From NCBI RefSeq assembly GCF_002019765.1, contig NZ_KV917380.1, forward strand, positions 1,383,858 to 1,447,857: DNA of 64,000 nt, in the 5' to 3' direction. Source of the stretch: Shouchella oshimensis. Lineage in GTDB: Bacteria; Bacillota; Bacilli; Bacillales; Bacillaceae_D. The position numbers and the translations under genes are program-made. Under the pieces are notes generated by a model. That model saw only the letters and a program-made list of their open reading frames with translations, had not been told where the DNA came from and did not search any database. Shown one piece after another: positions 1 to 64,000 of the stretch; the first letter of the stretch is position 1; every line of letters starts with the position of its first letter.

Positions 1-572
1 TGCAAGACTCTTTCTATATAACAGAGGACACACTACTTCGAACGCAGACATCTCCCGTACAAGCACGAACAATCGAAGCCCATAAAGGGAAAGGGCCAGT
101 TAAAGTAATTGCACCAGGGAAAGTTTTTAGACGTGATGATGATGACGCCACACACTCTCATCAATTTATGCAAGCTGAAGGGCTTTATGTAGATAAAGAC
201 GTTCGTATGAGTGATTTAAAAGGTGTACTTGAACTCTTTGCTAAACAATTTTTTGGACAAGACCGCGATATTCGTTTACGACCAAGCTTTTTCCCTTTTA
301 CAGAGCCGTCAGTGGAAATTGATGTGTCTTGCGGGATTTGTAAAGGACAGGGCTGTCGAGTGTGTAAGCAATCTGGGTGGATTGAAGTATTAGGCGCAGG
401 GATGGTTCATCCGCGTGTACTTGAGATGAGTGGGTTTGATCCAAATGAATACAGTGGATTTGCTTTTGGAATGGGTGTTGAGCGCTTAGCAATGTTAAAG
501 TATGACATTGATGATATTCGTCAGTTTTATACAAATGATCACCGGTTCCTACAACAGTTTCATACAAAGTGA
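1..572 (+). CDS. pheS: Phenylalanyl-tRNA synthetase alpha subunit, 5' truncated by window edge
   Basis: This is the C-terminal ~190 residues of the alpha subunit; the reading frame begins at base 3 and the start lies outside the window. The subunit carries the catalytic site that charges tRNA-Phe, acting as an alpha2-beta2 tetramer in the cytoplasm. The class II synthetase motif 3 is visible ([13 protein letters not shown]), as is the family's Cys-containing stretch CGICKGQGC. The stop is 15 bp before pheT, with no terminator between, so the two subunits are co-transcribed. Identification rests on the motifs and on the pheT neighbour and is secure. Confidence 0.97.
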
Positions 573-587
573 GGGGAGAAAAAATAA

Positions 588-3014
588 ATGTTAGTTTCAT
601 ACGAATGGTTACAACACTACATTGAAATAGACGATATTACGCCAGAAGAAATTGCGGAGAAGATGACGCGGAGTGGAATCGAAATTGATTTTATTCATAA
701 TCGAAACAATGGCGCAACCAACATCGTTGTTGGTTATGTAAAAGCAATAGAGCAACATCCAGACGCAGATAAGTTAAATGTCTGTCAAGTAGATATTGGT
801 GAAGAAGAACCGGTTCAAATTGTGTGCGGGGCCCCAAACGTTGATGCTGGTCAATATGTAGCTGTTGCGAAAGTTGGAGCACGCTTACCTGGTAATGTAA
901 AGATCAAAAAGGCAAAATTACGAGGGCAACTTTCTCAAGGAATGATTTGCTCTTTACAAGAACTTGGAATTGAGGGGAAGCTTGTTCCAAAGCGCTATGC
1001 AGAAGGGATTTATGTTTTTTCTGAAGATGCAGCAGTAAACCCTGGAGATGATGTGCTTACCATTATGGCATTGAATGACCGAGTGCTCGAACTAGACCTT
1101 ACAGCAAATCGCTCAGACTGTATGCATATGATTGGTGTCGCCTATGAATTAGCGGCTTTGTATGATCGTCCTGTTAAATTGCCAAAAGCAAAAGTGAGAG
1201 AAATTAAGGAAATGGCTGAAGAACATATAAGCGTTCAAGTCGATCATGCTCAAGATACACCATTTTATCAAGCATTAGTCATAAAAAATGTTCAAGTTGG
1301 ACCTTCCCCTGCTTGGTTGCAAAATCGACTAATGGCAGCAGGAATTCGTCCGATAAGCAATGTTGTTGACGTGACAAACTATGTATTACTTGAATATGGT
1401 CAACCATTACATGCTTTCGACTTTCATGCTCTTGGAACAGGAGAAATTCATGTTCGACGCGCGTACAACGACGAATCATTCACTACATTAGATGGAATTG
1501 AGCGGACATTAAGCGAAGAGCAACTCGTTATTACGAATGGTAAAGAGCCTGTTGCTCTAGCAGGGGTAATGGGTGGATTGGATTCAGAAGTGACAGATTC
1601 TACAACTACGATTGTTCTTGAAGCGGCATCATTTGCGCCTGCACTTGTTCGGAAGTCATCTAAATTAATGAATCTTAGAAGCGATGCAAGTGCTCGATTT
1701 GAAAAGGGAGTCAATGAGAGCAGGATTGGAGAAGCAGCGAGAAGAGCTGCATACTTGATTCAAGACTTAGCTGGCGGTCAAGTGTTAAATGGTGATGTAA
1801 CCGTTGATCATCGTGTGAAAAAAGAAACAACGATCTCTCTTAACTTGGAGCAAATGAATCATCGTTTAGGAACGGGTTTAACTATATCAGAGGTGGCTAA
1901 CATCATGGGACGCTTACAGCTTCCATGTGAAAAAGTAGACCATGATCTCGTTGTCACCATCCCTGAGCGTCGAAAGGATCTTGTGATAAAACAAGACCTC
2001 TATGAAGAAGTCGCTCGCATACACGGGTATGATAACATTCCTTCTACTTTACCCATTGGTACAACAACCCAAGGGAAACGGTCACCAAAACAGCTTGTTC
2101 GCTCTCAAATTCGTAGTGTTCTAAGCGCAGCTGGATTGGCAGATGTCATCAGCTACTCTTTAACAAGTCCTGCAAAAGCAACACGTTTTGTAGAGGATGT
2201 CTATCGACCGATACGAATTGACAAGCCGATGAGTGAAGAACGCAGTGTTATGCGGACGAGTTTGTTGCCACATTTATATGATATCGCCGCCCATAACCGT
2301 AATCATCGTAATCAAGACCTATTTATTTATGAACTAGGTTCCGTCTTTTTAACAACGGAAGAAAGATTAACGGTATTACCTCGAGAAGAAGAACGCGTTG
2401 CAGGTCTTATTAGTGGTACCTATTTAAATCACATGTGGCAAGGCGAGAAAAAACAAAGTGATTTCTTCTTGTTGAAAGGCATGGTTGAGCAACTATTTGC
2501 TTCACTTGGTTTAACAGCAGACGTGACTTTCAAGCAAACAGAACAAGCGGATTTTCATCCTGGTCGTACCGCAACGATCCTGTTAAAGGGTGAGCCAATT
2601 GGAATAATAGGACAAGTACACCCTGCTCTTGAGGATGAATGGCACCTTGATGAATCATATGCGTTTGAATTAACAATAGAGCCGCTTTTCAACCAGGCTA
2701 ATCAAATGGTTCTGTACCAAGGTGTACCTAAATTTCCATCAATTGGACGGGACATTGCTCTTGTAGTAGATCAGCACATCCCTGTTGCCGACCTAACAAC
2801 CGTTATTGAAGAAGCAGGTGGTAGTTTACTTAAGCAAGTTAACCTATTTGATTTATATGAAGGTGAGCATTTAGAAGACGGTAAAAAGTCAGTTGCTTTC
2901 TCGTTAACGTATCGTCATAACGAACGCACGTTAACTGATGAAGAAGTGCAAGAGCAGCATGAACAAGTGTTGCAAGCTTTAACAGCTACGTATCAAGCGA
3001 CATTACGTTCGTAA
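588..3014 (+). CDS. pheT: Phenylalanyl-tRNA synthetase beta subunit
   Basis: The 808-residue beta subunit is full length for the bacterial family (about 800). It binds tRNA-Phe and edits mischarged tyrosine. The N-terminal EMAP-like tRNA-binding domain lies at about residues 40-150, followed by B3/B4 editing and B5 domains, the degenerate synthetase core (motif HPGRTA near 660) and a C-terminal ferredoxin-fold anticodon-binding domain (about 715-807, containing FPSIGRDIALV). ATG 588 is preceded by GAGGGGAG. A terminator hairpin follows, closing the pheST operon. In B. subtilis rnhC is the next gene; here it is absent. Confidence 0.98.
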   Translation: MLVSYEWLQHYIEIDDITPEEIAEKMTRSGIEIDFIHNRNNGATNIVVGYVKAIEQHPDADKLNVCQVDIGEEEPVQIVCGAPNVDAGQYVAVAKVGARLPGNVKIKKAKLRGQLSQGMICSLQELGIEGKLVPKRYAEGIYVFSEDAAVNPGDDVLTIMALNDRVLELDLTANRSDCMHMIGVAYELAALYDRPVKLPKAKVREIKEMAEEHISVQVDHAQDTPFYQALVIKNVQVGPSPAWLQNRLMAAGIRPISNVVDVTNYVLLEYGQPLHAFDFHALGTGEIHVRRAYNDESFTTLDGIERTLSEEQLVITNGKEPVALAGVMGGLDSEVTDSTTTIVLEAASFAPALVRKSSKLMNLRSDASARFEKGVNESRIGEAARRAAYLIQDLAGGQVLNGDVTVDHRVKKETTISLNLEQMNHRLGTGLTISEVANIMGRLQLPCEKVDHDLVVTIPERRKDLVIKQDLYEEVARIHGYDNIPSTLPIGTTTQGKRSPKQLVRSQIRSVLSAAGLADVISYSLTSPAKATRFVEDVYRPIRIDKPMSEERSVMRTSLLPHLYDIAAHNRNHRNQDLFIYELGSVFLTTEERLTVLPREEERVAGLISGTYLNHMWQGEKKQSDFFLLKGMVEQLFASLGLTADVTFKQTEQADFHPGRTATILLKGEPIGIIGQVHPALEDEWHLDESYAFELTIEPLFNQANQMVLYQGVPKFPSIGRDIALVVDQHIPVADLTTVIEEAGGSLLKQVNLFDLYEGEHLEDGKKSVAFSLTYRHNERTLTDEEVQEQHEQVLQALTATYQATLRS

Positions 3015-3044
3015 GAAAAATCCCCCCTTGTTTGCTTAAATGAT

Positions 3045-3094
3045 GAGCTTTTCCAATAAGTCACTTTTAGTGATAAATGGAAAAGCTCTTTTTT
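3045..3094 (+). terminator. Rho-independent terminator of pheST
   Basis: An 11-bp inverted repeat (GAGCTTTTCCA at 3045-3055, its complement at 3078-3088) is followed by six T residues. It sits 30 bp after the pheT stop. Confidence 0.85.
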
Positions 3095-3227
3095 GATTTG
3101 ACACTATTGCATGTGTAAAAATTCTCTTGTACTGGACAAAGAAAAGGAACAGCGCATCTACTTAAAGGGGAATTTATGTGAAAGAATGGAAAAACTGCGC
3201 CAGCGTTGGGAGTCAGCTATTTAGCAG

Positions 3228-3256
3228 TTTCCAATTTAAGTCTAACATGGTATGAT
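3228..3256 (+). promoter_or_regulatory. Candidate sigma-A promoter for zapA-cvpA
   Basis: TTTCCA at 3228-3233 and TATGAT at 3251-3256 are separated by 17 bp, ending 46 bp before the zapA start. The -35 is a weak match. A hairpin (about 3188-3232, arms ending in ACTGC and GCAGT) overlaps the -35 region; its role is unknown. Confidence 0.35.
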
Positions 3257-3301
3257 GAAGATTAGTTTCAACTAATGCCTTAACGGTATGGAGGTTCTCT
3301 C

Positions 3302-3538
3302 GTGGAAAATGACGATAATAAAACGAGGACGACAGTCCGTATTCAAGGTCAAACGTACAATGTGGTAAGTGAAGAACATGCTGCCCATGTCAAAACGGTT
3401 GCCAAATATATAGACGATAAAATGGACGAACTAAAAAAAAGAAATCCATATTTAGATACAACGAAATTGTCCGTACTCACTGCATTAAATATTGCGGATG
3501 ACTATTTAAAATTAAAACGAGACATTGAAGGAGAGTAA
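3302..3538 (+). CDS. zapA: Cell division protein ZapA
   Basis: This 78-residue protein matches the short ZapA family, whose members bind and bundle FtsZ filaments at mid-cell. The N-terminal RIQGQTYNVVS and the following AKYIDDKMDELKK helix are typical, and the C-terminal half is predicted helical, as needed for ZapA's coiled-coil tetramer. It starts with GTG, 6 bp after a good GGAGG site at about 3291. The stop lies next to the cvpA start, so the two are co-translated. The B. subtilis counterpart (YshA) occupies the same place, although rnhC, which lies between pheT and zapA there, is missing here. Confidence 0.93.
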   Translation: MENDDNKTRTTVRIQGQTYNVVSEEHAAHVKTVAKYIDDKMDELKKRNPYLDTTKLSVLTALNIADDYLKLKRDIEGE

Positions 3539-3539
3539 G

Positions 3540-4079
3540 ATGCTCAGTTTAATCATCCTTGTATTATTGCTCTTTGGTTTCTTTATTGGAAGACGCCGAG
3601 GGTTTATTTTGCAACTCATTCATTTAGTAAGCTTTTTTGTAGCAATCTTTATTGCATGGCGGTATTATGAGCCATTAGCAAATACGATACGACTATACAT
3701 TCCGTATCCGGATTTTTCTGGTGATGGCGCCATTGGCATGATTATTCAATCGTTCGATGCAGAAAGCGTGTATTATTCAGCCATCGCGTTTGCGATTCTC
3801 TTTTTTGTGACAAAAATTATTCTGCATATTATCGGATCGATGTTAGATTTTGTTTCTCATTTGCCGATATTAAAAACGGTAAACAGACTTTTAGGAGGCG
3901 TATTAGGTTTTCTAGAGATTTATTTGCTCCTATTTGTTTTGTTATTCGTCGCAACCGTTATCCCAGTAGGGAGCGTTCAAGAGGCGCTTCAATCATCCGT
4001 TTTGGCCGATCTAATGATTAATCATACACCTTATTTATCAGACTGGTTAAGTGAATTATGGGTAAGACCTTCATTTTAA
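3540..4079 (+). CDS. CvpA-family integral membrane protein (YshB-like)
   Basis: The 179-residue protein has four hydrophobic segments, at roughly residues 2-20, 25-45, 75-100 and 110-140. It matches the CvpA/colicin V production family, whose biochemical role in Bacillus is not settled. ATG 3540 is chosen because a GAAGGAGAG site lies directly upstream; a TTG at 3525 is in frame but would place the binding site inside the gene. It follows zapA by one base and is closed by a short terminator before polX. The position matches yshB of B. subtilis. Family assignment is good; function unknown. Confidence 0.85.
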   Translation: MLSLIILVLLLFGFFIGRRRGFILQLIHLVSFFVAIFIAWRYYEPLANTIRLYIPYPDFSGDGAIGMIIQSFDAESVYYSAIAFAILFFVTKIILHIIGSMLDFVSHLPILKTVNRLLGGVLGFLEIYLLLFVLLFVATVIPVGSVQEALQSSVLADLMINHTPYLSDWLSELWVRPSF

Positions 4080-4084
4080 TGATT

Positions 4085-4109
4085 GCTCGCGCATAGCGAG
4101 CTTTTTTTT
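4085..4109 (+). terminator. Terminator after cvpA
   Basis: A short GC-rich hairpin (GCTCGC, 5-nt loop, GCGAGC) is followed by eight T residues, immediately upstream of the polX ribosome binding site. The short stem may allow some read-through into polX. Confidence 0.75.
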
Positions 4110-4127
4110 GTAAAGGAGTGTTAGAAG

Positions 4128-5858
4128 TTGGATAAAAAACAAGTCATTCAAACCATTGAAGAAATTGCACGTTATTTAGAAATTAAAGGGGAAAATACAT
4201 TCAAAATTTCTGCCTATCGAAAAGCGGCACAAGCTTTGGAGAAGGATGAACGACCTTTGCAAGAGATTGATAAACCACAGCAACTTGCTGGAATTGGGAA
4301 AGCTACTTCAGAAGTTATTTTAGAGTTAAAGGACACAGGGCAGTCAACAGTGTTGCGCGAGCTACAAGAAAGTCTACCTGCCAGCTTAATAGAACTTATC
4401 GAAATACCAGGTTTAGGTGGCAAAAAAGTAGGGCGCTTGTATCGAGAGTTAGGGATTGAAAGTAAAGAGGGGTTGCTAGAAGCAGCTAAATCGAAGACAA
4501 TTCAATCACTTGAAGGGTTTGGAGCTAAATCTGAAGAGAAAATGATTCAAGCGATTGAGTCGTGGAATGAACGACCTGACAGATTTCCCCTAGCGGCTGT
4601 TTTGCCTATAGCGAAAAAGGTAGAAAGTCAATTAAGCGAATGGTCAGAAGTCATCCGTTTTTCAAGAGCAGGGAGTTTAAGACGGTTAAGTGAAACCGTA
4701 AAAGATTTAGATTACATTATTGCCACCGATCAACCGGCTGAAGTGAAACAGCGCCTTCTTGATTTACAGGATCGAACCGATATTATTTCAAAAGGTGATA
4801 CAAAAGTTTCGTTGAACATAAAAGGAAACCCTCATACTGTGTCTGTCGATTTCCGCATTGTGACAGATGAGGCTTTCGCCACTGCTTTGCACCACTTTAC
4901 AGGCTCTAAAGACCATAATGTTCGGATGAGGCAGTTAGCCAAACAACAAGGTGAAAAAATAAATGAGTATGGTGTAGAGGTACTTGAAACCGGCGAAATC
5001 CTCACATTTCCTAACGAGACTGCTTTTTTTCACCATTTTCATACTGCCTATATTCCTCCTGAAGCACGAGAAGATGGTACAGAGGTTGATAGATATCCAA
5101 TTGAAAAACCATATAAGCCCTATGTAGTGCAGTCCGACCTACACATGCATACGACATGGAGTGATGGAGCTCAGTCAATTGAAGAAATGGTCGAAGCTGC
5201 AAAAGAAAAGGGCTACCGTCATATTGCCATTACGGATCATTCACACTATTTAAAAGTGGCAAATGGACTTTCAGTTGAACGGTTAAAAGCACAGCATCAA
5301 GCGATTCGGGATTGGAATGAACGCCATACGGATTTTTTAATTTTTACTGGGATTGAGATGGACATTTTGCCAGATGGCAGTCTCGACTATGAAGATGACG
5401 TGCTAGCATCTATTGATTTTGTCATTGCGTCTATTCACTCTTCTTTTTCACAGAGTAAATCCGCTATTATGAAACGATTGAAGCAAGCGATGTTTAATCC
5501 TCACGTCGACATGATTGCGCATCCTACCGGACGTTTAATCGGAAAGCGGGCAGGTTATCAAGTAGATGTGGAACAGCTTATTCAATGGGCAAAAGAGACA
5601 GGCACTGTCTTGGAACTAAATGCGAATCCAAACCGTCTCGACTTAGAATTAATGTGGCTAAAGCGGGCGGTTGAAGTTGGGGCACCTCTTGCAATCAATT
5701 CCGATGCTCATCGGATAGAGATGCTAGATGATGTTGTTTATGGGTATGGACAAGCAACAAAAGCGAAAGTACCTCATGATACAATTATGAATACATGGTC
5801 AACGGAAAAATTGACTGCATGGTTAAATACGAACAAGCAGGACAGGAGGCTTTACTAA
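4128..5858 (+). CDS. polX: DNA polymerase/3'-5' exonuclease PolX
   Basis: This 576-residue family X polymerase is fused to a PHP phosphoesterase domain and is thought to act in gap-filling base excision repair. Helix-hairpin-helix segments lie in the first ~150 residues (GIGKATSEVI, PGLGGKKVG). The polymerase aspartates are intact in KDLDY and VSVDF (about 190-245). The PHP metal-binding residues are present in HMHTTWSDG, ITDHSHY, GIEMD, AHPTGR and NSDAHR (about 335-540). Start is TTG 4128, behind AAAGGAG. The last stop base is the first base of mutS2's ATG, so the two are translationally coupled. Length matches B. subtilis PolX (YshC). Confidence 0.96.
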   Translation: MDKKQVIQTIEEIARYLEIKGENTFKISAYRKAAQALEKDERPLQEIDKPQQLAGIGKATSEVILELKDTGQSTVLRELQESLPASLIELIEIPGLGGKKVGRLYRELGIESKEGLLEAAKSKTIQSLEGFGAKSEEKMIQAIESWNERPDRFPLAAVLPIAKKVESQLSEWSEVIRFSRAGSLRRLSETVKDLDYIIATDQPAEVKQRLLDLQDRTDIISKGDTKVSLNIKGNPHTVSVDFRIVTDEAFATALHHFTGSKDHNVRMRQLAKQQGEKINEYGVEVLETGEILTFPNETAFFHHFHTAYIPPEAREDGTEVDRYPIEKPYKPYVVQSDLHMHTTWSDGAQSIEEMVEAAKEKGYRHIAITDHSHYLKVANGLSVERLKAQHQAIRDWNERHTDFLIFTGIEMDILPDGSLDYEDDVLASIDFVIASIHSSFSQSKSAIMKRLKQAMFNPHVDMIAHPTGRLIGKRAGYQVDVEQLIQWAKETGTVLELNANPNRLDLELMWLKRAVEVGAPLAINSDAHRIEMLDDVVYGYGQATKAKVPHDTIMNTWSTEKLTAWLNTNKQDRRLY

Positions 5859-8221
5859 TGGAGCACGTACTCCGAGTGTTAGAATACGATAAAATGAAAG
5901 CGCAGTTGATTGGGTTTGTGGCATCAAGCTTAGGAAAACAGCGTGTACAAGCATTGAAGCCTTTGATCGATTTAGAGGACGTACAATTAGTACAAAACGA
6001 AACGGCTGAAATAAGTAATATTATTCGCCTAAAAGGCCATGTTCCATTAGGTGGAATTAGTGATATAAAAGCCCATGTAAAGCGAGCAGCAATTGGAGGG
6101 GTACTTTCTGCAAGTGAACTCACAGAAATTGCTTCAACTCTTTACGGAAGTAAACAACTTAAGTATTTTTTTGAAGAGATTATTGATGAGGGGAATATTG
6201 GTATTCCGTTGTTGCAAGAACGAATACAAGTCCTCGAACCATTGTCACCACTTGAAAGGGAGATCAAAAGCTGTATTGACGATTATGGGACTGTTTTAGA
6301 TCAAGCGAGTCAAGCATTACGTACGATTCGTCATCAAATGCGTAGTTATGAATCGACAATTAAGTCTAAACTCGAATCCCTCACTAGAGGAAGCACTACG
6401 AGAAAAATGTTATCTGACGCTATTGTAACGATTCGTAGCGACCGCTATGTTGTTCCGGTTAAGCAAGAATATCGAGGAAGTTTTGGCGGAATTGTTCATG
6501 ATCAATCTTCATCGGGAGCGACGCTGTTTATTGAACCTGCATCAATCGTCATGTTAAATAATCAGTTAACAGAAGCGAAAGCGAAAGAAAGAAGAGAGAT
6601 CGAACGTATTTTGACGGAACTGTCATCAAAAGTAGCTGAAGAAGAAGCACAATTACTAGTCAATGTAGAGACATTAGCGGATATGGATTTTATTTCGGCG
6701 AAAGGCTACTATGCAAAGTCGATTAAAGGGGTAAAACCCATTTTAAACAATCAAGGGGTCATTGATTTAAAACAAGCGAGACACCCTTTATTGCCAAGTG
6801 AAGACGTTGTTCCAAGTGATATCGCTATGGGAAATCAAGTTCGTTCTCTCGTTATAACAGGACCGAATACAGGTGGTAAAACGGTTACCCTTAAAACAAT
6901 TGGTCTGCTAACGGTGATGGCTCAATCAGGACTCCATGTGCCTGCTGATGAAAAAACAGAATTAGCTGTATTCGAGCATGTATTTGCAGATATTGGGGAT
7001 GAGCAGTCTATTGAGCAAAGCTTAAGTACCTTTTCATCTCATATGAAGAACATTGTTTCGATTTTAGAGAAAATGAATGCAAATAGTCTTGTGCTTTTTG
7101 ATGAGTTAGGAGCAGGAACCGATCCAACGGAAGGCGCAGCACTTGCCATTGCCATTCTTGATTTTGTTTACAAGAAAGGAGCTTTGGCAGCAGCAACAAC
7201 GCATTATAGTGAATTAAAAGGGTACGCGTTTAACCGGGATGGTGCGATTAACGCTAGCGTTGAATTTGATGTAGAAACCCTTCGACCGACTTACCGATTG
7301 CTCGTTGGTGTACCTGGACGAAGCAACGCCTTTGCGATTTCGAGACGTTTAGGCCTTGCAGAAGACATTATTGCGGACGCGAAACTACAGATTGATAGCA
7401 ATTCGACACAAGTGGAAAATATGATTTCTTCTTTAGAAGATAGTCGTAAATCGACTGAACAAGAATGGAGTCAAGCACAACAAGTACGGCTTGAAGCAGA
7501 CAAGCTTCGAACTGAATTAGAAGCAAAACTCGACGAATTTGAACGAATGAAAGAAAAAATAATGGAAGAAGCAGAGGCAAAAGCAGCAAAAGCAGTGGCT
7601 GATGCGAAAGAAGAAGCTGAAGTGATCATCTCTGAGCTAAGAGATTTGCAAAAAGCCGGCTATCAAGTTAAGGAACACCAGCTTATTGATGCACGAAAAC
7701 AGTTGGATCAAGCTGTGCCAAAGCTCAATAAAAAGCAAAAACAAGTGAAGAAAACGGCGGAAAAAGCGAAACGTATTCCAAAAGCTGGCGATGAGGTAAA
7801 AGTCATCAGCTTTAATCAAAAAGGTACTGTTGTAAAAAAGGTTACGGACAAGGAATTTCAAGTTCAACTTGGTATTATGAAAATGACCGTTGCCATTGAT
7901 GATATACAAGTGCTGGAACAAGCAAAGTCTTTAGAGCCTCAAAAAGCAATTACAACCATTCGTGGGAATGATGCTCATGTAAAGGCGGAGCTAGACCTAC
8001 GTGGTGTCCGCTATGATGATGCGATGAATCGAATTGAAAAATATATTGATGATGCGCTTCTTGCTGGTTACCACCAAGTCTCCATCATACATGGAAAAGG
8101 CACTGGGGCACTAAGAAAAGGTGTAAAACAATTTGTTGCTAGTCATCCACGAATTAAATCTTCTCGTGATGGTGGAATGAATGAAGGTGGACTTGGCAAT
8201 ACGGTTGTGGAATTGAAATAG
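5858..8221 (+). CDS. mutS2: Endonuclease MutS2 (MutSB; ribosome rescue/recombination factor)
   Basis: The 787-residue protein has the MutS2 layout: a MutS core with Walker A GPNTGGKT (about residue 335), Walker B LVLFDELGAGTDP (about 410), a long charged coiled coil (about 500-640), a KOW-like segment and a C-terminal Smr nuclease domain with LDLRG and HGKGTGALR (about 711-787). Family members bind branched DNA; in B. subtilis MutS2 also acts on collided ribosomes. The start at 5858 follows an AGGAGG site and overlaps the polX stop by one base. Earlier in-frame starts would lie inside polX and lack a binding site. Confidence 0.96.
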   Translation: MEHVLRVLEYDKMKAQLIGFVASSLGKQRVQALKPLIDLEDVQLVQNETAEISNIIRLKGHVPLGGISDIKAHVKRAAIGGVLSASELTEIASTLYGSKQLKYFFEEIIDEGNIGIPLLQERIQVLEPLSPLEREIKSCIDDYGTVLDQASQALRTIRHQMRSYESTIKSKLESLTRGSTTRKMLSDAIVTIRSDRYVVPVKQEYRGSFGGIVHDQSSSGATLFIEPASIVMLNNQLTEAKAKERREIERILTELSSKVAEEEAQLLVNVETLADMDFISAKGYYAKSIKGVKPILNNQGVIDLKQARHPLLPSEDVVPSDIAMGNQVRSLVITGPNTGGKTVTLKTIGLLTVMAQSGLHVPADEKTELAVFEHVFADIGDEQSIEQSLSTFSSHMKNIVSILEKMNANSLVLFDELGAGTDPTEGAALAIAILDFVYKKGALAAATTHYSELKGYAFNRDGAINASVEFDVETLRPTYRLLVGVPGRSNAFAISRRLGLAEDIIADAKLQIDSNSTQVENMISSLEDSRKSTEQEWSQAQQVRLEADKLRTELEAKLDEFERMKEKIMEEAEAKAAKAVADAKEEAEVIISELRDLQKAGYQVKEHQLIDARKQLDQAVPKLNKKQKQVKKTAEKAKRIPKAGDEVKVISFNQKGTVVKKVTDKEFQVQLGIMKMTVAIDDIQVLEQAKSLEPQKAITTIRGNDAHVKAELDLRGVRYDDAMNRIEKYIDDALLAGYHQVSIIHGKGTGALRKGVKQFVASHPRIKSSRDGGMNEGGLGNTVVELK

Positions 8222-8233
8222 GAGGCTATAGAG

Positions 8234-8644
8234 ATGGAGCGCTTATTATCAAACGAATGGATTCAAACAATCGCAAATTATAGTGTAACGATATTAATGC
8301 TCATTGTTTTTCTGGCCATTTTTGAAACAGTCACAAAGTACAATAACTGGGAAGAAATTAAGCAAGGCAACGTCGCTGTAGCAATGGCTACTGGTGGGAA
8401 GATGTTTGGCGTGGCGAATATATTTGCCAACGTCATTCATCAATCTGAATCGTTGCTTATGATGCTCATGTGGGGGAGCTTTGGCTTTGTACTTCTATTA
8501 TTTAGCTATTTTATTTTTGAATTTTTAACACCGGGTTTTAATGTAGACGAAGAAATAGGCAATGATAATCGAGCGGTTGGTCTAGTATCTCTCCTTCTGT
8601 CAATTGGATTGTCTTTCGTTATTTCAGCAGGAATAAAAGGGTAG
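8234..8644 (+). CDS. DUF350 family membrane protein (YshE-like)
   Basis: This 136-residue protein has four predicted membrane helices (about residues 10-30, 50-70, 75-97, 113-134) and conserved family features such as the NVAVAMATGG stretch. DUF350 proteins often occur in tandem and their role is unknown. ATG 8234 follows AGGAGG by 7 bp and lies 12 bp after mutS2. The gene occupies the yshE position of B. subtilis. A 27-codon membrane peptide gene follows in the same apparent transcript. Confidence 0.85.
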   Translation: MERLLSNEWIQTIANYSVTILMLIVFLAIFETVTKYNNWEEIKQGNVAVAMATGGKMFGVANIFANVIHQSESLLMMLMWGSFGFVLLLFSYFIFEFLTPGFNVDEEIGNDNRAVGLVSLLLSIGLSFVISAGIKG

Positions 8645-8653
8645 GGGAAAACC

Positions 8654-8737
8654 ATGAAACTGTTAATTCGCATATTGTATATTTGCTGTGCTATTTTTGC
8701 GCTAGCAGGAATTCTATTTTTGTTCATATATGCGTAA
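8654..8737 (+). CDS. 27-residue single-span membrane peptide
   Basis: An ATG-started 27-codon frame lies 9 bp after the DUF350 gene, with AGGGGAAA about 5 bp before the start. The product begins MKLLIR and then runs as one hydrophobic segment of about 20 residues (with two adjacent Cys, ICCAIF), ending IYA. A terminator lies 15 bp after the stop, so the frame ends the transcript neatly. Whether it is translated is inferred from the binding site, position and membrane character. No function is recognised. Confidence 0.5.
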   Translation: MKLLIRILYICCAIFALAGILFLFIYA

Positions 8738-8752
8738 CGTGCTCAAAAGCGT

Positions 8753-8782
8753 AAAGAAACGGACATTGTTCGTTTCTTTTTT
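8753..8782 (+). terminator. Terminator of the zapA-mutS2-DUF350 gene group
   Basis: A 9-bp hairpin (AAAGAAACG at 8753-8761 with CGTTTCTTT at 8771-8779) runs into a T tract. Confidence 0.8.
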
Positions 8783-8871
8783 AATGGACAAGCGGAGCTA
8801 GGGTAAAGGCTGATTTCTAGAGTGAAATTCTTTTAGAACACATATTTTTTTGAAAAAATAAGAAAAAACAA

Positions 8872-8900
8872 TTGGAAACTGTAAGCGATTACAATACAAT
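8872..8900 (+). promoter_or_regulatory. lcfA promoter with a perfect cre (CcpA) site in its spacer
   Basis: TTGGAA (8872-8877) and TACAAT (8895-8900) are exactly 17 bp apart. The spacer holds TGTAAGCGATTACA (8880-8893), which matches all fixed positions of the cre consensus TGWAANCGNTNWCA. CcpA bound there would occlude RNA polymerase, so catabolite repression of lcfA is expected. No FadR-type operator was seen at this promoter. Confidence 0.8.
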
Positions 8901-8954
8901 GGAAATGAGGAGAATACATTTCTATTGTGAGGAGCCTGAATGAGGAGGGGAACG

Positions 8955-10655
8955 ATGGAGATCGTTGAAAAAAGATGGACGAAGCACTATCCGAAAACTG
9001 TAGAGGGATCCATGCATTATGATGAGCTTCCGTTGCAACATTTTTTCACTGAATCTGCCAAGGCGTATCCTGAACACGAGGCTGTTCATTTTTTAGGAAA
9101 ATCAATCACTTATGAGGATTTGCATAATCAAGCCGTTTCTTTTGCAAATCAGCTGATTAAATTGGGGGTGAAAAAAGGGGACCGAGTAGCAATTATGTTG
9201 CCAAACTCTCCACAGTCAATCATCAGTTATTACGGCATTTTAATGACAGGTGGAATTGTTGTTCAAACAAACCCTCTGTATGTGGAACGAGAACTCCAGC
9301 ATCAGTTATCTGATTCAGGAGCGAAACTAATTGTTTGTCTGGACTCAGTCTTACCTCGAGTACAAAAGGTAATGGAGCAAACACCACTTGAACTGATTAT
9401 CGTTACAAGTATTCCCGATTACTTACCATTTCCAAAAGGCATGCTTTTTCCACTTGTACAGAAAAAGCAAGGTATTCCTAAAGTGAAAGTGGAATACTCA
9501 GATCGGATATTACGGTTTACGAAACTCGTTAAAGAGGGAAGTCTTCAGCAGCCGGATGTTGAAGTCACTAGCACAGATGTTGCTTTATTGCAATATACTG
9601 GGGGAACTACCGGACTAGCGAAAGGCGTTATCCTCACCCATTATAATCTTGTTGTGAATGCTCAACAGTGTGATGCATGGCTCTATAAAGCTAAACCCGC
9701 GAAAGAACGTGTACTCGGTGTGATGCCATTTTTTCACGTGTATGGTATGACAACCGTTATGAATGTCGCCGTATTGAAGGCACAAACAATGGTTCTTTTG
9801 CCACGGTTTAACCCGAAAGACGTACTAAAAACAATTGAAAAGCAGAAAATAACGCTATTTCCAGGTGCACCAACGATGTATATTGCGCTCTGTAAGCAAG
9901 AAGATATTACTGAATATGATTTAACGTCTGTTAATGCATGTATTAGTGGCGCGGCTGCTCTTCCATTAGAAGTTCAGCAGAAGTTTGAAAAGTTGACAAA
10001 TGGTCGAATTGTAGAAGGATACGGTTTAACGGAAACTTCTCCAGTGGCATGTGCCAATCCTATATGGGATAAGCGGAAGCCAGGAAGTGTAGGCATTCCT
10101 TGGCCAGATACAGATGTGATGATTTTCTCATTAGAACGTGACGGACCTGCAGAAATAGGAGAAATTGGGGAAGTGTTTATAAAAGGTCCCCAAGTGATGT
10201 CAGGCTATTGGAACCGTCCTGAAGATACGAGTCAAACGTTTCATGGTGACTGGTTTAAAAGTGGTGACATGGGCCGAATGGATGAGGAAGGCTACGTCTA
10301 TATAGTGGATCGGAAAAAAGAATTAATTATTGCAAGTGGCTATAATATTTACCCTCGTGAAATTGAAGAAGTATTATATGAGCACGAAGCAATTGTGCAA
10401 GCTGCTGTAATCGGTGTACCAGACGAATATCGTGGTGAAACTGTAAAAGCATTTGTTGTATTAAAAGAGGGTTCTTCCGTTACGGAAGAAGAGTTAAAGA
10501 GCTATTGCGCAAAACGAATGGCTGCCTTTAAACTTCCTAAGTACTATGAATTTAGAGAGGAATTGCCTGCTACATTAACAGGTAAAATATTGAAAAGAGT
10601 ATTATTAGATGAAGAACGAACAAAGAGAGATGCCCACGAAAAAAAGCAAGCTTAG
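8955..10655 (+). CDS. lcfA: Long-chain fatty-acid-CoA ligase
   Basis: This AMP-forming acyl-CoA synthetase (566 residues from this start) activates fatty acids for beta-oxidation. Visible motifs are the P-loop-like LLQYTGGTTGLAKG (about 210), GYGLTETSP (about 355), the SGDMGRMDEEGY hinge region with DRKKELI and SGYNIYP (about 430-470), and the catalytic C-terminal lysine in LTGKILKR. ATG 8955 is preferred because AGGAGGGG lies 4 bp upstream; ATG 8940, five codons earlier, also has a GAGGAG site and cannot be excluded. It has its own cre-controlled promoter and is separated from fadR by a hairpin and a new promoter. Confidence 0.94.
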   Translation: MEIVEKRWTKHYPKTVEGSMHYDELPLQHFFTESAKAYPEHEAVHFLGKSITYEDLHNQAVSFANQLIKLGVKKGDRVAIMLPNSPQSIISYYGILMTGGIVVQTNPLYVERELQHQLSDSGAKLIVCLDSVLPRVQKVMEQTPLELIIVTSIPDYLPFPKGMLFPLVQKKQGIPKVKVEYSDRILRFTKLVKEGSLQQPDVEVTSTDVALLQYTGGTTGLAKGVILTHYNLVVNAQQCDAWLYKAKPAKERVLGVMPFFHVYGMTTVMNVAVLKAQTMVLLPRFNPKDVLKTIEKQKITLFPGAPTMYIALCKQEDITEYDLTSVNACISGAAALPLEVQQKFEKLTNGRIVEGYGLTETSPVACANPIWDKRKPGSVGIPWPDTDVMIFSLERDGPAEIGEIGEVFIKGPQVMSGYWNRPEDTSQTFHGDWFKSGDMGRMDEEGYVYIVDRKKELIIASGYNIYPREIEEVLYEHEAIVQAAVIGVPDEYRGETVKAFVVLKEGSSVTEEELKSYCAKRMAAFKLPKYYEFREELPATLTGKILKRVLLDEERTKRDAHEKKQA

Positions 10656-10662
10656 AACAAAA

Positions 10663-10700
10663 GGTTTCTTTGCTATGCAGGCAAAGAAACCAGTTTCTTA
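10663..10700 (+). terminator. Terminator-like hairpin after lcfA
   Basis: GGTTTCTTTGC (10663-10673) pairs perfectly with 10681-10691. The T tract afterwards is interrupted, so termination may be partial and lcfA may read into fadR. Confidence 0.6.
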
Positions 10701-10701
10701 T

Positions 10702-10755
10702 TTGACAATTATCCTCCCATTTACTATAATATCAATATGAATGAATACTCATTCA
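10702..10755 (+). promoter_or_regulatory. fadR operon promoter with FadR operator
   Basis: A consensus sigma-A promoter is present: TTGACA (10702-10707), 17 bp, TATAAT (10725-10730). The expected transcription start is overlapped by TGAATGAATACTCATTCA (10738-10755), whose 7-bp arms TGAATGA/TCATTCA are perfectly inverted and match the B. subtilis FadR box. Binding here would autoregulate fadR and repress fadB-etfBA until long-chain acyl-CoA relieves it. The regulator-operator pairing is inferred from the adjacent gene and the known box. Confidence 0.88.
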
Positions 10756-10779
10756 TGATTGTGGTAAGGAGAGATTGTA

Positions 10780-11379
10780 GTGAGTAAACGTAAAGGTCAA
10801 AAATTCGATAAAATAATTGATGCAGCAGTATTAGTCATAGCGAAGCATGGGTTTCATCAAGCTCAAGTGTCTAAGATTGCAAAAGAAGCTGGAGTGGCAG
10901 ATGGAACCATTTACTTATATTTTAAAAACAAAGAAGATATATTAATCTCCTTATTTCAAGAAAAAATGGGTTCTTTCGTTGAAACAAGCAACCTGAAAAT
11001 TAAACAAGAGAAAACCATTGAAGATAAATTAAACGTGTTAATTTCGTCTCATTTTGCTCAATTGGAGAGGGATTATCACCTTGCTGTTGTTACTCAATTA
11101 GAGTTACGTCAGTCTAAAGTAGAATTGAGGCAAAGAATAAATCAAGTTTTAAAAGGATATCTTCTCTTAATAGACGAAATAGTACAAGAGGGGAAAAAAA
11201 GTGGCACGTTTCATGTCGATTTGGATCCTTTATTGGCGAGGCAAATGATTTTTGGAACGCTTGATGAAGTGGTTTCAAACTGGGTCATGTCCGAAGGAAA
11301 ATTTTCGTTAACAAACCAAACAAACACGGTACAAGAAATGTTACTTCATGGCTTAACCGGTAAAAAGGAGAGGGGTTAG
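10780..11379 (+). CDS. fadR: TetR-family fatty acid degradation regulator FadR
   Basis: The 199-residue protein has an N-terminal TetR helix-turn-helix (about residues 9-55: ILDAA-like DAAVLVIAKHGFHQAQVSKIA, then VADGTIYLYFKNKEDIL) and a divergent ligand-binding C-terminal domain. In B. subtilis FadR (YsiA) represses beta-oxidation genes and is released by long-chain acyl-CoA. GTG 10780 follows AAGGAGAG. It leads the fadR-fadB-etfB-etfA group, 5 bp before fadB, and its own promoter carries a perfect FadR-type operator. Position and length match ysiA. Confidence 0.93.
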   Translation: MSKRKGQKFDKIIDAAVLVIAKHGFHQAQVSKIAKEAGVADGTIYLYFKNKEDILISLFQEKMGSFVETSNLKIKQEKTIEDKLNVLISSHFAQLERDYHLAVVTQLELRQSKVELRQRINQVLKGYLLLIDEIVQEGKKSGTFHVDLDPLLARQMIFGTLDEVVSNWVMSEGKFSLTNQTNTVQEMLLHGLTGKKERG

Positions 11380-11384
11380 AGAGA

Positions 11385-12155
11385 ATGGAGCATGTTATGT
11401 GGCAGGTTGAAGAAGGTGTAGCCATTGTGACACTAACTCGACCACCAGCCAATGCGCTTTCACGTGGCGTAATGGCTGAGTTAAACGAGATTTTTGAAAA
11501 CGTATACAAAGACAATGAGATTAAGGCAGTGGTTCTTCATGGTGAAGGACGCTTCTTCGCCGCTGGTGCGGATATTAAAGAATTTACAGAAGTGAAAAAT
11601 GAACAGGAGTTTGCACAACTAGGTCAAATTGGACAAGAAACGTTTACGAAAATTGAGCAATCCCCTAAACCAGTTATTGCTGCTATTCATGGTGCGGCGT
11701 TAGGTGGTGGCTTAGAGCTTGCATTAGCTTGTCATATACGACTGGCTGCAAAAGGAACAAAGCTCGGATTACCCGAACTAAATCTTGGCCTCATACCTGG
11801 GTTTGGTGGAACACAGCGATTGCCTAAACTCATAGGAAAAGCTAAGGCAATAGAACTGATGCTTACAAGTGAACCAATGACAGCAGAAGAAGGGTATTTA
11901 GTTGGGCTAATTAATCATGTCTTACCTGAAGAAGACGTTCTTTCAGCAGCGCGTTCAATGGCAACGGTCATTGCAGGAAAAAGCCCTCTCACCGTTCAAA
12001 AAACGTTAGAATTAGTGGAGTTTAGCGACAGCAAGCTAGAAGTAGGATTAGAGAAAGAACGTGCCGCTTTTGGAGATGTGTTTAAACAAGAAGATCGACA
12101 TGAAGGCGTTCAAGCATTTTTAGAAAAGAGAAAGCCTGTATTTAAAGGGAATTAA
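11385..12155 (+). CDS. fadB: Enoyl-CoA hydratase
   Basis: This 256-residue crotonase-fold enzyme hydrates trans-2-enoyl-CoA in beta-oxidation. The oxyanion-hole segments AAGADIKEF (about 60) and HGAALGGGLELALACH (about 100-115) are present. The catalytic glutamates of the family are plausibly E in GGGLELA and in LPELNLGLIPGFGGTQRL. ATG 11385 follows GAGAGGGG, and the gene is 5 bp after fadR. The etfBA electron acceptors that take electrons from acyl-CoA dehydrogenase follow in the same transcript. No acyl-CoA dehydrogenase gene lies in the window. Confidence 0.92.
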   Translation: MEHVMWQVEEGVAIVTLTRPPANALSRGVMAELNEIFENVYKDNEIKAVVLHGEGRFFAAGADIKEFTEVKNEQEFAQLGQIGQETFTKIEQSPKPVIAAIHGAALGGGLELALACHIRLAAKGTKLGLPELNLGLIPGFGGTQRLPKLIGKAKAIELMLTSEPMTAEEGYLVGLINHVLPEEDVLSAARSMATVIAGKSPLTVQKTLELVEFSDSKLEVGLEKERAAFGDVFKQEDRHEGVQAFLEKRKPVFKGN

Positions 12156-12172
12156 TAGAGGAGGGTTCATAG

Positions 12173-12943
12173 ATGAATATTTTTGTTATTTTAAAGCGTA
12201 CGTTTGACACAGAGGAAAAAATTTCAATAACAAATGGAAAAGTTCAAGAAGATGGTGCAGAATTTATTATTAATCCATACGATGAATACGCTGTAGAAGA
12301 AGCGCTCGTTCTACGAGAAGTCCATGGTGGTGAGGTAACCGTCGTAACCGTTGGCGAAGAAGATGCGGAGAAACAGCTTCGCACTGCGCTAGCAATGGGG
12401 GCAGATAAAGCGGTGCTCTTAGACAGGGAAGAGGTTGAAGAGAGTGACCCTTATACAACAGCATCGTTGCTGCATGCGTATTTCAAAGAGCAGGATTTTG
12501 ATATTATACTAGCTGGAAATGTAGCTGTTGATGGTGGATCGGGTCAAGTTGGTCCAAGACTTGCAGAACTATTAGATATTTCACAAGTGACAACGATTAC
12601 AAGTCTTTCTATTGATGGTCAAACCGCATCTATTGTTCGTGATGTGGAAGGAGACGAAGAAAAAGTAGAAGCACAGCTGCCTTTGCTCGTAACGGCTCAG
12701 CAAGGCCTGAATGAGCCTCGCTACCCTTCTTTGCCAGGGATTATGAAAGCGAAGAAGAAGCCTTTAGAAACACTTGACCTTGATGATTTAGAGGTGGAAG
12801 AAGAGGATGTTGAAGCAAAAACGTCTGTTAGTGAAGTGTATTTACCACCTGAGAAACAAGCTGGTAAGAAATTAGAAGGTGAACCAAGCGAACAAGTAAA
12901 AGAACTTGTTTCATTATTACGATCAGAAGCGAAAGTGATATAA
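12173..12943 (+). CDS. etfB: Electron transfer flavoprotein beta subunit
   Basis: This 256-residue EtfB starts MNIFVILKRTFDTE and contains the AMP-binding-type segment AGNVAVDGGSGQVGPRLAE (about 120) and the family LPLLVTAQQGLNEPRYPSL signature (about 168-186). With EtfA it accepts electrons from acyl-CoA dehydrogenases and passes them toward the quinone pool. The start follows GAGGAGGG by 8 bp. It sits 17 bp after fadB and 14 bp before etfA, forming one operon under FadR control. Confidence 0.95.
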   Translation: MNIFVILKRTFDTEEKISITNGKVQEDGAEFIINPYDEYAVEEALVLREVHGGEVTVVTVGEEDAEKQLRTALAMGADKAVLLDREEVEESDPYTTASLLHAYFKEQDFDIILAGNVAVDGGSGQVGPRLAELLDISQVTTITSLSIDGQTASIVRDVEGDEEKVEAQLPLLVTAQQGLNEPRYPSLPGIMKAKKKPLETLDLDDLEVEEEDVEAKTSVSEVYLPPEKQAGKKLEGEPSEQVKELVSLLRSEAKVI

Positions 12944-12957
12944 AAGGAGGCTTCATC

Positions 12958-13923
12958 ATGAGTAGAAAAACACTTGTTCTTGCAGAGGCGAAAAATGGTG
13001 AGTTAAGAAATGTATCGTTTGAATCCATTGGAGCAGCAAAGCAAATTGCTGATGGAGGGGAAATCGTAGCTGTTTTAGCTGGCGATACTGTGAGCGATCT
13101 GGCGAAAACGTTGTTTGCATATGGAGCAGACCGCGTAATCGGAGTAGAGAATGACGCACTGAAGCATTACACAACGGATGGGTTTAAACAAGCATTTTTA
13201 CAAGTGTTCGATAAAGAAAACCCTGACGCAGTGGTTCTTGGTCATACGTCTATCGGGAAAGACGTATCACCACGATTGGCTGTGAAAATGGACGCTGCCT
13301 TATTCTCAGATGTTGTTGCCATTGAGGGCTTACACTTCACAAGACCGATATATTCCGGTAAAGCATTTGAAAAACGAACAACGCAAAGCGAGAAAATGAT
13401 TGTGACAATCCGTCCGAACAATATTGTGGCACCGGAAAAAGATGAAACGAAAACAGGTGATGTGGAGACAGTAGCGGTTGATATTCGTGACTTATGCACC
13501 ATTGTGAAAGAAGTTGTTAAGAAAGCGACAGGTGGGGTCGATCTATCTGAAGCAAATGTCATTGTAGCAGGAGGACGAGGGGTTAAAAGTGCTGATGGCT
13601 TTAAACCGTTAGAAGAATTAGCTGAACTCCTTGGTGGTGCAATTGGAGCTTCACGAGGTGCATGTGATGCGGAATACTGTGATTATTCACTGCAAATTGG
13701 GCAAACAGGCAAAGTGGTAACACCTGATTTGTACTTTGCTATTGGTCTATCTGGAGCGATTCAACATTTGGCCGGCATGTCAAACTCAAAAGTCATTGTT
13801 GCCATTAATAAAGATCCGGAAGCACCTATTTTTGAAGTGGCTGACTATGGGATCGTTGGAGACTTGTTTGAGATTGTACCGCTACTAACAGAAGAATTAC
13901 GTAATGTATTAGTGACCAATTAA
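12958..13923 (+). CDS. etfA: Electron transfer flavoprotein alpha subunit
   Basis: This 321-residue EtfA has an N-terminal alpha/beta domain and a C-terminal FAD domain. The FAD signature begins with AGGRGVKSADGF (about 203) and continues through SRGACDAEYC and PDLYFAIGLSGAIQHLAGM (about 258-280). It is the last gene of the fadR operon and is followed at once by a terminator. The start follows AAAGGAGG. The 'AEYCDYSLQIGQTGKVV' part is well conserved in the family, so the assignment is firm. Confidence 0.95.
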   Translation: MSRKTLVLAEAKNGELRNVSFESIGAAKQIADGGEIVAVLAGDTVSDLAKTLFAYGADRVIGVENDALKHYTTDGFKQAFLQVFDKENPDAVVLGHTSIGKDVSPRLAVKMDAALFSDVVAIEGLHFTRPIYSGKAFEKRTTQSEKMIVTIRPNNIVAPEKDETKTGDVETVAVDIRDLCTIVKEVVKKATGGVDLSEANVIVAGGRGVKSADGFKPLEELAELLGGAIGASRGACDAEYCDYSLQIGQTGKVVTPDLYFAIGLSGAIQHLAGMSNSKVIVAINKDPEAPIFEVADYGIVGDLFEIVPLLTEELRNVLVTN

Positions 13924-13928
13924 GTTTG

Positions 13929-13962
13929 AAAGCCATTTGCTTGAGCAAGTGGCTTTTCTTTT
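13929..13962 (+). terminator. Terminator of the fadR-etfA operon
   Basis: A 13-bp stem (with one G-T pair) begins AAAGCCATT at 13929 and closes with GGCTTT, followed by a T-rich tract. Confidence 0.85.
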
Positions 13963-14085
13963 ATAACTTTATCGTTTATCATAAATCAACAGTGGGCACT
14001 CTACATGGTAGAGCAAATTATTTTCTTGCTTCAAATGGAAGTGTTATACTTAAAGTACGTTGTAATGGAAAGGGGATTTTTAAAA

Positions 14086-14400
14086 ATGGCAATTGTAAAT
14101 GCAACTGATCAAAACTTTACTGAAGAAACAAAAGACGGTGTTGTACTCGTTGATTTTTGGGCACCTTGGTGTGGACCTTGTAAAATGATTGCACCAGTTC
14201 TTGAAGAGTTAGATGGAGACCTTGGCGACAAAGCAAAAATCGTTAAAGTTGACGTTGATGAAAACCAAGAAACAGCTGGTAAATTTGGTGTTATGAGTAT
14301 CCCGACTTTACTTGTTCTGAAAGATGGAGAAGTCGTTGATAAAGCTGTTGGCTTCCAACCAAAAGAAGCGCTAGCTGAACTTCTTAACAAACAAATGTAA
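14086..14400 (+). CDS. trxA: Thioredoxin
   Basis: This 104-residue thioredoxin carries the redox motif WCGPC at residues 28-32 and the cis-proline loop MSIPTLLV near 73-77. It reduces protein disulfides in the cytoplasm. The start MAIVNATDQ at 14086 is preferred because AGGGG lies upstream and length matches the family; an upstream in-frame extension to 14005 would add 27 unrelated residues. It is bounded by terminators on both sides and so is probably its own transcription unit; a TATACT at 14045-14050 may be its -10, but no good -35 was found. Confidence 0.97.
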
Positions 14401-14406
14401 GACGAT

Positions 14407-14439
14407 CCGCCTTCTTTTTAAAAGGAAGGCGGTTTTTTT
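14407..14439 (+). terminator. Terminator of trxA
   Basis: CCGCCTTC and GAAGGCGG arms enclose an A/T-rich loop and are followed by seven T residues. Confidence 0.9.
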
Positions 14440-14458
14440 ACACATAGGAGGCCAATTT

Positions 14459-16234
14459 ATGAATGATGCCATTCAAAATAAACTTCCGCTACTTCCTGAT
14501 AAGCCTGGTTGTTACTTAATGAAAGATAAGCAAGGAACGATAATCTATGTAGGAAAAGCGAAAGTACTTAAGAACCGTGTGCGCTCTTATTTTACTGGCA
14601 GTCATGATACAAAGACACAGCGCTTAGTTACGGAGATTCATGATTTTGAATACATCGTTACTTCGAGCAATATTGAAGCGTTAATCCTTGAATTAACATT
14701 AATAAAAAAGCATGACCCTAAATACAATGTCCTGTTAAAAGATGACAAAAGCTTTCCTTATATTAAAATTACCAATGAAAAACATCCACGCCTTGTGATT
14801 ACTCGCCAAGTAAAAAAAGATGGCGGAAAGTACTTTGGACCCTATCCAAATGCAGGGGCTGCTTCTGATACTAAAAAGCTGTTAGATCGTTTGTATCCTT
14901 TACGTAAGTGCCGAAAGATGCCAGATAGCGTTTGCTTGTACTATCACATCGGTCAATGTTTAGCTCCATGTGTGTATGACGTAACTGATAAACAGAATCA
15001 AGAAATGGTTCAAGAAATAACCCGCTTTTTAAAATACGGTCACACTGAGATAAAAGAAAGTCTTCAAGCAAAAATGACAGAAGCGGCTGAAAAACTGGAC
15101 TTTGAACGTGCGCAAGAATTGAGAGATACGCTGATTCAAATGGATAAAGTGATGGAAAAGCAAAAAATGTCCTTTTCAGATCAAACCGATCGAGATGTAT
15201 TTGGGTTTTCTTATGATAAGGGCTGGATGTGTGTCCAAGTCTTTTTTGTGCGACAAGGGCGATTAATTGAGCGAGATGTTGCCATGTTTCCGATTTATCA
15301 AGAAGCATCTGAGGAGCTGCTCTCCTTCATTGCACAGTTTTATTTAGAAAAGAACCATATTAAACCGAAAGAACTATTTGTTTCTGAGCATGTGGATGCA
15401 GAATTATTAACAGAACTCTTAAAAGTAAAAGTTAGCCAACCGAAAAGAGGACAGAAGAAATCTCTTCTTGACCTAGCGGAAGAAAATGCGGCAATTGCAC
15501 TAAAGGAGAAGTTTTCATTAATTGAGCGAGACGAAGAACGAACGATTAAAGCCGTTGAACGTCTAGGAGAAGCAATGGGTATTTCAACACCTTACCGTAT
15601 TGAAGCGTTTGATAACTCCAATATTCAAGGAGTAGACCCGGTATCTGCAATGGTGACTTTTATTGATGGCAAACCGGCACGAAAGCATTATCGAAAGTAT
15701 AAAATTAAGACAGTAGCAGGACCTGATGATTATGGTTCTATGCGAGAAGTAGTGCGGAGGCGTTATGTACGGCTACTAAAGGAAGAAGCCCCATTACCCG
15801 ATTTAATCGTAATTGATGGAGGCAGTGGTCAAATTACAGCAGCAAAAGAAGTTGTAGAAGATGAGTTAGGGCTGTCGATCCCTGTTTGTGGTCTGGCAAA
15901 AGACGCGACGCACAAAACGTCACAGCTCCTCATTGGTAGCCCACCTCAAGTAGTGACTTTAAAGCGAGATAGCCATGAGTTCTACTTACTACAGCGAATC
16001 CAAGATGAAGTACATCGATTTGCAATCACATTCCATCGCCAAACCCGTTCAAAGAGTTTTTTCCAATCTGCACTTGACGACATAACGGGTGTAGGGGAGA
16101 AACGAAAGCGCACACTTTTAAAGGCATTTGGTTCAATGAAAAAAATGCGGGAAGCGAGTGTAGATCAATTAGCAGAATATGTGCCTAGAAACGTGGCAAA
16201 GCAACTATATGAAAAACTGCAGTCAGAGAAGTAA
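14459..16234 (+). CDS. uvrC: UvrABC system protein C
   Basis: This 591-residue excision nuclease subunit makes both incisions in nucleotide excision repair. It has an N-terminal GIY-YIG nuclease (about 14-92, with [18 protein letters not shown]), a Cys-rich zone, a UVR domain binding UvrB (about 195-235), an RNase H-like nuclease ([11 protein letters not shown] near 380, VIDGGSGQ near 455) and C-terminal helix-hairpin-helices ([15 protein letters not shown]). ATG 14459 follows TAGGAGG. It follows trxA as in B. subtilis, but lysC, which comes next there, is missing here. Confidence 0.97.
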
Positions 16235-16249
16235 ACTGCAGTTTTTTTC
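16214..16249 (+). terminator. Terminator overlapping the uvrC stop
   Basis: AAACTGCAG (16214-16222) pairs with CTGCAGTTT (16236-16244), followed by T residues. The upstream arm lies inside the last codons of uvrC. Confidence 0.85.
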
Positions 16250-16253
16250 TAGC

Positions 16254-16655
16254 TTATATGGCTACGGAGTCTTTATGATCAAAGTGAACGGTAAGACGAA
16301 TTGCCTTGCCTTTTTTTGTGTAGGTGGCAGCTGTTGCAACCGCAAACTGGGTTTCAAGCGTCTCAGCTAGAAATCCTGCTTCTAATTGGTACGACCGTTC
16401 ATCGTCTTTCGTCATCCATTCTCCGCTTAACTCATAGTGCCACTCATTTTTCTTTTGCTTAATTAAGGAGAGGTCTCCCCAATACACTTGTTTAAAAAAC
16501 GTATGTAGTTCTTCTATTTGTTCTAGCTTATACTTTCGCGCTAACGATTTTCCAACCCAATACAATAAGTGATCATGCTCCTTGCCTAAAACAAGTTGAA
16601 GCACGTCGTTTCGGATTAATTCGTAGCCTTTTAATTGATGGTTTGTTTCACTCAT
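16254..16655 (-). CDS. yslB: YslB family protein (DUF2507)
   Basis: The protein is 133 residues from this start and resembles B. subtilis YslB: conserved stretches GYELIRNDVLQLVLG, LLYWVGKSLARKY and QLEAGFLAETLE. The fold belongs to the sensor-like DUF2507 group and no biochemical role is known. ATG at 16655 has GGGGTG 5 bp upstream; a TTG seven codons earlier (16676), with AAGGAG further upstream, is an alternative start. It is convergent with uvrC and divergent from the sdh operon, in the same neighbourhood as in B. subtilis. Confidence 0.85.
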   Translation of the reverse strand: MSETNHQLKGYELIRNDVLQLVLGKEHDHLLYWVGKSLARKYKLEQIEELHTFFKQVYWGDLSLIKQKKNEWHYELSGEWMTKDDERSYQLEAGFLAETLETQFAVATAATYTKKGKAIRLTVHFDHKDSVAI

Positions 16656-16792
16656 TACAGCACCCCATTGTTTCAAAAAAAATTGCTCCTTCTATAGTAC
16701 AGTTCTTTGAATCATTTGTCAGCCTTTTTAAAAGATCGATCAGACAGAAGATTCTAAACCCTTTTAAATCAATAAGAATTGAATCCGTTTTC

Positions 16793-16821
16793 TTGACTCA
16801 AAAAACCCCTAGGAGTAAAAT
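16793..16821 (+). promoter_or_regulatory. Promoter of the sdhCAB operon
   Basis: TTGACT (16793-16798) and TAAAAT (16816-16821) are 17 bp apart. Transcription would start near 16828, giving a leader of about 145 nt before sdhC. A weak cre-like sequence (12 of 14, 16780-16793) abuts the -35. The rest of the 16656-16971 interval holds the yslB upstream region and the short leader frame at 16892. Confidence 0.7.
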
Positions 16822-16891
16822 GAAAGTGTTCTGTTTGTTTCATAGTTTTGTTGAATTTTTGTGAATAGGCAAGAAATGGAGCGGGAGGTAC

Positions 16892-16930
16892 ATGTATACG
16901 AAAGAGATAGAAATTGTCATTCATTTCTAA
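16892..16930 (+). CDS. 12-codon leader reading frame upstream of sdhC
   Basis: A short frame MYTKEIEIVIHF lies in the sdh leader with a strong GGGAGGT site 2-8 bp before its ATG. It ends 41 bp before sdhC and is not in frame with it. The binding site is as good as that of sdhC itself. Translation is inferred only; it may be a leader peptide or a ribosome standby site. Confidence 0.35.
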   Translation: MYTKEIEIVIHF

Positions 16931-16971
16931 AAGGGGTAAGGAACTGGAAAACATATGTGGAGGGAACGTGT

Positions 16972-17580
16972 ATGCCGAGTAATTTAGAGTACTTTAATCG
17001 AAGACTGCATTCGTTATTAGGAGTTATTCCTATTGGTATTTTTTTAATTCAACACTTTGTTATTAATCATTTTGCAACAAGAGGTCCAGAAGCTTTTAAC
17101 CAAGCTGCACACTTTATGGAAAGCCTTCCATTTCGCTATGCACTTGAAATTTTTATTATCTTTTTACCAATTATGTTCCACGCAGTTTATGGCATTTTTA
17201 TTGCTTTTAAAGGCAAAAGCAACACAAGCCGTTATGGATTTTTTAGAAACTGGATGTTCTTGTTACAACGTGTATCAGGCGTTTTCTTAGTAATCTTTAT
17301 CGCTTGGCATGTCTGGGATACAAGAGTCCAAGCTATGTTAGGTCAAGAAGTAAATTACGAAATGATGGCAAATATCTTGCAAAACAATTGGATGTTTGCA
17401 TTTTATATAGTGGGTATCGTCGCAGCAACTTTTCATTTTGCAAATGGATTGTGGTCGTTCGCGGTATCGTGGGGAATTACCGTAACACCTAAGTCGCAAA
17501 AAATTATGACGTATGTATCGATCGTTGTATTTATAGCACTTACATATGTAGGTGTTGCTTCAGCTCTGGCATTTGTGTAA
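16972..17580 (+). CDS. sdhC: Succinate dehydrogenase cytochrome b558 subunit
   Basis: This 202-residue membrane anchor equals the B. subtilis length. Five hydrophobic segments are visible (about 14-32, 58-80, 93-113, 130-152, 170-195), with His residues suited to diheme ligation (HSLLG, HFVINHF, MFHAVYG, WHVWD, FHFANG). It holds the hydrophilic subunits at the membrane and passes electrons to menaquinone. ATG 16972 follows GGAGGG; upstream in-frame sequence to 16861 lies in the leader and is unlike the family. Confidence 0.96.
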   Translation: MPSNLEYFNRRLHSLLGVIPIGIFLIQHFVINHFATRGPEAFNQAAHFMESLPFRYALEIFIIFLPIMFHAVYGIFIAFKGKSNTSRYGFFRNWMFLLQRVSGVFLVIFIAWHVWDTRVQAMLGQEVNYEMMANILQNNWMFAFYIVGIVAATFHFANGLWSFAVSWGITVTPKSQKIMTYVSIVVFIALTYVGVASALAFV

Positions 17581-17613
17581 ATAAGACTTGCAACGTATAG
17601 GGAGTGGACGAAA

Positions 17614-19380
17614 ATGAGTAAAGGAAGAATAGCTGTAGTCGGCGGCGGTTTAGCTGGCTTGATGGCTGCTATAAAAATCGCTGAAAAAGGGGTTCCAGTT
17701 GATCTTTTTTCGATTGTACCAGTAAAACGTTCTCACTCTGTTTGTGCCCAAGGTGGTATTAACGGAGCGGTAAATACAAAAGGAGAAGGCGATTCTCCAG
17801 CACTACATTTCGATGATACAGTCTATGGTGGGGATTTCTTAGCAAACCAACCTCCAGTACAAGCGATGGCAGACGCAGCACCATCGATTATCCATTTAAT
17901 GGACCGAATGGGCGTCATGTTTAACAGAACGCCAGAAGGATTGCTTGATTTTCGTCGTTTTGGTGGAACACAGCATCACCGAACAGCCTTTGCTGGTGCA
18001 ACAACTGGTCAGCAGTTACTATATGCATTAGATGAACAAGTTCGACGATATGAAGTACAAGGTCTCGTAACGAAATACGAAGGTTGGGAGTTTTTATCGG
18101 CCATTATTGATGACGGTGTTTGTCGTGGCTTAACAGCACAAGAATTAAATTCTGCCGAGATTAGAAGTTTTCCAGCTGATGCTGTCATTATGGCAACAGG
18201 TGGACCAGGAATTATCTTCGGAAAATCGACGAATTCCATGATCAATACAGGCTATGCAGCAGCGAAGTTGTATGAGCAAGGCGTAGCCTACGCAAATGGT
18301 GAATTTATTCAAATCCATCCAACGGCGATTCCAGGAGACGACAAATTACGTTTAATGAGTGAGTCAGCACGTGGTGAGGGTGGACGAGTTTGGACGTATA
18401 AAGATGGAAAGCCATGGTATTTCTTAGAAGAAAAATATCCGGCTTATGGCAATCTTGTTCCTCGTGATATAGCGACACGAGAGATCTTCCATGTATGTGT
18501 TGATGAAGGTCTTGGCATTAATGGGGAAAACATGGTGTACCTTGATCTTTCCCACAAAGATCCGAAAGAACTTGATATTAAATTAGGTGGCATCATTGAA
18601 ATCTATGAAAAATTCATGGGTGATGATCCTCGTAAAGTACCAATGAAAATTTTCCCTGCTGTTCACTATTCAATGGGTGGTATGTGGGTTGATTATGATC
18701 AAATGACAAATATTCCTGGACTATTCGCAGCTGGTGAGTGTGACTACTCTCAGCACGGTGCAAACCGTTTAGGCGCAAACTCCTTACTATCTGCTATTTA
18801 CGGCGGTATGGTGGCAGGACCAAAAGCACTTGACTATATTAACGGATTAGATCAAGCAGCAGAAGACTTATCTTCTTCATTATTTGAAGGAGAAGTGAAA
18901 AAAGAACAAGATAAGTTTGATTCGATTCTAAAGATGGACGGAAAAGAAAATGCTTACGTTCTTCATAAAGAGTTGGGCGAATGGATGACGGATAACGTTA
19001 CCGTTGTTCGTTACAACGATAAGCTTTTAAAAACCGATGAAAAGATTCAAGAACTAATGGAGCGCTTTAAAAACATTAACATTAACGACACATCTCGCTG
19101 GTCAAATCAAGGAGCATCCTTTACACGTCAGTTAGAAGGAATGTTAAATCTGGCAAGAGTTATTACAATTGGGGCTTACAATCGTAATGAAAGTCGCGGT
19201 GCTCACTACAAACCAGATTTCCCTGAGCGTAACGATGAAGAGTTCTTAAAAACAACAAAAGCTTGGTATAATCCAGCAACAGGAGCTCCTGATTTTGAAT
19301 ATGAAGAAGTTGATACGTCACTTATTAAACCGCGGAAACGTGACTATACACAAAAAAGTAAAGGAGCTGAAGCGAAATGA
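17614..19380 (+). CDS. sdhA: Succinate dehydrogenase flavoprotein subunit
   Basis: This 588-residue flavoprotein oxidises succinate to fumarate. It has the N-terminal FAD dinucleotide fold VVGGGLAGLMAAIKIAE, a histidyl-FAD region near HSVCAQGGINGA, the substrate-site stretch HPTAIPGDDKLRLMSE with ARGEGG (about 245-255), and ANRLGANSLLSAIYGGM (about 385). Length is within two residues of the B. subtilis enzyme. ATG 17614 follows AGGGAG. The stop overlaps sdhB's ATG by 4 bp (ATGA), giving coupled translation. Confidence 0.97.
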   Translation: MSKGRIAVVGGGLAGLMAAIKIAEKGVPVDLFSIVPVKRSHSVCAQGGINGAVNTKGEGDSPALHFDDTVYGGDFLANQPPVQAMADAAPSIIHLMDRMGVMFNRTPEGLLDFRRFGGTQHHRTAFAGATTGQQLLYALDEQVRRYEVQGLVTKYEGWEFLSAIIDDGVCRGLTAQELNSAEIRSFPADAVIMATGGPGIIFGKSTNSMINTGYAAAKLYEQGVAYANGEFIQIHPTAIPGDDKLRLMSESARGEGGRVWTYKDGKPWYFLEEKYPAYGNLVPRDIATREIFHVCVDEGLGINGENMVYLDLSHKDPKELDIKLGGIIEIYEKFMGDDPRKVPMKIFPAVHYSMGGMWVDYDQMTNIPGLFAAGECDYSQHGANRLGANSLLSAIYGGMVAGPKALDYINGLDQAAEDLSSSLFEGEVKKEQDKFDSILKMDGKENAYVLHKELGEWMTDNVTVVRYNDKLLKTDEKIQELMERFKNININDTSRWSNQGASFTRQLEGMLNLARVITIGAYNRNESRGAHYKPDFPERNDEEFLKTTKAWYNPATGAPDFEYEEVDTSLIKPRKRDYTQKSKGAEAK

Positions 19381-20126
19381 GTGACATGATTTCGATAATT
19401 ATTTCGAGACAAGACGGTCCAGACGGTAGTGTTTACGATGAAGAATTTAAACTTCCTTATCGCCCAAACCTTAATGTCATCTCTTGCTTAATGGAAATTC
19501 GACGTAACCCAGTTAACGCGAAAGGTGAGCGTACAACTCCTGTAGCGTGGGATATGAACTGTTTAGAAGAAGTGTGTGGAGCCTGTTCGATGGTCATTAA
19601 CGGCAAGCCTCAACAATCGTGTACAGCTTTAATAGATAAACTAGAACAGCCGATACGCCTAGAGCCAATGCGTACTTTCCCAATCGTGCGAGATTTAATG
19701 GTCGATCGTAGCCGCATGTTTGACTCTCTAAAGAAAGTAAAAGCGTGGATTCCAGTCGATGGGACGTACGATTTAGGTCCAGGGCCGAGAATGCCTGAAA
19801 AACGTCGTCAGTGGGCGTATGAACTTTCAAAATGTATGACGTGTGGTGTTTGCTTAGAGTCTTGTCCAAATGTAAACTCAAAGTCAGAGTTTATCGGGCC
19901 AGCAGCATTGTCGCAAGTTCGTTTATTTAATGCCCACCCAACGGGCGAAATGAATAAAGAAGAAAGACTTGAAGCATTAATGGATGAAGGGGGACTTTTA
20001 AACTGTGGAAACTCACAAAACTGTGTGCAGTCATGTCCAAAAGGTATTCCGTTGACAACATCTATTGCTTCATTGAACCGTGCAACGGCGCTTCAATCGT
20101 TTAAAAATTTCTTCGGTAGTTATTAA
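19377..20126 (+). CDS. sdhB: Succinate dehydrogenase iron-sulfur subunit
   Basis: This 249-residue subunit carries the electron path between SdhA and SdhC. The 2Fe-2S ligands are in CLEEVCGACSMV with a distal Cys in PQQSC. The 4Fe-4S and 3Fe-4S ligands are in CMTCGVCLESCPN and CGNSQNCVQSCPKGIP. It overlaps sdhA by 4 bp and ends the sdhCAB operon 10 bp before a terminator. Arrangement and size match the menaquinone-linked Bacillus type. Confidence 0.97.
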   Translation: MSDMISIIISRQDGPDGSVYDEEFKLPYRPNLNVISCLMEIRRNPVNAKGERTTPVAWDMNCLEEVCGACSMVINGKPQQSCTALIDKLEQPIRLEPMRTFPIVRDLMVDRSRMFDSLKKVKAWIPVDGTYDLGPGPRMPEKRRQWAYELSKCMTCGVCLESCPNVNSKSEFIGPAALSQVRLFNAHPTGEMNKEERLEALMDEGGLLNCGNSQNCVQSCPKGIPLTTSIASLNRATALQSFKNFFGSY

Positions 20127-20135
20127 AACTCGAAA

Positions 20136-20164
20136 AAGGCTGTCTTTTAGGCAGTCTTTTTTTT
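20136..20164 (+). terminator. Terminator of sdhCAB
   Basis: A 9-bp stem (AAGGCTGTC with GGCAGTCTT, two G-T pairs) is followed by a T run. Confidence 0.75.
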
Positions 20165-20183
20165 ATCAAAAGGAGAGATACTT

Positions 20184-20621
20184 TTGCGGTTACCAGGATA
20201 TATTGAGAATTTAGAAGACTGGAAAAAAGAATTTGCTTTCTTTACAGACATCTCCGTCCGTTTTTCGGAAACAGATGCATTTGGCCATGTTAATAATACG
20301 GTTGCCTTTATTTATTTTGAGCAAGCACGTTTAGCTTTTTTTGAAAACAAGGGGCTAATGAAAGAATGGTTAAACAATGGGTTAATGATTGTTACTGCAG
20401 ACTTGCAGTGTGATTATGTTGCGCAAATCCAATATGGAGATCAAGTGAAGGTCGGTGTAAAAGTACATAGACTGGGGACATCGTCAATGGATCTACATTA
20501 TCTAGGTGTAGTAAACGATCGACCGGTTTTGCTTGGTCGTGGTTCACTTGTCCAAATTGATGGAAAGACAGGGAAGGCATCACCTTTTCAGAAATCTATT
20601 GAGGAAAAAATGCGCACATAA
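20184..20621 (+). CDS. Acyl-CoA thioesterase, hot-dog fold (YsmA-like)
   Basis: This 145-residue 4-hydroxybenzoyl-CoA thioesterase-type protein has the catalytic Asp motif in RFSETDAFGHVNNTVAFIYFEQAR (about 29-50) and the hot-dog helix following it. It likely hydrolyses an acyl-CoA; the substrate cannot be told from sequence. It starts with TTG 20184, 8 bp after AAAGGAGAG. It lies between sdhB and gerE, as ysmA does in B. subtilis, and shares a convergent terminator with gerE. Confidence 0.85.
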   Translation: MRLPGYIENLEDWKKEFAFFTDISVRFSETDAFGHVNNTVAFIYFEQARLAFFENKGLMKEWLNNGLMIVTADLQCDYVAQIQYGDQVKVGVKVHRLGTSSMDLHYLGVVNDRPVLLGRGSLVQIDGKTGKASPFQKSIEEKMRT

Positions 20622-20648
20622 AAAAAGCCCTTTGCAGGCTTTTTTTAT
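20620..20648. terminator. Bidirectional terminator between ysmA and gerE
   Basis: AAAAAAGCC and GGCTTTTTT arms flank a 7-nt loop, so each strand presents a stem followed by T residues. The gerE stop codon lies inside the 3' arm. Confidence 0.85.
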
Positions 20649-20869
20649 ATTTGAATTTCTCCAAGTCGAATAAGCTCAATTACTGCTTGAGAGCGCCCCT
20701 TTACTCCCAATTTCTGCATTGTGTTCGAAATGTGATTACGAACGGTTTTTTCGCTAATAAAAAGATGATTCGCTATTTCTTTTGTCGTTTGATCTTGGAC
20801 AAGTAGTTCGAATACTTCGCGTTCCCTTTTTGTAAGCAAGGGTTTAGGTCCGAAGTCTGCTCCTTTCAA
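20645..20869 (-). CDS. gerE: Late mother-cell transcription regulator GerE
   Basis: The 74-residue protein is a lone LuxR-type helix-turn-helix domain (PLLTKREREVFELLVQ, ISEKTVRNHISN, KLGVKGRSQAV) and nearly equals B. subtilis GerE throughout. GerE acts with sigma-K to activate or repress coat and late sporulation genes in the mother cell. TTG 20869 is chosen because AAGGAGTG precedes it at the right distance and it gives exactly 74 residues; the GTG three codons upstream lies within that binding site. No clear sigma-K promoter was found upstream. Confidence 0.95.
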   Translation of the reverse strand: MKGADFGPKPLLTKREREVFELLVQDQTTKEIANHLFISEKTVRNHISNTMQKLGVKGRSQAVIELIRLGEIQI

Positions 20870-21063
20870 TATGTTCACTCCTTCATGCCGGGCTAAGAGA
20901 TGGCTATCGTAACCAGAAAGGCTTTAGTCAAAACAGTATATGTATGAAGAATGGAAGATGTGAGCGTTCATGAAAAAACTTCTAAAACAAGATGTCGAAA
21001 TATGCTTGTGAGCATTTGTTGTCGGATTTGGTCTAAATACAAAGAAATAAGGATTCTTTTGTG

Positions 21064-21092
21064 TTGAAAGGGGAAATGGGGCATGCTATAAT
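21064..21092 (+). promoter_or_regulatory. ptsHI promoter
   Basis: TTGAAA (21064-21069), 17 bp, TATAAT (21087-21092). Transcription near 21099 gives a leader of about 142 nt before ptsH. Between gerE and this promoter (20870-21063) no gene or clear signal was seen. Confidence 0.8.
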
Positions 21093-21162
21093 GACGATGT
21101 TTTAAACAAAGATCTAGCTTGAATGAGGTTTTAGATTTTTTAATGAAACAAGATGTTAGTTA

Positions 21163-21189
21163 TTTCTCATACCGGGTATGGTTGAGAAA
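21163..21189 (+). other. Hairpin in the ptsHI leader
   Basis: TTTCTCA and TGAGAAA arms surround a core CATACC-G-GGTATG palindrome. The sequence after it is not T-rich, so it is not a standard terminator. It could affect mRNA stability or bind a regulator; this is inference. Confidence 0.4.
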
Positions 21190-21240
21190 GATCAAAAATC
21201 GGACACAACTAAATTATTCTATAGAAAAGAGGAACTTATT

Positions 21241-21504
21241 ATGCCAGAAAAAACATTTAAAATTACAGCGGAAACAGGAATTCACGCTCGTCCAGCAACA
21301 CAGTTAGTGAACAAAGCAGGTCAATTCTCTTCTGATATTACATTAGAGTACAAAGGAAAGTCTGTTAACTTAAAATCCATCATGGGCGTAATGTCTTTAG
21401 GTGTTGGCCAAGGTGCTGATGTAACAATTAAAGCTGAAGGTTCAGACGCTGATGAAGCACTAGCAGCAATTGAAGAAGTTGTAAAAGAGGGATTAGGAGA
21501 ATAA
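21241..21504 (+). CDS. ptsH: Phosphocarrier protein HPr
   Basis: This 87-residue HPr has the phosphorylated His15 in TGIHARPAT and the regulatory Ser46 in LKSIMGV that HPr kinase modifies in Firmicutes. It passes phosphate from enzyme I to sugar-specific EIIA and, as HPr-Ser-P, is the co-repressor of CcpA, which links it to the cre sites at lcfA and ilvD in this window. ATG 21241 gives the usual length, with GAGGAA upstream. It overlaps ptsI by one base. No ptsG is adjacent, unlike in B. subtilis. Confidence 0.97.
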
Positions 21505-23219
21505 TGAGTAACACACTAACAGGAATCGCTGCTTCTGCAGGAATCGCGATTGCTAAAGCTTTTGTTCATGAAGAACCAGACTTTACGGTTAAGCAAAAAG
21601 AAGCATCGAACAAAGAGAAAGAAGTAGAACGTTTAACGGAAGCGTTAGCACAATCTACAAAAGAACTAGAAGAAATCAAACAAAAGGCATTAAAAGAACT
21701 TGGCGAAGACAAAGCTGAGATTTTTTCTGCCCACTTACTTGTATTAAGCGACCCTGAATTAATTGATTCTGTAAAAGGAAAAATTAATGACGATGGTGTT
21801 ACAGCTGAATATGCATTAAACGAAGTTGCGGATATGTTTATTACAATGTTCGAAAACATGGATAATGCATATATGCAAGAACGTGCTGCGGATATTCGCG
21901 ACGTATCTCGTCGTGTATTAGGTCATTTAATGGGGATACAAGTGGTATCATTAGCGGCAATCGCCGAAGATACTGTTATTATTGCCCATGATTTAACGCC
22001 ATCAGATACGGCGCAATTAAACCCAGCTGTCATTAAAGGATTTGCAACTGATATTGGTGGCCGTACGTCCCATTCTGCGATTATGTCTCGTTCTTTAGAA
22101 ATTCCGGCAGTGGTTGGAACAAAACAAGCAACGAAAACCATTGCCAATGGCGATATGATTATCGTTGATGGGATTGATGGTGATGTTTTAATTAACCCAT
22201 CAGAAGACGAACTCGCTACTTATAAGCAAAAACAACAACAATTTGCTGCGCAGAAAGCTGAGTGGGCTAAGCTTGTTAACGAAAAAACCGTTACAAAAGA
22301 CGGTGTTCATGTTGAATTAGCAGCCAATATTGGTACTCCTCAAGACTTAGACGGTGTACTTGCAAATGGGGCAGAAGGCATTGGTCTTTATCGTACAGAG
22401 TTTCTTTATATGGGACGAACAGAGCTTCCTAGTGAAGAAGAGCAGTTTGAAGCGTATAAAGAAGTGGTTGAACGAATGGAAGGAAAGCCTGTTGTTATTC
22501 GCACACTCGACATTGGTGGCGACAAAGAGCTTCCGTATCTTGATTTACCAGAAGAAATGAATCCGTTTTTAGGATTCCGTGCGATTCGTCTTTGTTTAGA
22601 AAAACAAGACATGTTTCGTGATCAATTGCGTGCGCTTTTAAGAGCTAGCGCATACGGAAATTTAAAGATCATGTTCCCGATGATTGCGACAATCGAAGAG
22701 CTTCGTGAAGCGAAAGAAATTTTAGCTGATGAGAAAGAAAAGCTAAAAGCAGAGGGTGTAACAGTATCAGAAGAACTGGAAGTAGGAATTATGGTAGAAA
22801 TCCCTTCCACTGCTGTAGCATCACCACAATTCGCGAAAGAAGTTGATTTCTTTAGTATTGGAACAAATGACTTAATTCAGTACACAATGGCTGCGGATCG
22901 CATGAATGAACGTGTGTCCTATCTCTATCAACCTTATCACCCTGCTGTGCTAAGGCTCATTGATATGGTTATTAAGGCAGCCCATGCAGAAGGAAAATGG
23001 GTTGGTATGTGTGGTGAAATGGCAGGGGATGAAATTGCCATTCCGTTGTTGCTAGGTCTTGGATTAGATGAATTTAGTATGAGTGCGACGTCTGTATTAC
23101 CAGCCCGTAGTCAGCTAAGTAAGCTTTCTAAAGAAGAGTTAAGTGCTTTTGCTCAGAGTGCTTTGCTTGAGAGTACATCTGAAGCAGTAGAAAACTTAGT
23201 TAAGAAGCATTACCAATAA
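21504..23219 (+). CDS. ptsI: Phosphoenolpyruvate-protein phosphotransferase (enzyme I)
   Basis: This 571-residue enzyme I transfers phosphate from PEP to HPr. The N-terminal domain holds the active His190 in [13 protein letters not shown]. The C-terminal PEP-binding barrel contains [12 protein letters not shown] (about 292), EIPSTAV and [16 protein letters not shown] (about 450) and the catalytic Cys in GMCGEMAGD (about 502). Its ATG overlaps the ptsH stop (TAATG). A strong terminator follows, so ptsHI is a two-gene operon. Confidence 0.97.
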
Positions 23220-23258
23220 AAAAATTGTTCGGTAAGCGGCGCTATAGGCTTAAAAAGG

Positions 23259-23293
23259 TTGAGAGAATGATAACGCATTCTCTCAATTTTTTT
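23259..23293 (+). terminator. Terminator of ptsHI
   Basis: A perfect 11-bp stem (TTGAGAGAATG and CATTCTCTCAA) with a 6-nt loop, then seven T residues. Confidence 0.92.
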
Positions 23294-23364
23294 GGTTACA
23301 CGTTGTTGCACAGTCTAGTTAGAGAATGTAGCAAAAACTGCCTTCAAATTGTTAGAAGTATCGG

Positions 23365-23394
23365 TTGCAGGAATAGGAAATAGTTAGGTACAAT
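23365..23394 (+). promoter_or_regulatory. Candidate promoter of the marR-murI pair
   Basis: TTGCAG (23365-23370) and TACAAT (23389-23394) are 18 bp apart, 46 bp before the MarR-family gene. Confidence 0.5.
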
Positions 23395-23440
23395 AAGAAC
23401 AAAAGAGGCACGGTTTTGATTAAATGCGGAGGTGTTTTGG

Positions 23441-23905
23441 TTGGAAAAAACGTATGAGGTATCTTATCGCCAGTTTGAGGATATTGAAAAGTCTCTACGA
23501 AAAGTAGCAGATTTAGTGAGACAAAAAGGAAGGGAGATTTTAACGCATTTTCCTATTACTCCACCACAATTTGTCGCACTCCAATGGCTCAATGAATATG
23601 GTGATATGACCATAGGTGAACTTTCTGATCGCATGCACCTCGCTTGTAGTACCACAACTGATTTAATTGATCGTATGGAAAAGAATGAGCTCGTATCAAG
23701 GGTTAAAGATGAATCCGACCGACGTGTCGTACGAATACATTTAAAGACTAAAGGGCAAGAGATTATTTTAGAAGTGATAAAAAAGCGTCAACACTATTTA
23801 GCTGAGATGCTTGACGATTTCTCATGTGAACAAGTTAACATACTCGAAGAAAATTTGAGCATGTTGTTAGAAACAATGAAAACAAAACGAGAAATTCGTT
23901 CATAA
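23441..23905 (+). CDS. MarR-family transcriptional regulator (YsmB-like)
   Basis: This 154-residue winged-helix regulator has a MarR helix-turn-helix (MTIGELSDRMHLACSTTTDLI, about 56-76) and the wing DESDRRVVRIHLKTKG. The start is TTG 23441, 6 bp after GGAGGTG; the GTG at 23432 falls inside that site. It precedes murI by 38 bp, as ysmB precedes racE in B. subtilis. Its ligand and targets cannot be told; no clear palindromic operator was seen in its upstream region. Confidence 0.85.
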   Translation: MEKTYEVSYRQFEDIEKSLRKVADLVRQKGREILTHFPITPPQFVALQWLNEYGDMTIGELSDRMHLACSTTTDLIDRMEKNELVSRVKDESDRRVVRIHLKTKGQEIILEVIKKRQHYLAEMLDDFSCEQVNILEENLSMLLETMKTKREIRS

Positions 23906-23943
23906 TCTTGTAAAAGTGCTCGTTTTATTGAGGAGAGAACGTT

Positions 23944-24762
23944 ATGGATAAACCGATCGGTGTTATCGACTCGGGGTACGGTGGATTAACGGTTGCTACG
24001 GAATTGATGCGTCAATTACCAAAGGAGGCCATTTATTATGTAGGCGACTCAAAACGTTGCCCCTATGGTCCGAGATCCGTTGAAGAAGTCCGACGCTATA
24101 CGTGGGAAATGATTGACCATTTATTGACATTTGAAGTGAAAATGATTGTTATTGCCTGTAATACTGCTACGGCTGTTGTGTTGCATGAAGCAAGACAAAC
24201 GTTAGCTATCCCTGTAGTTGGTGTTATTCAACCAGGGGCGATTACTGCTATGAAAGTGACAAATAATCAACAGATTGCTGTTATTGGAACAACTGGAACA
24301 ATAAAGAGTCAAGCGTACTCTTTAGCTCTTTCATCCATAAGTGAAGACGTTCAGGTGGAAAGTCTAGCCTGTCCACTATTCGTTCCACTCGTAGAACAGG
24401 GAATCATCGCAGGCGAAGAGGCAGAATTAATCGTAAAAGAATCCCTTGAGCCGCTACAAAATGGAACTTATGACACACTAATCTTAGGGTGTACACACTA
24501 TCCGTTGCTAAAGCCTATCATTGAACACTACCTACCCTCTCATGTGACAGTTATTTCTTCCGGAGAAGAAACAGCTAGAGAAGTAAGTAGCGTGCTGTTT
24601 CACCACTCGTTAAACCGAAAAGCAGGCCAAATGCCTCAGCACAGGTTCTTTACTACAGGTGAAGCAAAGCCTTTTAAAGCGTTTGCCCAGGATCGGTTTA
24701 ACCTGTTGTCTGCTAAAATCGAGTCCATTACACTTGACCATCGTTTAAAACTAGAGCGTTAG
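23944..24762 (+). CDS. racE: Glutamate racemase
   Basis: This 272-residue racemase makes D-glutamate for peptidoglycan. The two catalytic cysteines are intact in IACNTATA (about residue 70) and LGCTHYP (about 182), and the N-terminal VIDSGYGGLT is typical. ATG 23944 follows GAGGAGAG. It follows the MarR gene without a terminator, so the two are probably co-transcribed. The name racE follows B. subtilis; murI is the general symbol. Confidence 0.96.
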   Translation: MDKPIGVIDSGYGGLTVATELMRQLPKEAIYYVGDSKRCPYGPRSVEEVRRYTWEMIDHLLTFEVKMIVIACNTATAVVLHEARQTLAIPVVGVIQPGAITAMKVTNNQQIAVIGTTGTIKSQAYSLALSSISEDVQVESLACPLFVPLVEQGIIAGEEAELIVKESLEPLQNGTYDTLILGCTHYPLLKPIIEHYLPSHVTVISSGEETAREVSSVLFHHSLNRKAGQMPQHRFFTTGEAKPFKAFAQDRFNLLSAKIESITLDHRLKLER

Positions 24763-24805
24763 GGTATAAATAAGGAAAGATTTTGAGTGAAATACTTTAA
24801 GTTTT

Positions 24806-24835
24806 TTGGAATCGAGTGTATGCTAGTACTATAAT
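24806..24835 (+). promoter_or_regulatory. Ferredoxin gene promoter
   Basis: TTGGAA (24806-24811) and TATAAT (24830-24835) are 18 bp apart, 58 bp before the ferredoxin ATG. Confidence 0.7.
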
Positions 24836-24893
24836 GAACTACAAAATTTGAAGTAAACAAGCTTCGGTTTTATACAAAGGAGTGTAACAAAGA

Positions 24894-25133
24894 ATGGCTT
24901 TTGTAATTTTAAGTCCATGTATTGGTGAAAAAGCGGGCGAATGTGTTGATGTTTGTCCTGTAGATTGTATTGAAGAAGGGGAAGATCAATACTATATTAA
25001 CCCTGACATTTGCATCGATTGTGGTGCTTGCCAAGGTGTCTGCCCTGTAGATGCGATTGTTGAGGAATATGAAATGGCACCTGAAGACGAAAAGTACTTA
25101 AAGAAAGCAGAAGCGTTTTTCGGCGTTGAATAA
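24894..25133 (+). CDS. fdxA: Seven-iron ferredoxin, [3Fe-4S][4Fe-4S]
   Basis: This 79-residue ferredoxin has eight cysteines at 9, 17, 21, 25, 40, 43, 46 and 50. Their spacing matches Azotobacter-type seven-iron ferredoxins: Cys9, 17 and 50 would hold the 3Fe-4S cluster and Cys21, 40, 43 and 46 the 4Fe-4S cluster, with Cys25 free. This differs from the single-cluster Fer of B. subtilis. It is monocistronic, with its own promoter and terminator and an AAAGGAG site. The electron partner is unknown. Confidence 0.9.
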   Translation: MAFVILSPCIGEKAGECVDVCPVDCIEEGEDQYYINPDICIDCGACQGVCPVDAIVEEYEMAPEDEKYLKKAEAFFGVE

Positions 25134-25148
25134 ATAAATTCAGTAGAT

Positions 25149-25196
25149 GCTGTCCTGTAAGGTTTCTTCTAAACCTTGACGGGACAGCTTTTTTTT
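25149..25196 (+). terminator. Terminator of the ferredoxin gene
   Basis: A long stem (GCTGTCC outer arm, AAGGTTT inner arm, with small mismatch) is followed by eight T residues. Confidence 0.88.
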
Positions 25197-25202
25197 GCAC
25201 GC

Positions 25203-25230
25203 TAGACATTTGATGATATTTTTGTATAAT
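25203..25230 (+). promoter_or_regulatory. Candidate promoter of trhO
   Basis: TAGACA (25203-25208) and TATAAT (25225-25230), 16 bp apart; the leader is about 80 nt. Confidence 0.5.
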
Positions 25231-25318
25231 ATGGAGTGGAATAAAAGTAGCACAGATGTAATTATTGAGGTATGCCACCTGCAAATTGTATCTTGCAAAT
25301 ATAAGGAGATAGGTGAAC

Positions 25319-26287
25319 ATGGAAAAAGAATACCGCGTATTGTTGTACTATCATTACACAACAATCGAAGATCCAGAGCAATTCGCGATTGATCATTTAG
25401 CGTTTTGTAAAAGCTTAGATTTGAAAGGGCGCATTCTTGTTGCGACTGAAGGAATTAATGGAACGGTATCTGGCTTAAAAGAGCAAACCGACCAGTACAA
25501 ACAAGCCCTTGAATCCAATCCGATCTTTAAAGGTATTGTGTTTAAAGAGGATCTTGAAGAAAAACATGTCTTTAAGAAAATGCACGTACGACCACGAGAA
25601 GAACTTGTAACGTTGCGATTGCATGAAGATGACGTTAATCCCCTTGAAGTAACAGGGAAGTATCTTTCCCCTGCTGAGTGGAAAGACGCGATGCAGCAGG
25701 AGAATACAGTAGTTATTGATGCTCGAAATGATTATGAATACGATGTCGGTCATTTTCGAGGTGCGGTTCGACCAGATATTAAAACATTTAGAGATCTCCC
25801 AGAATGGATTCGTGAAAACAAAGAGCAATTTGAAGACAAAAAGATTTTAACATACTGTACTGGCGGCATTCGCTGTGAAAAATTTTCTGGATGGTTAAAA
25901 CAAGAGGGCTTTGAGGATGTATCTCAACTTCATGGTGGAATTGTGACATACGGAAAAGATCCAGAAGTACAAGGTGAATTATGGGATGGACAGTGCTACG
26001 TTTTTGATGAACGATTAACGGTTCCGATTAATCAAGTTGATCCGAAGGTAATTGGAAAAGATTATTTTGATGGAGAGCCTTGTGAACGTTATGTAAATTG
26101 TGCAAACCCAGAATGCAATAAACAGATTCTTGCTTCAGAAGCAAATGAACATAAATATTTGCGTGGCTGTACACCTGAATGTCGTGTGCATCCGAGAAAT
26201 TTATATGTTAAGGAACAGCAGCTTTCACCAGAACAGCATCAAGAACGCCTAGACGTATTAGGGGAGAAGCTTCCGGTACGTTCGTAG
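25319..26287 (+). CDS. trhO: tRNA uridine(34) hydroxylase (rhodanese family, UPF0176)
   Basis: This 322-residue protein resembles B. subtilis YbfQ and E. coli TrhO, which make 5-hydroxyuridine at the tRNA wobble position. The N-terminal acylphosphatase-like domain ([16 protein letters not shown]), central rhodanese domain with the active Cys in [15 protein letters not shown] (about residue 180) and the C-terminal Cys-rich stretch ([19 protein letters not shown]) are all present. ATG 25319 is preferred, as AAGGAG lies 10 bp upstream; a GTG two codons earlier is also possible. It is monocistronic. The position between fdxA and gerM differs from B. subtilis. Confidence 0.92.
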
Positions 26288-26313
26288 ATGCTTTTTAAGA
26301 AATGGGTTGAAAA

Positions 26314-26341
26314 AAAACGCTCTTTAAAGAGCGTTTTTTTA
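26314..26341 (+). terminator. Terminator of trhO
   Basis: AAACGCTCTTTAAAGAGCGTTT is a perfect inverted repeat flanked by A and T runs, so it could work in both directions. Confidence 0.88.
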
Positions 26342-26419
26342 TTTTCTTTGAACAAGCTGGTCTAAACCAAATAGTAGGCTCGTATACATGGAAGTACAAC
26401 CATTCTGGGAGGGAAAGCA

Positions 26420-27553
26420 ATGCGGAAATTAATTGGAATCAGTGCGCCACTTATTGTCACACTTACATTAGCGGTAGGGTGTTCAACTGGAGCAGATGAA
26501 CCTGTAAGTTTAGATGATCCAGAAATCACATACACAAACGAAACGGAAGAAACGGATCCTTCCTTGAGTGAAGCAGAGGAAGAAGGTTCGGAAGAGGACA
26601 AGGATGCGGAAGAAAATAAGAATACAGATGAAGACGAGGATGCAGATGCTGAGCCAACTCCTGATCAAGATCCAGAAGCACAAAACCTGCGCCAACTTTA
26701 TTTGTTCGATAGTAATGGTATGGTCGTACCACAAACAATTGAACTTCCTAAAACAGATAGCACTATGAAACAATCGTTAGAATATCTTGTTGCTGATGGT
26801 CCACTTCAAGATGTATTACCAAGTGGATTTAGAGCTGTCTTACCTGCTGGAACTACTGTAGATGTGAATCATTTAAAAGAAGATAAAATTGCTGTTGCTA
26901 ATTTTTCGAATGAGTTCGAAGAATACAATGTGGCAGATGAGAAGGGCATGTTTGAAGCTGTAACATGGACATTAACACAATTTGACGATGTTGATGAAGT
27001 GAAAATTGAAGTCAATGGGGTAGAGTTAGAACAGTTACCGATGAGTGAAACACCTATCGTTGGGAATTTCAGTCGTGAAGACGGTATAAATTTAGACTAT
27101 AGCAATGTCGTGGACTTTACAAATAGTCAAGATGTAACCGTTTATTTCTTAGGGTCTCATGAAAACGAAACCTATTATGTTCCGGTGACACGAAGAGTTG
27201 CGGATGCGGATAATGAGATTGCTACTGTTGTAAATGAGTTAATTGACGGTCCGTCTTTACAAATGCGAACACTGCTTACAGAAATGAATGACGATATGAT
27301 GTTGCTAAACGATCCAGAAATTAAAGATGGAGAACTCGTTCTAGATTTTAATGAAGCCATTCAAACGATGGTTGGCGACCAATCCTATATTGAGCAGTCC
27401 ATCATTGAGTCTATTGCGCTCTCTTTAACAGAACGAAACGATGTAGAAAAAATTTCAATTCTCGTCAATGGTAAAGAGAATGTCTTTTCTGAATCTGGTG
27501 AAGCTGTAGAGACAATTCAAAGACCCGCACATATTAATAAAAATCCATTATAA
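26420..27553 (+). CDS. gerM: Germination/sporulation lipoprotein GerM
   Basis: This 377-residue lipoprotein has a signal peptide ending in the lipobox AVGC (Cys21), an acidic Glu/Asp-rich linker (about 35-85) and two GerMN domains (about 95-210 and 240-365), the second containing the family's VVNELIDGP. B. subtilis GerM is needed for assembling the mother-cell/forespore channel and coat formation. ATG 26420 follows GGGAGGG. The position before rph matches B. subtilis. No convincing sporulation promoter was found upstream. Confidence 0.94.
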   Translation: MRKLIGISAPLIVTLTLAVGCSTGADEPVSLDDPEITYTNETEETDPSLSEAEEEGSEEDKDAEENKNTDEDEDADAEPTPDQDPEAQNLRQLYLFDSNGMVVPQTIELPKTDSTMKQSLEYLVADGPLQDVLPSGFRAVLPAGTTVDVNHLKEDKIAVANFSNEFEEYNVADEKGMFEAVTWTLTQFDDVDEVKIEVNGVELEQLPMSETPIVGNFSREDGINLDYSNVVDFTNSQDVTVYFLGSHENETYYVPVTRRVADADNEIATVVNELIDGPSLQMRTLLTEMNDDMMLLNDPEIKDGELVLDFNEAIQTMVGDQSYIEQSIIESIALSLTERNDVEKISILVNGKENVFSESGEAVETIQRPAHINKNPL

Positions 27554-27558
27554 GAATT

Positions 27559-27590
27559 GAGCACCTGTCCTTACAGGTGCTCTTTTTATT
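27559..27590 (+). terminator. Terminator of gerM
   Basis: Perfect GAGCACCTGT/ACAGGTGCTC stem with a 4-nt loop, then T-rich sequence. Confidence 0.9.
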
Positions 27591-27650
27591 ATGTTATACT
27601 ATACGACGATAAAGAGAAAATCTTCTTGATAAGAAGAGGGGTAAACATAC

Positions 27651-28367
27651 ATGAGACACAATGACAGAAACCATAAGCAAATTCGACCAATTGAGATTGT
27701 ACCGAATTTTACAAAGCACGCAGAAGGGTCCGTTCTTATTACAGTCGGTGAAACGAAGGTGATTTGTACAGCAACGATAGAAAATAAAGTGCCTCCTTTT
27801 TTACGAGGACAAAAAAAGGGATGGCTCACAGCTGAATATGCGATGTTACCAAGAGCGACTGAACAACGAACGATCCGAGAAGCAGCTAAAGGAAAGCTTA
27901 GTGGACGAACAATGGAAATTCAGCGTTTAATTGGTAGGTGTTTGCGAGCAGTTGTTGATTTGGACAAGCTTGGTGAAAAAACAATCTGGATTGATTGCGA
28001 CGTAATTCAAGCTGATGGTGGTACTCGGACAGCTGCAATAACAGGTGCATTTGTTGCAATGGTACTTGCGTTACAGAAGACGGAGGGTGCTGAAAAGCGT
28101 CTTGTTAAAGACTACCTTGCTGCTGTGTCTGTTGGAATAGTGCAAGGTAAAGGAGCTTTGTGTGACTTAGATTACAGCGAAGATTCTACGGCAGATGTCG
28201 ATATGAACGTTGTACAAACTGGTAACGGAGCGTTCGTTGAGATACAAGGTAGTGGAGAGGAAGCTGTCTTTAGTAGAGAACAATTAAATGAGTTGCTAGA
28301 TCTCGCAGAAGAAGGCATAAAACAGCTAATAGAAGCACAGAAAAGCATTATTGGTGAGCTTACTTAA
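27651..28367 (+). CDS. rph: Ribonuclease PH
   Basis: This 238-residue phosphorolytic exonuclease trims tRNA 3' ends. The family motifs [23 protein letters not shown] and [17 protein letters not shown] are complete. ATG 27651 follows AGAAGAGGGG. It is 19 bp before rdgB and followed closely by the phosphodiesterase gene, an order (rph-rdgB-ysnB) conserved in Bacillus. The two tRNA genes downstream are probable clients but have their own promoter. Confidence 0.97.
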
Positions 28368-28386
28368 GGAAAAGAGGGAACTGACC

Positions 28387-28974
28387 ATGAAAGAACTACT
28401 AATTGCAACGGCGAATAAAGGGAAAGTAGAAGATTTTAAAAAGCTATTTCAGGGTATGTATGAAGTAAAGTCACTTTTAGATTATCCTCACATTCCTGAC
28501 ATTATAGAAGATGGCCAAACATTTCAAGATAATGCACAGAAAAAAGCTGAAGTGCTGTCAAAGGCGCTGAATGAAACGGTTGTTGCCGATGACTCTGGAT
28601 TAGTCATTGACGCGCTAAATGGAAGACCTGGGGTATTTTCTGCTCGTTATGCAGGCGAAGAGAAAAACGATCAAGCTAATATCAAAAAAGTACTTGAAGA
28701 TTTAAGAGGAGTTGCTGAACAAGACCGAACAGCCCGGTTTGTATGTACCATCGCTCTAGCCAGTCCCGATAAGAAAACCATTTTCTTTGAAGGGCAGTGC
28801 GAAGGCTGTATCTCCCATGAACAAATAGGAGAGAATGGATTTGGCTACGATCCTATTTTTTATGTTGGTCAAACCACTAAAACGATGGCGCAGTTAACTC
28901 TTGAGGAAAAAAATGAAATTAGTCATCGTGCAAGAGCGATAGAGCAGTTAAACAACTATTTGATAGGAGAATAA
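28387..28974 (+). CDS. rdgB: XTP/dITP diphosphatase (non-canonical purine NTPase)
   Basis: This 195-residue Ham1-family enzyme hydrolyses ITP, dITP and XTP so that they are not built into nucleic acid. The N-terminal substrate loop ATANKGKVEDF and the metal-binding VVADDSGL (about 65-72) are present, as is the C-terminal SHRARA. ATG 28387 gives the usual length, with GAGGGAA upstream; the longer frame from 28351 would overlap rph. The next gene starts 2 bp after the stop. Confidence 0.96.
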   Translation: MKELLIATANKGKVEDFKKLFQGMYEVKSLLDYPHIPDIIEDGQTFQDNAQKKAEVLSKALNETVVADDSGLVIDALNGRPGVFSARYAGEEKNDQANIKKVLEDLRGVAEQDRTARFVCTIALASPDKKTIFFEGQCEGCISHEQIGENGFGYDPIFYVGQTTKTMAQLTLEEKNEISHRARAIEQLNNYLIGE

Positions 28975-28976
28975 AC

Positions 28977-29480
28977 ATGAAGATCCTTGTTTTAAGTGAT
29001 ACACATGGGTGGGAAGAAGAACTAGTTTCCTTTTTAAACCCTCTCAGAAGTCAAGTTGACCTCATTCTTCATGCAGGAGATTCTGAATTAGCAGAGGATA
29101 CGAATGCCCTAATGGATGTTAAAACGGTAGCAGGAAATTGTGATGTATTCGCTTCTTTTCCATCGGAAGAGATCCTTGATCTAGGTAAGCATCGCATTCA
29201 ATTGACCCATGGACATTACGAAGGTGTAAAAAGCTCCTTGGGCGAGCTTGTGCGTAAAGCCCAAGACAATGGTGCCTCTATTGCGATTTATGGTCATACC
29301 CACATTCCGAAAGTACAGAGAGTTGATAACGTGATTACCATTAACCCAGGTAGTCTTCGATTACCAAAAGGTCCATTTAAAGGCTCGTATTGCATGATTG
29401 AATTATCCGAAGACAAAATAAGCATTGACTACTTCACAATGAATGGAAGTCCCATTGAAGAGTTACAAGCTCGTTTCTAA
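28977..29480 (+). CDS. YfcE/YsnB-type metallophosphoesterase
   Basis: This 167-residue phosphodiesterase has the full metal-ligand set: DTHG (near residue 8), HAGD (about 37), GNCD (about 58), THGH (about 81) and GHTHIP (about 110). Family members hydrolyse phosphodiesters in the presence of manganese; the natural substrate is unknown. It starts 2 bp after rdgB with AGGAG inside the rdgB end, so the two are coupled. It matches ysnB in B. subtilis. A hairpin at 29487-29518 follows, without a T tract. Confidence 0.92.
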   Translation: MKILVLSDTHGWEEELVSFLNPLRSQVDLILHAGDSELAEDTNALMDVKTVAGNCDVFASFPSEEILDLGKHRIQLTHGHYEGVKSSLGELVRKAQDNGASIAIYGHTHIPKVQRVDNVITINPGSLRLPKGPFKGSYCMIELSEDKISIDYFTMNGSPIEELQARF

Positions 29481-29518
29481 ATATAGCTAGTAAGGGTAAA
29501 CAAATTTCTGTTTACTAG

Positions 29519-29547
29519 TTGACACTTTAACTTTAATCGTGTATATT
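29519..29547 (+). promoter_or_regulatory. tRNA operon promoter
   Basis: TTGACA (29519-29524) and TATATT (29542-29547) with a 17-bp spacer, a strong sigma-A match. An imperfect inverted repeat (29487-29518) abuts the -35. A 10-bp hairpin (29552-29578) lies just downstream in the leader, before tRNA-Gly. Confidence 0.85.
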
Positions 29548-29639
29548 TATAAGCGTCGCAATTAGTTCTTGCGGCGCTGTTTAGAAGCATTACATAATAG
29601 GCTGGAACGATTAGAGACATGCGATAGTAATGAAACCAT

Positions 29640-29713
29640 GCGGGTGTAGTTTAGTGGTAAAACCTCAGCCTTCCAAGCTGATGATGTGGGTTCGATTCCC
29701 ATCACCCGCTCCA
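29640..29713 (+). tRNA. tRNA-Gly (anticodon TCC)
   Basis: A complete cloverleaf can be drawn: acceptor GCGGGTG/CACCCGC, anticodon stem CAGCC/GGCTG-type pairing with loop CTTCCAA, T arm with GGTTCGATTCC. The anticodon TCC reads GGA/GGG codons. The 3' CCA is encoded (29711-29713). Confidence 0.95.
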
Positions 29714-29715
29714 TT

Positions 29716-29789
<74 letters not shown>

Positions 29790-29811
29790 CTTATATTTAG
29801 TACATAATGAA

Positions 29812-29838
29812 AACCCTCTTCCAAGTAAGAGGGTTTTT
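29812..29838 (+). terminator. Terminator of the tRNA operon
   Basis: AACCCTCTT pairs with AAGAGGGTT, followed by T residues. It may also serve the reverse-strand gene ending at 29884. Confidence 0.85.
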
Positions 29839-29883
29839 CTAGTATAAAACGTAGAATCAACTGCTGATGAGCGACTGCAACGA

Positions 29884-30561
29884 TTATGTTAATTGTTTCC
29901 GCCACTGCTGAAAAGCTGGTAACGCTTCATAATAGCCTTTCATTGTTGAGGATTCGCAATAGTGAATGACCCAAGGACTTGACTGATGTGCTACGCCAAC
30001 ATCATATCCTTCTTTTGCATATTGCAAGGATTGGGCAGTGTCATAAAAATGCCAGCCTGTAATGGCTTCCTCTGGCCAAGTTAGGTCATACTGTGTCACC
30101 ATTAAAAGACCATCGATACAAGCAACTTTTTCATACATATACGTTGTGTCCACAAAGATGGTTTGCTTAAATGTATCACGAACTTCGATAATTTTTCCGA
30201 CTTTAAACTTATAGTCACTTAGCCACCACATCCCATGAAATGGCAATTTCCGAGTGCCAATGACACCAAGTAAGCCGAGGTTTTTATTATTCTGAAATAT
30301 AAAAAGCAGGTCGTATAGAAAAGATTGGTTCAAAATAAAACTATCTTGATGTAAATACACTTTGTATTGTCCTACTGCTTGATTCATACCAGAATTGTAA
30401 CCAGCGGTCATACTGACAGCACCGCGAACGGGTACAATCTCACTCTGATAGCCAGAAGGCATATAGAGTTGTTCGATATGTGCGCAGCATCGCTTAAACA
30501 ACGCCTCATTAGTAACACAACAAATAAAACTAATTGTTTTTTTTAGATTCATATCACTCAT
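29884..30561 (-). CDS. GT2-like glycosyltransferase (StrF-type domain)
   Basis: The protein is 225 residues from this start and resembles the Glyco_tranf_2_5 group, named after the StrF-like domain: ISFICCVTNEALFKRCCAHI at the N-terminus, then GAVSMTAGYNSGMNQA and KVYLHQDSFI (the DxD-like H-Q-D element), a WHFYD motif near the C-terminus. It probably transfers a sugar to a surface or secreted glycan; donor and acceptor are unknown. The start is uncertain (ATG 30585 lies inside the preceding gene and neither start has a good binding site). It follows the acetyltransferase gene on the same strand by 1 bp and looks co-transcribed. Confidence 0.75.
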   Translation of the reverse strand: MSDMNLKKTISFICCVTNEALFKRCCAHIEQLYMPSGYQSEIVPVRGAVSMTAGYNSGMNQAVGQYKVYLHQDSFILNQSFLYDLLFIFQNNKNLGLLGVIGTRKLPFHGMWWLSDYKFKVGKIIEVRDTFKQTIFVDTTYMYEKVACIDGLLMVTQYDLTWPEEAITGWHFYDTAQSLQYAKEGYDVGVAHQSSPWVIHYCESSTMKGYYEALPAFQQWRKQLT

Positions 30562-30562
30562 T

Positions 30563-31117
30563 TCACGTCGATCGCTTTTTTGCATAAGTGACTAATTGGT
30601 CGATATCACCAGATTGCAAAACAGGAGATAGTTGAATGACCTCATCCTCCGGCCAATTCCACCACTTTATTTGTAAAAGTTGATCTCGCTGTTCCTCTGT
30701 AAACCTGTATTTAATAGGTTTTGCTGGGTTTCCACCTACAATGCAGTAGGGTGGGACATCTTTGCTGACAACGGCATTGGCAGCAATAATCGCGCCATCA
30801 CCGATCGTAATGCCTGATAAAAGGACAGCTCCGCTCGCTACCCAAACATCATTACCAACAACAATATCACCTTTACTCGTTGGGTGTTCAGTTGTTGTTG
30901 ATATAGTAGGATAGAAAACGTTAAATGGGTAAGTGGTAATCCAGTCTACTTGATGATCCGCACCTAGAAGAATCCTTACACCTGCAGCAAATGAGCAGTA
31001 ATTCCCGATTTTTAATGTCACATCTGGAACTAAATGTAATATATCAAGTGTTGATCCATACGAGAATGCGCCAATCTCAAATCCTTGTAAGCTCGGATGA
31101 TCTTTTAAAAATAGCAT
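30563..31117 (-). CDS. CatB-type hexapeptide-repeat acetyltransferase
   Basis: This 184-residue protein has left-handed beta-helix repeats (IGNYCSFAAGVRILLGADH, VVGNDVWVASGAVLLSGITIGDGAIIAANAVVSKDVPP) typical of xenobiotic/streptogramin acetyltransferases; the catalytic His is likely in GADHQ. Such enzymes acetylate hydroxyl groups on antibiotics or, more often when next to a glycosyltransferase, on sugars; the context favours glycan modification. The C-terminal WWNWPEDEV is typical of the family. The start follows AAAGGAG on the reverse strand. This pair is absent from the B. subtilis locus. Confidence 0.85.
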   Translation of the reverse strand: MLFLKDHPSLQGFEIGAFSYGSTLDILHLVPDVTLKIGNYCSFAAGVRILLGADHQVDWITTYPFNVFYPTISTTTEHPTSKGDIVVGNDVWVASGAVLLSGITIGDGAIIAANAVVSKDVPPYCIVGGNPAKPIKYRFTEEQRDQLLQIKWWNWPEDEVIQLSPVLQSGDIDQLVTYAKKRST

Positions 31118-31189
31118 AGCACGCTCCTTTCAAAAGCTTCTTACAATGTATTCCTTTGAGTAGAGAACTATGAGAAAGACAAAACAAAA

Positions 31190-31222
31190 AAACGCCTATA
31201 TTTATTGGGGGGAGGCGTTTTT
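31190..31222 (-). terminator. Terminator of the reverse-strand nuclease-like gene
   Basis: AAAAACGCCT and AGGCGTTTTT arms surround the stop codon region; on the reverse strand the second arm continues into a T run. It also separates this gene from the acetyltransferase gene downstream. Confidence 0.8.
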
Positions 31223-31612
31223 AAGGCTTTGAGTCTCTTTAGTAAACGTGTATAAAAAAGTGTTTACATCTTCTTTAAGTTGTTCATCAGAAATGAAATA
31301 AACGGTCCATCCTTTACGCTGTAACGAGCGAATTATTTTCTTTCTTTGGATGGTATCTTGTTTTTTCAAGAAGGCAATTCGGTAAGGTACCAATGCAACA
31401 TGAATAAGAATGTTGCCTACAAAAAAATCGGGTGAAGCGTACAAGCCGTTTTCTCTTAACGTGCGGCAAAGTAGTCGTTGGGACTCGTTTTTGCATTCGT
31501 TCCAATGATTGGTAACGAGAATGAGAGAAGGACGGTTTACAGGTTTAAATAGATTGACTAGAAAGGATAAGGGAGCAAATTTGTTTTTTCTCTTATTATA
31601 GTTTGCTTGCAT
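31202..31612 (-). CDS. Uncharacterised protein, resembles a degenerate DUF559/Vsr-like nuclease fold
   Basis: The product is 136 residues and is not recognised by name. The order ES..LL...LRENGLYASPDFFVG, then ILIHVALVPYRIAFLKK and SLQRKGWTVYFISDEQL resembles the PD-(D/E)XK layout of DUF559-type nucleases (helix with Glu, two core strands, then 'L...GW.V..' strand). The expected Asp and Glu-x-Lys catalytic positions appear replaced (HVA and IAFLK), so activity is doubtful. ATG 31612 follows AAGGTGGTG. A terminator overlaps its 3' end. The fold match is inference by eye. Confidence 0.5.
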   Translation of the reverse strand: MQANYNKRKNKFAPLSFLVNLFKPVNRPSLILVTNHWNECKNESQRLLCRTLRENGLYASPDFFVGNILIHVALVPYRIAFLKKQDTIQRKKIIRSLQRKGWTVYFISDEQLKEDVNTFLYTFTKETQSLKNASPQ

Positions 31613-31640
31613 CAAATCACCACCTTTTTTTACTATCCCC

Positions 31641-31655
31641 GTTTTTCAGAAATTT
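31641..31655 (+). promoter_or_regulatory. Candidate CodY box upstream of ilvD
   Basis: GTTTTTCAGAAATTT matches the CodY consensus AATTTTCWGAAAATT at 12 of 15 positions, about 105 bp upstream of the ilvD -35. CodY control of ilv-leu genes is known in B. subtilis; the site here is a weak prediction. Confidence 0.35.
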
Positions 31656-31709
31656 ATAGCCTTTTTCAAAAAAGATTTTTTTAGGGTTGAATCCTTAATC
31701 CCTTGAGAC

Positions 31710-31723
31710 TGTAAGCGTATTCA
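31710..31723 (+). promoter_or_regulatory. cre-like CcpA site upstream of the ilvD promoter
   Basis: TGTAAGCGTATTCA matches TGWAANCGNTNWCA at all but one fixed position. It lies about 36 bp upstream of the -35 hexamer, a position suited to activation, as known for the ilv-leu cre of B. subtilis. Confidence 0.55.
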
Positions 31724-31759
31724 AATGACAGAAAGATTAAATTTCTTTTCAAAAAAAGG

Positions 31760-31788
31760 TTGACCTTAAAATTGAAGACGCGTATAGT
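31760..31788 (+). promoter_or_regulatory. ilvD promoter
   Basis: TTGACC (31760-31765) and TATAGT (31783-31788) are separated by 17 bp; the leader is about 87 nt. Confidence 0.75.
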
Positions 31789-31881
31789 AAGTTTCAATAA
31801 TAGTTAAACAAAAAACAGATGTATTTCTCAGGTGGATGTTCTTATTCACAAGAAATAACGATTTAATAAGGGGAGATTGAT

Positions 31882-33546
31882 GTGAGAAGCGACATGATCA
31901 AGAAAGGAATTGATCGCGCACCTCATAGGAGTCTTCTTCGTGCAGCAGGTGTAAGTGAGGAAGATATGGATAAGCCGTTTATCGGTGTTTGTAATTCCTA
32001 TATTGATATCATTCCTGGGCACATGCATCTAAATAAGTTTGCAGAAGTAGCGAAGCAAGCGATTATTGATGCCGGAGGGATTCCGTTTGAATTTAATACA
32101 ATAGGTGTAGATGATGGAATCGCAATGGGGCATATTGGGATGAGGTATTCACTCCCAAGTCGAGAAATTATTTGCGACGCAGCAGAAACAGTAATTAACG
32201 CACATTGGTTTGACGGTGTTTTCTATATTCCAAATTGCGACAAAATAACGCCAGGTATGTTAATGGCATCTGTACGGACGAATGTTCCATCGGTTTTTGT
32301 TTCTGGTGGCCCAATGGAGGCAGGAAGAACAAAGGATGGACAAAGTTTATCTCTTGTTTCCGTATTTGAAGGCGTGGGCGCATTTGCGTCAGGAAAAATG
32401 ACAAGGGAAGAGTTACTAGAAATCGAACAACAAGCTTGCCCAACGTGTGGCTCTTGTTCTGGAATGTTTACAGCCAATTCCATGAATTCATTAATGGAAA
32501 TGCTTGGTCTTGCGTTACCAGGAAATGGTACACTTGTTGCTACATCGCAAGGGAGACATGATTTAATAAAAGATGCAGCAAAGCATCTAATGAATTTAAT
32601 TGAAAAAGATATTCGACCACGAGATATTGTCACAGAAGAAACCATTGACGATGCATTTGCCCTCGATATGGCAATGGGTGGATCGACGAATACTGTGTTA
32701 CACACATTGGCCATTGCCAATGAAGCAGAAATAGAATATGACTTAACTCGAATTAACGAGGTGGCGGAACGAGTTCCGTATTTGTGCAAAATTAGTCCTG
32801 CTTCTGATTACTCGATGGATGATGTGCATAAAGCTGGAGGTGTCGCTTCCATTATCAAAGAATTAATTCACATGGGTGCTATCAAAGGAGATCGACTAAC
32901 GATAACAGGAAAGTCTCTTTATGACACAGTGGCTCATGCCGAAATTACGAATACCGATGTCATTCGAACGAAAGAAACAGCATATAGTCCTGTAGGTGGC
33001 TTATCAATTCTTTATGGTAATATTGCTCCAGATGGGGCCGTTATAAAAGTAGGTGCTGTTGACCCATCCATTAGAATTTTTGATGGGGAAGCGATTTGTT
33101 TTAACTCACAAGAAGAAGCTCAAGAGCAAATCAACAAAGGGAAAGTACGAGAAGGCCACGTTGTCGTCATTCGTTACGAAGGTCCTAAAGGTGGTCCTGG
33201 AATGCCAGAAATGCTTGCACCCACTTCAGCGATACAAGGAAGAGGCTTAGGCACAAAAGTCGCTTTAATGACAGATGGCCGTTTTTCAGGTGCTTCGAGA
33301 GGCATTTCAATTGGACATATCTCACCAGAGGCTGCTGAGGGTGGACCAATTGCTTTTGTAGAGGATGGAGATCGAATTACAATTAATTTAATTGATCGAA
33401 CCATTGATTGGGATATAACGGAAGAAGAATTAGCCCGAAGACGAGATGGTTGGGTAGAGCCAGAACCAAAAGTGAAAAAAGGATACCTCGCTCGCTACTC
33501 AAAGCTTGTGACATCCGCAAATACTGGCGGCATTATGAAAATTTAA
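31882..33546 (+). CDS. ilvD: Dihydroxy-acid dehydratase
   Basis: This 554-residue Fe-S dehydratase converts dihydroxy acids to 2-keto acids in isoleucine and valine synthesis. Cluster-ligand cysteines appear in [16 protein letters not shown] and [17 protein letters not shown] (about 190-205). The C-terminal GGPGMPEM and TDGRFSG motifs are complete. It starts with GTG 31882 after AAGGGGAG. Only about 13 bp separate its stop from the T-box leader of ilvB and no terminator or clear promoter is seen there, so ilvD transcripts probably run into the leader. In B. subtilis ilvD is unlinked. Confidence 0.96.
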
Positions 33547-33559
33547 TAGCACAACACGT

Positions 33560-33818
33560 TGAGAAGGAAAGTAGCATTTGATTTTATCTACAGAGAGCCG
33601 TTGGTTGGTGGAAAACGGTGGTAAAGGAAATGTGAAACTCACCTTTGAGTACGACTCTGAACAATAAGTAGGAGTTGTCGGATGGTTGAACCACCATTCG
33701 TTAACAAAAAAATGAGGCTAATTCTATTATTAGTGAATAAGGGTGGTACCGCGAGAGACTTTCTCGCCCCTTGTATGATAATCATACATGGGGTTTGAGA
33801 AGGTCTTTCTTTTTTTAT
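33560..33818 (+). ncRNA. T-box leader, leucine-type (CTC specifier), upstream of ilvB
   Basis: The leader has a stem I with AGTA near 33570, a distal loop GGTTGGTG, the specifier codon CTC at 33638-33640 (context TGAAA-CTC-ACC, the same offset as the valine T-box below), the T-box sequence GGGTGGTACCGCG (33741-33753) and a terminator (33754-33818) whose arms share AGACTTTCTC and end in a T run. Uncharged tRNA-Leu would stabilise the antiterminator and allow ilvB-leuD transcription. The specifier call is from alignment by eye. Confidence 0.9.
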
Positions 33819-33845
33819 ATAAAAGAGGGAAGGGAGAGAGAATGC

Positions 33846-35581
33846 ATGCTACATGCGAGTGAACAAACAGAAGACGAGAACAAAACGACTAAAGAAACGA
33901 ATGCGCCTTGTACTGGAGCAGAAATTTTATTAAGGTCTTTGGCGAAGGAAGAAGTAGATGTCATATTTGGCTACCCAGGGGGGGCAATTCTTCCAACGTA
34001 CGACGAAATATATAAGCTCGGGATCAATCACATTTTAGCAAGGCATGAACAAGGTGCCATTCACGCAGCAGAAGGTTATGCAAGGGTAACAGGGAAGCCC
34101 GGTGTATGCATTGTTACTTCAGGGCCTGGTGCAACAAATGTAGTGACGGGCATTGCGGATGCAATGATTGATTCACTTCCTCTTGTTGTCATTACTGGTC
34201 AAGTTGGCACGAAAGTAATTGGTACAGATGCTTTTCAAGAAGCAGATATGCTAGGTATTACCATGCCGATAACAAAGCATAATTATCAAATTCGCTCCAT
34301 TGAAGAATTGTCACAAACGGTTAAAGAAGCGTTTCATATTGCTCAAAGTGGTCGACCGGGCCCAGTATTAATCGACTTACCAAAAGATATATCACAGCAA
34401 ATGGGGGTTTTTACCTACGACAAGCCAGTTTATTTACCAGGGTATCAACCGAATGCAAGACCGAATAAGCAGCAAATTCGAAAGGTTCTGGAATCGTTCC
34501 AAGAAGCTAAGAAACCGGTTCTACTTGCTGGAGCTGGAGTGCTTCACGCGCAAGCATCTGAGGAATTGACTTCCTTTGTTGAAAAAACAAACATTCCTCT
34601 TGTATCAACGTTGCTTGGTTTAGGGTCTTACCCGGGAAATAATGAAAATCATCTTGGAATGGGAGGCATGCACGGCACGTATGCGGCAAATATGGCCTTG
34701 CATGAAGCAGACTTTCTTTTGAATATTGGGTCACGTTTTGATGATCGTTTAACGGGTGTATTAGAACATTTTGCCCCCAATGCAAAAATTGCACATATTG
34801 ATATCGACCCAGCTGAAATTGGAAAGAATATTCCTGCTGAAATTCCAGTAGTAGGTGACGCAAAAGCTGCCTTAACACTTTTATTGGAAGGCGATGTTCA
34901 TCCATATGCACATCATGATCAATGGCGAGAACAAACGCAGCATTGGAAAAAAGAATTTCCATTATGGTATAAGCTCGATAAAGAAGTGATTAAACCACAA
35001 GAATTAATAGAGCGACTTTATGAACATACAGGCGGAGAAGCTATTGTTACCACCGATGTGGGACAGCACCAAATGTGGGCAGCTCAATATTTCTCATTCA
35101 ATAAACCGAATCGATGGATTACTAGTGGCGGACTAGGCACGATGGGGTTTGGATTTCCAGCAGCAATCGGTGCACAAATCGCTGAGCCTAAACTTCCAGT
35201 TATCGCGATTACAGGTGATGCAGGATTTCAAATGACCTTACAAGAGATGTCCATCCTGCAAGAATTGCAGCTCCCAGTAAAAATAGTCATTGTGAATAAC
35301 GCTTCCCTCGGAATGGTACGACAATGGCAACAATTATTTCATGGTGAACGTTATTCGCATTCTTTGTTCCCTATTCAACCTAACTTCTCTAAATTGGCAG
35401 AAGCTTATGATATTAAAGCCATTAAGGTTGAAAAGCGTTCAGATTTATCAGATGCAATTAAAGAAACATTTGACCATCAAGGTCCCGTATTACTGGAAGT
35501 TTGTGTTGCAAAAGAAGAAAATGTCTATCCCATGATTTGTCCAGGTCAAGGTCATCACTGTATGGAAGGGGTTGAGCCATT

Positions 35582-35585
<4 letters not shown>
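33846..35585 (+). CDS. ilvB: Acetolactate synthase large (catalytic) subunit
   Basis: This 579-residue thiamine diphosphate enzyme condenses pyruvate with pyruvate or 2-ketobutyrate. It has the N-terminal pyrimidine domain with the catalytic Glu in [16 protein letters not shown], a central FAD-binding domain (SRFDDRLTG) and the ThDP-diphosphate motif [11 protein letters not shown]...NNASLGMV (about 455-485). ATG 33846 is chosen behind GGGAGAG; the frame extends upstream to 33771 but that part lies within the T-box terminator. It overlaps ilvN by 4 bp (GTGA). Confidence 0.96.
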
Positions 35586-38673
<3,088 letters not shown>

Positions 38674-38684
38674 GAGGATACAAA

Positions 38685-39767
38685 ATGATAAAAAAAATTA
38701 CAACACTACCTGGTGATGGTATTGGTCCTGAAATTGTCGAGTCAGGTAAAGCAGTACTCCAAGTCATTGCGGATTTATATGGACACCAATTTGAATTCCA
38801 AGAGGGCTTAATAGGCGGAGCCGCCATTGATGCAACGGGTGTTCCACTCCCAGACGAAACAATTGAACGTTGTCAATCATCTGATGCTTGTTTACTGGGC
38901 GCAGTAGGGGGACCGAAATGGGATCAGCAACCACCGCATCTTCGACCAGAAAAAGGATTGCTTGCCATTCGACAAGCATTAAATCTTTATGCGAATTTGC
39001 GACCTGTGCAAGCCCTTGATGCCTTAATAGAAGAATCCACTTTAAAACCAGAAGTAGTAAGTGGTGTTGACGTTCTCATCGTCCGAGAGTTAACAGGTGG
39101 TATTTATTTCGGAGAGCCAAGAGAGCGTCGCACGATTGATGGTGAAGAGGGTGTTGTTGACACGCTTGTGTACAAAAAAAGTGAGATTGAACGTTTATTA
39201 CATCGGGCTTTCCAGTTTGCTGAAATTAGAGGAAAGCACGTAACGTCAGTCGACAAAGCGAATGTTCTTGAGTCCAGCAGAATGTGGCGAGAATGTGCAA
39301 ACGAAGTAGCCACTCACTATCCGTCGGTAACACTGGAACATATGCTTGTAGACAATGCTGCTATGCAGCTTATACGCCAGCCAAAGCAATTTGACGTTCT
39401 TGTAACAGAAAATTTATTCGGTGATATTTTAAGTGATGAAGCGTCAATGATTACTGGTTCGCTAGGAATGCTCCCTTCTGCTAGTTTAAACGGAACGGCC
39501 TTTGGCTTATATGAGCCAGTACATGGATCAGCGCCAGACATCGCTGGGTTAAATCAAGCCAATCCCTTAGCGACAATTGCATCGACTGCGATGCTACTAC
39601 GATATAGCTTCGGTTTGTTAGAAGAAGCACATTGTATTGAACAAGCAATCAATCAAGTGTTGTTAAAAGGATATCGTACAGCTGATTTAACGAATGCCAA
39701 TGCAATTTCGACGGAAGAAATGACGAAAGCAGTCATTAAGGAAATAAAAGTAGCAATTCACTCTTAG
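38685..39767 (+). CDS. leuB: 3-isopropylmalate dehydrogenase
   Basis: This 360-residue NAD-dependent enzyme oxidises and decarboxylates 3-isopropylmalate. It begins with the family [14 protein letters not shown], has GAVGGPKWD (about 74) and [15 protein letters not shown] (about 127-142), the catalytic-site [14 protein letters not shown] and the signature [23 protein letters not shown] (about 242-264). ATG 38685 follows TAGGAGGAT, 11 bp after leuA. It is the third of the leuABCD block under the upstream T-box. Confidence 0.96.
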
Positions 39768-39778
39768 GAGGAGCATGT

Positions 39779-41194
39779 ATGGGAAAAACAATTATCGAAA
39801 AAATATGGGAGAAACATACGATCGTATCAGAATCGAATCAGCCGGATTTGCTCTATGTCGATTTGCATATGGTTCATGAAGTGACGTCACCACAGGCATT
39901 TGAAGGCTTAAGAATCGCAAATAGAAAGGTGCGAAGACCAGAGCGTACATTTGCAACAATGGACCATAATGTACCGACTTTTAATCGTTACGATATACAA
40001 GATCAAATTGCCCGTTTACAAATGGAAACATTAGCAGATAATTGCCGTGAATTTGGTATTGAAATTGCTGATTTGGAGCATCCAGATAACGGAATTGTCC
40101 ACGTAATTGGACCAGAACTTGGTTTAACGCAGCCTGGACATGTCATTGTTTGTGGAGATAGCCATACCTCGACTCATGGTGCATTTGGAGCGTTGGCATT
40201 TGGAATTGGCACGAGTGAAGTCGAGCATGTATTGGCTACTCAAACGGTGTGGCAGTCAAAACCGAAAACGTTACAAGTTCATATTACAGGGAGATTAGGT
40301 ACTGGCATTGCTGCAAAAGATGTGATCCTTGCGATCATTTCAAAGTTTGGTGTGAATGTAGGCACTGGTTCCGTCATTGAATTTACTGGTGAAGCTATTC
40401 GTGGGATGACAATGGAAGAGCGAATGACGATATGCAATATGTCTATCGAAGCAGGGGCAAAGGCAGGTTTAATTAGCCCGGATCTCGTAACGTTTGACTA
40501 TTTAAAAGGCAGAAGTCGTGTTCCTGAGGGTGAGGCATTTGAAGAGCTGGTTGAATATTGGTCCTCACTAGTCACAGATGCTGATGCAACATACGATCGA
40601 ACGGTTACGATTGATGCAAGTGAAATAGAGCCAATGGTGACGTGGGGCACAAATCCTGGCCAAGGAGCTCCTATTTCTTCTTTTGTTCCAGATCCACAAT
40701 ATGCTTCTTCAGAAAATGAAAAGCGTGCCATTGCACAGGCACTTGCTTATATGGAGCTAGAGCCGAATACGGCTCTAACAGATATTTCCATCCAACATGT
40801 TTTTATCGGATCTTGTACGAACTCCCGTTTTAGCGATCTTGAAGCAGCTGCTCGCATCGTAAAAGGCAGACATGTTCATCAAGATGTAACGGCGATTGTT
40901 GTGCCAGGGTCGGAAAAAGTAAAGCGTCGTGCTGAAGCAGAAGGACTTGATCAAATCTTTAAAGACGCAGGCTTTGATTGGCGCAGTTCTGGCTGTAGTA
41001 TGTGTCTTAGTATGAATCCAGACAGGGTACCGGAAGGGGAACGGTGTGCATCAACGTCAAACCGTAACTTTGAAGGGCGACAAGGAAAAGGGTCTCGTAC
41101 ACACCTAGTGAGTCCAGCAATGGCAGCTGCGGCTGCAGTGAGCGGGCATTTTGTCGACGTGCGAACATTTGATGTTAGGAGTGATGCGAAGTGA
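39779..41194 (+). CDS. leuC: 3-isopropylmalate dehydratase large subunit
   Basis: This 471-residue aconitase-type subunit holds a 4Fe-4S cluster; the ligand cysteines are in [16 protein letters not shown] (about 345) and [11 protein letters not shown] (about 405-408). With LeuD it isomerises 2- to 3-isopropylmalate. Its start follows TAGGAGGAG. The last codon and stop overlap leuD's GTG by 4 bp, so the two subunits are coupled. The first ~60 residues carry the expected [18 protein letters not shown]. Confidence 0.96.
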
Positions 41195-41778
41195 ACCCGA
41201 TCCGCATTCATAGAGGCAAGGCAGCGGTATTAGATCGTGTAAATGTTGATACCGATCAAATTATTCCGAAACAGTTTCTTAAAAGAATTGAACGAACTGG
41301 ATTTGGACAATTTTTGTTTTATGATTGGCGTTATGAAGCAGAAGGAAAAGAGAATCTAGATTTTGAATTAAATCACCCATCTGCTAAAGGCGCAAGTATC
41401 TTAATTAGTGGTGATAACTTTGGCTGTGGTTCATCAAGAGAACACGCACCTTGGGCGTTATATGATTACGGCTTTAAAGTAGTAATTGCTTCAAGCTTTG
41501 CCGATATTTTTTACAACAATTGCGTGAAAAATGGCTTACTACCTATTCGTCTATCTGATGAAGAAGTAAAAACATGGATGACACTAGTGAATGAAGGGAA
41601 GAGTCACATAACAGTTGATCTGCTTGAGCAAAAAGTTATCGGTGATCGTATCGAATCTTCATTCGAAATTGATCCTCATTGGAAAAAGATGCTTATTAAT
41701 GGATGGGATGAAATTGACTTAACGCTGAAGCTAGAAGAGCACATTACAAATTTTGAAGCTTCCTACACGAGTCAGTAG
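41191..41778 (+). CDS. leuD: 3-isopropylmalate dehydratase small subunit
   Basis: This 195-residue swivel-domain subunit has the signature [13 protein letters not shown] (about 20-32) and [17 protein letters not shown] (about 74-90). It starts with GTG 41191 inside the end of leuC. It ends the ilvB-leuD operon about 60 bp before a strong terminator. The order ilvBNC-leuABCD is as in B. subtilis. Confidence 0.96.
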
Positions 41779-41838
41779 TAGCCAAAGCCATTCAATATCT
41801 ACTTGAAAACAGTCGTTTTGTCAGAAATTCTTTCATCT

Positions 41839-41872
41839 AAGCTCCTTAGTGTATGACTAAGGAGCTTCTTTA
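41839..41872 (+). terminator. Terminator of the ilv-leu operon
   Basis: AAGCTCCTTAGT pairs with ACTAAGGAGCTT around a short loop, followed by a short T-rich stretch. Confidence 0.85.
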
Positions 41873-41928
41873 ATGTTTTGAATGAAAGGGATTAGGGAAG
41901 GAATAACGAATAAAAACATGGGGAACTT

Positions 41929-41956
41929 TTGTTAGAGAGTGAAGGCGTGTTAAAGT
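41929..41956 (+). promoter_or_regulatory. Candidate promoter of the TPR-protein gene
   Basis: TTGTTA (41929-41934) and TAAAGT (41951-41956) are 16 bp apart, 30 bp before the start codon. Confidence 0.45.
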
Positions 41957-41985
41957 AGGCATATAGAGAAGGCAGGCGATAACAA

Positions 41986-43041
41986 TTGAAAGATAAAAAG
42001 CAAGGAGAAGATAAGATCATTTTATTTCCTGGCTTAGTAAAGCGTTTGGTCGAAGAAGGAATGAATGAATTAAAGCAAAAGCATGCAGAAAAGGCATACC
42101 AGCTTTTTGCAGAAGCTTCTTCTTATGATCAAGGGGATCCGCAAGCGCGATTCGGGACTGTACTAAGCTTAATTGAATTAAATCGTCAGCAGGAAGCTGT
42201 TATGGAGACAGAAAAGTTATTAAATGAAGGAATTGGTCATTACTTTGAAATCTTACAAGTACATGTGTCATTACTTGTTCAACTATCTCGTTACGATCAA
42301 GTCGTTCACTTACTAGAAGCTGTACTAAGTGAAGATAAAATTCCTGCAAAGGATGCAGAAACCTTCTATGAACTGCTTCATTTCAGTCGGCAAATGAGTG
42401 AATCAAATGAGTATAGTGAAGCATCTGTGTCTAAACAAAATCAAGAAGAAACAATGTTAGAATTAAAAGCAGGGCTTCACGCAGCAAACGAACCAGCTAA
42501 ATGGAATGCATTGCAAACCGTTCGTAAGCTTGGACTAACCGATTTAACGGATGAGATTAGGAGCTTCGTACTAAATAAACAAACGAACCCTCTTATGCGT
42601 ACATATGCGTTACAGTTGTTACATGAATGGGGCGACCGTAAGCCATTACGATATGAACGAGATCATCAAGTGGTTATTGTAACCCCTAGTGAGCTAGAAG
42701 AGCCAGGTGAAAGACAGGTAGATCAGGCGATAAGAAAAGCTTTAGAAGACCAGCTCGAACAAGAAGATCCAACTTTATTACATATGGCAAAACAACTACA
42801 CCATACATACTTGCTTATGACTTATCCATTTGAACTTAATCCAGAAAATCCAAAGGCTTGGGCCTGTGCATTTCATTTAGTTGCTGCGGAACAACTTGGC
42901 CTTGAAACAGATGAAACGACAATGATGGAATGTTATGAATGTGAGCGATTTGATGTTCTTTCTGCTTCAGATGAAATTGAAGCGTTGGAGCAGGACATTT
43001 TACTAGAAGCTCAAAATCAAAACGAGTGGTTTCATACATAG
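41986..43041 (+). CDS. Tetratricopeptide-repeat protein (YsoA-like)
   Basis: This 351-residue soluble, acidic protein has TPR-like helices in its first ~130 residues (for example MNELKQKHAEKAYQLFAEAS and YFEILQVHVSLLVQLSRYDQVVHLLEAVL) and a C-terminal helical half with no recognised motif. It occupies the ysoA position between leuD and tig. Start is TTG 41986 behind AAGGCAGG. TPR proteins act as binding scaffolds; no partner is evident. The link to trigger factor next door is positional only. Confidence 0.75.
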   Translation: MKDKKQGEDKIILFPGLVKRLVEEGMNELKQKHAEKAYQLFAEASSYDQGDPQARFGTVLSLIELNRQQEAVMETEKLLNEGIGHYFEILQVHVSLLVQLSRYDQVVHLLEAVLSEDKIPAKDAETFYELLHFSRQMSESNEYSEASVSKQNQEETMLELKAGLHAANEPAKWNALQTVRKLGLTDLTDEIRSFVLNKQTNPLMRTYALQLLHEWGDRKPLRYERDHQVVIVTPSELEEPGERQVDQAIRKALEDQLEQEDPTLLHMAKQLHHTYLLMTYPFELNPENPKAWACAFHLVAAEQLGLETDETTMMECYECERFDVLSASDEIEALEQDILLEAQNQNEWFHT

Positions 43042-43110
43042 GCTTGAGGGTTTTTATTATAGTAGAAACAACATAAATACATCTAACCTTATTTTATAAG
43101 AAGGAAGACA

Positions 43111-43138
43111 TTGAAAGATTCATTCGATATGTTATAAT
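43111..43138 (+). promoter_or_regulatory. tig promoter
   Basis: TTGAAA (43111-43116) and TATAAT (43133-43138) with a 16-bp spacer, about 60 bp before tig. Confidence 0.7.
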
Positions 43139-43198
43139 GGAATGGTTGTCAAAAACGTGATAAAGTAGTGTAGAAATTACATGTTGGAGGGAAATATT

Positions 43199-44497
43199 AT
43201 GTCTGCAAATTGGGAAAAGACAGAACAAAATACAGGCGTCTTAACGTTTGAAGTTGAAGCAGATAAAGTCAACGACGCTTTAGATAAAGCATTTAAAAAA
43301 GTTGTGCAAAAAGTAAACGTACCTGGCTTCCGTAAAGGAAAAATGCCAAGAGGTCTTTTTGAAAAGCAATTTGGCGTTGAATCGCTTTATCAAGATGCTA
43401 TTGATTTAATGTTACCAGAGGCATACTCAAATGCCGTTGAAGAAACAGGAATTTTCCCTGTTGATCGTCCGGAAGTAGATGTTGAATCAATTGGTAAAAA
43501 CGAAAAAGCTGTATTTAAAGCAACTGTAACGGTTAAACCAGAAGTGAAACTTGGTGACTATAAAGGTTTAGAAGTCGAGGTGCCAAGTGCAGAAGTTACG
43601 GATGAAGATGTTCAAGAAGAAGTAACAAAACTTCAAGAGCGTCACGCTGAACTTGTTGTTGTTGAAGATGGGGAAATCCAAAACGGCGATACAGCTGTTA
43701 TTGACTTCGCAGGCTATGCAGATGGTGAAGCCTTTGAAGGTGGAACGTCTGAAAACTATTCACTTGAAATTGGCTCTAATTCGTTCATTCCTGGTTTTGA
43801 AGAACAACTAGTTGGTCTTAAAACAGGAGATGAAAAAGAAGTAGAAGTAACTTTCCCAGAAGAGTATCACGCAGAGAATCTAGCTGGAAAACCAGCAACG
43901 TTCAAAGTGAAAATTCATGATGTAAAACGTAAAGAGCTTCCAGAACTTGATGATGAGTTTGCAAAAGATGCGAACGAAAATGTTGAATCACTGGATGAGC
44001 TTAAAGCTGAGTTGCGTAAGACGCTTGAAGAGCAAAGAAAAACAGAATCAGAAAATGCTGTCCGTGATGCGTTATTAGAAAAAGCAGCGGATCAAGCTGA
44101 TATTACTGTTCCTGATGCAATGGTTAATACTGAAGTGGATCGTATGCTTCAAGAATTCGGTCAACGTTTACAAGCTCAAGGTATGAACTTGGATATGTAT
44201 TTCCAATTCTCAGGGCAAACAGAAGAAGATATGCGTAATCAATTCAAAGAAGATGCTGAGAAGCGTGTTCGTGTGAATTTAACACTTGAAGCTATTTCTG
44301 AAGTAGAAGATGTACAAGTTTCTGATGAAGAAGTAGAAGAAGAAATTTCAAAAATGGCTGAGATGTACCAGCGTTCTGCTGATGAAATCAAAGCACTACT
44401 TTCTGCGCAAGGTGGTCTTGACACAGTTAAAGGCGATTTGAAAATGCGTAAAGCGATTGACGTACTCGTTGATCACAGTAAAGAAGCAACAGCTTAA
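43199..44497 (+). CDS. tig: Trigger factor (ribosome-associated prolyl isomerase)
   Basis: This 432-residue chaperone has the N-terminal ribosome-binding domain with the signature [10 protein letters not shown] (about 40-49), a central FKBP-type prolyl isomerase domain (about 160-245: [21 protein letters not shown]) and a long helical C-terminal chaperone domain. It binds nascent chains at the ribosome exit. ATG 43199 follows TGGAGGG; the six-codon upstream extension begins inside that site. It has its own promoter and terminator. Confidence 0.97.
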
Positions 44498-44500
44498 TGT

Positions 44501-44534
44501 AAAAGGTGCGGGCATAACACCCGTACCTTTTTCC
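44501..44534 (+). terminator. Terminator of tig
   Basis: AAGGTGCGGG and CCCGTACCTT form a stem with one mismatch, followed by T residues. The rest of the 44535-44812 interval shows no gene; a clpX promoter must lie here but none with standard spacing was found. Confidence 0.8.
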
Positions 44535-44812
44535 CTTATACGGCGATACGTAACATGAATGTCCGCTTTTATTCATAAGTATAGTATGATTGTTTGCTAA
44601 TTTGAACAAAATGATAGTAGCTGAAAAAGAAGGGTTTTTACAATCAAGCTTGAATTGTACTCTGAGAGGGAAGAGTAAGGGTAGTGATTGCTCTAGCTCA
44701 TACATAAAATGCATATCTCTAGTTTGTTGAATTAGTCTATGCTAAAATGATTTGACATTAAGCTTTTATGAGCAAATCATGGAAAAAAAGAAATCCTGTA
44801 AGGGGTGAGGTT

Positions 44813-46084
44813 ATGTTTAAATTTAACGAGGAGAAAGGACAGCTTAAGTGTTCTTTTTGCGGTAAAACTCAAGATCAAGTCAGAAAGCTTGTAGCTGGGC
44901 CTGGAGTCTATATATGTGATGAGTGTATTGAGCTTTGCACAGAGATCGTTGAGGAAGAACTAGGGACTGAAGAAGAGGTTGAATTAGAAGAAATTCCAAA
45001 ACCTAGTGAAATTTGCGTCATTCTTGATGATTATGTTATCGGCCAGCGAGATGCAAAGAAATCTCTTGCCGTCGCCGTCTACAACCATTACAAGCGCATT
45101 AATTCAATGGCACGTTCCGAGGATGTTGAATTAGCAAAGAGTAATATAACGTTAATTGGACCTACAGGGAGCGGAAAAACCCTTCTTGCACAAACTCTTG
45201 CACGTATTTTAAATGTACCTTTTGCGATTGCTGACGCTACATCGTTAACGGAAGCTGGTTATGTTGGTGAAGACGTAGAAAACATCCTACTAAAACTCAT
45301 TCAAGCAGCTGACTATGATGTGGAAAAAGCTGAAAAAGGTATTATCTATATTGATGAAATTGATAAAGTAGCTCGAAAATCTGAGAATCCATCTATTACC
45401 CGTGATGTTTCAGGGGAAGGTGTTCAGCAAGCGTTGCTGAAGATTCTTGAAGGTACAACTGCTAGCGTGCCACCACAAGGTGGTAGAAAACACCCTCATC
45501 AAGAATTTATACAAATTGATACAACAAACGTGCTGTTTATTTGTGGGGGCGCATTTGATGGAATCGAACAAATTATTAAAAGCCGTTTAGGAAAGAAAAT
45601 TATTGGATTTGGTTCCGACGATTCAAAACAAGAAGAGTTAAAACCAGGTGAGTACCTATCAAAAGTACTTCCTGAAGATCTTTTGAAATTTGGATTGATT
45701 CCGGAATTTATCGGTCGTCTCCCAATTATTTCGAGTCTAGCGCCACTTGATACAGATGCGCTAGTTGAAATTTTAACGCAACCTAAAAATGCTCTCGTAA
45801 AACAATATCAAAAACTGCTTGAACTTGATGATGTTGAATTAGAGTTTACAGATGAAGCGTTAAAAGAAATTGCCAAAAAAGCAATCGAACGTAAGACAGG
45901 TGCTCGTGGACTCCGTTCAATTATTGAGAGCATTATGCTTGATGTTATGTTCGACCTTCCATCTAGAGAAGATGCAGTGAAATGTATTATCCATGAAGGT
46001 TGTATAACGGACGGTGCAGAGCCGATTATTAAATCAGCAGATGGCACAGAGTTAACCCTTAATAAGCCGAAAGAAAGTGCATAA
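44813..46084 (+). CDS. clpX: ATP-dependent Clp protease ATP-binding subunit ClpX
   Basis: This 423-residue AAA+ unfoldase has an N-terminal zinc-binding domain (CSFCGK and CDECIELC), Walker [14 protein letters not shown] (about 118), Walker [10 protein letters not shown] (about 180) and the IGF loop that docks on ClpP (KKIIGFGS, about 265). Start [13 protein letters not shown] at 44813 follows AGGGGTGAGG; an upstream in-frame ATG at 44768 gives 15 non-family residues. It is followed by a terminator, then lonB. Confidence 0.97.
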
Positions 46085-46088
46085 AGTA

Positions 46089-46124
46089 GAAACCACGATG
46101 GTCTTTAACCAACGTGGTTTTTTG
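46089..46124 (+). terminator. Terminator of clpX
   Basis: AAACCACG and CGTGGTTT arms with an inner ATGGT/ACCA extension, followed by T residues. Confidence 0.85.
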
Positions 46125-46224
46125 CATCGTGTTTAGAATTGGAAATAATGCGCTTGACCGTTTTCGACTAACGTCTTGTCTCAAGGTCATACTAACGTCA
46201 ATAGAACAATTAGGAGGCAAACAG

Positions 46225-47895
46225 ATGGGTTTTACGACAATTGCATTATTTGTCCAATTATTTTTTGGTGTTATTATTGGTGTTTATTTTTGGAACTTAT
46301 TAAAAAACCAGCGGAGTCAAAAAACGTATATTGATCGAGAATCAAAAGTGGAATTAGATAAAATGAAAAAACTTCGCTCCATTCGATTATCTGAACCGTT
46401 AGCTGAAAAAGTACGTCCAAAATCATTATCAGAAGTCGTTGGGCAAGAAGACGGTTTGAAAACATTGCGTATGGCATTGTGTGGAGCTAATCCGCAACAC
46501 GTTATCATTTACGGACCACCTGGTGTTGGAAAAACAGCAGCAGCACGTTTAGTGTTAGATGAAGCAAAAAAAAGCAATCACTCTCCATTTCAATCAACAG
46601 CTGTATTTGTAGAGGTAGATGGTGCTACCTCACGATTTGACGAAAGAGGAATTGCAGACCCTCTAATTGGTTCTGTACACGATCCTATTTACCAAGGGGC
46701 CGGTGCAATGGGGCAAGCTGGTGTGCCACAACCGAAACCAGGAGCAGTCACAAAGGCTCATGGTGGTATCCTATTTATTGATGAAATTGGCGAACTACAC
46801 ACGATTCAACAGAATAAATTATTGAAAGTGTTAGAAGACCGTAAAGTGTTTCTTGAAAGTGCCTATTACAGTTCAGAAAACGATCAAATTCCTACTCATA
46901 TACATGATATATTCAAGCGTGGTTTGCCTGCTGATTTTCGTTTAATAGCTGCTACAACACGACAGCCGGAAGAGATGCCGCCAGCGATTCGCTCTCGCTG
47001 TTTAGAAGTCTTTTTTCGCGGTTTAGACCCGGGTGAAATCGAAGAAATTGCTAAGCGGGCTGCTAAAAAAGCGGCAATGACGTTAACCGATGAGGCATCG
47101 AAGAAAATGGCTTCATATGCAACAAACGGAAGAGAAACGGTGAATATGTTGCAAATCGCTGTTGGCGCTGCTCGAGCTGATGGAAGGCAAGAAGTACAGC
47201 TTAAAGATATTGAATGGGTAGCTCATTCTAGTCAGATGGCTCCTCGTCCAGAGCGACAAATCCATGAAAAGCCAGTTGTTGGTTTAGTAAATGGTTTAGC
47301 GGTAACTGGACCAACAAGCGGAGCATTGCTTGAAATTGAAGTGCTTGTGCATGAAAATGCGCAGCATGGTAAATTAACGATTACAGGTATTGCAGAAGAA
47401 GAACAATCTGGATCGCAAGTTCGTTCGATTAAACGAAAAAGCATGGCTCGTTCATCTGTTGAAAATGTTATATCGGTTTTAAAAAGAAAAGGTATACCGA
47501 CAAATGACTATGATATTCATGTGAATTTTCCAGGAGGAACGCCAGTAGATGGTCCATCAGCTGGGATTGCTATTGCTACTGGTATTTATTCTGGCATAAA
47601 GCAAATGGCTGTTTCCAACGAAGTGGCGATGACTGGTGAGTTAAGTATTCATGCAAAAGTAAAGCCCATTGGTGGAGTGATTGCGAAAGTGAAAGCAGCT
47701 AAATTAGCTGGTGCAAAAACCGTTATTATTCCAAAAGAAAATGAACAAGCGATTTTAAAAGAAATCGATGGCATTGACGTCATTGCAGTAACAACCCTTG
47801 ACGAAGTGTTTCAACTTGCGTTAATTCAGGAAGAAAGCACAGAAAATGTTATACCTGCCCAAACCTTCTCTACAGGAGGAGCTGTACCAATCTAA
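46225..47895 (+). CDS. lonB: Membrane-anchored, sporulation-type Lon protease LonB
   Basis: This 556-residue protein begins with a hydrophobic segment (about residues 5-25) that would anchor it. The AAA+ domain has Walker [14 protein letters not shown] (about 95) and Walker B ILFIDEIGEL. The protease domain holds the Ser-Lys dyad in DGPSAGIAIATGIYS (about 443) and GGVIAKVKAAKLAG (about 485). B. subtilis LonB is made in the forespore under sigma-F. ATG 46225 follows TAGGAGG. A sigma-F-like -10 (GGTCATACTA near 46186) was seen but without a convincing -35. Confidence 0.95.
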   Translation: MGFTTIALFVQLFFGVIIGVYFWNLLKNQRSQKTYIDRESKVELDKMKKLRSIRLSEPLAEKVRPKSLSEVVGQEDGLKTLRMALCGANPQHVIIYGPPGVGKTAAARLVLDEAKKSNHSPFQSTAVFVEVDGATSRFDERGIADPLIGSVHDPIYQGAGAMGQAGVPQPKPGAVTKAHGGILFIDEIGELHTIQQNKLLKVLEDRKVFLESAYYSSENDQIPTHIHDIFKRGLPADFRLIAATTRQPEEMPPAIRSRCLEVFFRGLDPGEIEEIAKRAAKKAAMTLTDEASKKMASYATNGRETVNMLQIAVGAARADGRQEVQLKDIEWVAHSSQMAPRPERQIHEKPVVGLVNGLAVTGPTSGALLEIEVLVHENAQHGKLTITGIAEEEQSGSQVRSIKRKSMARSSVENVISVLKRKGIPTNDYDIHVNFPGGTPVDGPSAGIAIATGIYSGIKQMAVSNEVAMTGELSIHAKVKPIGGVIAKVKAAKLAGAKTVIIPKENEQAILKEIDGIDVIAVTTLDEVFQLALIQEESTENVIPAQTFSTGGAVPI

Positions 47896-47963
47896 ATAAT
47901 GGACAACAAACCACTTCGTGAGCTAAAATGAGTAGATGGTTAACAAACCGGAAATGAATGATT

Positions 47964-47995
47964 GAAAGCGTCACTCTATTGAGAATGACGCTTTC
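47964..47995 (+). other. Stable hairpin between lonB and lonA
   Basis: GAAAGCGTCA pairs with TGACGCTTTC, with an inner CTCT/GAGA extension. No T tract follows, so intrinsic termination is doubtful; it may protect the lonB transcript end. Confidence 0.5.
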
Positions 47996-48087
47996 TCCAT
48001 TGTGTGTATCATCGTTTTTGTTTTTTAGCATAGAAATAAGATGATTAGACATAATGAATTTTTTATAAAGATAAAGGCGGAGGTGTC

Positions 48088-50427
48088 ATGCGGATGGTTG
48101 ACCAATATCAAGAACGCCGAGTTCCGCTCCTTCCTTTGCGTGGTGTATTAATCTTCCCAGGGGCAATTATGCACTTAGACGTAGGTCGTGAAAAATCGGT
48201 AAAAGCATTAGAAGAAGCCAAGCAAAACGATCAATTTTTATTTTTAGCTACACAAAAACAAACAACAAAAGAAGATCCGACGGAAGAAGATTTATATAGA
48301 ATTGGTACCTTTGCTAAAATTGTTCAATCAACGAAATTAGCGAATGGAACGGTGCGTGTTCAAGTTGAGGGATTGCAACGAGCTTCACTTACTGGTTTTC
48401 ATGACCATGGAGATGTTCTTGTTGCTGACATTCAATTATTTGAGCAAGATGGTAAAGCTGATACAGAAACAGAAGCATTAATGCGTACGCTCCTTTCCAT
48501 GTATGATCAGTTCTCCAAACAATCAAAACGCGCTTCACAAGAAACCCTTGCGACTTTGAAGGAAACAACAGCGCCAGAGCAATTTGCTGATTTAATAGCA
48601 GCGAATTTAACGTTAAAGTTATCTCAAAAACAAACGTTACTTGAGTTTATTGATGTAAAAGAACGATTGCAAAAGCTGATTGAATTTCTTGGTAATGAAC
48701 AAGAAGTATTAGGTCTTGAAAAGAAGATTGGCCAACGTGTAAAAAAATCAATGGAAAAAACACAAAAAGAGTATTACTTACGCGAGCAAATGAAGGCCAT
48801 CCAAAAAGAGTTAGGGGATCGTGAAGGGAAAACAGGCGAAATTGCTGAGTTGAAAGAAAAAATAGAATCAGCGGAAATGCCTGAACACGTGTATGAAAAA
48901 GCGATAAAAGAGCTAAGTCGCTATGAGAAAATGCCAGCTAATGCTGGAGAAAGCTCCATCCTGCGAAACTACCTTGACTGGCTAATTCAATTACCATGGA
49001 CGAAACAGACAGAAGATCAGCTTGATGTGAAAAAAGCGAGTAAAATCCTGGATGAAGATCATTACGGCTTAGAAAAAGTAAAAGAGCGAGTACTTGAATA
49101 TTTGGCTGTTAGAAAGTTAACGAATTCAATGAAAGGCCCGATACTCTGCCTCGCAGGACCTCCAGGAGTCGGAAAGACATCCCTTGCACGGTCTATTGCA
49201 CGATCGTTAAATCGAAAATTCGTGCGGATGTCTTTAGGTGGGGTGCGTGATGAAGCGGAGATTCGAGGTCATCGTCGAACTTATGTTGGAGCCATGCCAG
49301 GGCGACTGATTCAAGGGATGAAACGGGCAGAAACGATTAATCCGGTCTTTTTATTAGATGAAATTGATAAAATGGCAAATGATTTTCGAGGAGACCCAGC
49401 CTCTGCCTTACTTGAAGTATTAGATCCAGAACAAAACAATACGTTTAGCGATCACTATCTTGAAGAGGCATATGACTTATCAAACGTTATGTTTATCACA
49501 ACGGCAAATAATATTGGTACAATTCCAGGGCCACTATTGGATCGAATGGAAATTATCTCTATACCTGGTTACACAGAGCTTGAAAAGAAACAAATCGCAC
49601 GAAATTATTTGCTTCCTAAGCAAGTAAAAGAGCACGGCTTAACCAAAAGCCAGCTACCTGTAAAAGATGAGGCTCTAACGAAAATTATACGACATTACAC
49701 CCGTGAAGCTGGGGTTCGAAACTTAGAGCGTCAATTAGCCTCAACATGTCGTAAAGCTGCTAAAATGGTCGTTATGGAAGATCGAAAACGTGTAACGGTA
49801 ACGGAAAAGTTAGTAGAAGAGATGCTTGGAAAGCCAAGGTTTCGCTATGGCATGGCAGAGCAAGAAGATCAAATTGGTGCAGCAACTGGTCTAGCCTACA
49901 CAGCCGCAGGTGGTACGACGCTTTCAATTGAAGTTTCCGCTGTTAAAGGGAAAGGGAAATTAACCTTGACTGGAAAGTTAGGAGACGTCATGAAAGAGTC
50001 TGCACAAGCAGCGTTTAGTTATATTCGATCTCGGTCAGAAGAGCTTTCTATAGCAACCGACTTTAACGATAAAACAGACATCCACATTCACGTTCCAGAA
50101 GGGGCGACCCCTAAGGATGGGCCATCAGCAGGAATTACAATGGCAACAGCGTTAATTTCTGCTCTTACTGGTCGAAAAGTGAAGCGTGAAGTAGGTATGA
50201 CAGGAGAGATTACGCTAAGAGGTCGAGTATTACCAATTGGTGGTCTAAAAGAAAAAGCGATGAGTGCACACCGTGCTGGGTTAACAACCATTATTATTCC
50301 AAAAGAGAATGAAAAAGATATTGACGATATTCCAGCTAGTGTTCGTGATGATTTGACAATAGTCTTAGTGGAACATCTTGATCAAGTCTTGAAAGTCGCA
50401 TTAGATGAGAGTGAAGATAAAAAATGA
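48088..50427 (+). CDS. lonA: ATP-dependent protease LonA
   Basis: This 779-residue cytosolic Lon has an N-terminal substrate-binding LAN domain ([14 protein letters not shown], about 11-200), a coiled-coil linker, the AAA+ module with Walker [14 protein letters not shown] (about 355) and [10 protein letters not shown], and a protease domain with the catalytic Ser in [11 protein letters not shown] (about 678) and Lys in [14 protein letters not shown] (about 720). ATG 48088 follows GGAGGTG; ATG 48094 two codons on is an alternative. It overlaps engB by 4 bp. Confidence 0.97.
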
Positions 50428-51023
50428 AAGTAGTAAAAGCTGAACTAGAACATGTAGCTGTCAAACCTGAACAATATCCAGTAAATCGGTTACCAGAACT
50501 TGCCCTTGCAGGTCGCTCAAACGTAGGGAAATCATCGTTTATTAACAAGATGCTTAATCGAAAAGGATTAGCCAGAACATCAGGTCAACCTGGTAAAACG
50601 CAAACATTAAACTTTTACGAGATTAATGAAATCCTTTATTTTGTAGATGTACCAGGCTACGGCTATGCGAAAGTGTCGAAGACCGAACGTGCAGCTTGGG
50701 GAAAAATGATTGAAACCTACTTATCAGAGCGAGAAGAGCTTAAAGCGGTGTTACAATTAATTGATGCACGCCATAAGCCTTCAGAGGACGATAAGCTTAT
50801 GTACAATTGGATGAAGCATTTCGGAATTCCCGTCATTTTAGTTGCTACAAAAGCGGATAAAATCTCTAGATCAAAATGGCAAAAGCATTTAAGTATCATT
50901 AGTAAAGAGCTTGATCGGGAGGAAACAGATCCTTTGTTACTGTTTTCCTCTGAAACCGGGTATGGAAAAGAAGAAGCCTGGAAGACGATTCAATCCCATC
51001 TCCAATTAACGAAAAATAAGTAG
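50424..51023 (+). CDS. engB: Ribosome biogenesis GTPase EngB (YsxC)
   Basis: This 199-residue TrmE-Era-EngA-EngB-type GTPase has G1 [10 protein letters not shown]3 [10 protein letters not shown]4 ATKADK and G5 FSSETG. YsxC is essential in B. subtilis for 50S subunit assembly. Its ATG overlaps the lonA stop by 4 bp (ATGA). A terminator overlaps the 3' end. The lonA-engB pairing is conserved in Bacillus. Confidence 0.96.
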
Positions 51024-51045
51024 TGCTTGCACTGCTTATTTTTTT
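51014..51045 (+). terminator. Terminator of lonA-engB
   Basis: AATAAG-T-AGTGC and GCACT-G-CTTATT arms, loop of two bases, then T residues. The 5' arm overlaps the engB stop. Confidence 0.85.
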
Positions 51046-51083
51046 CACTGTCTGGATTGTCTAGGATTGTTCACAAAAAAATT

Positions 51084-51127
51084 TTGAGTCCTTATTTAGA
51101 CATGTTATAATTTAGGCATGATATAAT
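51084..51127 (+). promoter_or_regulatory. hemA promoter region with tandem -10-like repeats
   Basis: TTGAGT (51084-51089), 16 bp, TATAAT (51106-51111). An 11-bp motif CATGWTATAAT occurs twice (51101-51111 and 51117-51127), giving a second TATAAT. The leader to hemA is about 65-75 nt. A TTATAAT half-site recalls the PerR box known at B. subtilis hemA but no full palindrome is present. Confidence 0.6.
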
Positions 51128-51185
51128 GAGAATTGGATAAAGTAGAAGTAAGAGATTGGAAACGTAGCTTTAGGGGGCTTTTTAA

Positions 51186-52559
51186 ATGCATACGATTGTC
51201 GTAGGAGTGAACTATAAGTCTGCCCCGGTGGAAATTCGCGAAAAGCTAGCTTTTGATGAAGACCAGTTGCCGGCGGCTCTTGCCCAACTGCGCTCATCAA
51301 AGAGCATTATGGAGTGTGTGATTCTATCAACTTGCAATCGCACTGAGCTTTATGTTGTAGCAGATCAAATTCATACCGGAAGGCATTTCACAAAAACGTT
51401 TTTAGCAAACTGGTTTTCCATTCATAAAGATGAATTAACAGCTTATTTAACAATAAAAGAAAATGATCATGCAGTTGAACATTTATTTCGAGTAGCCTGT
51501 GGCCTAGACTCAATGGTTATTGGTGAAACGCAAATTTTAGGTCAAGCTAAGCAAGCGTTTCAACTCGCCCAATCTTTGCAAGTAACAGGTACTGTCTTTA
51601 ATCAGCTATTTAAACAAGCGATTACTTTAGGAAAACGCGCGCATAGTTCGACGGCCATTTCTTCTCAAGCCGTCTCGGTTAGTTATGCTGGCGTAGAACT
51701 TGGTAAAAAGATTTTTGGTAGTTTTGAAGGCAAACGTGTCCTTATTGTTGGTGCAGGTGAAATGAGTGAGCTGACAGCAAAGCATATACACGCGAATGGA
51801 GCCGCTTCCATTGTGGTAATGAATCGAAGTGTTGATAAAGCTGAGAATCTTGCCGGTCGATTTAGTGGTGAAGCCGTTTCATTTCATCATTTAGAAGAAG
51901 AGTTGAAGCGTGCAGACGTTGTCATAAGCTCTACAGGAGCAAGAGAATTTGTATTAACAAAAGAGAACACGGAAAATGCTTTACGTTCCCGAGAGGAGCG
52001 ACCGTTATTCATTATTGATATTGCGGTTCCACGTGATGTCGAGCCAACCTTAAACGAATGGGAAAATGTTCACTTATACGACATTGATCATTTGCAACAT
52101 ATCGTTGAATCGAACAAGCAAGAACGAGAGCGCGAAGCTGAAAAAATCTCTTTAATGATTGAGGAAGAGATTGTTGAGTTCAATATGTGGGTAAACACAT
52201 TAGGCGTTGTTCCTATCATTACAGCTTTACGTGGAAAAGCGTTGCAAATTCAAGGTGATACCATGTCTAGTATTGAACGGAAATTACCTCATTTAACCGA
52301 TCGAGAATTAAAGGTTCTTCGTAAACATACAAAAAGTATAGTGAATCAACTACTTCGTGATCCGCTAACGAAGGTAAAAGAATTAGCAGCTGAGCCTGAT
52401 GCCCAATTATCGCTACAGCTGTTTACGGATATCTTTGCGTTAGAAGAGACGCTAGAAGAACAGAAAGAACGCGAACGCCAAAATGATATGAAGGCACTAT
52501 GGAAACAAGAAAGTGAGTCCTATAGCGAGATTGAAGGCACTGTTGCTATGCGCTCGTAA
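51186..52559 (+). CDS. hemA: Glutamyl-tRNA reductase
   Basis: This 457-residue enzyme reduces Glu-tRNA to glutamate-1-semialdehyde, the first committed step of heme synthesis. The catalytic Cys50 is in [11 protein letters not shown]; the [13 protein letters not shown] (about 113) and NADPH-binding [16 protein letters not shown] (about 188-205) segments are present, and a C-terminal dimerisation helix follows. ATG 51186 is preceded by TTTAGGGGG. In B. subtilis hemX comes next; here a palindromic element replaces it. Confidence 0.96.
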
Positions 52560-52598
52560 CCGACTGTTGTATTTCCATATGAGCGAATAAGGAGAGTT

Positions 52599-52696
52599 AA
52601 AAGCGCATCAGGCGACGACTCCAGTGGGAATGTTACTAGCTGAAGGTCTTGAGCTAGTGAACGTTTTCCACAAAGGCGTCAATCGATTGCGCTTTT
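52599..52696. repeat. 98-bp imperfect palindrome (MITE-like) between hemA and hemC
   Basis: The ends AAAAGCGC (52599-52606) and GCGCTTTT (52689-52696) are inverted, and the internal GTGGGAATGTTACTAGCT pairs with its imperfect complement ending near 52655, so the element folds along its full length. The core GACTCCAGTGGGAA resembles short palindromic repeats that I recall as scattered in many Bacillaceae genomes. T-rich sequence follows it, so it could also act as a terminator. No other copy was found in the window. Confidence 0.6.
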
Positions 52697-52749
52697 TCTT
52701 TTTAGAACGAAACTGTACATAATGGTTTTATGATTTTAGGAGGAAGAGG

Positions 52750-53679
52750 ATGAGAACAATTGTACTTGGTACAAGAAGAAGTAATTTAGCGATGACCCAA
52801 ACAAGATGGGTTATTGAGCAATTTAAGAAATTAAATGTCCCGTATCAATTTGAAATAAAAGAAATTGTAACAAAAGGAGATCGAATACTAGACGTTACCC
52901 TTTCAAAAGTTGGCGGTAAGGGCCTTTTTGTAAAGGAAATTGAAGAGGCGTTACGCACTGGAGAAATTGATATTGCCGTTCATTCAATGAAAGATGTCCC
53001 ATCAGAAATGTTGCCTGAATTTGTGCTTGGAGCCATTACCGATCGAGAAGATCCAAGAGACGCCATTATCAGTGAAAATCACGTGCCATTAAGTGAGCTA
53101 CCAGCTGGTGCTATTATTGGGACGAGTAGTTTGCGTCGATCAGCCCAAATTTTGCACCGTTATCCGCACCTTTCCGTTCAATGGATTCGAGGCAATGTTG
53201 AGACAAGGCTGCGAAAACTTAAAGAAGAATCGTTTTCTGCGATTGTTCTTGCTGCTGCTGGACTAAATCGATTAGGCTATGCCAAATCGGCTGTCACACA
53301 TTATTTAGAAACAGATGAATGTGTTCCTGCAATTGGTCAAGGGGCGTTAGGGCTTGAAGGGCGTAAAGAGGATGCTGAGGTGAACCGTCTCTTACAATTG
53401 TTAAATCATGAAGAAACAGCTTCTGCCGTTCAAGCAGAGCGTGCTTTTCTTCATACATTAAATGGCGGGTGCCAAGTCCCAATCGGTGGCTATGCCACAG
53501 TGGAAAAAGGCGGTACGATTACTTTAACCGGCTTAGTAGGTTCTCCAGATGGAGAGGTTTTATTAAAAGAAACGGCATCAGGAGACGATCCAGTAAAGTT
53601 AGGGACGGACTTGGCGAAACAGTTATCTGCACAAGGGGCTGAAGACATTCTAAATAAAGTGAGAGAGAGTTTAGAGTGA
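52750..53679 (+). CDS. hemC: Hydroxymethylbilane synthase (porphobilinogen deaminase)
   Basis: This 309-residue enzyme joins four porphobilinogens. The N-terminal GTRRSNLAMTQT, catalytic Asp in HSMKDVP and the Cys that holds the dipyrromethane cofactor in LNGGCQVPIGGY (about residue 241) are present. ATG 52750 follows TTAGGAGGAAG. It is the first gene of hemCDBL, separated from hemA by 190 bp. It overlaps hemD by 1-4 bp. Confidence 0.96.
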   Translation: MRTIVLGTRRSNLAMTQTRWVIEQFKKLNVPYQFEIKEIVTKGDRILDVTLSKVGGKGLFVKEIEEALRTGEIDIAVHSMKDVPSEMLPEFVLGAITDREDPRDAIISENHVPLSELPAGAIIGTSSLRRSAQILHRYPHLSVQWIRGNVETRLRKLKEESFSAIVLAAAGLNRLGYAKSAVTHYLETDECVPAIGQGALGLEGRKEDAEVNRLLQLLNHEETASAVQAERAFLHTLNGGCQVPIGGYATVEKGGTITLTGLVGSPDGEVLLKETASGDDPVKLGTDLAKQLSAQGAEDILNKVRESLE

Positions 53680-54431
53680 TGCTCGCTCTGCGAAACAAGC
53701 ACATTTTGCTAACGCGAGAGGAAAAGGATGCAAAACAGTTTGCTGATTTAATTACAGCGTACGGTGGGACTCCTTATTTCTTACCTTTAATTAAAATTGT
53801 CTTTCGACCGGTAGGTGTTGAATCTACTAAAAAAGCAGCTCGTGCTGACTGGCTTGTTTTCACAAGTGTCAATGGTGTACGTTCGTTTTTTTCTACCTAT
53901 CAAGGTGAACCCTTAAAGGCGAAAATGGCAGCAGTTGGTGTACAAACGGCTCATGAAATTGAGCGATACGGCTATCACACGTCTGTTGTTCCGAAGATTC
54001 AAGATGGTGAAGCGTTGGCGCGTTTGTTACAGACGGTAGTTGGACAAGAAGAACGTGTGCTAGTGGTGCGAGGTCAATTGGCAAAGCCAACCATTATTTA
54101 TGGATTAAAGAACAAGGGCATTAACGTTGAAGCTCTAAATACCTATGATACGATTATGCCTAAGGAAGCCATCAGGGAAGCGAAAGCTTTGCCAAACCTA
54201 GTTTTTGATTATGTAACGTTAACAAGTCCATCTACAGCAACTCATTTGCGAGCTGTTATGGAAGCATGTACGATTTCTTATCGAAAAGTCGCGTGTATTG
54301 GACCGAGAACAAATGAGCGTGCTATTCAATTAGGGCTAACGCCAACGGTGACAGCAGATTCTTATTCAACAAATGGACTAGTAAAGGCCATGCTTATAGA
54401 GGAGGCACACAAACATGAACGTAACATTTAA
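53679..54431 (+). CDS. hemD: Uroporphyrinogen-III synthase
   Basis: This 250-residue protein has the two-domain HemD fold, low in conserved residues but with the typical [16 protein letters not shown] start, [15 protein letters not shown] (about 58-72), [11 protein letters not shown] and [12 protein letters not shown] (about 168-179). It closes the linear tetrapyrrole with inversion of ring D. ATG 53679 overlaps the hemC stop (TGATG); GTG 53676 just before is possible. Its end overlaps hemB by 17 bp. Confidence 0.93.
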
Positions 54432-55407
54432 GCGACATAGAAGACTAAGAAAAACAGCGGCTATTCGCGAAATGGTGAGGGAAACGACGCTTTCAGCAAA
54501 TGATTTTATTTATCCCTTATTTGTAACGGAAGAAACAAATAAAAAGACAGAAGTTCCATCAATGCCAGGGGTGTTTCAATATTCGTTAGATCGTTTAAAT
54601 GATGAAGTGGCTGAAGTGCAAAAATTAGGGATTCGTGCCATTATCTTATTTGGTTTGCCCCATCATAAAGATGAAATTGGGTCTGAGGCATTTGCGAGTC
54701 ATGGCATCATTCAACAAGCAACAAGACAGATAAAAGAAGCGTTTCCTAATATGCTTGTCATTGCAGATACGTGTTTATGCGAATTTACAGATCATGGACA
54801 TTGTGGCATTATCCGTGAAGGGGATGTTGTGAATGACGAGAGCCTTACCCTTTTAGTGAAAACAGCTGTTTCACAAGCGGAAGCCGGCGCTGATATCATT
54901 GCACCTTCAAATATGATGGACGGATTTGTAGCTGCCATTCGTAAGGGCTTAGACGAAGCAGGCTATGTGGATGTTCCAATCATGTCATATGCTGTGAAAT
55001 ATGCTTCAGCTTTTTACGGTCCGTTTCGTGATGCAGCAAATAGTGCGCCTGCGTTTGGTGATCGTAAAACGTATCAGATGGATCCAGCTAATCGTGAAGA
55101 AGCAGTGCGAGAGGCGACGTCTGATTTAGAAGAAGGAGCAGACTTTCTCATTGTTAAACCAGCTTTGTCGTACTTAGACATTGTTCGTGATGTCAAAGAA
55201 ATGTCAAATGTGCCGATAGTGGCTTATAACGTTAGTGGAGAGTACGCGATGGTTAAAGCAGCAGCACAAAATGGCTGGGTGAACGAGAGAGCAATTGTAT
55301 TAGAAAAACTTGTCAGTATGAAACGTGCTGGAGCAACCCTCATTCTAACGTACTTTGCAAAAGATGCTGCACAATGGCTGTATGAAGAAACACGAGGAGG
55401 TTACTAA
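54415..55407 (+). CDS. hemB: Delta-aminolevulinic acid dehydratase (porphobilinogen synthase)
   Basis: This 330-residue enzyme condenses two aminolevulinates. The zinc-binding cysteines are in [14 protein letters not shown] (about 119-132); the Schiff-base lysines are in [15 protein letters not shown] (about 196) and [11 protein letters not shown] (about 248). ATG 54415 follows GAGGAGG within the end of hemD. The stop is 2 bp before hemL. Zinc rather than magnesium dependence is suggested by the Cys triad. Confidence 0.97.
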
Positions 55408-55409
55408 AG

Positions 55410-56702
55410 ATGGCTCATTATGAAAAATCAAAACAAGCGTTTGAACAAGCAAAGCCGCTAATGCCGGGTGGCGTAAACAGTCCAGTTCGCGCCTTTAAAT
55501 CGGTTGGTATGAATCCTGTCTATATGAAACAAGGAAAAGGATCAAAGATTACAGACATTGATGGGAACCAATATATTGATTATGTTCTATCATGGGGACC
55601 ACTCATTCGCGGGCATGCAGATGAAATCGTAGTGGAAGAATTAAAAAAGGCAACGGAACTTGGGACAAGCTTTGGTGCCCCTCATGAGTTAGAAACGAAG
55701 TTGGCGGAACTAGTGATTGAACGTGTGCCATCAATTGAAGTGGTTCGTATGGTTAATTCAGGTACAGAAGCTACAATGAGTGCACTTCGATTAGCAAGAG
55801 GCTATACTGGACGTAACAAAATCTTGAAATTTGTTGGTTGTTATCACGGACATGGGGATTCGTTATTAATTAAAGCAGGTTCTGGTGTTGCAACGCTGGG
55901 ATTACCAGATAGTCCTGGTGTTCCTGAATCAGTTGCGCAGAACACGTTAACTGTTCATTACAATGATATAGAGAGCGTTCAGTATGTATTTGAACAGTTT
56001 GGTGACGACCTTGCGGCAGTTATTGTAGAACCAGTAGCTGGAAACATGGGGGTTGTTCGTCCTGAACCTGGATTTTTAGAGACGCTTAGAGAATTAACAT
56101 CAGCAAATGGAACGGTGTTGATTTTTGATGAAGTGATGACAGGTTTCCGTGTTGGCTATGAGTGTGCGCAAGGAGTGCTTGGTGTTACACCTGATTTAAC
56201 ATGTTTAGGAAAAGTAATCGGTGGAGGACTGCCTGTTGGTGCGTTTGGTGGAAAACGAGAAATTATGGAGCAAATTGCACCTAGCGGACCTATTTATCAA
56301 GCTGGTACATTGTCTGGAAACCCACTTGCAATGACAGCAGGCTATTATACTCTTTCTCAATTAACGAGAGAAGACTACGATGTGTTTCAAAAGCAAGGAG
56401 AGCGTTTAGAACAAGGTCTCTCAGAGGCAGCGAAAGCACATGGCATCCCACATACAATTAACCGTGCAGGATCGATGATTGGTCTTTTCTTCACTAATGA
56501 ACATGTTACAAATTTTGATTTGGCGAAAACTGCTGATTTAGAGTTATTTGCACGTTACTTTAGAGGGATGTTAGAAGAAGGAATATCGATTGCTCCTTCT
56601 CAATTTGAAGGGCTCTTCCTATCTACGACTCACTCAGACGAAGACATCGAAAAAACCATTGAAGCTGCAAACCGTGTATTTGCTACGCTTTCTCATGCTT
56701 AA
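55410..56702 (+). CDS. hemL: Glutamate-1-semialdehyde 2,1-aminomutase
   Basis: This 430-residue PLP enzyme makes 5-aminolevulinate. The PLP lysine lies in [17 protein letters not shown] (about 268), with [16 protein letters not shown] (about 120) and [11 protein letters not shown] upstream. ATG 55410 follows AGGAGG. It is the last gene of hemCDBL and precedes a strong terminator. Together with hemA it completes the C5 route to porphobilinogen encoded here. Confidence 0.96.
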
Positions 56703-56710
56703 CCATCAAA

Positions 56711-56756
56711 CACAAGCCCTTTGCTAGTGCAAAACTAGAAGGGCTTGTTTTTTTTC
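56711..56756 (+). terminator. Terminator of hemCDBL
   Basis: ACAAGCCCTT and AAGGGCTTGT arms with an inner CTAGT/ACTAG extension, then eight T residues. Confidence 0.92.
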
Positions 56757-56767
56757 GTCTATTGTAC

Positions 56768-56796
56768 GCATAATCGACTAGCTTAGCTCATAGACG
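56768..56796 (+). promoter_or_regulatory. Candidate sigma-E promoter of spoVID
   Basis: GCATAAT (56768-56774), 14 bp, CATAGACG (56789-56796). The -35 fits the sigma-E pattern KMATAWW and the -10 matches CATACAMT at six of eight positions. spoVID is sigma-E dependent in B. subtilis. Confidence 0.45.
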
Positions 56797-56844
56797 TAAT
56801 AGTGTACGTGTATAACGGATGATGGTGAAGAAGGAGGAATTAAA

Positions 56845-57927
56845 TTGTCTCAAGAACAGTCGTCAGCCTTAACGTTTTCAATTGAAGACTCTGTTTGGCT
56901 TAATAAAGGACAACAAATTGATGAAATTATTGGCATGTCCCTCACACCGGAGATTTCAGTCAAACAAATGGACGATCATGTAACTATTCAAGGTGGTCTT
57001 CGTTTTATTGGCGAATACAAAATGGTAGAAGAAAGACAGGAAGAAGTGGAGGAAGAGGAAGACGCATCTTTTACTGCGTTAAGTGATTTTCGTCATTCGG
57101 GTGATATCCAGACTGAAACGGAAGCTGGAGCTGGTCAGATTGAACACGTGTTTCCAATTGATATTACGATTCCGATGACACGAATCCAACATGTTGATGA
57201 TATTTATGTAGAAGTATCAAGCTTTGATTATGATTTACCAGAAAAAAGCTGCATTCAATTAACAGCAGATGTGTCGATTAGTGGCGTGAAGTCAGACGAG
57301 CAACAGCGAGAAATTGAGTTAGTTGATTCTGAGTATAAGTACGATGTTGTTGAAGATGAAAATAATCCAGAGGAACCTGAACACACAGAGGAAACGGCTT
57401 TTCAATTTGAAGCGTATCAATCGGATGAAGCGGTTGAAGAAAGTCATTCATATGAAGAGCAGGGGACAGAAGAAAGATCAGAACAAGAACTTGCTTATCA
57501 TCAAAGGAGCATGGAGCAAGACATAGTAGAGACGTTTACCCAGTCCAATTGGCAAGAAGAAGAGACAGATGCAGAAGATATCGCTACTGTTAGTGATCTA
57601 AATGACGATGCATCTCCTGCTTATCGATATTTAACGGAAACCAGTGAAATGAACGAGCTTGAAGATCAAATTGATGAAGTCGAAGAAGTGACTGAGCAAG
57701 TAGGAAAGAGTGAACGTGACAGCGCTTCATACTTAACAAGCATGCTCCGAAACGAGGATGAACAGTTTTCTAGATGGAAAATGTGTATTATTCAAGAAGA
57801 AGAAACGCTACAGGTTATTGCCGATCGCTATGAACTTTCCACTAGTCAACTAACGCGTTACAACAACCTTGATAGTGAAAAAGTTGAAGAGGGGCAAATC
57901 ATTTATATACCTTCGAAAGGTAAGTAG
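56845..57927 (+). CDS. spoVID: Spore coat/morphogenesis protein SpoVID
   Basis: The 360-residue protein has a beta-rich N-terminal domain (about 1-150, ending in the ELTADVSISGV-like stretch), a Glu-rich low-complexity middle (about 155-300) and a C-terminal LysM-like domain (about 312-358: EETLQVIADRYEL, QLTRYNNLD, GQIIYIP). SpoVID drives encasement of the spore by the coat and binds SafA. It starts at TTG 56845 after GAAGGAGG. It is shorter than B. subtilis SpoVID (575 residues), mainly in the acidic middle. An unknown gene and ysxE follow in the same transcript. Confidence 0.92.
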   Translation: MSQEQSSALTFSIEDSVWLNKGQQIDEIIGMSLTPEISVKQMDDHVTIQGGLRFIGEYKMVEERQEEVEEEEDASFTALSDFRHSGDIQTETEAGAGQIEHVFPIDITIPMTRIQHVDDIYVEVSSFDYDLPEKSCIQLTADVSISGVKSDEQQREIELVDSEYKYDVVEDENNPEEPEHTEETAFQFEAYQSDEAVEESHSYEEQGTEERSEQELAYHQRSMEQDIVETFTQSNWQEEETDAEDIATVSDLNDDASPAYRYLTETSEMNELEDQIDEVEEVTEQVGKSERDSASYLTSMLRNEDEQFSRWKMCIIQEEETLQVIADRYELSTSQLTRYNNLDSEKVEEGQIIYIPSKGK

Positions 57928-57937
57928 GTGGTGACCA

Positions 57938-58816
57938 ATGATTGAGCGCATTAAAGAAGAGTATGGATTTAAACAGGCATCTTTAGAATCAAAGCATCAA
58001 CTGAACACAGAAAAAGGTGTAAAGCAAATCTGCTATTGGGAAGATGAGGCTTGTTTAAAGTGGCATATCGAGTGGCGTGACAACTGTAGTGTCGCGCCTT
58101 ATGTCATGATGAACCGGATGCTAAGAACCAATAAAGGCGCTGCTTATATAGAGAAGGATAAACAATTCATTAGCCTGCATGATAAAGTCCCTATTGAACA
58201 GCGTGAAGATCAAGAAGAAAAGCGGTGGGGAGAAGTTCTTGGTTTAATGATTCAGGCGGGTCGAAGAGATCAATCGACGTTCTCATTACCAAAAGAGGTA
58301 ATGGGTAATGATCCCATTTTGGAACAAGCCAATCGGGAACAAAGGCTGTTTTTTCAGACACTTTTTCAAGAAGGGAATCGTCGTCTAACGATGGCTAAGA
58401 AGCTAGCTAAGTCAGGAGAAATATCAGTACCTAAAATGGATTCATTTACAGAATTAACAGGCTCATTTCGCGGGCATATGCTAATCGTACAAGGAAGTGA
58501 AACGACCCCGGAGTACGGGTATCAGTCGTTTAAGACATTCCTTAAATCGTGGTATGAACGCAAAGGGGAAGCATCGTTACATGCGTTGATGAATGAATTG
58601 GATGAGAAGGCAACGTTGACAAGCAACGAACGAAAAGCCATTATGGCTACTGTTCTTATTCCTGATGAGCTAGATACACTATTGCAAGAGAGAGCGATTT
58701 CTAATGACCAACCCTTTTCTGACTTAATTGATCACCTAAAAAGAGAATGGGATAAAACGCAGTCGTTTGCTTCGGCATTAGCAAAATGGCTTGATGCAAA
58801 GAAGGTGACAACATGA
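57938..58816 (+). CDS. Unknown protein between spoVID and ysxE
   Basis: The product is 292 residues, soluble, without signal peptide or membrane segment, and is not recognised. It starts MIERIKEEYGF and has a beta-like N-terminal part (CYWEDEACLKWHIEWRDN), then a mostly helical, charged remainder (about 85-292). ATG 57938 is preceded by TAGGTGGTG, 10 bp after spoVID, and its stop overlaps ysxE's ATG by 4 bp. This tight packing argues for a shared role in coat assembly. B. subtilis has no gene at this place as far as I recall. Confidence 0.8.
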   Translation: MIERIKEEYGFKQASLESKHQLNTEKGVKQICYWEDEACLKWHIEWRDNCSVAPYVMMNRMLRTNKGAAYIEKDKQFISLHDKVPIEQREDQEEKRWGEVLGLMIQAGRRDQSTFSLPKEVMGNDPILEQANREQRLFFQTLFQEGNRRLTMAKKLAKSGEISVPKMDSFTELTGSFRGHMLIVQGSETTPEYGYQSFKTFLKSWYERKGEASLHALMNELDEKATLTSNERKAIMATVLIPDELDTLLQERAISNDQPFSDLIDHLKREWDKTQSFASALAKWLDAKKVTT

Positions 58817-59817
58817 ATCCGTTTATAGAGGCCTTGCTTTATTATTACGATTTAACAGCCTTAACGGTTGAGCAACAAGGGAATATTTATAGAATTGAAA
58901 CTGAACATGGAAACTTTGCATTAAAACAATCGTCAATGGACCCTGTTCAAGCTGAAGAATGTATTCATGCGATAAGGAAGCTATCACGATTAAACTATCC
59001 ATCATTCGTTCCGATTATTCCGACTAAATTTGGGGAATATTCGTTATTTGTATCTGGGAAGACGTATTATTTAATGCCTTGGATTGAGACGCAGGAATAC
59101 CAAGGAAGGCAATCAATCGAAGAGTTAATGGCTGATTCAATTGGAACAATTCATCGAATGACAGTTAAATCCCAACCAGCTTCGAAAGAAGTGATTGATC
59201 AATCGTGTGAACGCCTTCTGTCCCGATGGGAGATGCACTCGCTCGAATTATCTCGCTTTGCGGATGAAGCAGAAGTAAAAGCGTATTTATCACCATTTGA
59301 ACTGTCATTTCTTACACATTTTAAAATGTTTGAGCAATTAGCAGATGAAGCAACAACTTATCTTGAGAAATGGTACAAGACTACCATTGATAAAGGGAGT
59401 TACCGCAGTGTGTTAACCCATGGTCGTTTATCTCGGCATCATTTGTTGCACGCGACGAGTGGGCAACCTTTATTGATTAATTTTGAGCGTGCAAGTTTAG
59501 ACACACCAGCTCGGGATTTAGCGACATTGTGTAGACACGGTTTCCCGCACTCCTTATGGGATGAAAATGAAGTCTTACGCTGGTTCGCTAGATACGAACA
59601 GCATTTGCCCCTTGTTACGGCGGAAAAATATTTAGTAAGTGCGTATCTGCTCTTTCCTGAACCGGTCTACTATACGATGATGGATTATCGAAAAGGTGGA
59701 AATGAGTTAGAACTAACGCAAAAACTTGAAAAACGTATTTATGCGCTGCGTAAAGTGCAGCGATTTGTTCCGAAAATTGTTCCTCAAGAAGAAGAGGAAG
59801 CAAGTAATCAGTCTTAA
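58813..59817 (+). CDS. ysxE: Spore coat-associated protein YsxE (CotS family, kinase-like)
   Basis: This 334-residue protein has the aminoglycoside phosphotransferase-like fold of the CotS/CotI/YsxE coat proteins. The N-lobe holds FALKQSS (lysine near 39) and the hinge YYLMPWIE. The usual catalytic HGD..xxN loop appears as THGRLSRHH (about 199) and the metal-binding Asp as LINFERA (about 221), so catalytic residues seem to be lost. It is translationally coupled to the unknown gene upstream. The YsxE position next to spoVID and valS matches B. subtilis. Confidence 0.88.
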   Translation: MNPFIEALLYYYDLTALTVEQQGNIYRIETEHGNFALKQSSMDPVQAEECIHAIRKLSRLNYPSFVPIIPTKFGEYSLFVSGKTYYLMPWIETQEYQGRQSIEELMADSIGTIHRMTVKSQPASKEVIDQSCERLLSRWEMHSLELSRFADEAEVKAYLSPFELSFLTHFKMFEQLADEATTYLEKWYKTTIDKGSYRSVLTHGRLSRHHLLHATSGQPLLINFERASLDTPARDLATLCRHGFPHSLWDENEVLRWFARYEQHLPLVTAEKYLVSAYLLFPEPVYYTMMDYRKGGNELELTQKLEKRIYALRKVQRFVPKIVPQEEEEASNQS

Positions 59818-59838
59818 GCTGATGCTTGCTTTTTTTTA
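59798..59838 (+). terminator. Terminator of the spoVID operon
   Basis: AAGCAAG...ATCAG pairs with CTGAT...CTTGCTT with a one-base bulge each side, then T residues. It spans the ysxE stop. Confidence 0.85.
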
Positions 59839-59955
59839 GGATTTTACACTTGATAAAAAGAAAAATATGGCATTAAATAAAGAGGTATACGCTTAGTTCG
59901 GGACGATTCGGGTATGCTTAAAGTAATGGTAGATAAAAGAGAGTAGGTGTATAAG

Positions 59956-60642
59956 ATGGAGAAAAATGGCTCTGAAGCACTTGAAGAAAAAAGGAAAAAG
60001 CTTACAAATGAAAAGCAAGTTTTATTTGAAGAAGCCATTGACTATATGGAAGCTGCTAGCTTTTCACAACGGAAACGAAATCAGATTCTTCACCAAATAC
60101 TAGATGAATGGTTGTACGCTGAAAAAAATGCAATTGATTTAGAGCTGAATCAAAAGAACATTTACACATACTGCGAAAAGCGAACAAAAAACGTTCCAAA
60201 AATGTCGACCTCATTAAAAATGGCATTGTTGCTAAGAGTGGGTTTACTTATCCTAGTTGTCTATTTTGTGTTACAGTTCATTATTCAAATGGCAGGCTTG
60301 TTAGATTCAAATATTCAGGCATCCTCTTTTTCCTTTTTACCTATTATTCTTTTAGGAAGTGTGGGCTTGTTCGGTTTTTATTTATATGACAAAGCTTCGA
60401 CAAAAGAAAAAGCCGTTATGTGGAGAGGGATTGGCATTGTAACGCAATTAACGGCATTTCTTCTGTTTTTTGCGAGCATGCGGTTGTGGGACGGTATTTT
60501 AACAATTCGCTTAACCCTTATCAATTCAACAGTTATCGCGATTTTTATGGTTGTCTTTTTTCTTGTTGCAGGTAAATGGAAAGATCAGTTAGAAGAAAAA
60601 GAACTGGAAAAAGATCAAAATGATGTGATTCTGTTTTCTTAA
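59956..60642 (+). CDS. Uncharacterised membrane protein with cytoplasmic helical domain
   Basis: The product is 228 residues. The first ~85 residues are charged and helical (EALEEKRKKLTNEKQVLFEEAIDY is an example of the pattern), followed by four likely membrane segments (about 88-112, 125-145, 155-175, 180-205) and an acidic, lysine-rich tail. The layout recalls the DUF1129 type, but this is only an impression. ATG 59956 is preferred, with TAGGTG upstream; GTG 59947 is in frame. It stands alone between two terminating or divergent units. No function is proposed. Confidence 0.7.
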   Translation: MEKNGSEALEEKRKKLTNEKQVLFEEAIDYMEAASFSQRKRNQILHQILDEWLYAEKNAIDLELNQKNIYTYCEKRTKNVPKMSTSLKMALLLRVGLLILVVYFVLQFIIQMAGLLDSNIQASSFSFLPIILLGSVGLFGFYLYDKASTKEKAVMWRGIGIVTQLTAFLLFFASMRLWDGILTIRLTLINSTVIAIFMVVFFLVAGKWKDQLEEKELEKDQNDVILFS

Positions 60643-60654
60643 AGAAGGCAGACA

Positions 60655-60867
60655 TTACACGATACCGAAAAATAAGCAAATGAAAAAGACAATAATAAGC
60701 GTTAATAAAAATAAATCTACAGCTGTTGGAAGAAGTAATGTACGAATAAGCTGAAACACCAAAATGGGCGGTAGACATTGAATACAAATAAATTTAAAGC
60801 GTCCACACTTTTTAGGTGGACCAGGTGGCGGACATGGTGGCGGAAAGCCTTGAAATCGCTTAGTCAT
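60655..60867 (-). CDS. Small Pro/Cys-rich membrane protein under a sigma-K promoter
   Basis: This 70-residue protein starts MTKRFQG, then has a proline-rich stretch PPPCPPPGPP, a lysine and cysteine part (KKCGRFKFICIQC) and a hydrophobic C-terminal half (about 34-70) suited to one or two membrane passes. The ATG is preceded by GAAAGGAGG at the right distance, and about 33 bp upstream lies a full sigma-K promoter. The sigma-K signal, size and Pro/Cys content suggest a late mother-cell product, perhaps coat or outer-membrane associated. Not recognised by name. Confidence 0.75.
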   Translation of the reverse strand: MTKRFQGFPPPCPPPGPPKKCGRFKFICIQCLPPILVFQLIRTLLLPTAVDLFLLTLIIVFFICLFFGIV

Positions 60868-60899
60868 AGCAACCTTCCTCCTTTCGATGATCGTTACCG

Positions 60900-60926
60900 T
60901 ATTGTATGCAAGTAGCCTAAAACTGT
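60900..60926 (-). promoter_or_regulatory. Sigma-K promoter of the 70-residue protein gene
   Basis: On the reverse strand, AC (-35 core, 60926-60925), exactly 16 bp, then CATACAATA (60908-60900), matching the sigma-K pattern AC-N16-CATANNNTA. Expected start near 60893, giving a leader of about 26 nt. Confidence 0.65.
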
Positions 60927-60978
60927 TGCAAAAGCAGTTCTAAATGTATAGACGATATAAAAATGACCAAAGCTAATA

Positions 60979-61007
60979 TTGACGTACTTGTAAGCAAGCG
61001 ATAAAAT
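60979..61007 (+). promoter_or_regulatory. valS promoter
   Basis: TTGACG (60979-60984), 17 bp, TAAAAT (61002-61007). Transcription would begin near 61014, at the 5' end of the T-box leader. Confidence 0.75.
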
Positions 61008-61013
61008 ACGGTT

Positions 61014-61262
61014 AGATCCTATATACAAGCTATGATCAGGAGGAGTAAAGAAACTGCTTCTAGAAGAGAGGAAGGACCTTGGCTGAAAGTCTTTCTAGAA
61101 AGCAAGTACTTGAAAGTCGCCTGTAAGCTTTTCTGTTGAACCATTTAGTAAACAGAAACGGTTTCGAGCCGTTAGTCGATTTGAGTTGCACAGGCTAAGT
61201 CTGTGAACAAAGGTGGCACCGCGAACAATCCCTTCGTCCTTTGAGACGGAAGGGTTTTTTTG
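61014..61262 (+). ncRNA. T-box leader, valine-type (GTC specifier), upstream of valS
   Basis: Stem I has GGAGTAA near 61040, a distal loop CTTGGCTG, and the specifier GTC at 61116-61118 in the context TGAAA-GTC-GCC. The T-box sequence AAGGTGGCACCGCG lies at about 61210-61223. The terminator CCCTTCGTCC/GGACGAAGGG-like stem (61230-61254, small mismatch) ends in a T run. Uncharged tRNA-Val would turn valS on. Confidence 0.92.
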
Positions 61263-61292
61263 TATTTTTTTAAGCTAAAGGAGGCCTGCCCA

Positions 61293-63935
61293 ATGACGGA
61301 GCAGCATACAATGCCAACAAAATATGATCCAAATGAAACAGAAAAGAAATGGTACGACTATTGGAAAAAAGGCGAGTTCTTTAAACCGACAGACGATCCA
61401 TCAAAAGAACCATATTCCATTGTCATTCCACCGCCAAACGTAACCGGAAAGCTCCACCTTGGTCACGCATGGGACGCAACCTTGCAAGATATACTTGCAC
61501 GAACCAAACGGATGCAAGGTTATGACACACTGTGGCTTCCAGGAATGGATCATGCAGGAATTGCCACTCAAGCTAAAGTAGAAGCACGCTTAAAAGAACA
61601 AGGGATGTCAAAACATGATCTTGGGCGTGAAGGCTTTATTGAGAAGTCTTGGGAATGGAAAGAAGAATATGCTAGTTTTATTCGGAAGCAATGGGCAAAA
61701 GTCGGTATTTCCGTTGATTATTCACGTGAACGATTTACATTGGATTCGGGTTTATCAGATGCTGTTACGGAAGTATTTGTATCGCTTTATGAGCAAGGTC
61801 TCATCTATCGTGGGGAATATATTATTAATTGGGATCCTCATACGAAAACAGCTCTCTCTGACATAGAAGTTATTCACCAAGATGTTCAAGGGGCGTTCTA
61901 TCATATGGAGTACCCATTGGTAGACGGTACTGGTTCAATTAAAATCGCAACCACACGACCGGAAACAATGCTTGGTGATACAGCTGTAGCTGTTCATCCT
62001 AAAGATGAACGCTATAGTCACCTTGTTGGCAAAATGGTGAAGCTACCGATTATTGGACGCGAAATTCCGATTGTAGCAGACGAGTACGTTGATCGTGAAT
62101 TTGGTTCGGGTGCAGTGAAAATTACACCAGCTCATGATCCGAATGACTTTGAGATCGGAAACCGTCACGATCTACCGCGTATTCTCGTTATGAATGAAGA
62201 TGGAACCATGAATGAAAATGCTGGCAAGTATCAAGGGCTAGATCGTTTTGATTGTCGTAAGCAGATCGTTAAAGACTTACAGGAGTCAGGTGTATTATTT
62301 GAAATTGAAGAGCACCTACACTCGGTTGGTCACTCTGAGCGTAGTGGCGTAGTGGTTGAACCGTATTTATCAATGCAGTGGTTTGTGAAAATGCAGCCCC
62401 TTGCAGAAGAGTCTCTCAAAATGCAGGAGCATGAAGACACAAAAGTCACCTTTGTGCCTGAACGTTTTGAAGGTACCTACACACGCTGGATGGAAAACAT
62501 TCGCGACTGGTGTATTTCTAGACAGCTTTGGTGGGGTCATCGAATTCCAGCTTGGTATCATAAAGAGACGAATGAGCTTTATGTCGGAAAAGAAGCACCT
62601 CAAGATCCAGAAAACTGGGTACAAGATGAAGATGTATTAGATACGTGGTTTTCTTCAGCATTATGGCCTTTTTCAACAATGGGCTGGCCAAATGAGGATG
62701 CAGAGGATTTAGAGCGCTATTACCCAACGGATGTGCTTGTAACAGGCTACGACATAATTTATTTCTGGGTATCTCGTATGATTTTCCAAGGAAAAGCGTT
62801 TACGAACAAAAGACCGTTCAAAGATGTACTTATTCACGGACTCATTCGTGATGCGGATGGGAAGAAAATGAGTAAATCCCTAGGAAACGGTGTTGATCCG
62901 CAAGAGGTAATTGATAAATACGGAGCCGATTCATTGCGCTTTTTCCTAGCGACTGGAAGTACTCCAGGGAATGACCTCCGTTTTTATTGGGAGAAAGTCG
63001 AGTCTACTTGGAATTTCGGTAACAAGATATGGAATGCTTCTCGATTTGCTTTAATGAATATGGAGGGGTTAAGTTACGATGAAATTGATATAACGAAAGA
63101 AAAAACGATAGCTGATAAATGGATTTTAACACGATTAGGTCAAACAGCAGAGACGGTTACGCGCTTGCTGGATAGTTACGAATTTGGTGAAGCTGGACGT
63201 ACGCTTTATTCGTTTATTTGGGATGACGTTTGTGACTGGTACATTGAAATGGCGAAACTAACTCTATACGGGGAAGATGAAGAGGCAAAAGCGACGACTC
63301 GTTCCGTTCTCGCTTATGTGCTTGATCATACGATGCGTATGCTTCATCCATTTATGCCGTTTATCACTGAGGAAATTTGGCAGTACTTGCCGCATCAAGG
63401 AGAGTCCATTACGGTTGCAGAATGGCCGCTCTTTACAAGTGAATTCTATGATCTAAAGGCACTTCAGGATATGGAAACATTAAAAACACTCATTCGTTCT
63501 ATTCGTAATACACGCTCGGAGCTAAATGTACCAATGAGTAAACAAATTGAATTGTTTATTCGCCCAGCAAATGACGAAACGAAAGCTTGTTTAGAAACCG
63601 GCTCTGCTTACATCGAAAAGTTTGCCAATCCGAGTAAGCTTGTCATTGCCAATGATTTAGAAACGCCAGAAAAAGCAATGTCTCATGCTTTAACTGGAAT
63701 GGAGATTTTCATGCCGTTAGCAGGACTTCTTGATTTAGACGCAGAAATTGCACGGTTGGAAAAAGAAAAAGAAAAATTAACAAAAGAAGTGGAGCGTATT
63801 GAAAAGAAGCTCAGTAACCAAGGGTTTGTTGCCAAAGCGCCTGCACAAGTTGTAGAGGAAGAAAAGAAGAAAAAAGCAGATTATGAGTCAAAACGAACCA
63901 TTGTTATGGAACGAATTGCAGAATTAAGTGCATAG
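61293..63935 (+). CDS. valS: Valyl-tRNA synthetase
   Basis: This 880-residue class I synthetase has the HIGH-type motif [15 protein letters not shown] (about 44-57), the editing domain (about 190-340, [17 protein letters not shown]), the KMSKS motif in [10 protein letters not shown] (about 525), an anticodon-binding domain and a C-terminal coiled coil (about 812-875). ATG 61293 follows AAAGGAGG; the upstream frame to 61260 overlaps the T-box terminator. Its expression is set by the valine T-box leader. Confidence 0.97.
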
Positions 63936-63942
63936 CATGAGC

Positions 63943-63980
63943 GAGCTCAAGCGTTAAGAACGCCTGAGCTCCTTTTTTAA
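63943..63980 (+). terminator. Terminator of valS
   Basis: GAGCTCAAGCGTT pairs with AACGCCTGAGCTC (one mismatch), followed by six T residues. Confidence 0.88.
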
Positions 63981-63993
63981 GGAGAGACGTTCA

Positions 63994-64000
63994 GTGAAAA
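63994..64000 (+). CDS. Probable start of the next gene (folC position), cut by window end
   Basis: A GTG at 63994 follows AAGGAGAG by 7-8 bp, the pattern of a real start. In B. subtilis folC (folylpolyglutamate synthase) follows valS, so folC is likely, but only two codons are visible and identity is by position only. Confidence 0.3.

Follow-up and report, generated by a model that had tools for sequence, protein, structure and literature searches.

A small predicted membrane hairpin protein with a conserved sigma-K-type promoter at the ysxE-valS locus of spore-forming Bacillales

SpoVM is a tiny mother-cell membrane protein that consists of one amphipathic helix and is made from a sigma-E type promoter. 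Class II holins are likewise small membrane proteins, with two helices, and are made late. Closer to the locus considered here, YsxE and CotS belong to one spore-kinase family, and ysxE is reported to form an operon with spoVID under sigma-E (available part of PMC2860764). The accessible portion of PMC12700454 gives ysxE as a sporulation hit in Bacillus anthracis and not in Bacillus subtilis. The sigma-K motif, as it appears in the available part of PMC517825, pairs a 5-base -35 element with a 10-base -10 block, 15 ± 1 apart.

The window analysed here, a stretch of 64,000 nucleotides from Shouchella oshimensis, contains a small gene located between ysxE and valS. The gene is kept at this one locus, with a sigma-K-type promoter, by nearly all Bacillales that form spores, and decades of sporulation genetics should have found it. 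Its family seems to be a component of spore construction that has been overlooked, and small size seems to have hidden it from curated families. It is a candidate marker for the capacity of Bacillales to sporulate, and a handle on YsxE.

The small gene, its family and its conserved core

The coding sequence occupies positions 60655 to 60867 of the minus strand, begins with ATG and encodes a 70-residue product (MTKRFQGFPPPCPPPGPPKKCGRFKFICIQCLPPILVFQLIRTLLLPTAVDLFLLTLIIVFFICLFFGIV). Upstream on the same strand lie the Shine-Dalgarno sequence GAAAGGAGG (60877 to 60885), a sigma-K type -10 element, CATACAATA (60900 to 60908), and, 16 bases from it, the -35 element AC (60925 to 60926); the ATG is 32 bases from this AC-N16-CATACAATA promoter (60926 to 60900). 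Reverse-strand frame and promoter are thus both where the preliminary description of this DNA had put them, and the protein has the Pro/Cys-rich N-terminus and hydrophobic C-terminal half that were claimed for it.

Conservation outside the strain, on which the preliminary description had made its reading depend, was found widely. Within its own genome the protein matches itself alone, and a single-sequence search found a homologue in 40/41 genomes of its GTDB family, the sole miss being G032, which belongs to the same genus and measures 2.6 Mb. A profile built from 36 family-level homologues (A1) was positive in 367/397 genomes of the order, mostly with a single match per genome. One of the 367 is doubtful (G061, E 0.004, three stops); the identities of 10 of the 30 misses were deduced from numbering gaps, with which the sigK and spoIVA lists agree. 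A broader profile of 62 rows (A2) matched 137/398 genomes of the class. At the level of the phylum 14/249 genomes were matched at E 0.001, of which three were Bacillales already counted and the other 11 weak. Among 80 named loci on GTDB contigs, retained from 275 confirmed ones, carriers include Sutcliffiella horikoshii, Geobacillus, Parageobacillus, Anoxybacillus, Cytobacillus, Rossellomorea, Bacillus methanolicus, B. pumilus, B. altitudinis and B. safensis. One spoIVA-positive genome (G140, locus L104) has an in-frame TAG inside the family match, a possible pseudogene or sequencing error.

Searches for known relatives found no curated family for the protein, in agreement with its earlier description as unnamed. 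The window protein had no Pfam or NCBIfam match even at E 10, and the family had no sequence relative in the PDB at E 1. Its relatives gave just scattered weak Pfam or NCBIfam matches to unrelated families, the best of them a fatty acid hydroxylase family (E 7e-4, 4/36 relatives), followed by PRIMA1 (E 0.001, 1/62) and Promethin (E 0.001, 1/36); the commonest was common to 5/36 relatives, with a best E of 0.032. No known coat family appeared for the window protein at E 10 or among the weak matches of its relatives. The AFWIR-motif membrane protein family NF052278 proved to be noise, matched by 1/62 members at E 0.018, with 0/7 genomes above the curated cut-off and 0/8 weak matches at the small-gene locus. 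A search of solved structures returned four matches, all with E > 6 and none useful, and a plasmid collection gave no match.

The protein had also been described as not named in model species. That stands as far as Pfam, NCBIfam and text searches go, which found no name, and is less secure for B. subtilis 168, which is not among the 80 named loci. Text searches of open-access literature, in its main texts, turned up no mention of a gene lying between ysxE and valS, and PMC3533761, in its available part, lists ysxE and spoVID among Bacilli genes and names no such neighbour. A B. subtilis locus tag or 'hypothetical protein' entry for the family may well exist.

Residue conservation was counted in 119 non-redundant loci drawn from 246 examined, of which 245 matched the profile and 244 could be given a start codon. 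A locus was dropped if it shared at least 80% protein identity or at least 60% ungapped upstream identity with another that had been retained. Loci that were weak or secondary (L049-L051, L275, L276), valS-only loci (L240-L257) and those from L278 onward were set aside before the count. The conserved part is a hairpin core, P-x3-FQ-x2-RT-x3-P[TS]-x2-D, and not the Pro/Cys block. In the window its portion FQxxRTxxxPTxxD spans codons F38 to D51 (minus strand, 60715 to 60756). R42, P47 and D51 were present in all 119 sequences, scored with a pattern that demands them and that every sequence fitted. The remaining counts were 116 for P34, 115 for Q39, 112 for T43, 110 for F38 and 94 for Q30.

AlphaFold2, run with 27 rows, predicted a pair of hydrophobic helices with only a short turn between them: helix 1 at residues 21-45 (minus strand, 60733 to 60807), a three-residue turn at 46-48 and helix 2 at residues 49-67 (60667 to 60723). 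Residues 31-60 had a mean pLDDT of 93-94, whereas that of residues 1-20 was about 50; the pTM was 0.53. The invariant or near-invariant Q39, R42, P47 and D51 cluster around the predicted hairpin tip, where R and D flank the turn.

The Pro/Cys block, which the preliminary description treated as the defining feature, turned out to be confined to the genus, with Cys variable even there, whereas the hairpin core is conserved. In the remaining genera of the taxonomic family the tails are rich in His or are Pro-rich in another way, and outside the family many genera have 'NPYxLPPWLR', tail variation that rules out a defining identity as a Pro/Cys-rich coat protein. Three loci of the same family (L036, L037 and L041) have tails with runs of 4-8 consecutive His, which may bind metal.

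Co-occurrence with sporulation genes

With spoIVA (TIGR02836) as the marker of spore-formers, the 397 genomes of the order comprised 382 positive and 15 negative ones. The small-gene family was present in 367/382 spoIVA-positive genomes (366 without G061) and in 0/15 negative genomes, and the same 15 also had no sigK match. These 15 sit in taxonomic families f6, f13, f25 and f35, each of which has spoIVA-positive carriers too; to judge from the genome lists, at least four independent losses would fit this pattern.

The sigma factor gene itself was sought in 33 carriers, three of which (G068, G077 and G158) had no sigK above cut-off and gave sigma-E-like or split matches instead. In G158 (C2:105346-122486) the sigK match falls in two halves about 16 kb apart on one contig, and in G068 (C23:187056-228104) the halves, again on one contig, are about 40 kb apart; this is the pattern that a skin-like element interrupting sigK would produce.

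In the class sample, 266/398 genomes were spoIVA-positive and 135/137 carriers of the family were among them, the overlap being counted by reading the two genome lists against each other. Three of the 135 are weak (G531, G571 and G590, family f80, E 0.002-0.007). A spoIVA-negative genome, G769, has a broken copy at the usual place, here hemL-valS (L285): the match stops at profile position 32, and the Shine-Dalgarno sequence and start are kept. A spoIVA-positive genome of the same genus (G464, L261) has a whole copy, and the copy of G769, which lacks spoIVA, is a gene in decay. A match in G663 (E 2e-4) had none of the family's neighbours and was set down to chance. The gene is therefore absent where sporulation genes have been lost, with 0/15 in the order and a remnant in G769, and its link to spore formation is strongly supported. 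This agrees with the original suggestion of a sporulation-linked membrane protein, for which the spoIVA co-occurrence and the AlphaFold2 helices both speak.

The converse does not hold throughout. Fifteen spoIVA-positive genomes of the order were without the family (16 including G061), namely G032, G057, G194 and twelve of family f22, ten of them from genus g28 and two from g61; in the class, 131/266 spoIVA-positive genomes, for instance in family f50, had no match. These absences rule out an indispensable core sporulation gene. Four of these genomes, G057, G194 and the two of g61, have ysxE adjoining valS (L241, L254-L256) with no family member found between, so the small gene can be dispensed with and YsxE can occur in its absence. 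In G032 and the g28 genomes the 1.5 kb upstream of valS showed no ysxE. It is speculation, but if genus g28 is the B. cereus group, absence there would fit partial redundancy.

A holin-like pore that lyses the mother cell to free the spore would suit, in outline, the small size, predicted hairpin and sigma-K-type promoter, all of which recall a class II holin. However, holins are fast-changing, and here R, P and D are invariant at a fixed locus; the members printed have no long charged C-terminal tail, and the spoIVA-positive genera g28 and g61 do without the family. We regard such a pore as improbable.

Promoter and locus

The pattern AC-N16-CATANNNTA occurs 102 times in the genome, against 139 times for a backwards control, so the motif alone carries no weight. 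The promoter was judged to be real because it is conserved across homologous loci. In the 119 loci, where start codons were chosen by Shine-Dalgarno score and some upstream windows may be shifted, CATANNNTA was found between -110 and -20 in 73, compared with a mean of 6.7 and a maximum of 14 in 200 dinucleotide shuffles and with 15 for the backwards motif. Of these 73 -10 boxes, 48 begin between -50 and -36; 24 have AC at a distance of N16 and 33 have it at N17, any other spacing from 10 to 23 being found in at most six each. The full AC-N16/17-CATANNNTA promoter was present between -110 and -20 in 58/119 loci, against a mean of 0.7 and a maximum of 3 in 100 shuffles. Control spacings came slightly above shuffle maxima of 3, with AC at N19-20 in seven loci and at N12-13 in four. 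The -10 box is found in 11/12 loci of the genus and 33/40 of the taxonomic family; its exact form is missing from 46/119 loci, including one of the genus, and many near matches, seen by eye, were left uncounted.

A sigma-E-type ATA at N13-16 was found in 3/119 loci, equal to its shuffle maximum, so that the -35 element does not fit sigma-E control. The distance of N16/17 between AC and CATA is compatible with the spacing given in the available part of PMC517825. With a conserved, properly spaced AC/CATANNNTA whose -35 is of the sigma-K and not the sigma-E type, sigma-K control of the small gene is, as judged from sequence, strongly supported, and the promoter assignment of the preliminary description holds up. 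That the frame and its promoter are both chance occurrences draws what strength it has from the lack of enrichment of the pattern by itself in the genome. Nevertheless, conservation rules out a chance frame and a chance promoter match alike: with homologues across family and order, the tracking of spoIVA, the constant locus and the conserved promoter, the probability of this explanation is negligible.

In the window, spoVID (56845 to 57927, plus strand; TIGR02907, 294 bits over cut-off) and ysxE (58813 to 59817, plus strand; TIGR02904, 312.7 bits over cut-off), which encodes the kinase-like spore coat protein, lie on one side of the small gene. On the other are the T-box leader of valS (61023 to 61244, plus strand; RF00230, 134.6 bits) and valS itself (61293 to 63935, plus strand, start by Shine-Dalgarno), which diverges from the small gene. 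The name valS is that of the preliminary description and fits the T-box. Across the 119 loci spoVID was present in 72, ysxE in 103 and valS in 106, and every locus had at least one of the three within about 1.5-3 kb on each side, which extends to the whole set the placement at spoVID-ysxE/valS first noted in this strain. The small gene lay between the spoVID/ysxE and valS sides in 98/98 loci that show both. Beyond the order, 19/21 loci had at least one of hemL, spoVID, ysxE and valS, the exceptions being the weak matches L275 and L276.

Two further plus-strand frames belong to this region. One of 292 codons (57938 to 58816) lies between spoVID and ysxE and has no Pfam or NCBIfam match; it occurs beside ysxE in many relatives (tblastn) and is apparently a further unnamed member of the spoVID-ysxE cluster. 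The other, of 231 codons (59947 to 60642), lies between ysxE and the small gene, so that ysxE is not the immediate neighbour here. It probably encodes a membrane protein (weak DUF1129, E 0.005) and, in the loci searched, occurs in most of the genus and a few of the sister genus.

A sigma-K-type promoter of its own serves the small gene, on the strand that does not carry ysxE; across the loci the gene's strand is opposite to that of valS in 106/106 and to that of ysxE in 103/103. The last count would suit a promoter that matters as a source of RNA opposite ysxE, the reading frame being incidental. Yet residues are invariant across the order, and a separate 231-codon frame stands between the gene and ysxE in most of the genus. 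Synonymous and non-synonymous codon changes numbered 13/1, 12/1, 30/4 and 33/15 in the four closest relatives and were about equal in seven more distant loci of the genus; the excess in close relatives (30/4 and 13/1), which the more distant ones do not share, again points to a translated frame. We consider the RNA explanation very improbable.

Possible role and comparison with known systems

Our preferred, tentative reading, to which we would give a probability of roughly 0.4, is that the gene encodes a sigma-K-controlled mother-cell membrane hairpin that probably sits in the outer forespore membrane and works together with the coat module of SpoVID and YsxE. Sigma-K RNA polymerase would read this sporulation-specific gene in the mother cell, late in sporulation. 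The product would be a membrane protein of some 55-85 residues, with a variable basic tail, often Pro- or His-rich, followed by the helical hairpin. Sigma-K acts in the mother cell, and the product should therefore reach the mother-cell membrane or the outer forespore membrane. By the positive-inside rule the tail, being basic, should remain on the cytoplasmic side in the mother cell, which would place the R/P/D turn at the far side of the membrane. The hairpin may thus insert into the outer forespore membrane with its tail on the mother-cell (coat) side, and would there tether, or help to assemble, the coat layer of SpoVID and YsxE. We favour such a tether or assembly factor because both of these neighbours are proteins of the coat, which covers the outer forespore membrane.

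Homology, co-occurrence with sporulation, the conserved sigma-K-type promoter, the conserved locus and the two predicted helices were computed; from them we infer mother-cell expression, membrane identity, topology and the link to YsxE. That link draws on neighbourhood, which is not interaction, and it is weakened by the separate promoter of the small gene on the other strand, ysxE being reported in a sigma-E operon with spoVID. A sigma-K-controlled membrane hairpin could serve some other late process with no tie to YsxE, the shared locus being frozen gene order; candidates are stability of the spore outer membrane, a small subunit of a membrane complex, and maturation of cortex or core. The same sporulation and sigma-K evidence suits this alternative, the invariant residues fall within the predicted hairpin, its helices and turn, and not in the tail, and frozen order is possible since valS, which has no sporulation role, is as constant a neighbour (106/119). 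Against it stand two weak clostridial matches beside CotS-type kinases, which would be unexpected from a frozen valS order, although the matches are uncertain. It is a credible explanation, and between a tether of the coat layer and another late membrane process we put the odds at about even.

The clostridial matches (G992/L279, E 1.7e-5, and G924/L284, E 2.1e-4, per genome) are hairpin-like frames of 50-60 residues directly beside CotS-family genes. These neighbours scored 119, 67 and 163 bits against TIGR02906, all below its cut-off of 172.7; the window YsxE scored 116 bits. At a very weak match in the class (G531/L287, family f80, E 0.007) the distance to a CotS-like gene is about 2 kb. Five other weak loci outside the class had no CotS-like gene among their largest frames, as judged by eye. 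The clostridial frames as distant relatives are suggestive only. In family f110 (phylum, outside Bacilli), four loci (L278, L281-L283) show weak similarity (E 1e-4 to 6e-6) in a short, hairpin-like frame that is flanked by genes resembling pnp and mraZ; since these frames lack the conserved Gln and Arg, they were not counted as members. Locus L280 keeps Q, R, P, T and D and adjoins genes that, by eye, resemble those for RNase HII and YraN.

A bolder version of the coat-module reading, which we hold to be doubtful, makes the family an overlooked ancient component of the endospore envelope and the integral-membrane partner of YsxE/CotS kinases, with the Arg-Pro-Asp hairpin as their docking site at the membrane. 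The family would then have been present in the ancestor of many spore-forming Bacilli, with a diverged form beside CotS-type kinases in some Clostridia.

Set against the described systems, the small gene differs from class II holins in its invariant residues and fixed locus; no lytic cassette was seen alongside it and no family matches it. With SpoVM-like proteins its product shares tiny size, membrane association, here predicted, and sporulation specificity, but it has two predicted helices and a sigma-K-type promoter and no match in curated libraries. The AC/CATANNNTA promoter and spore-former distribution are those of the coat and mother-cell genes of the sigma-K regulon; valS and ysxE are absent from the main text of the regulon paper (PMC517825), and the small-gene product has no Pfam or NCBIfam match. 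Locus and spore-former distribution are common to the small gene and the YsxE/CotS kinases (TIGR02904, TIGR02906; PMC2860764). These have a kinase fold, whereas the small gene encodes a non-homologous, predicted membrane hairpin with a promoter of its own.
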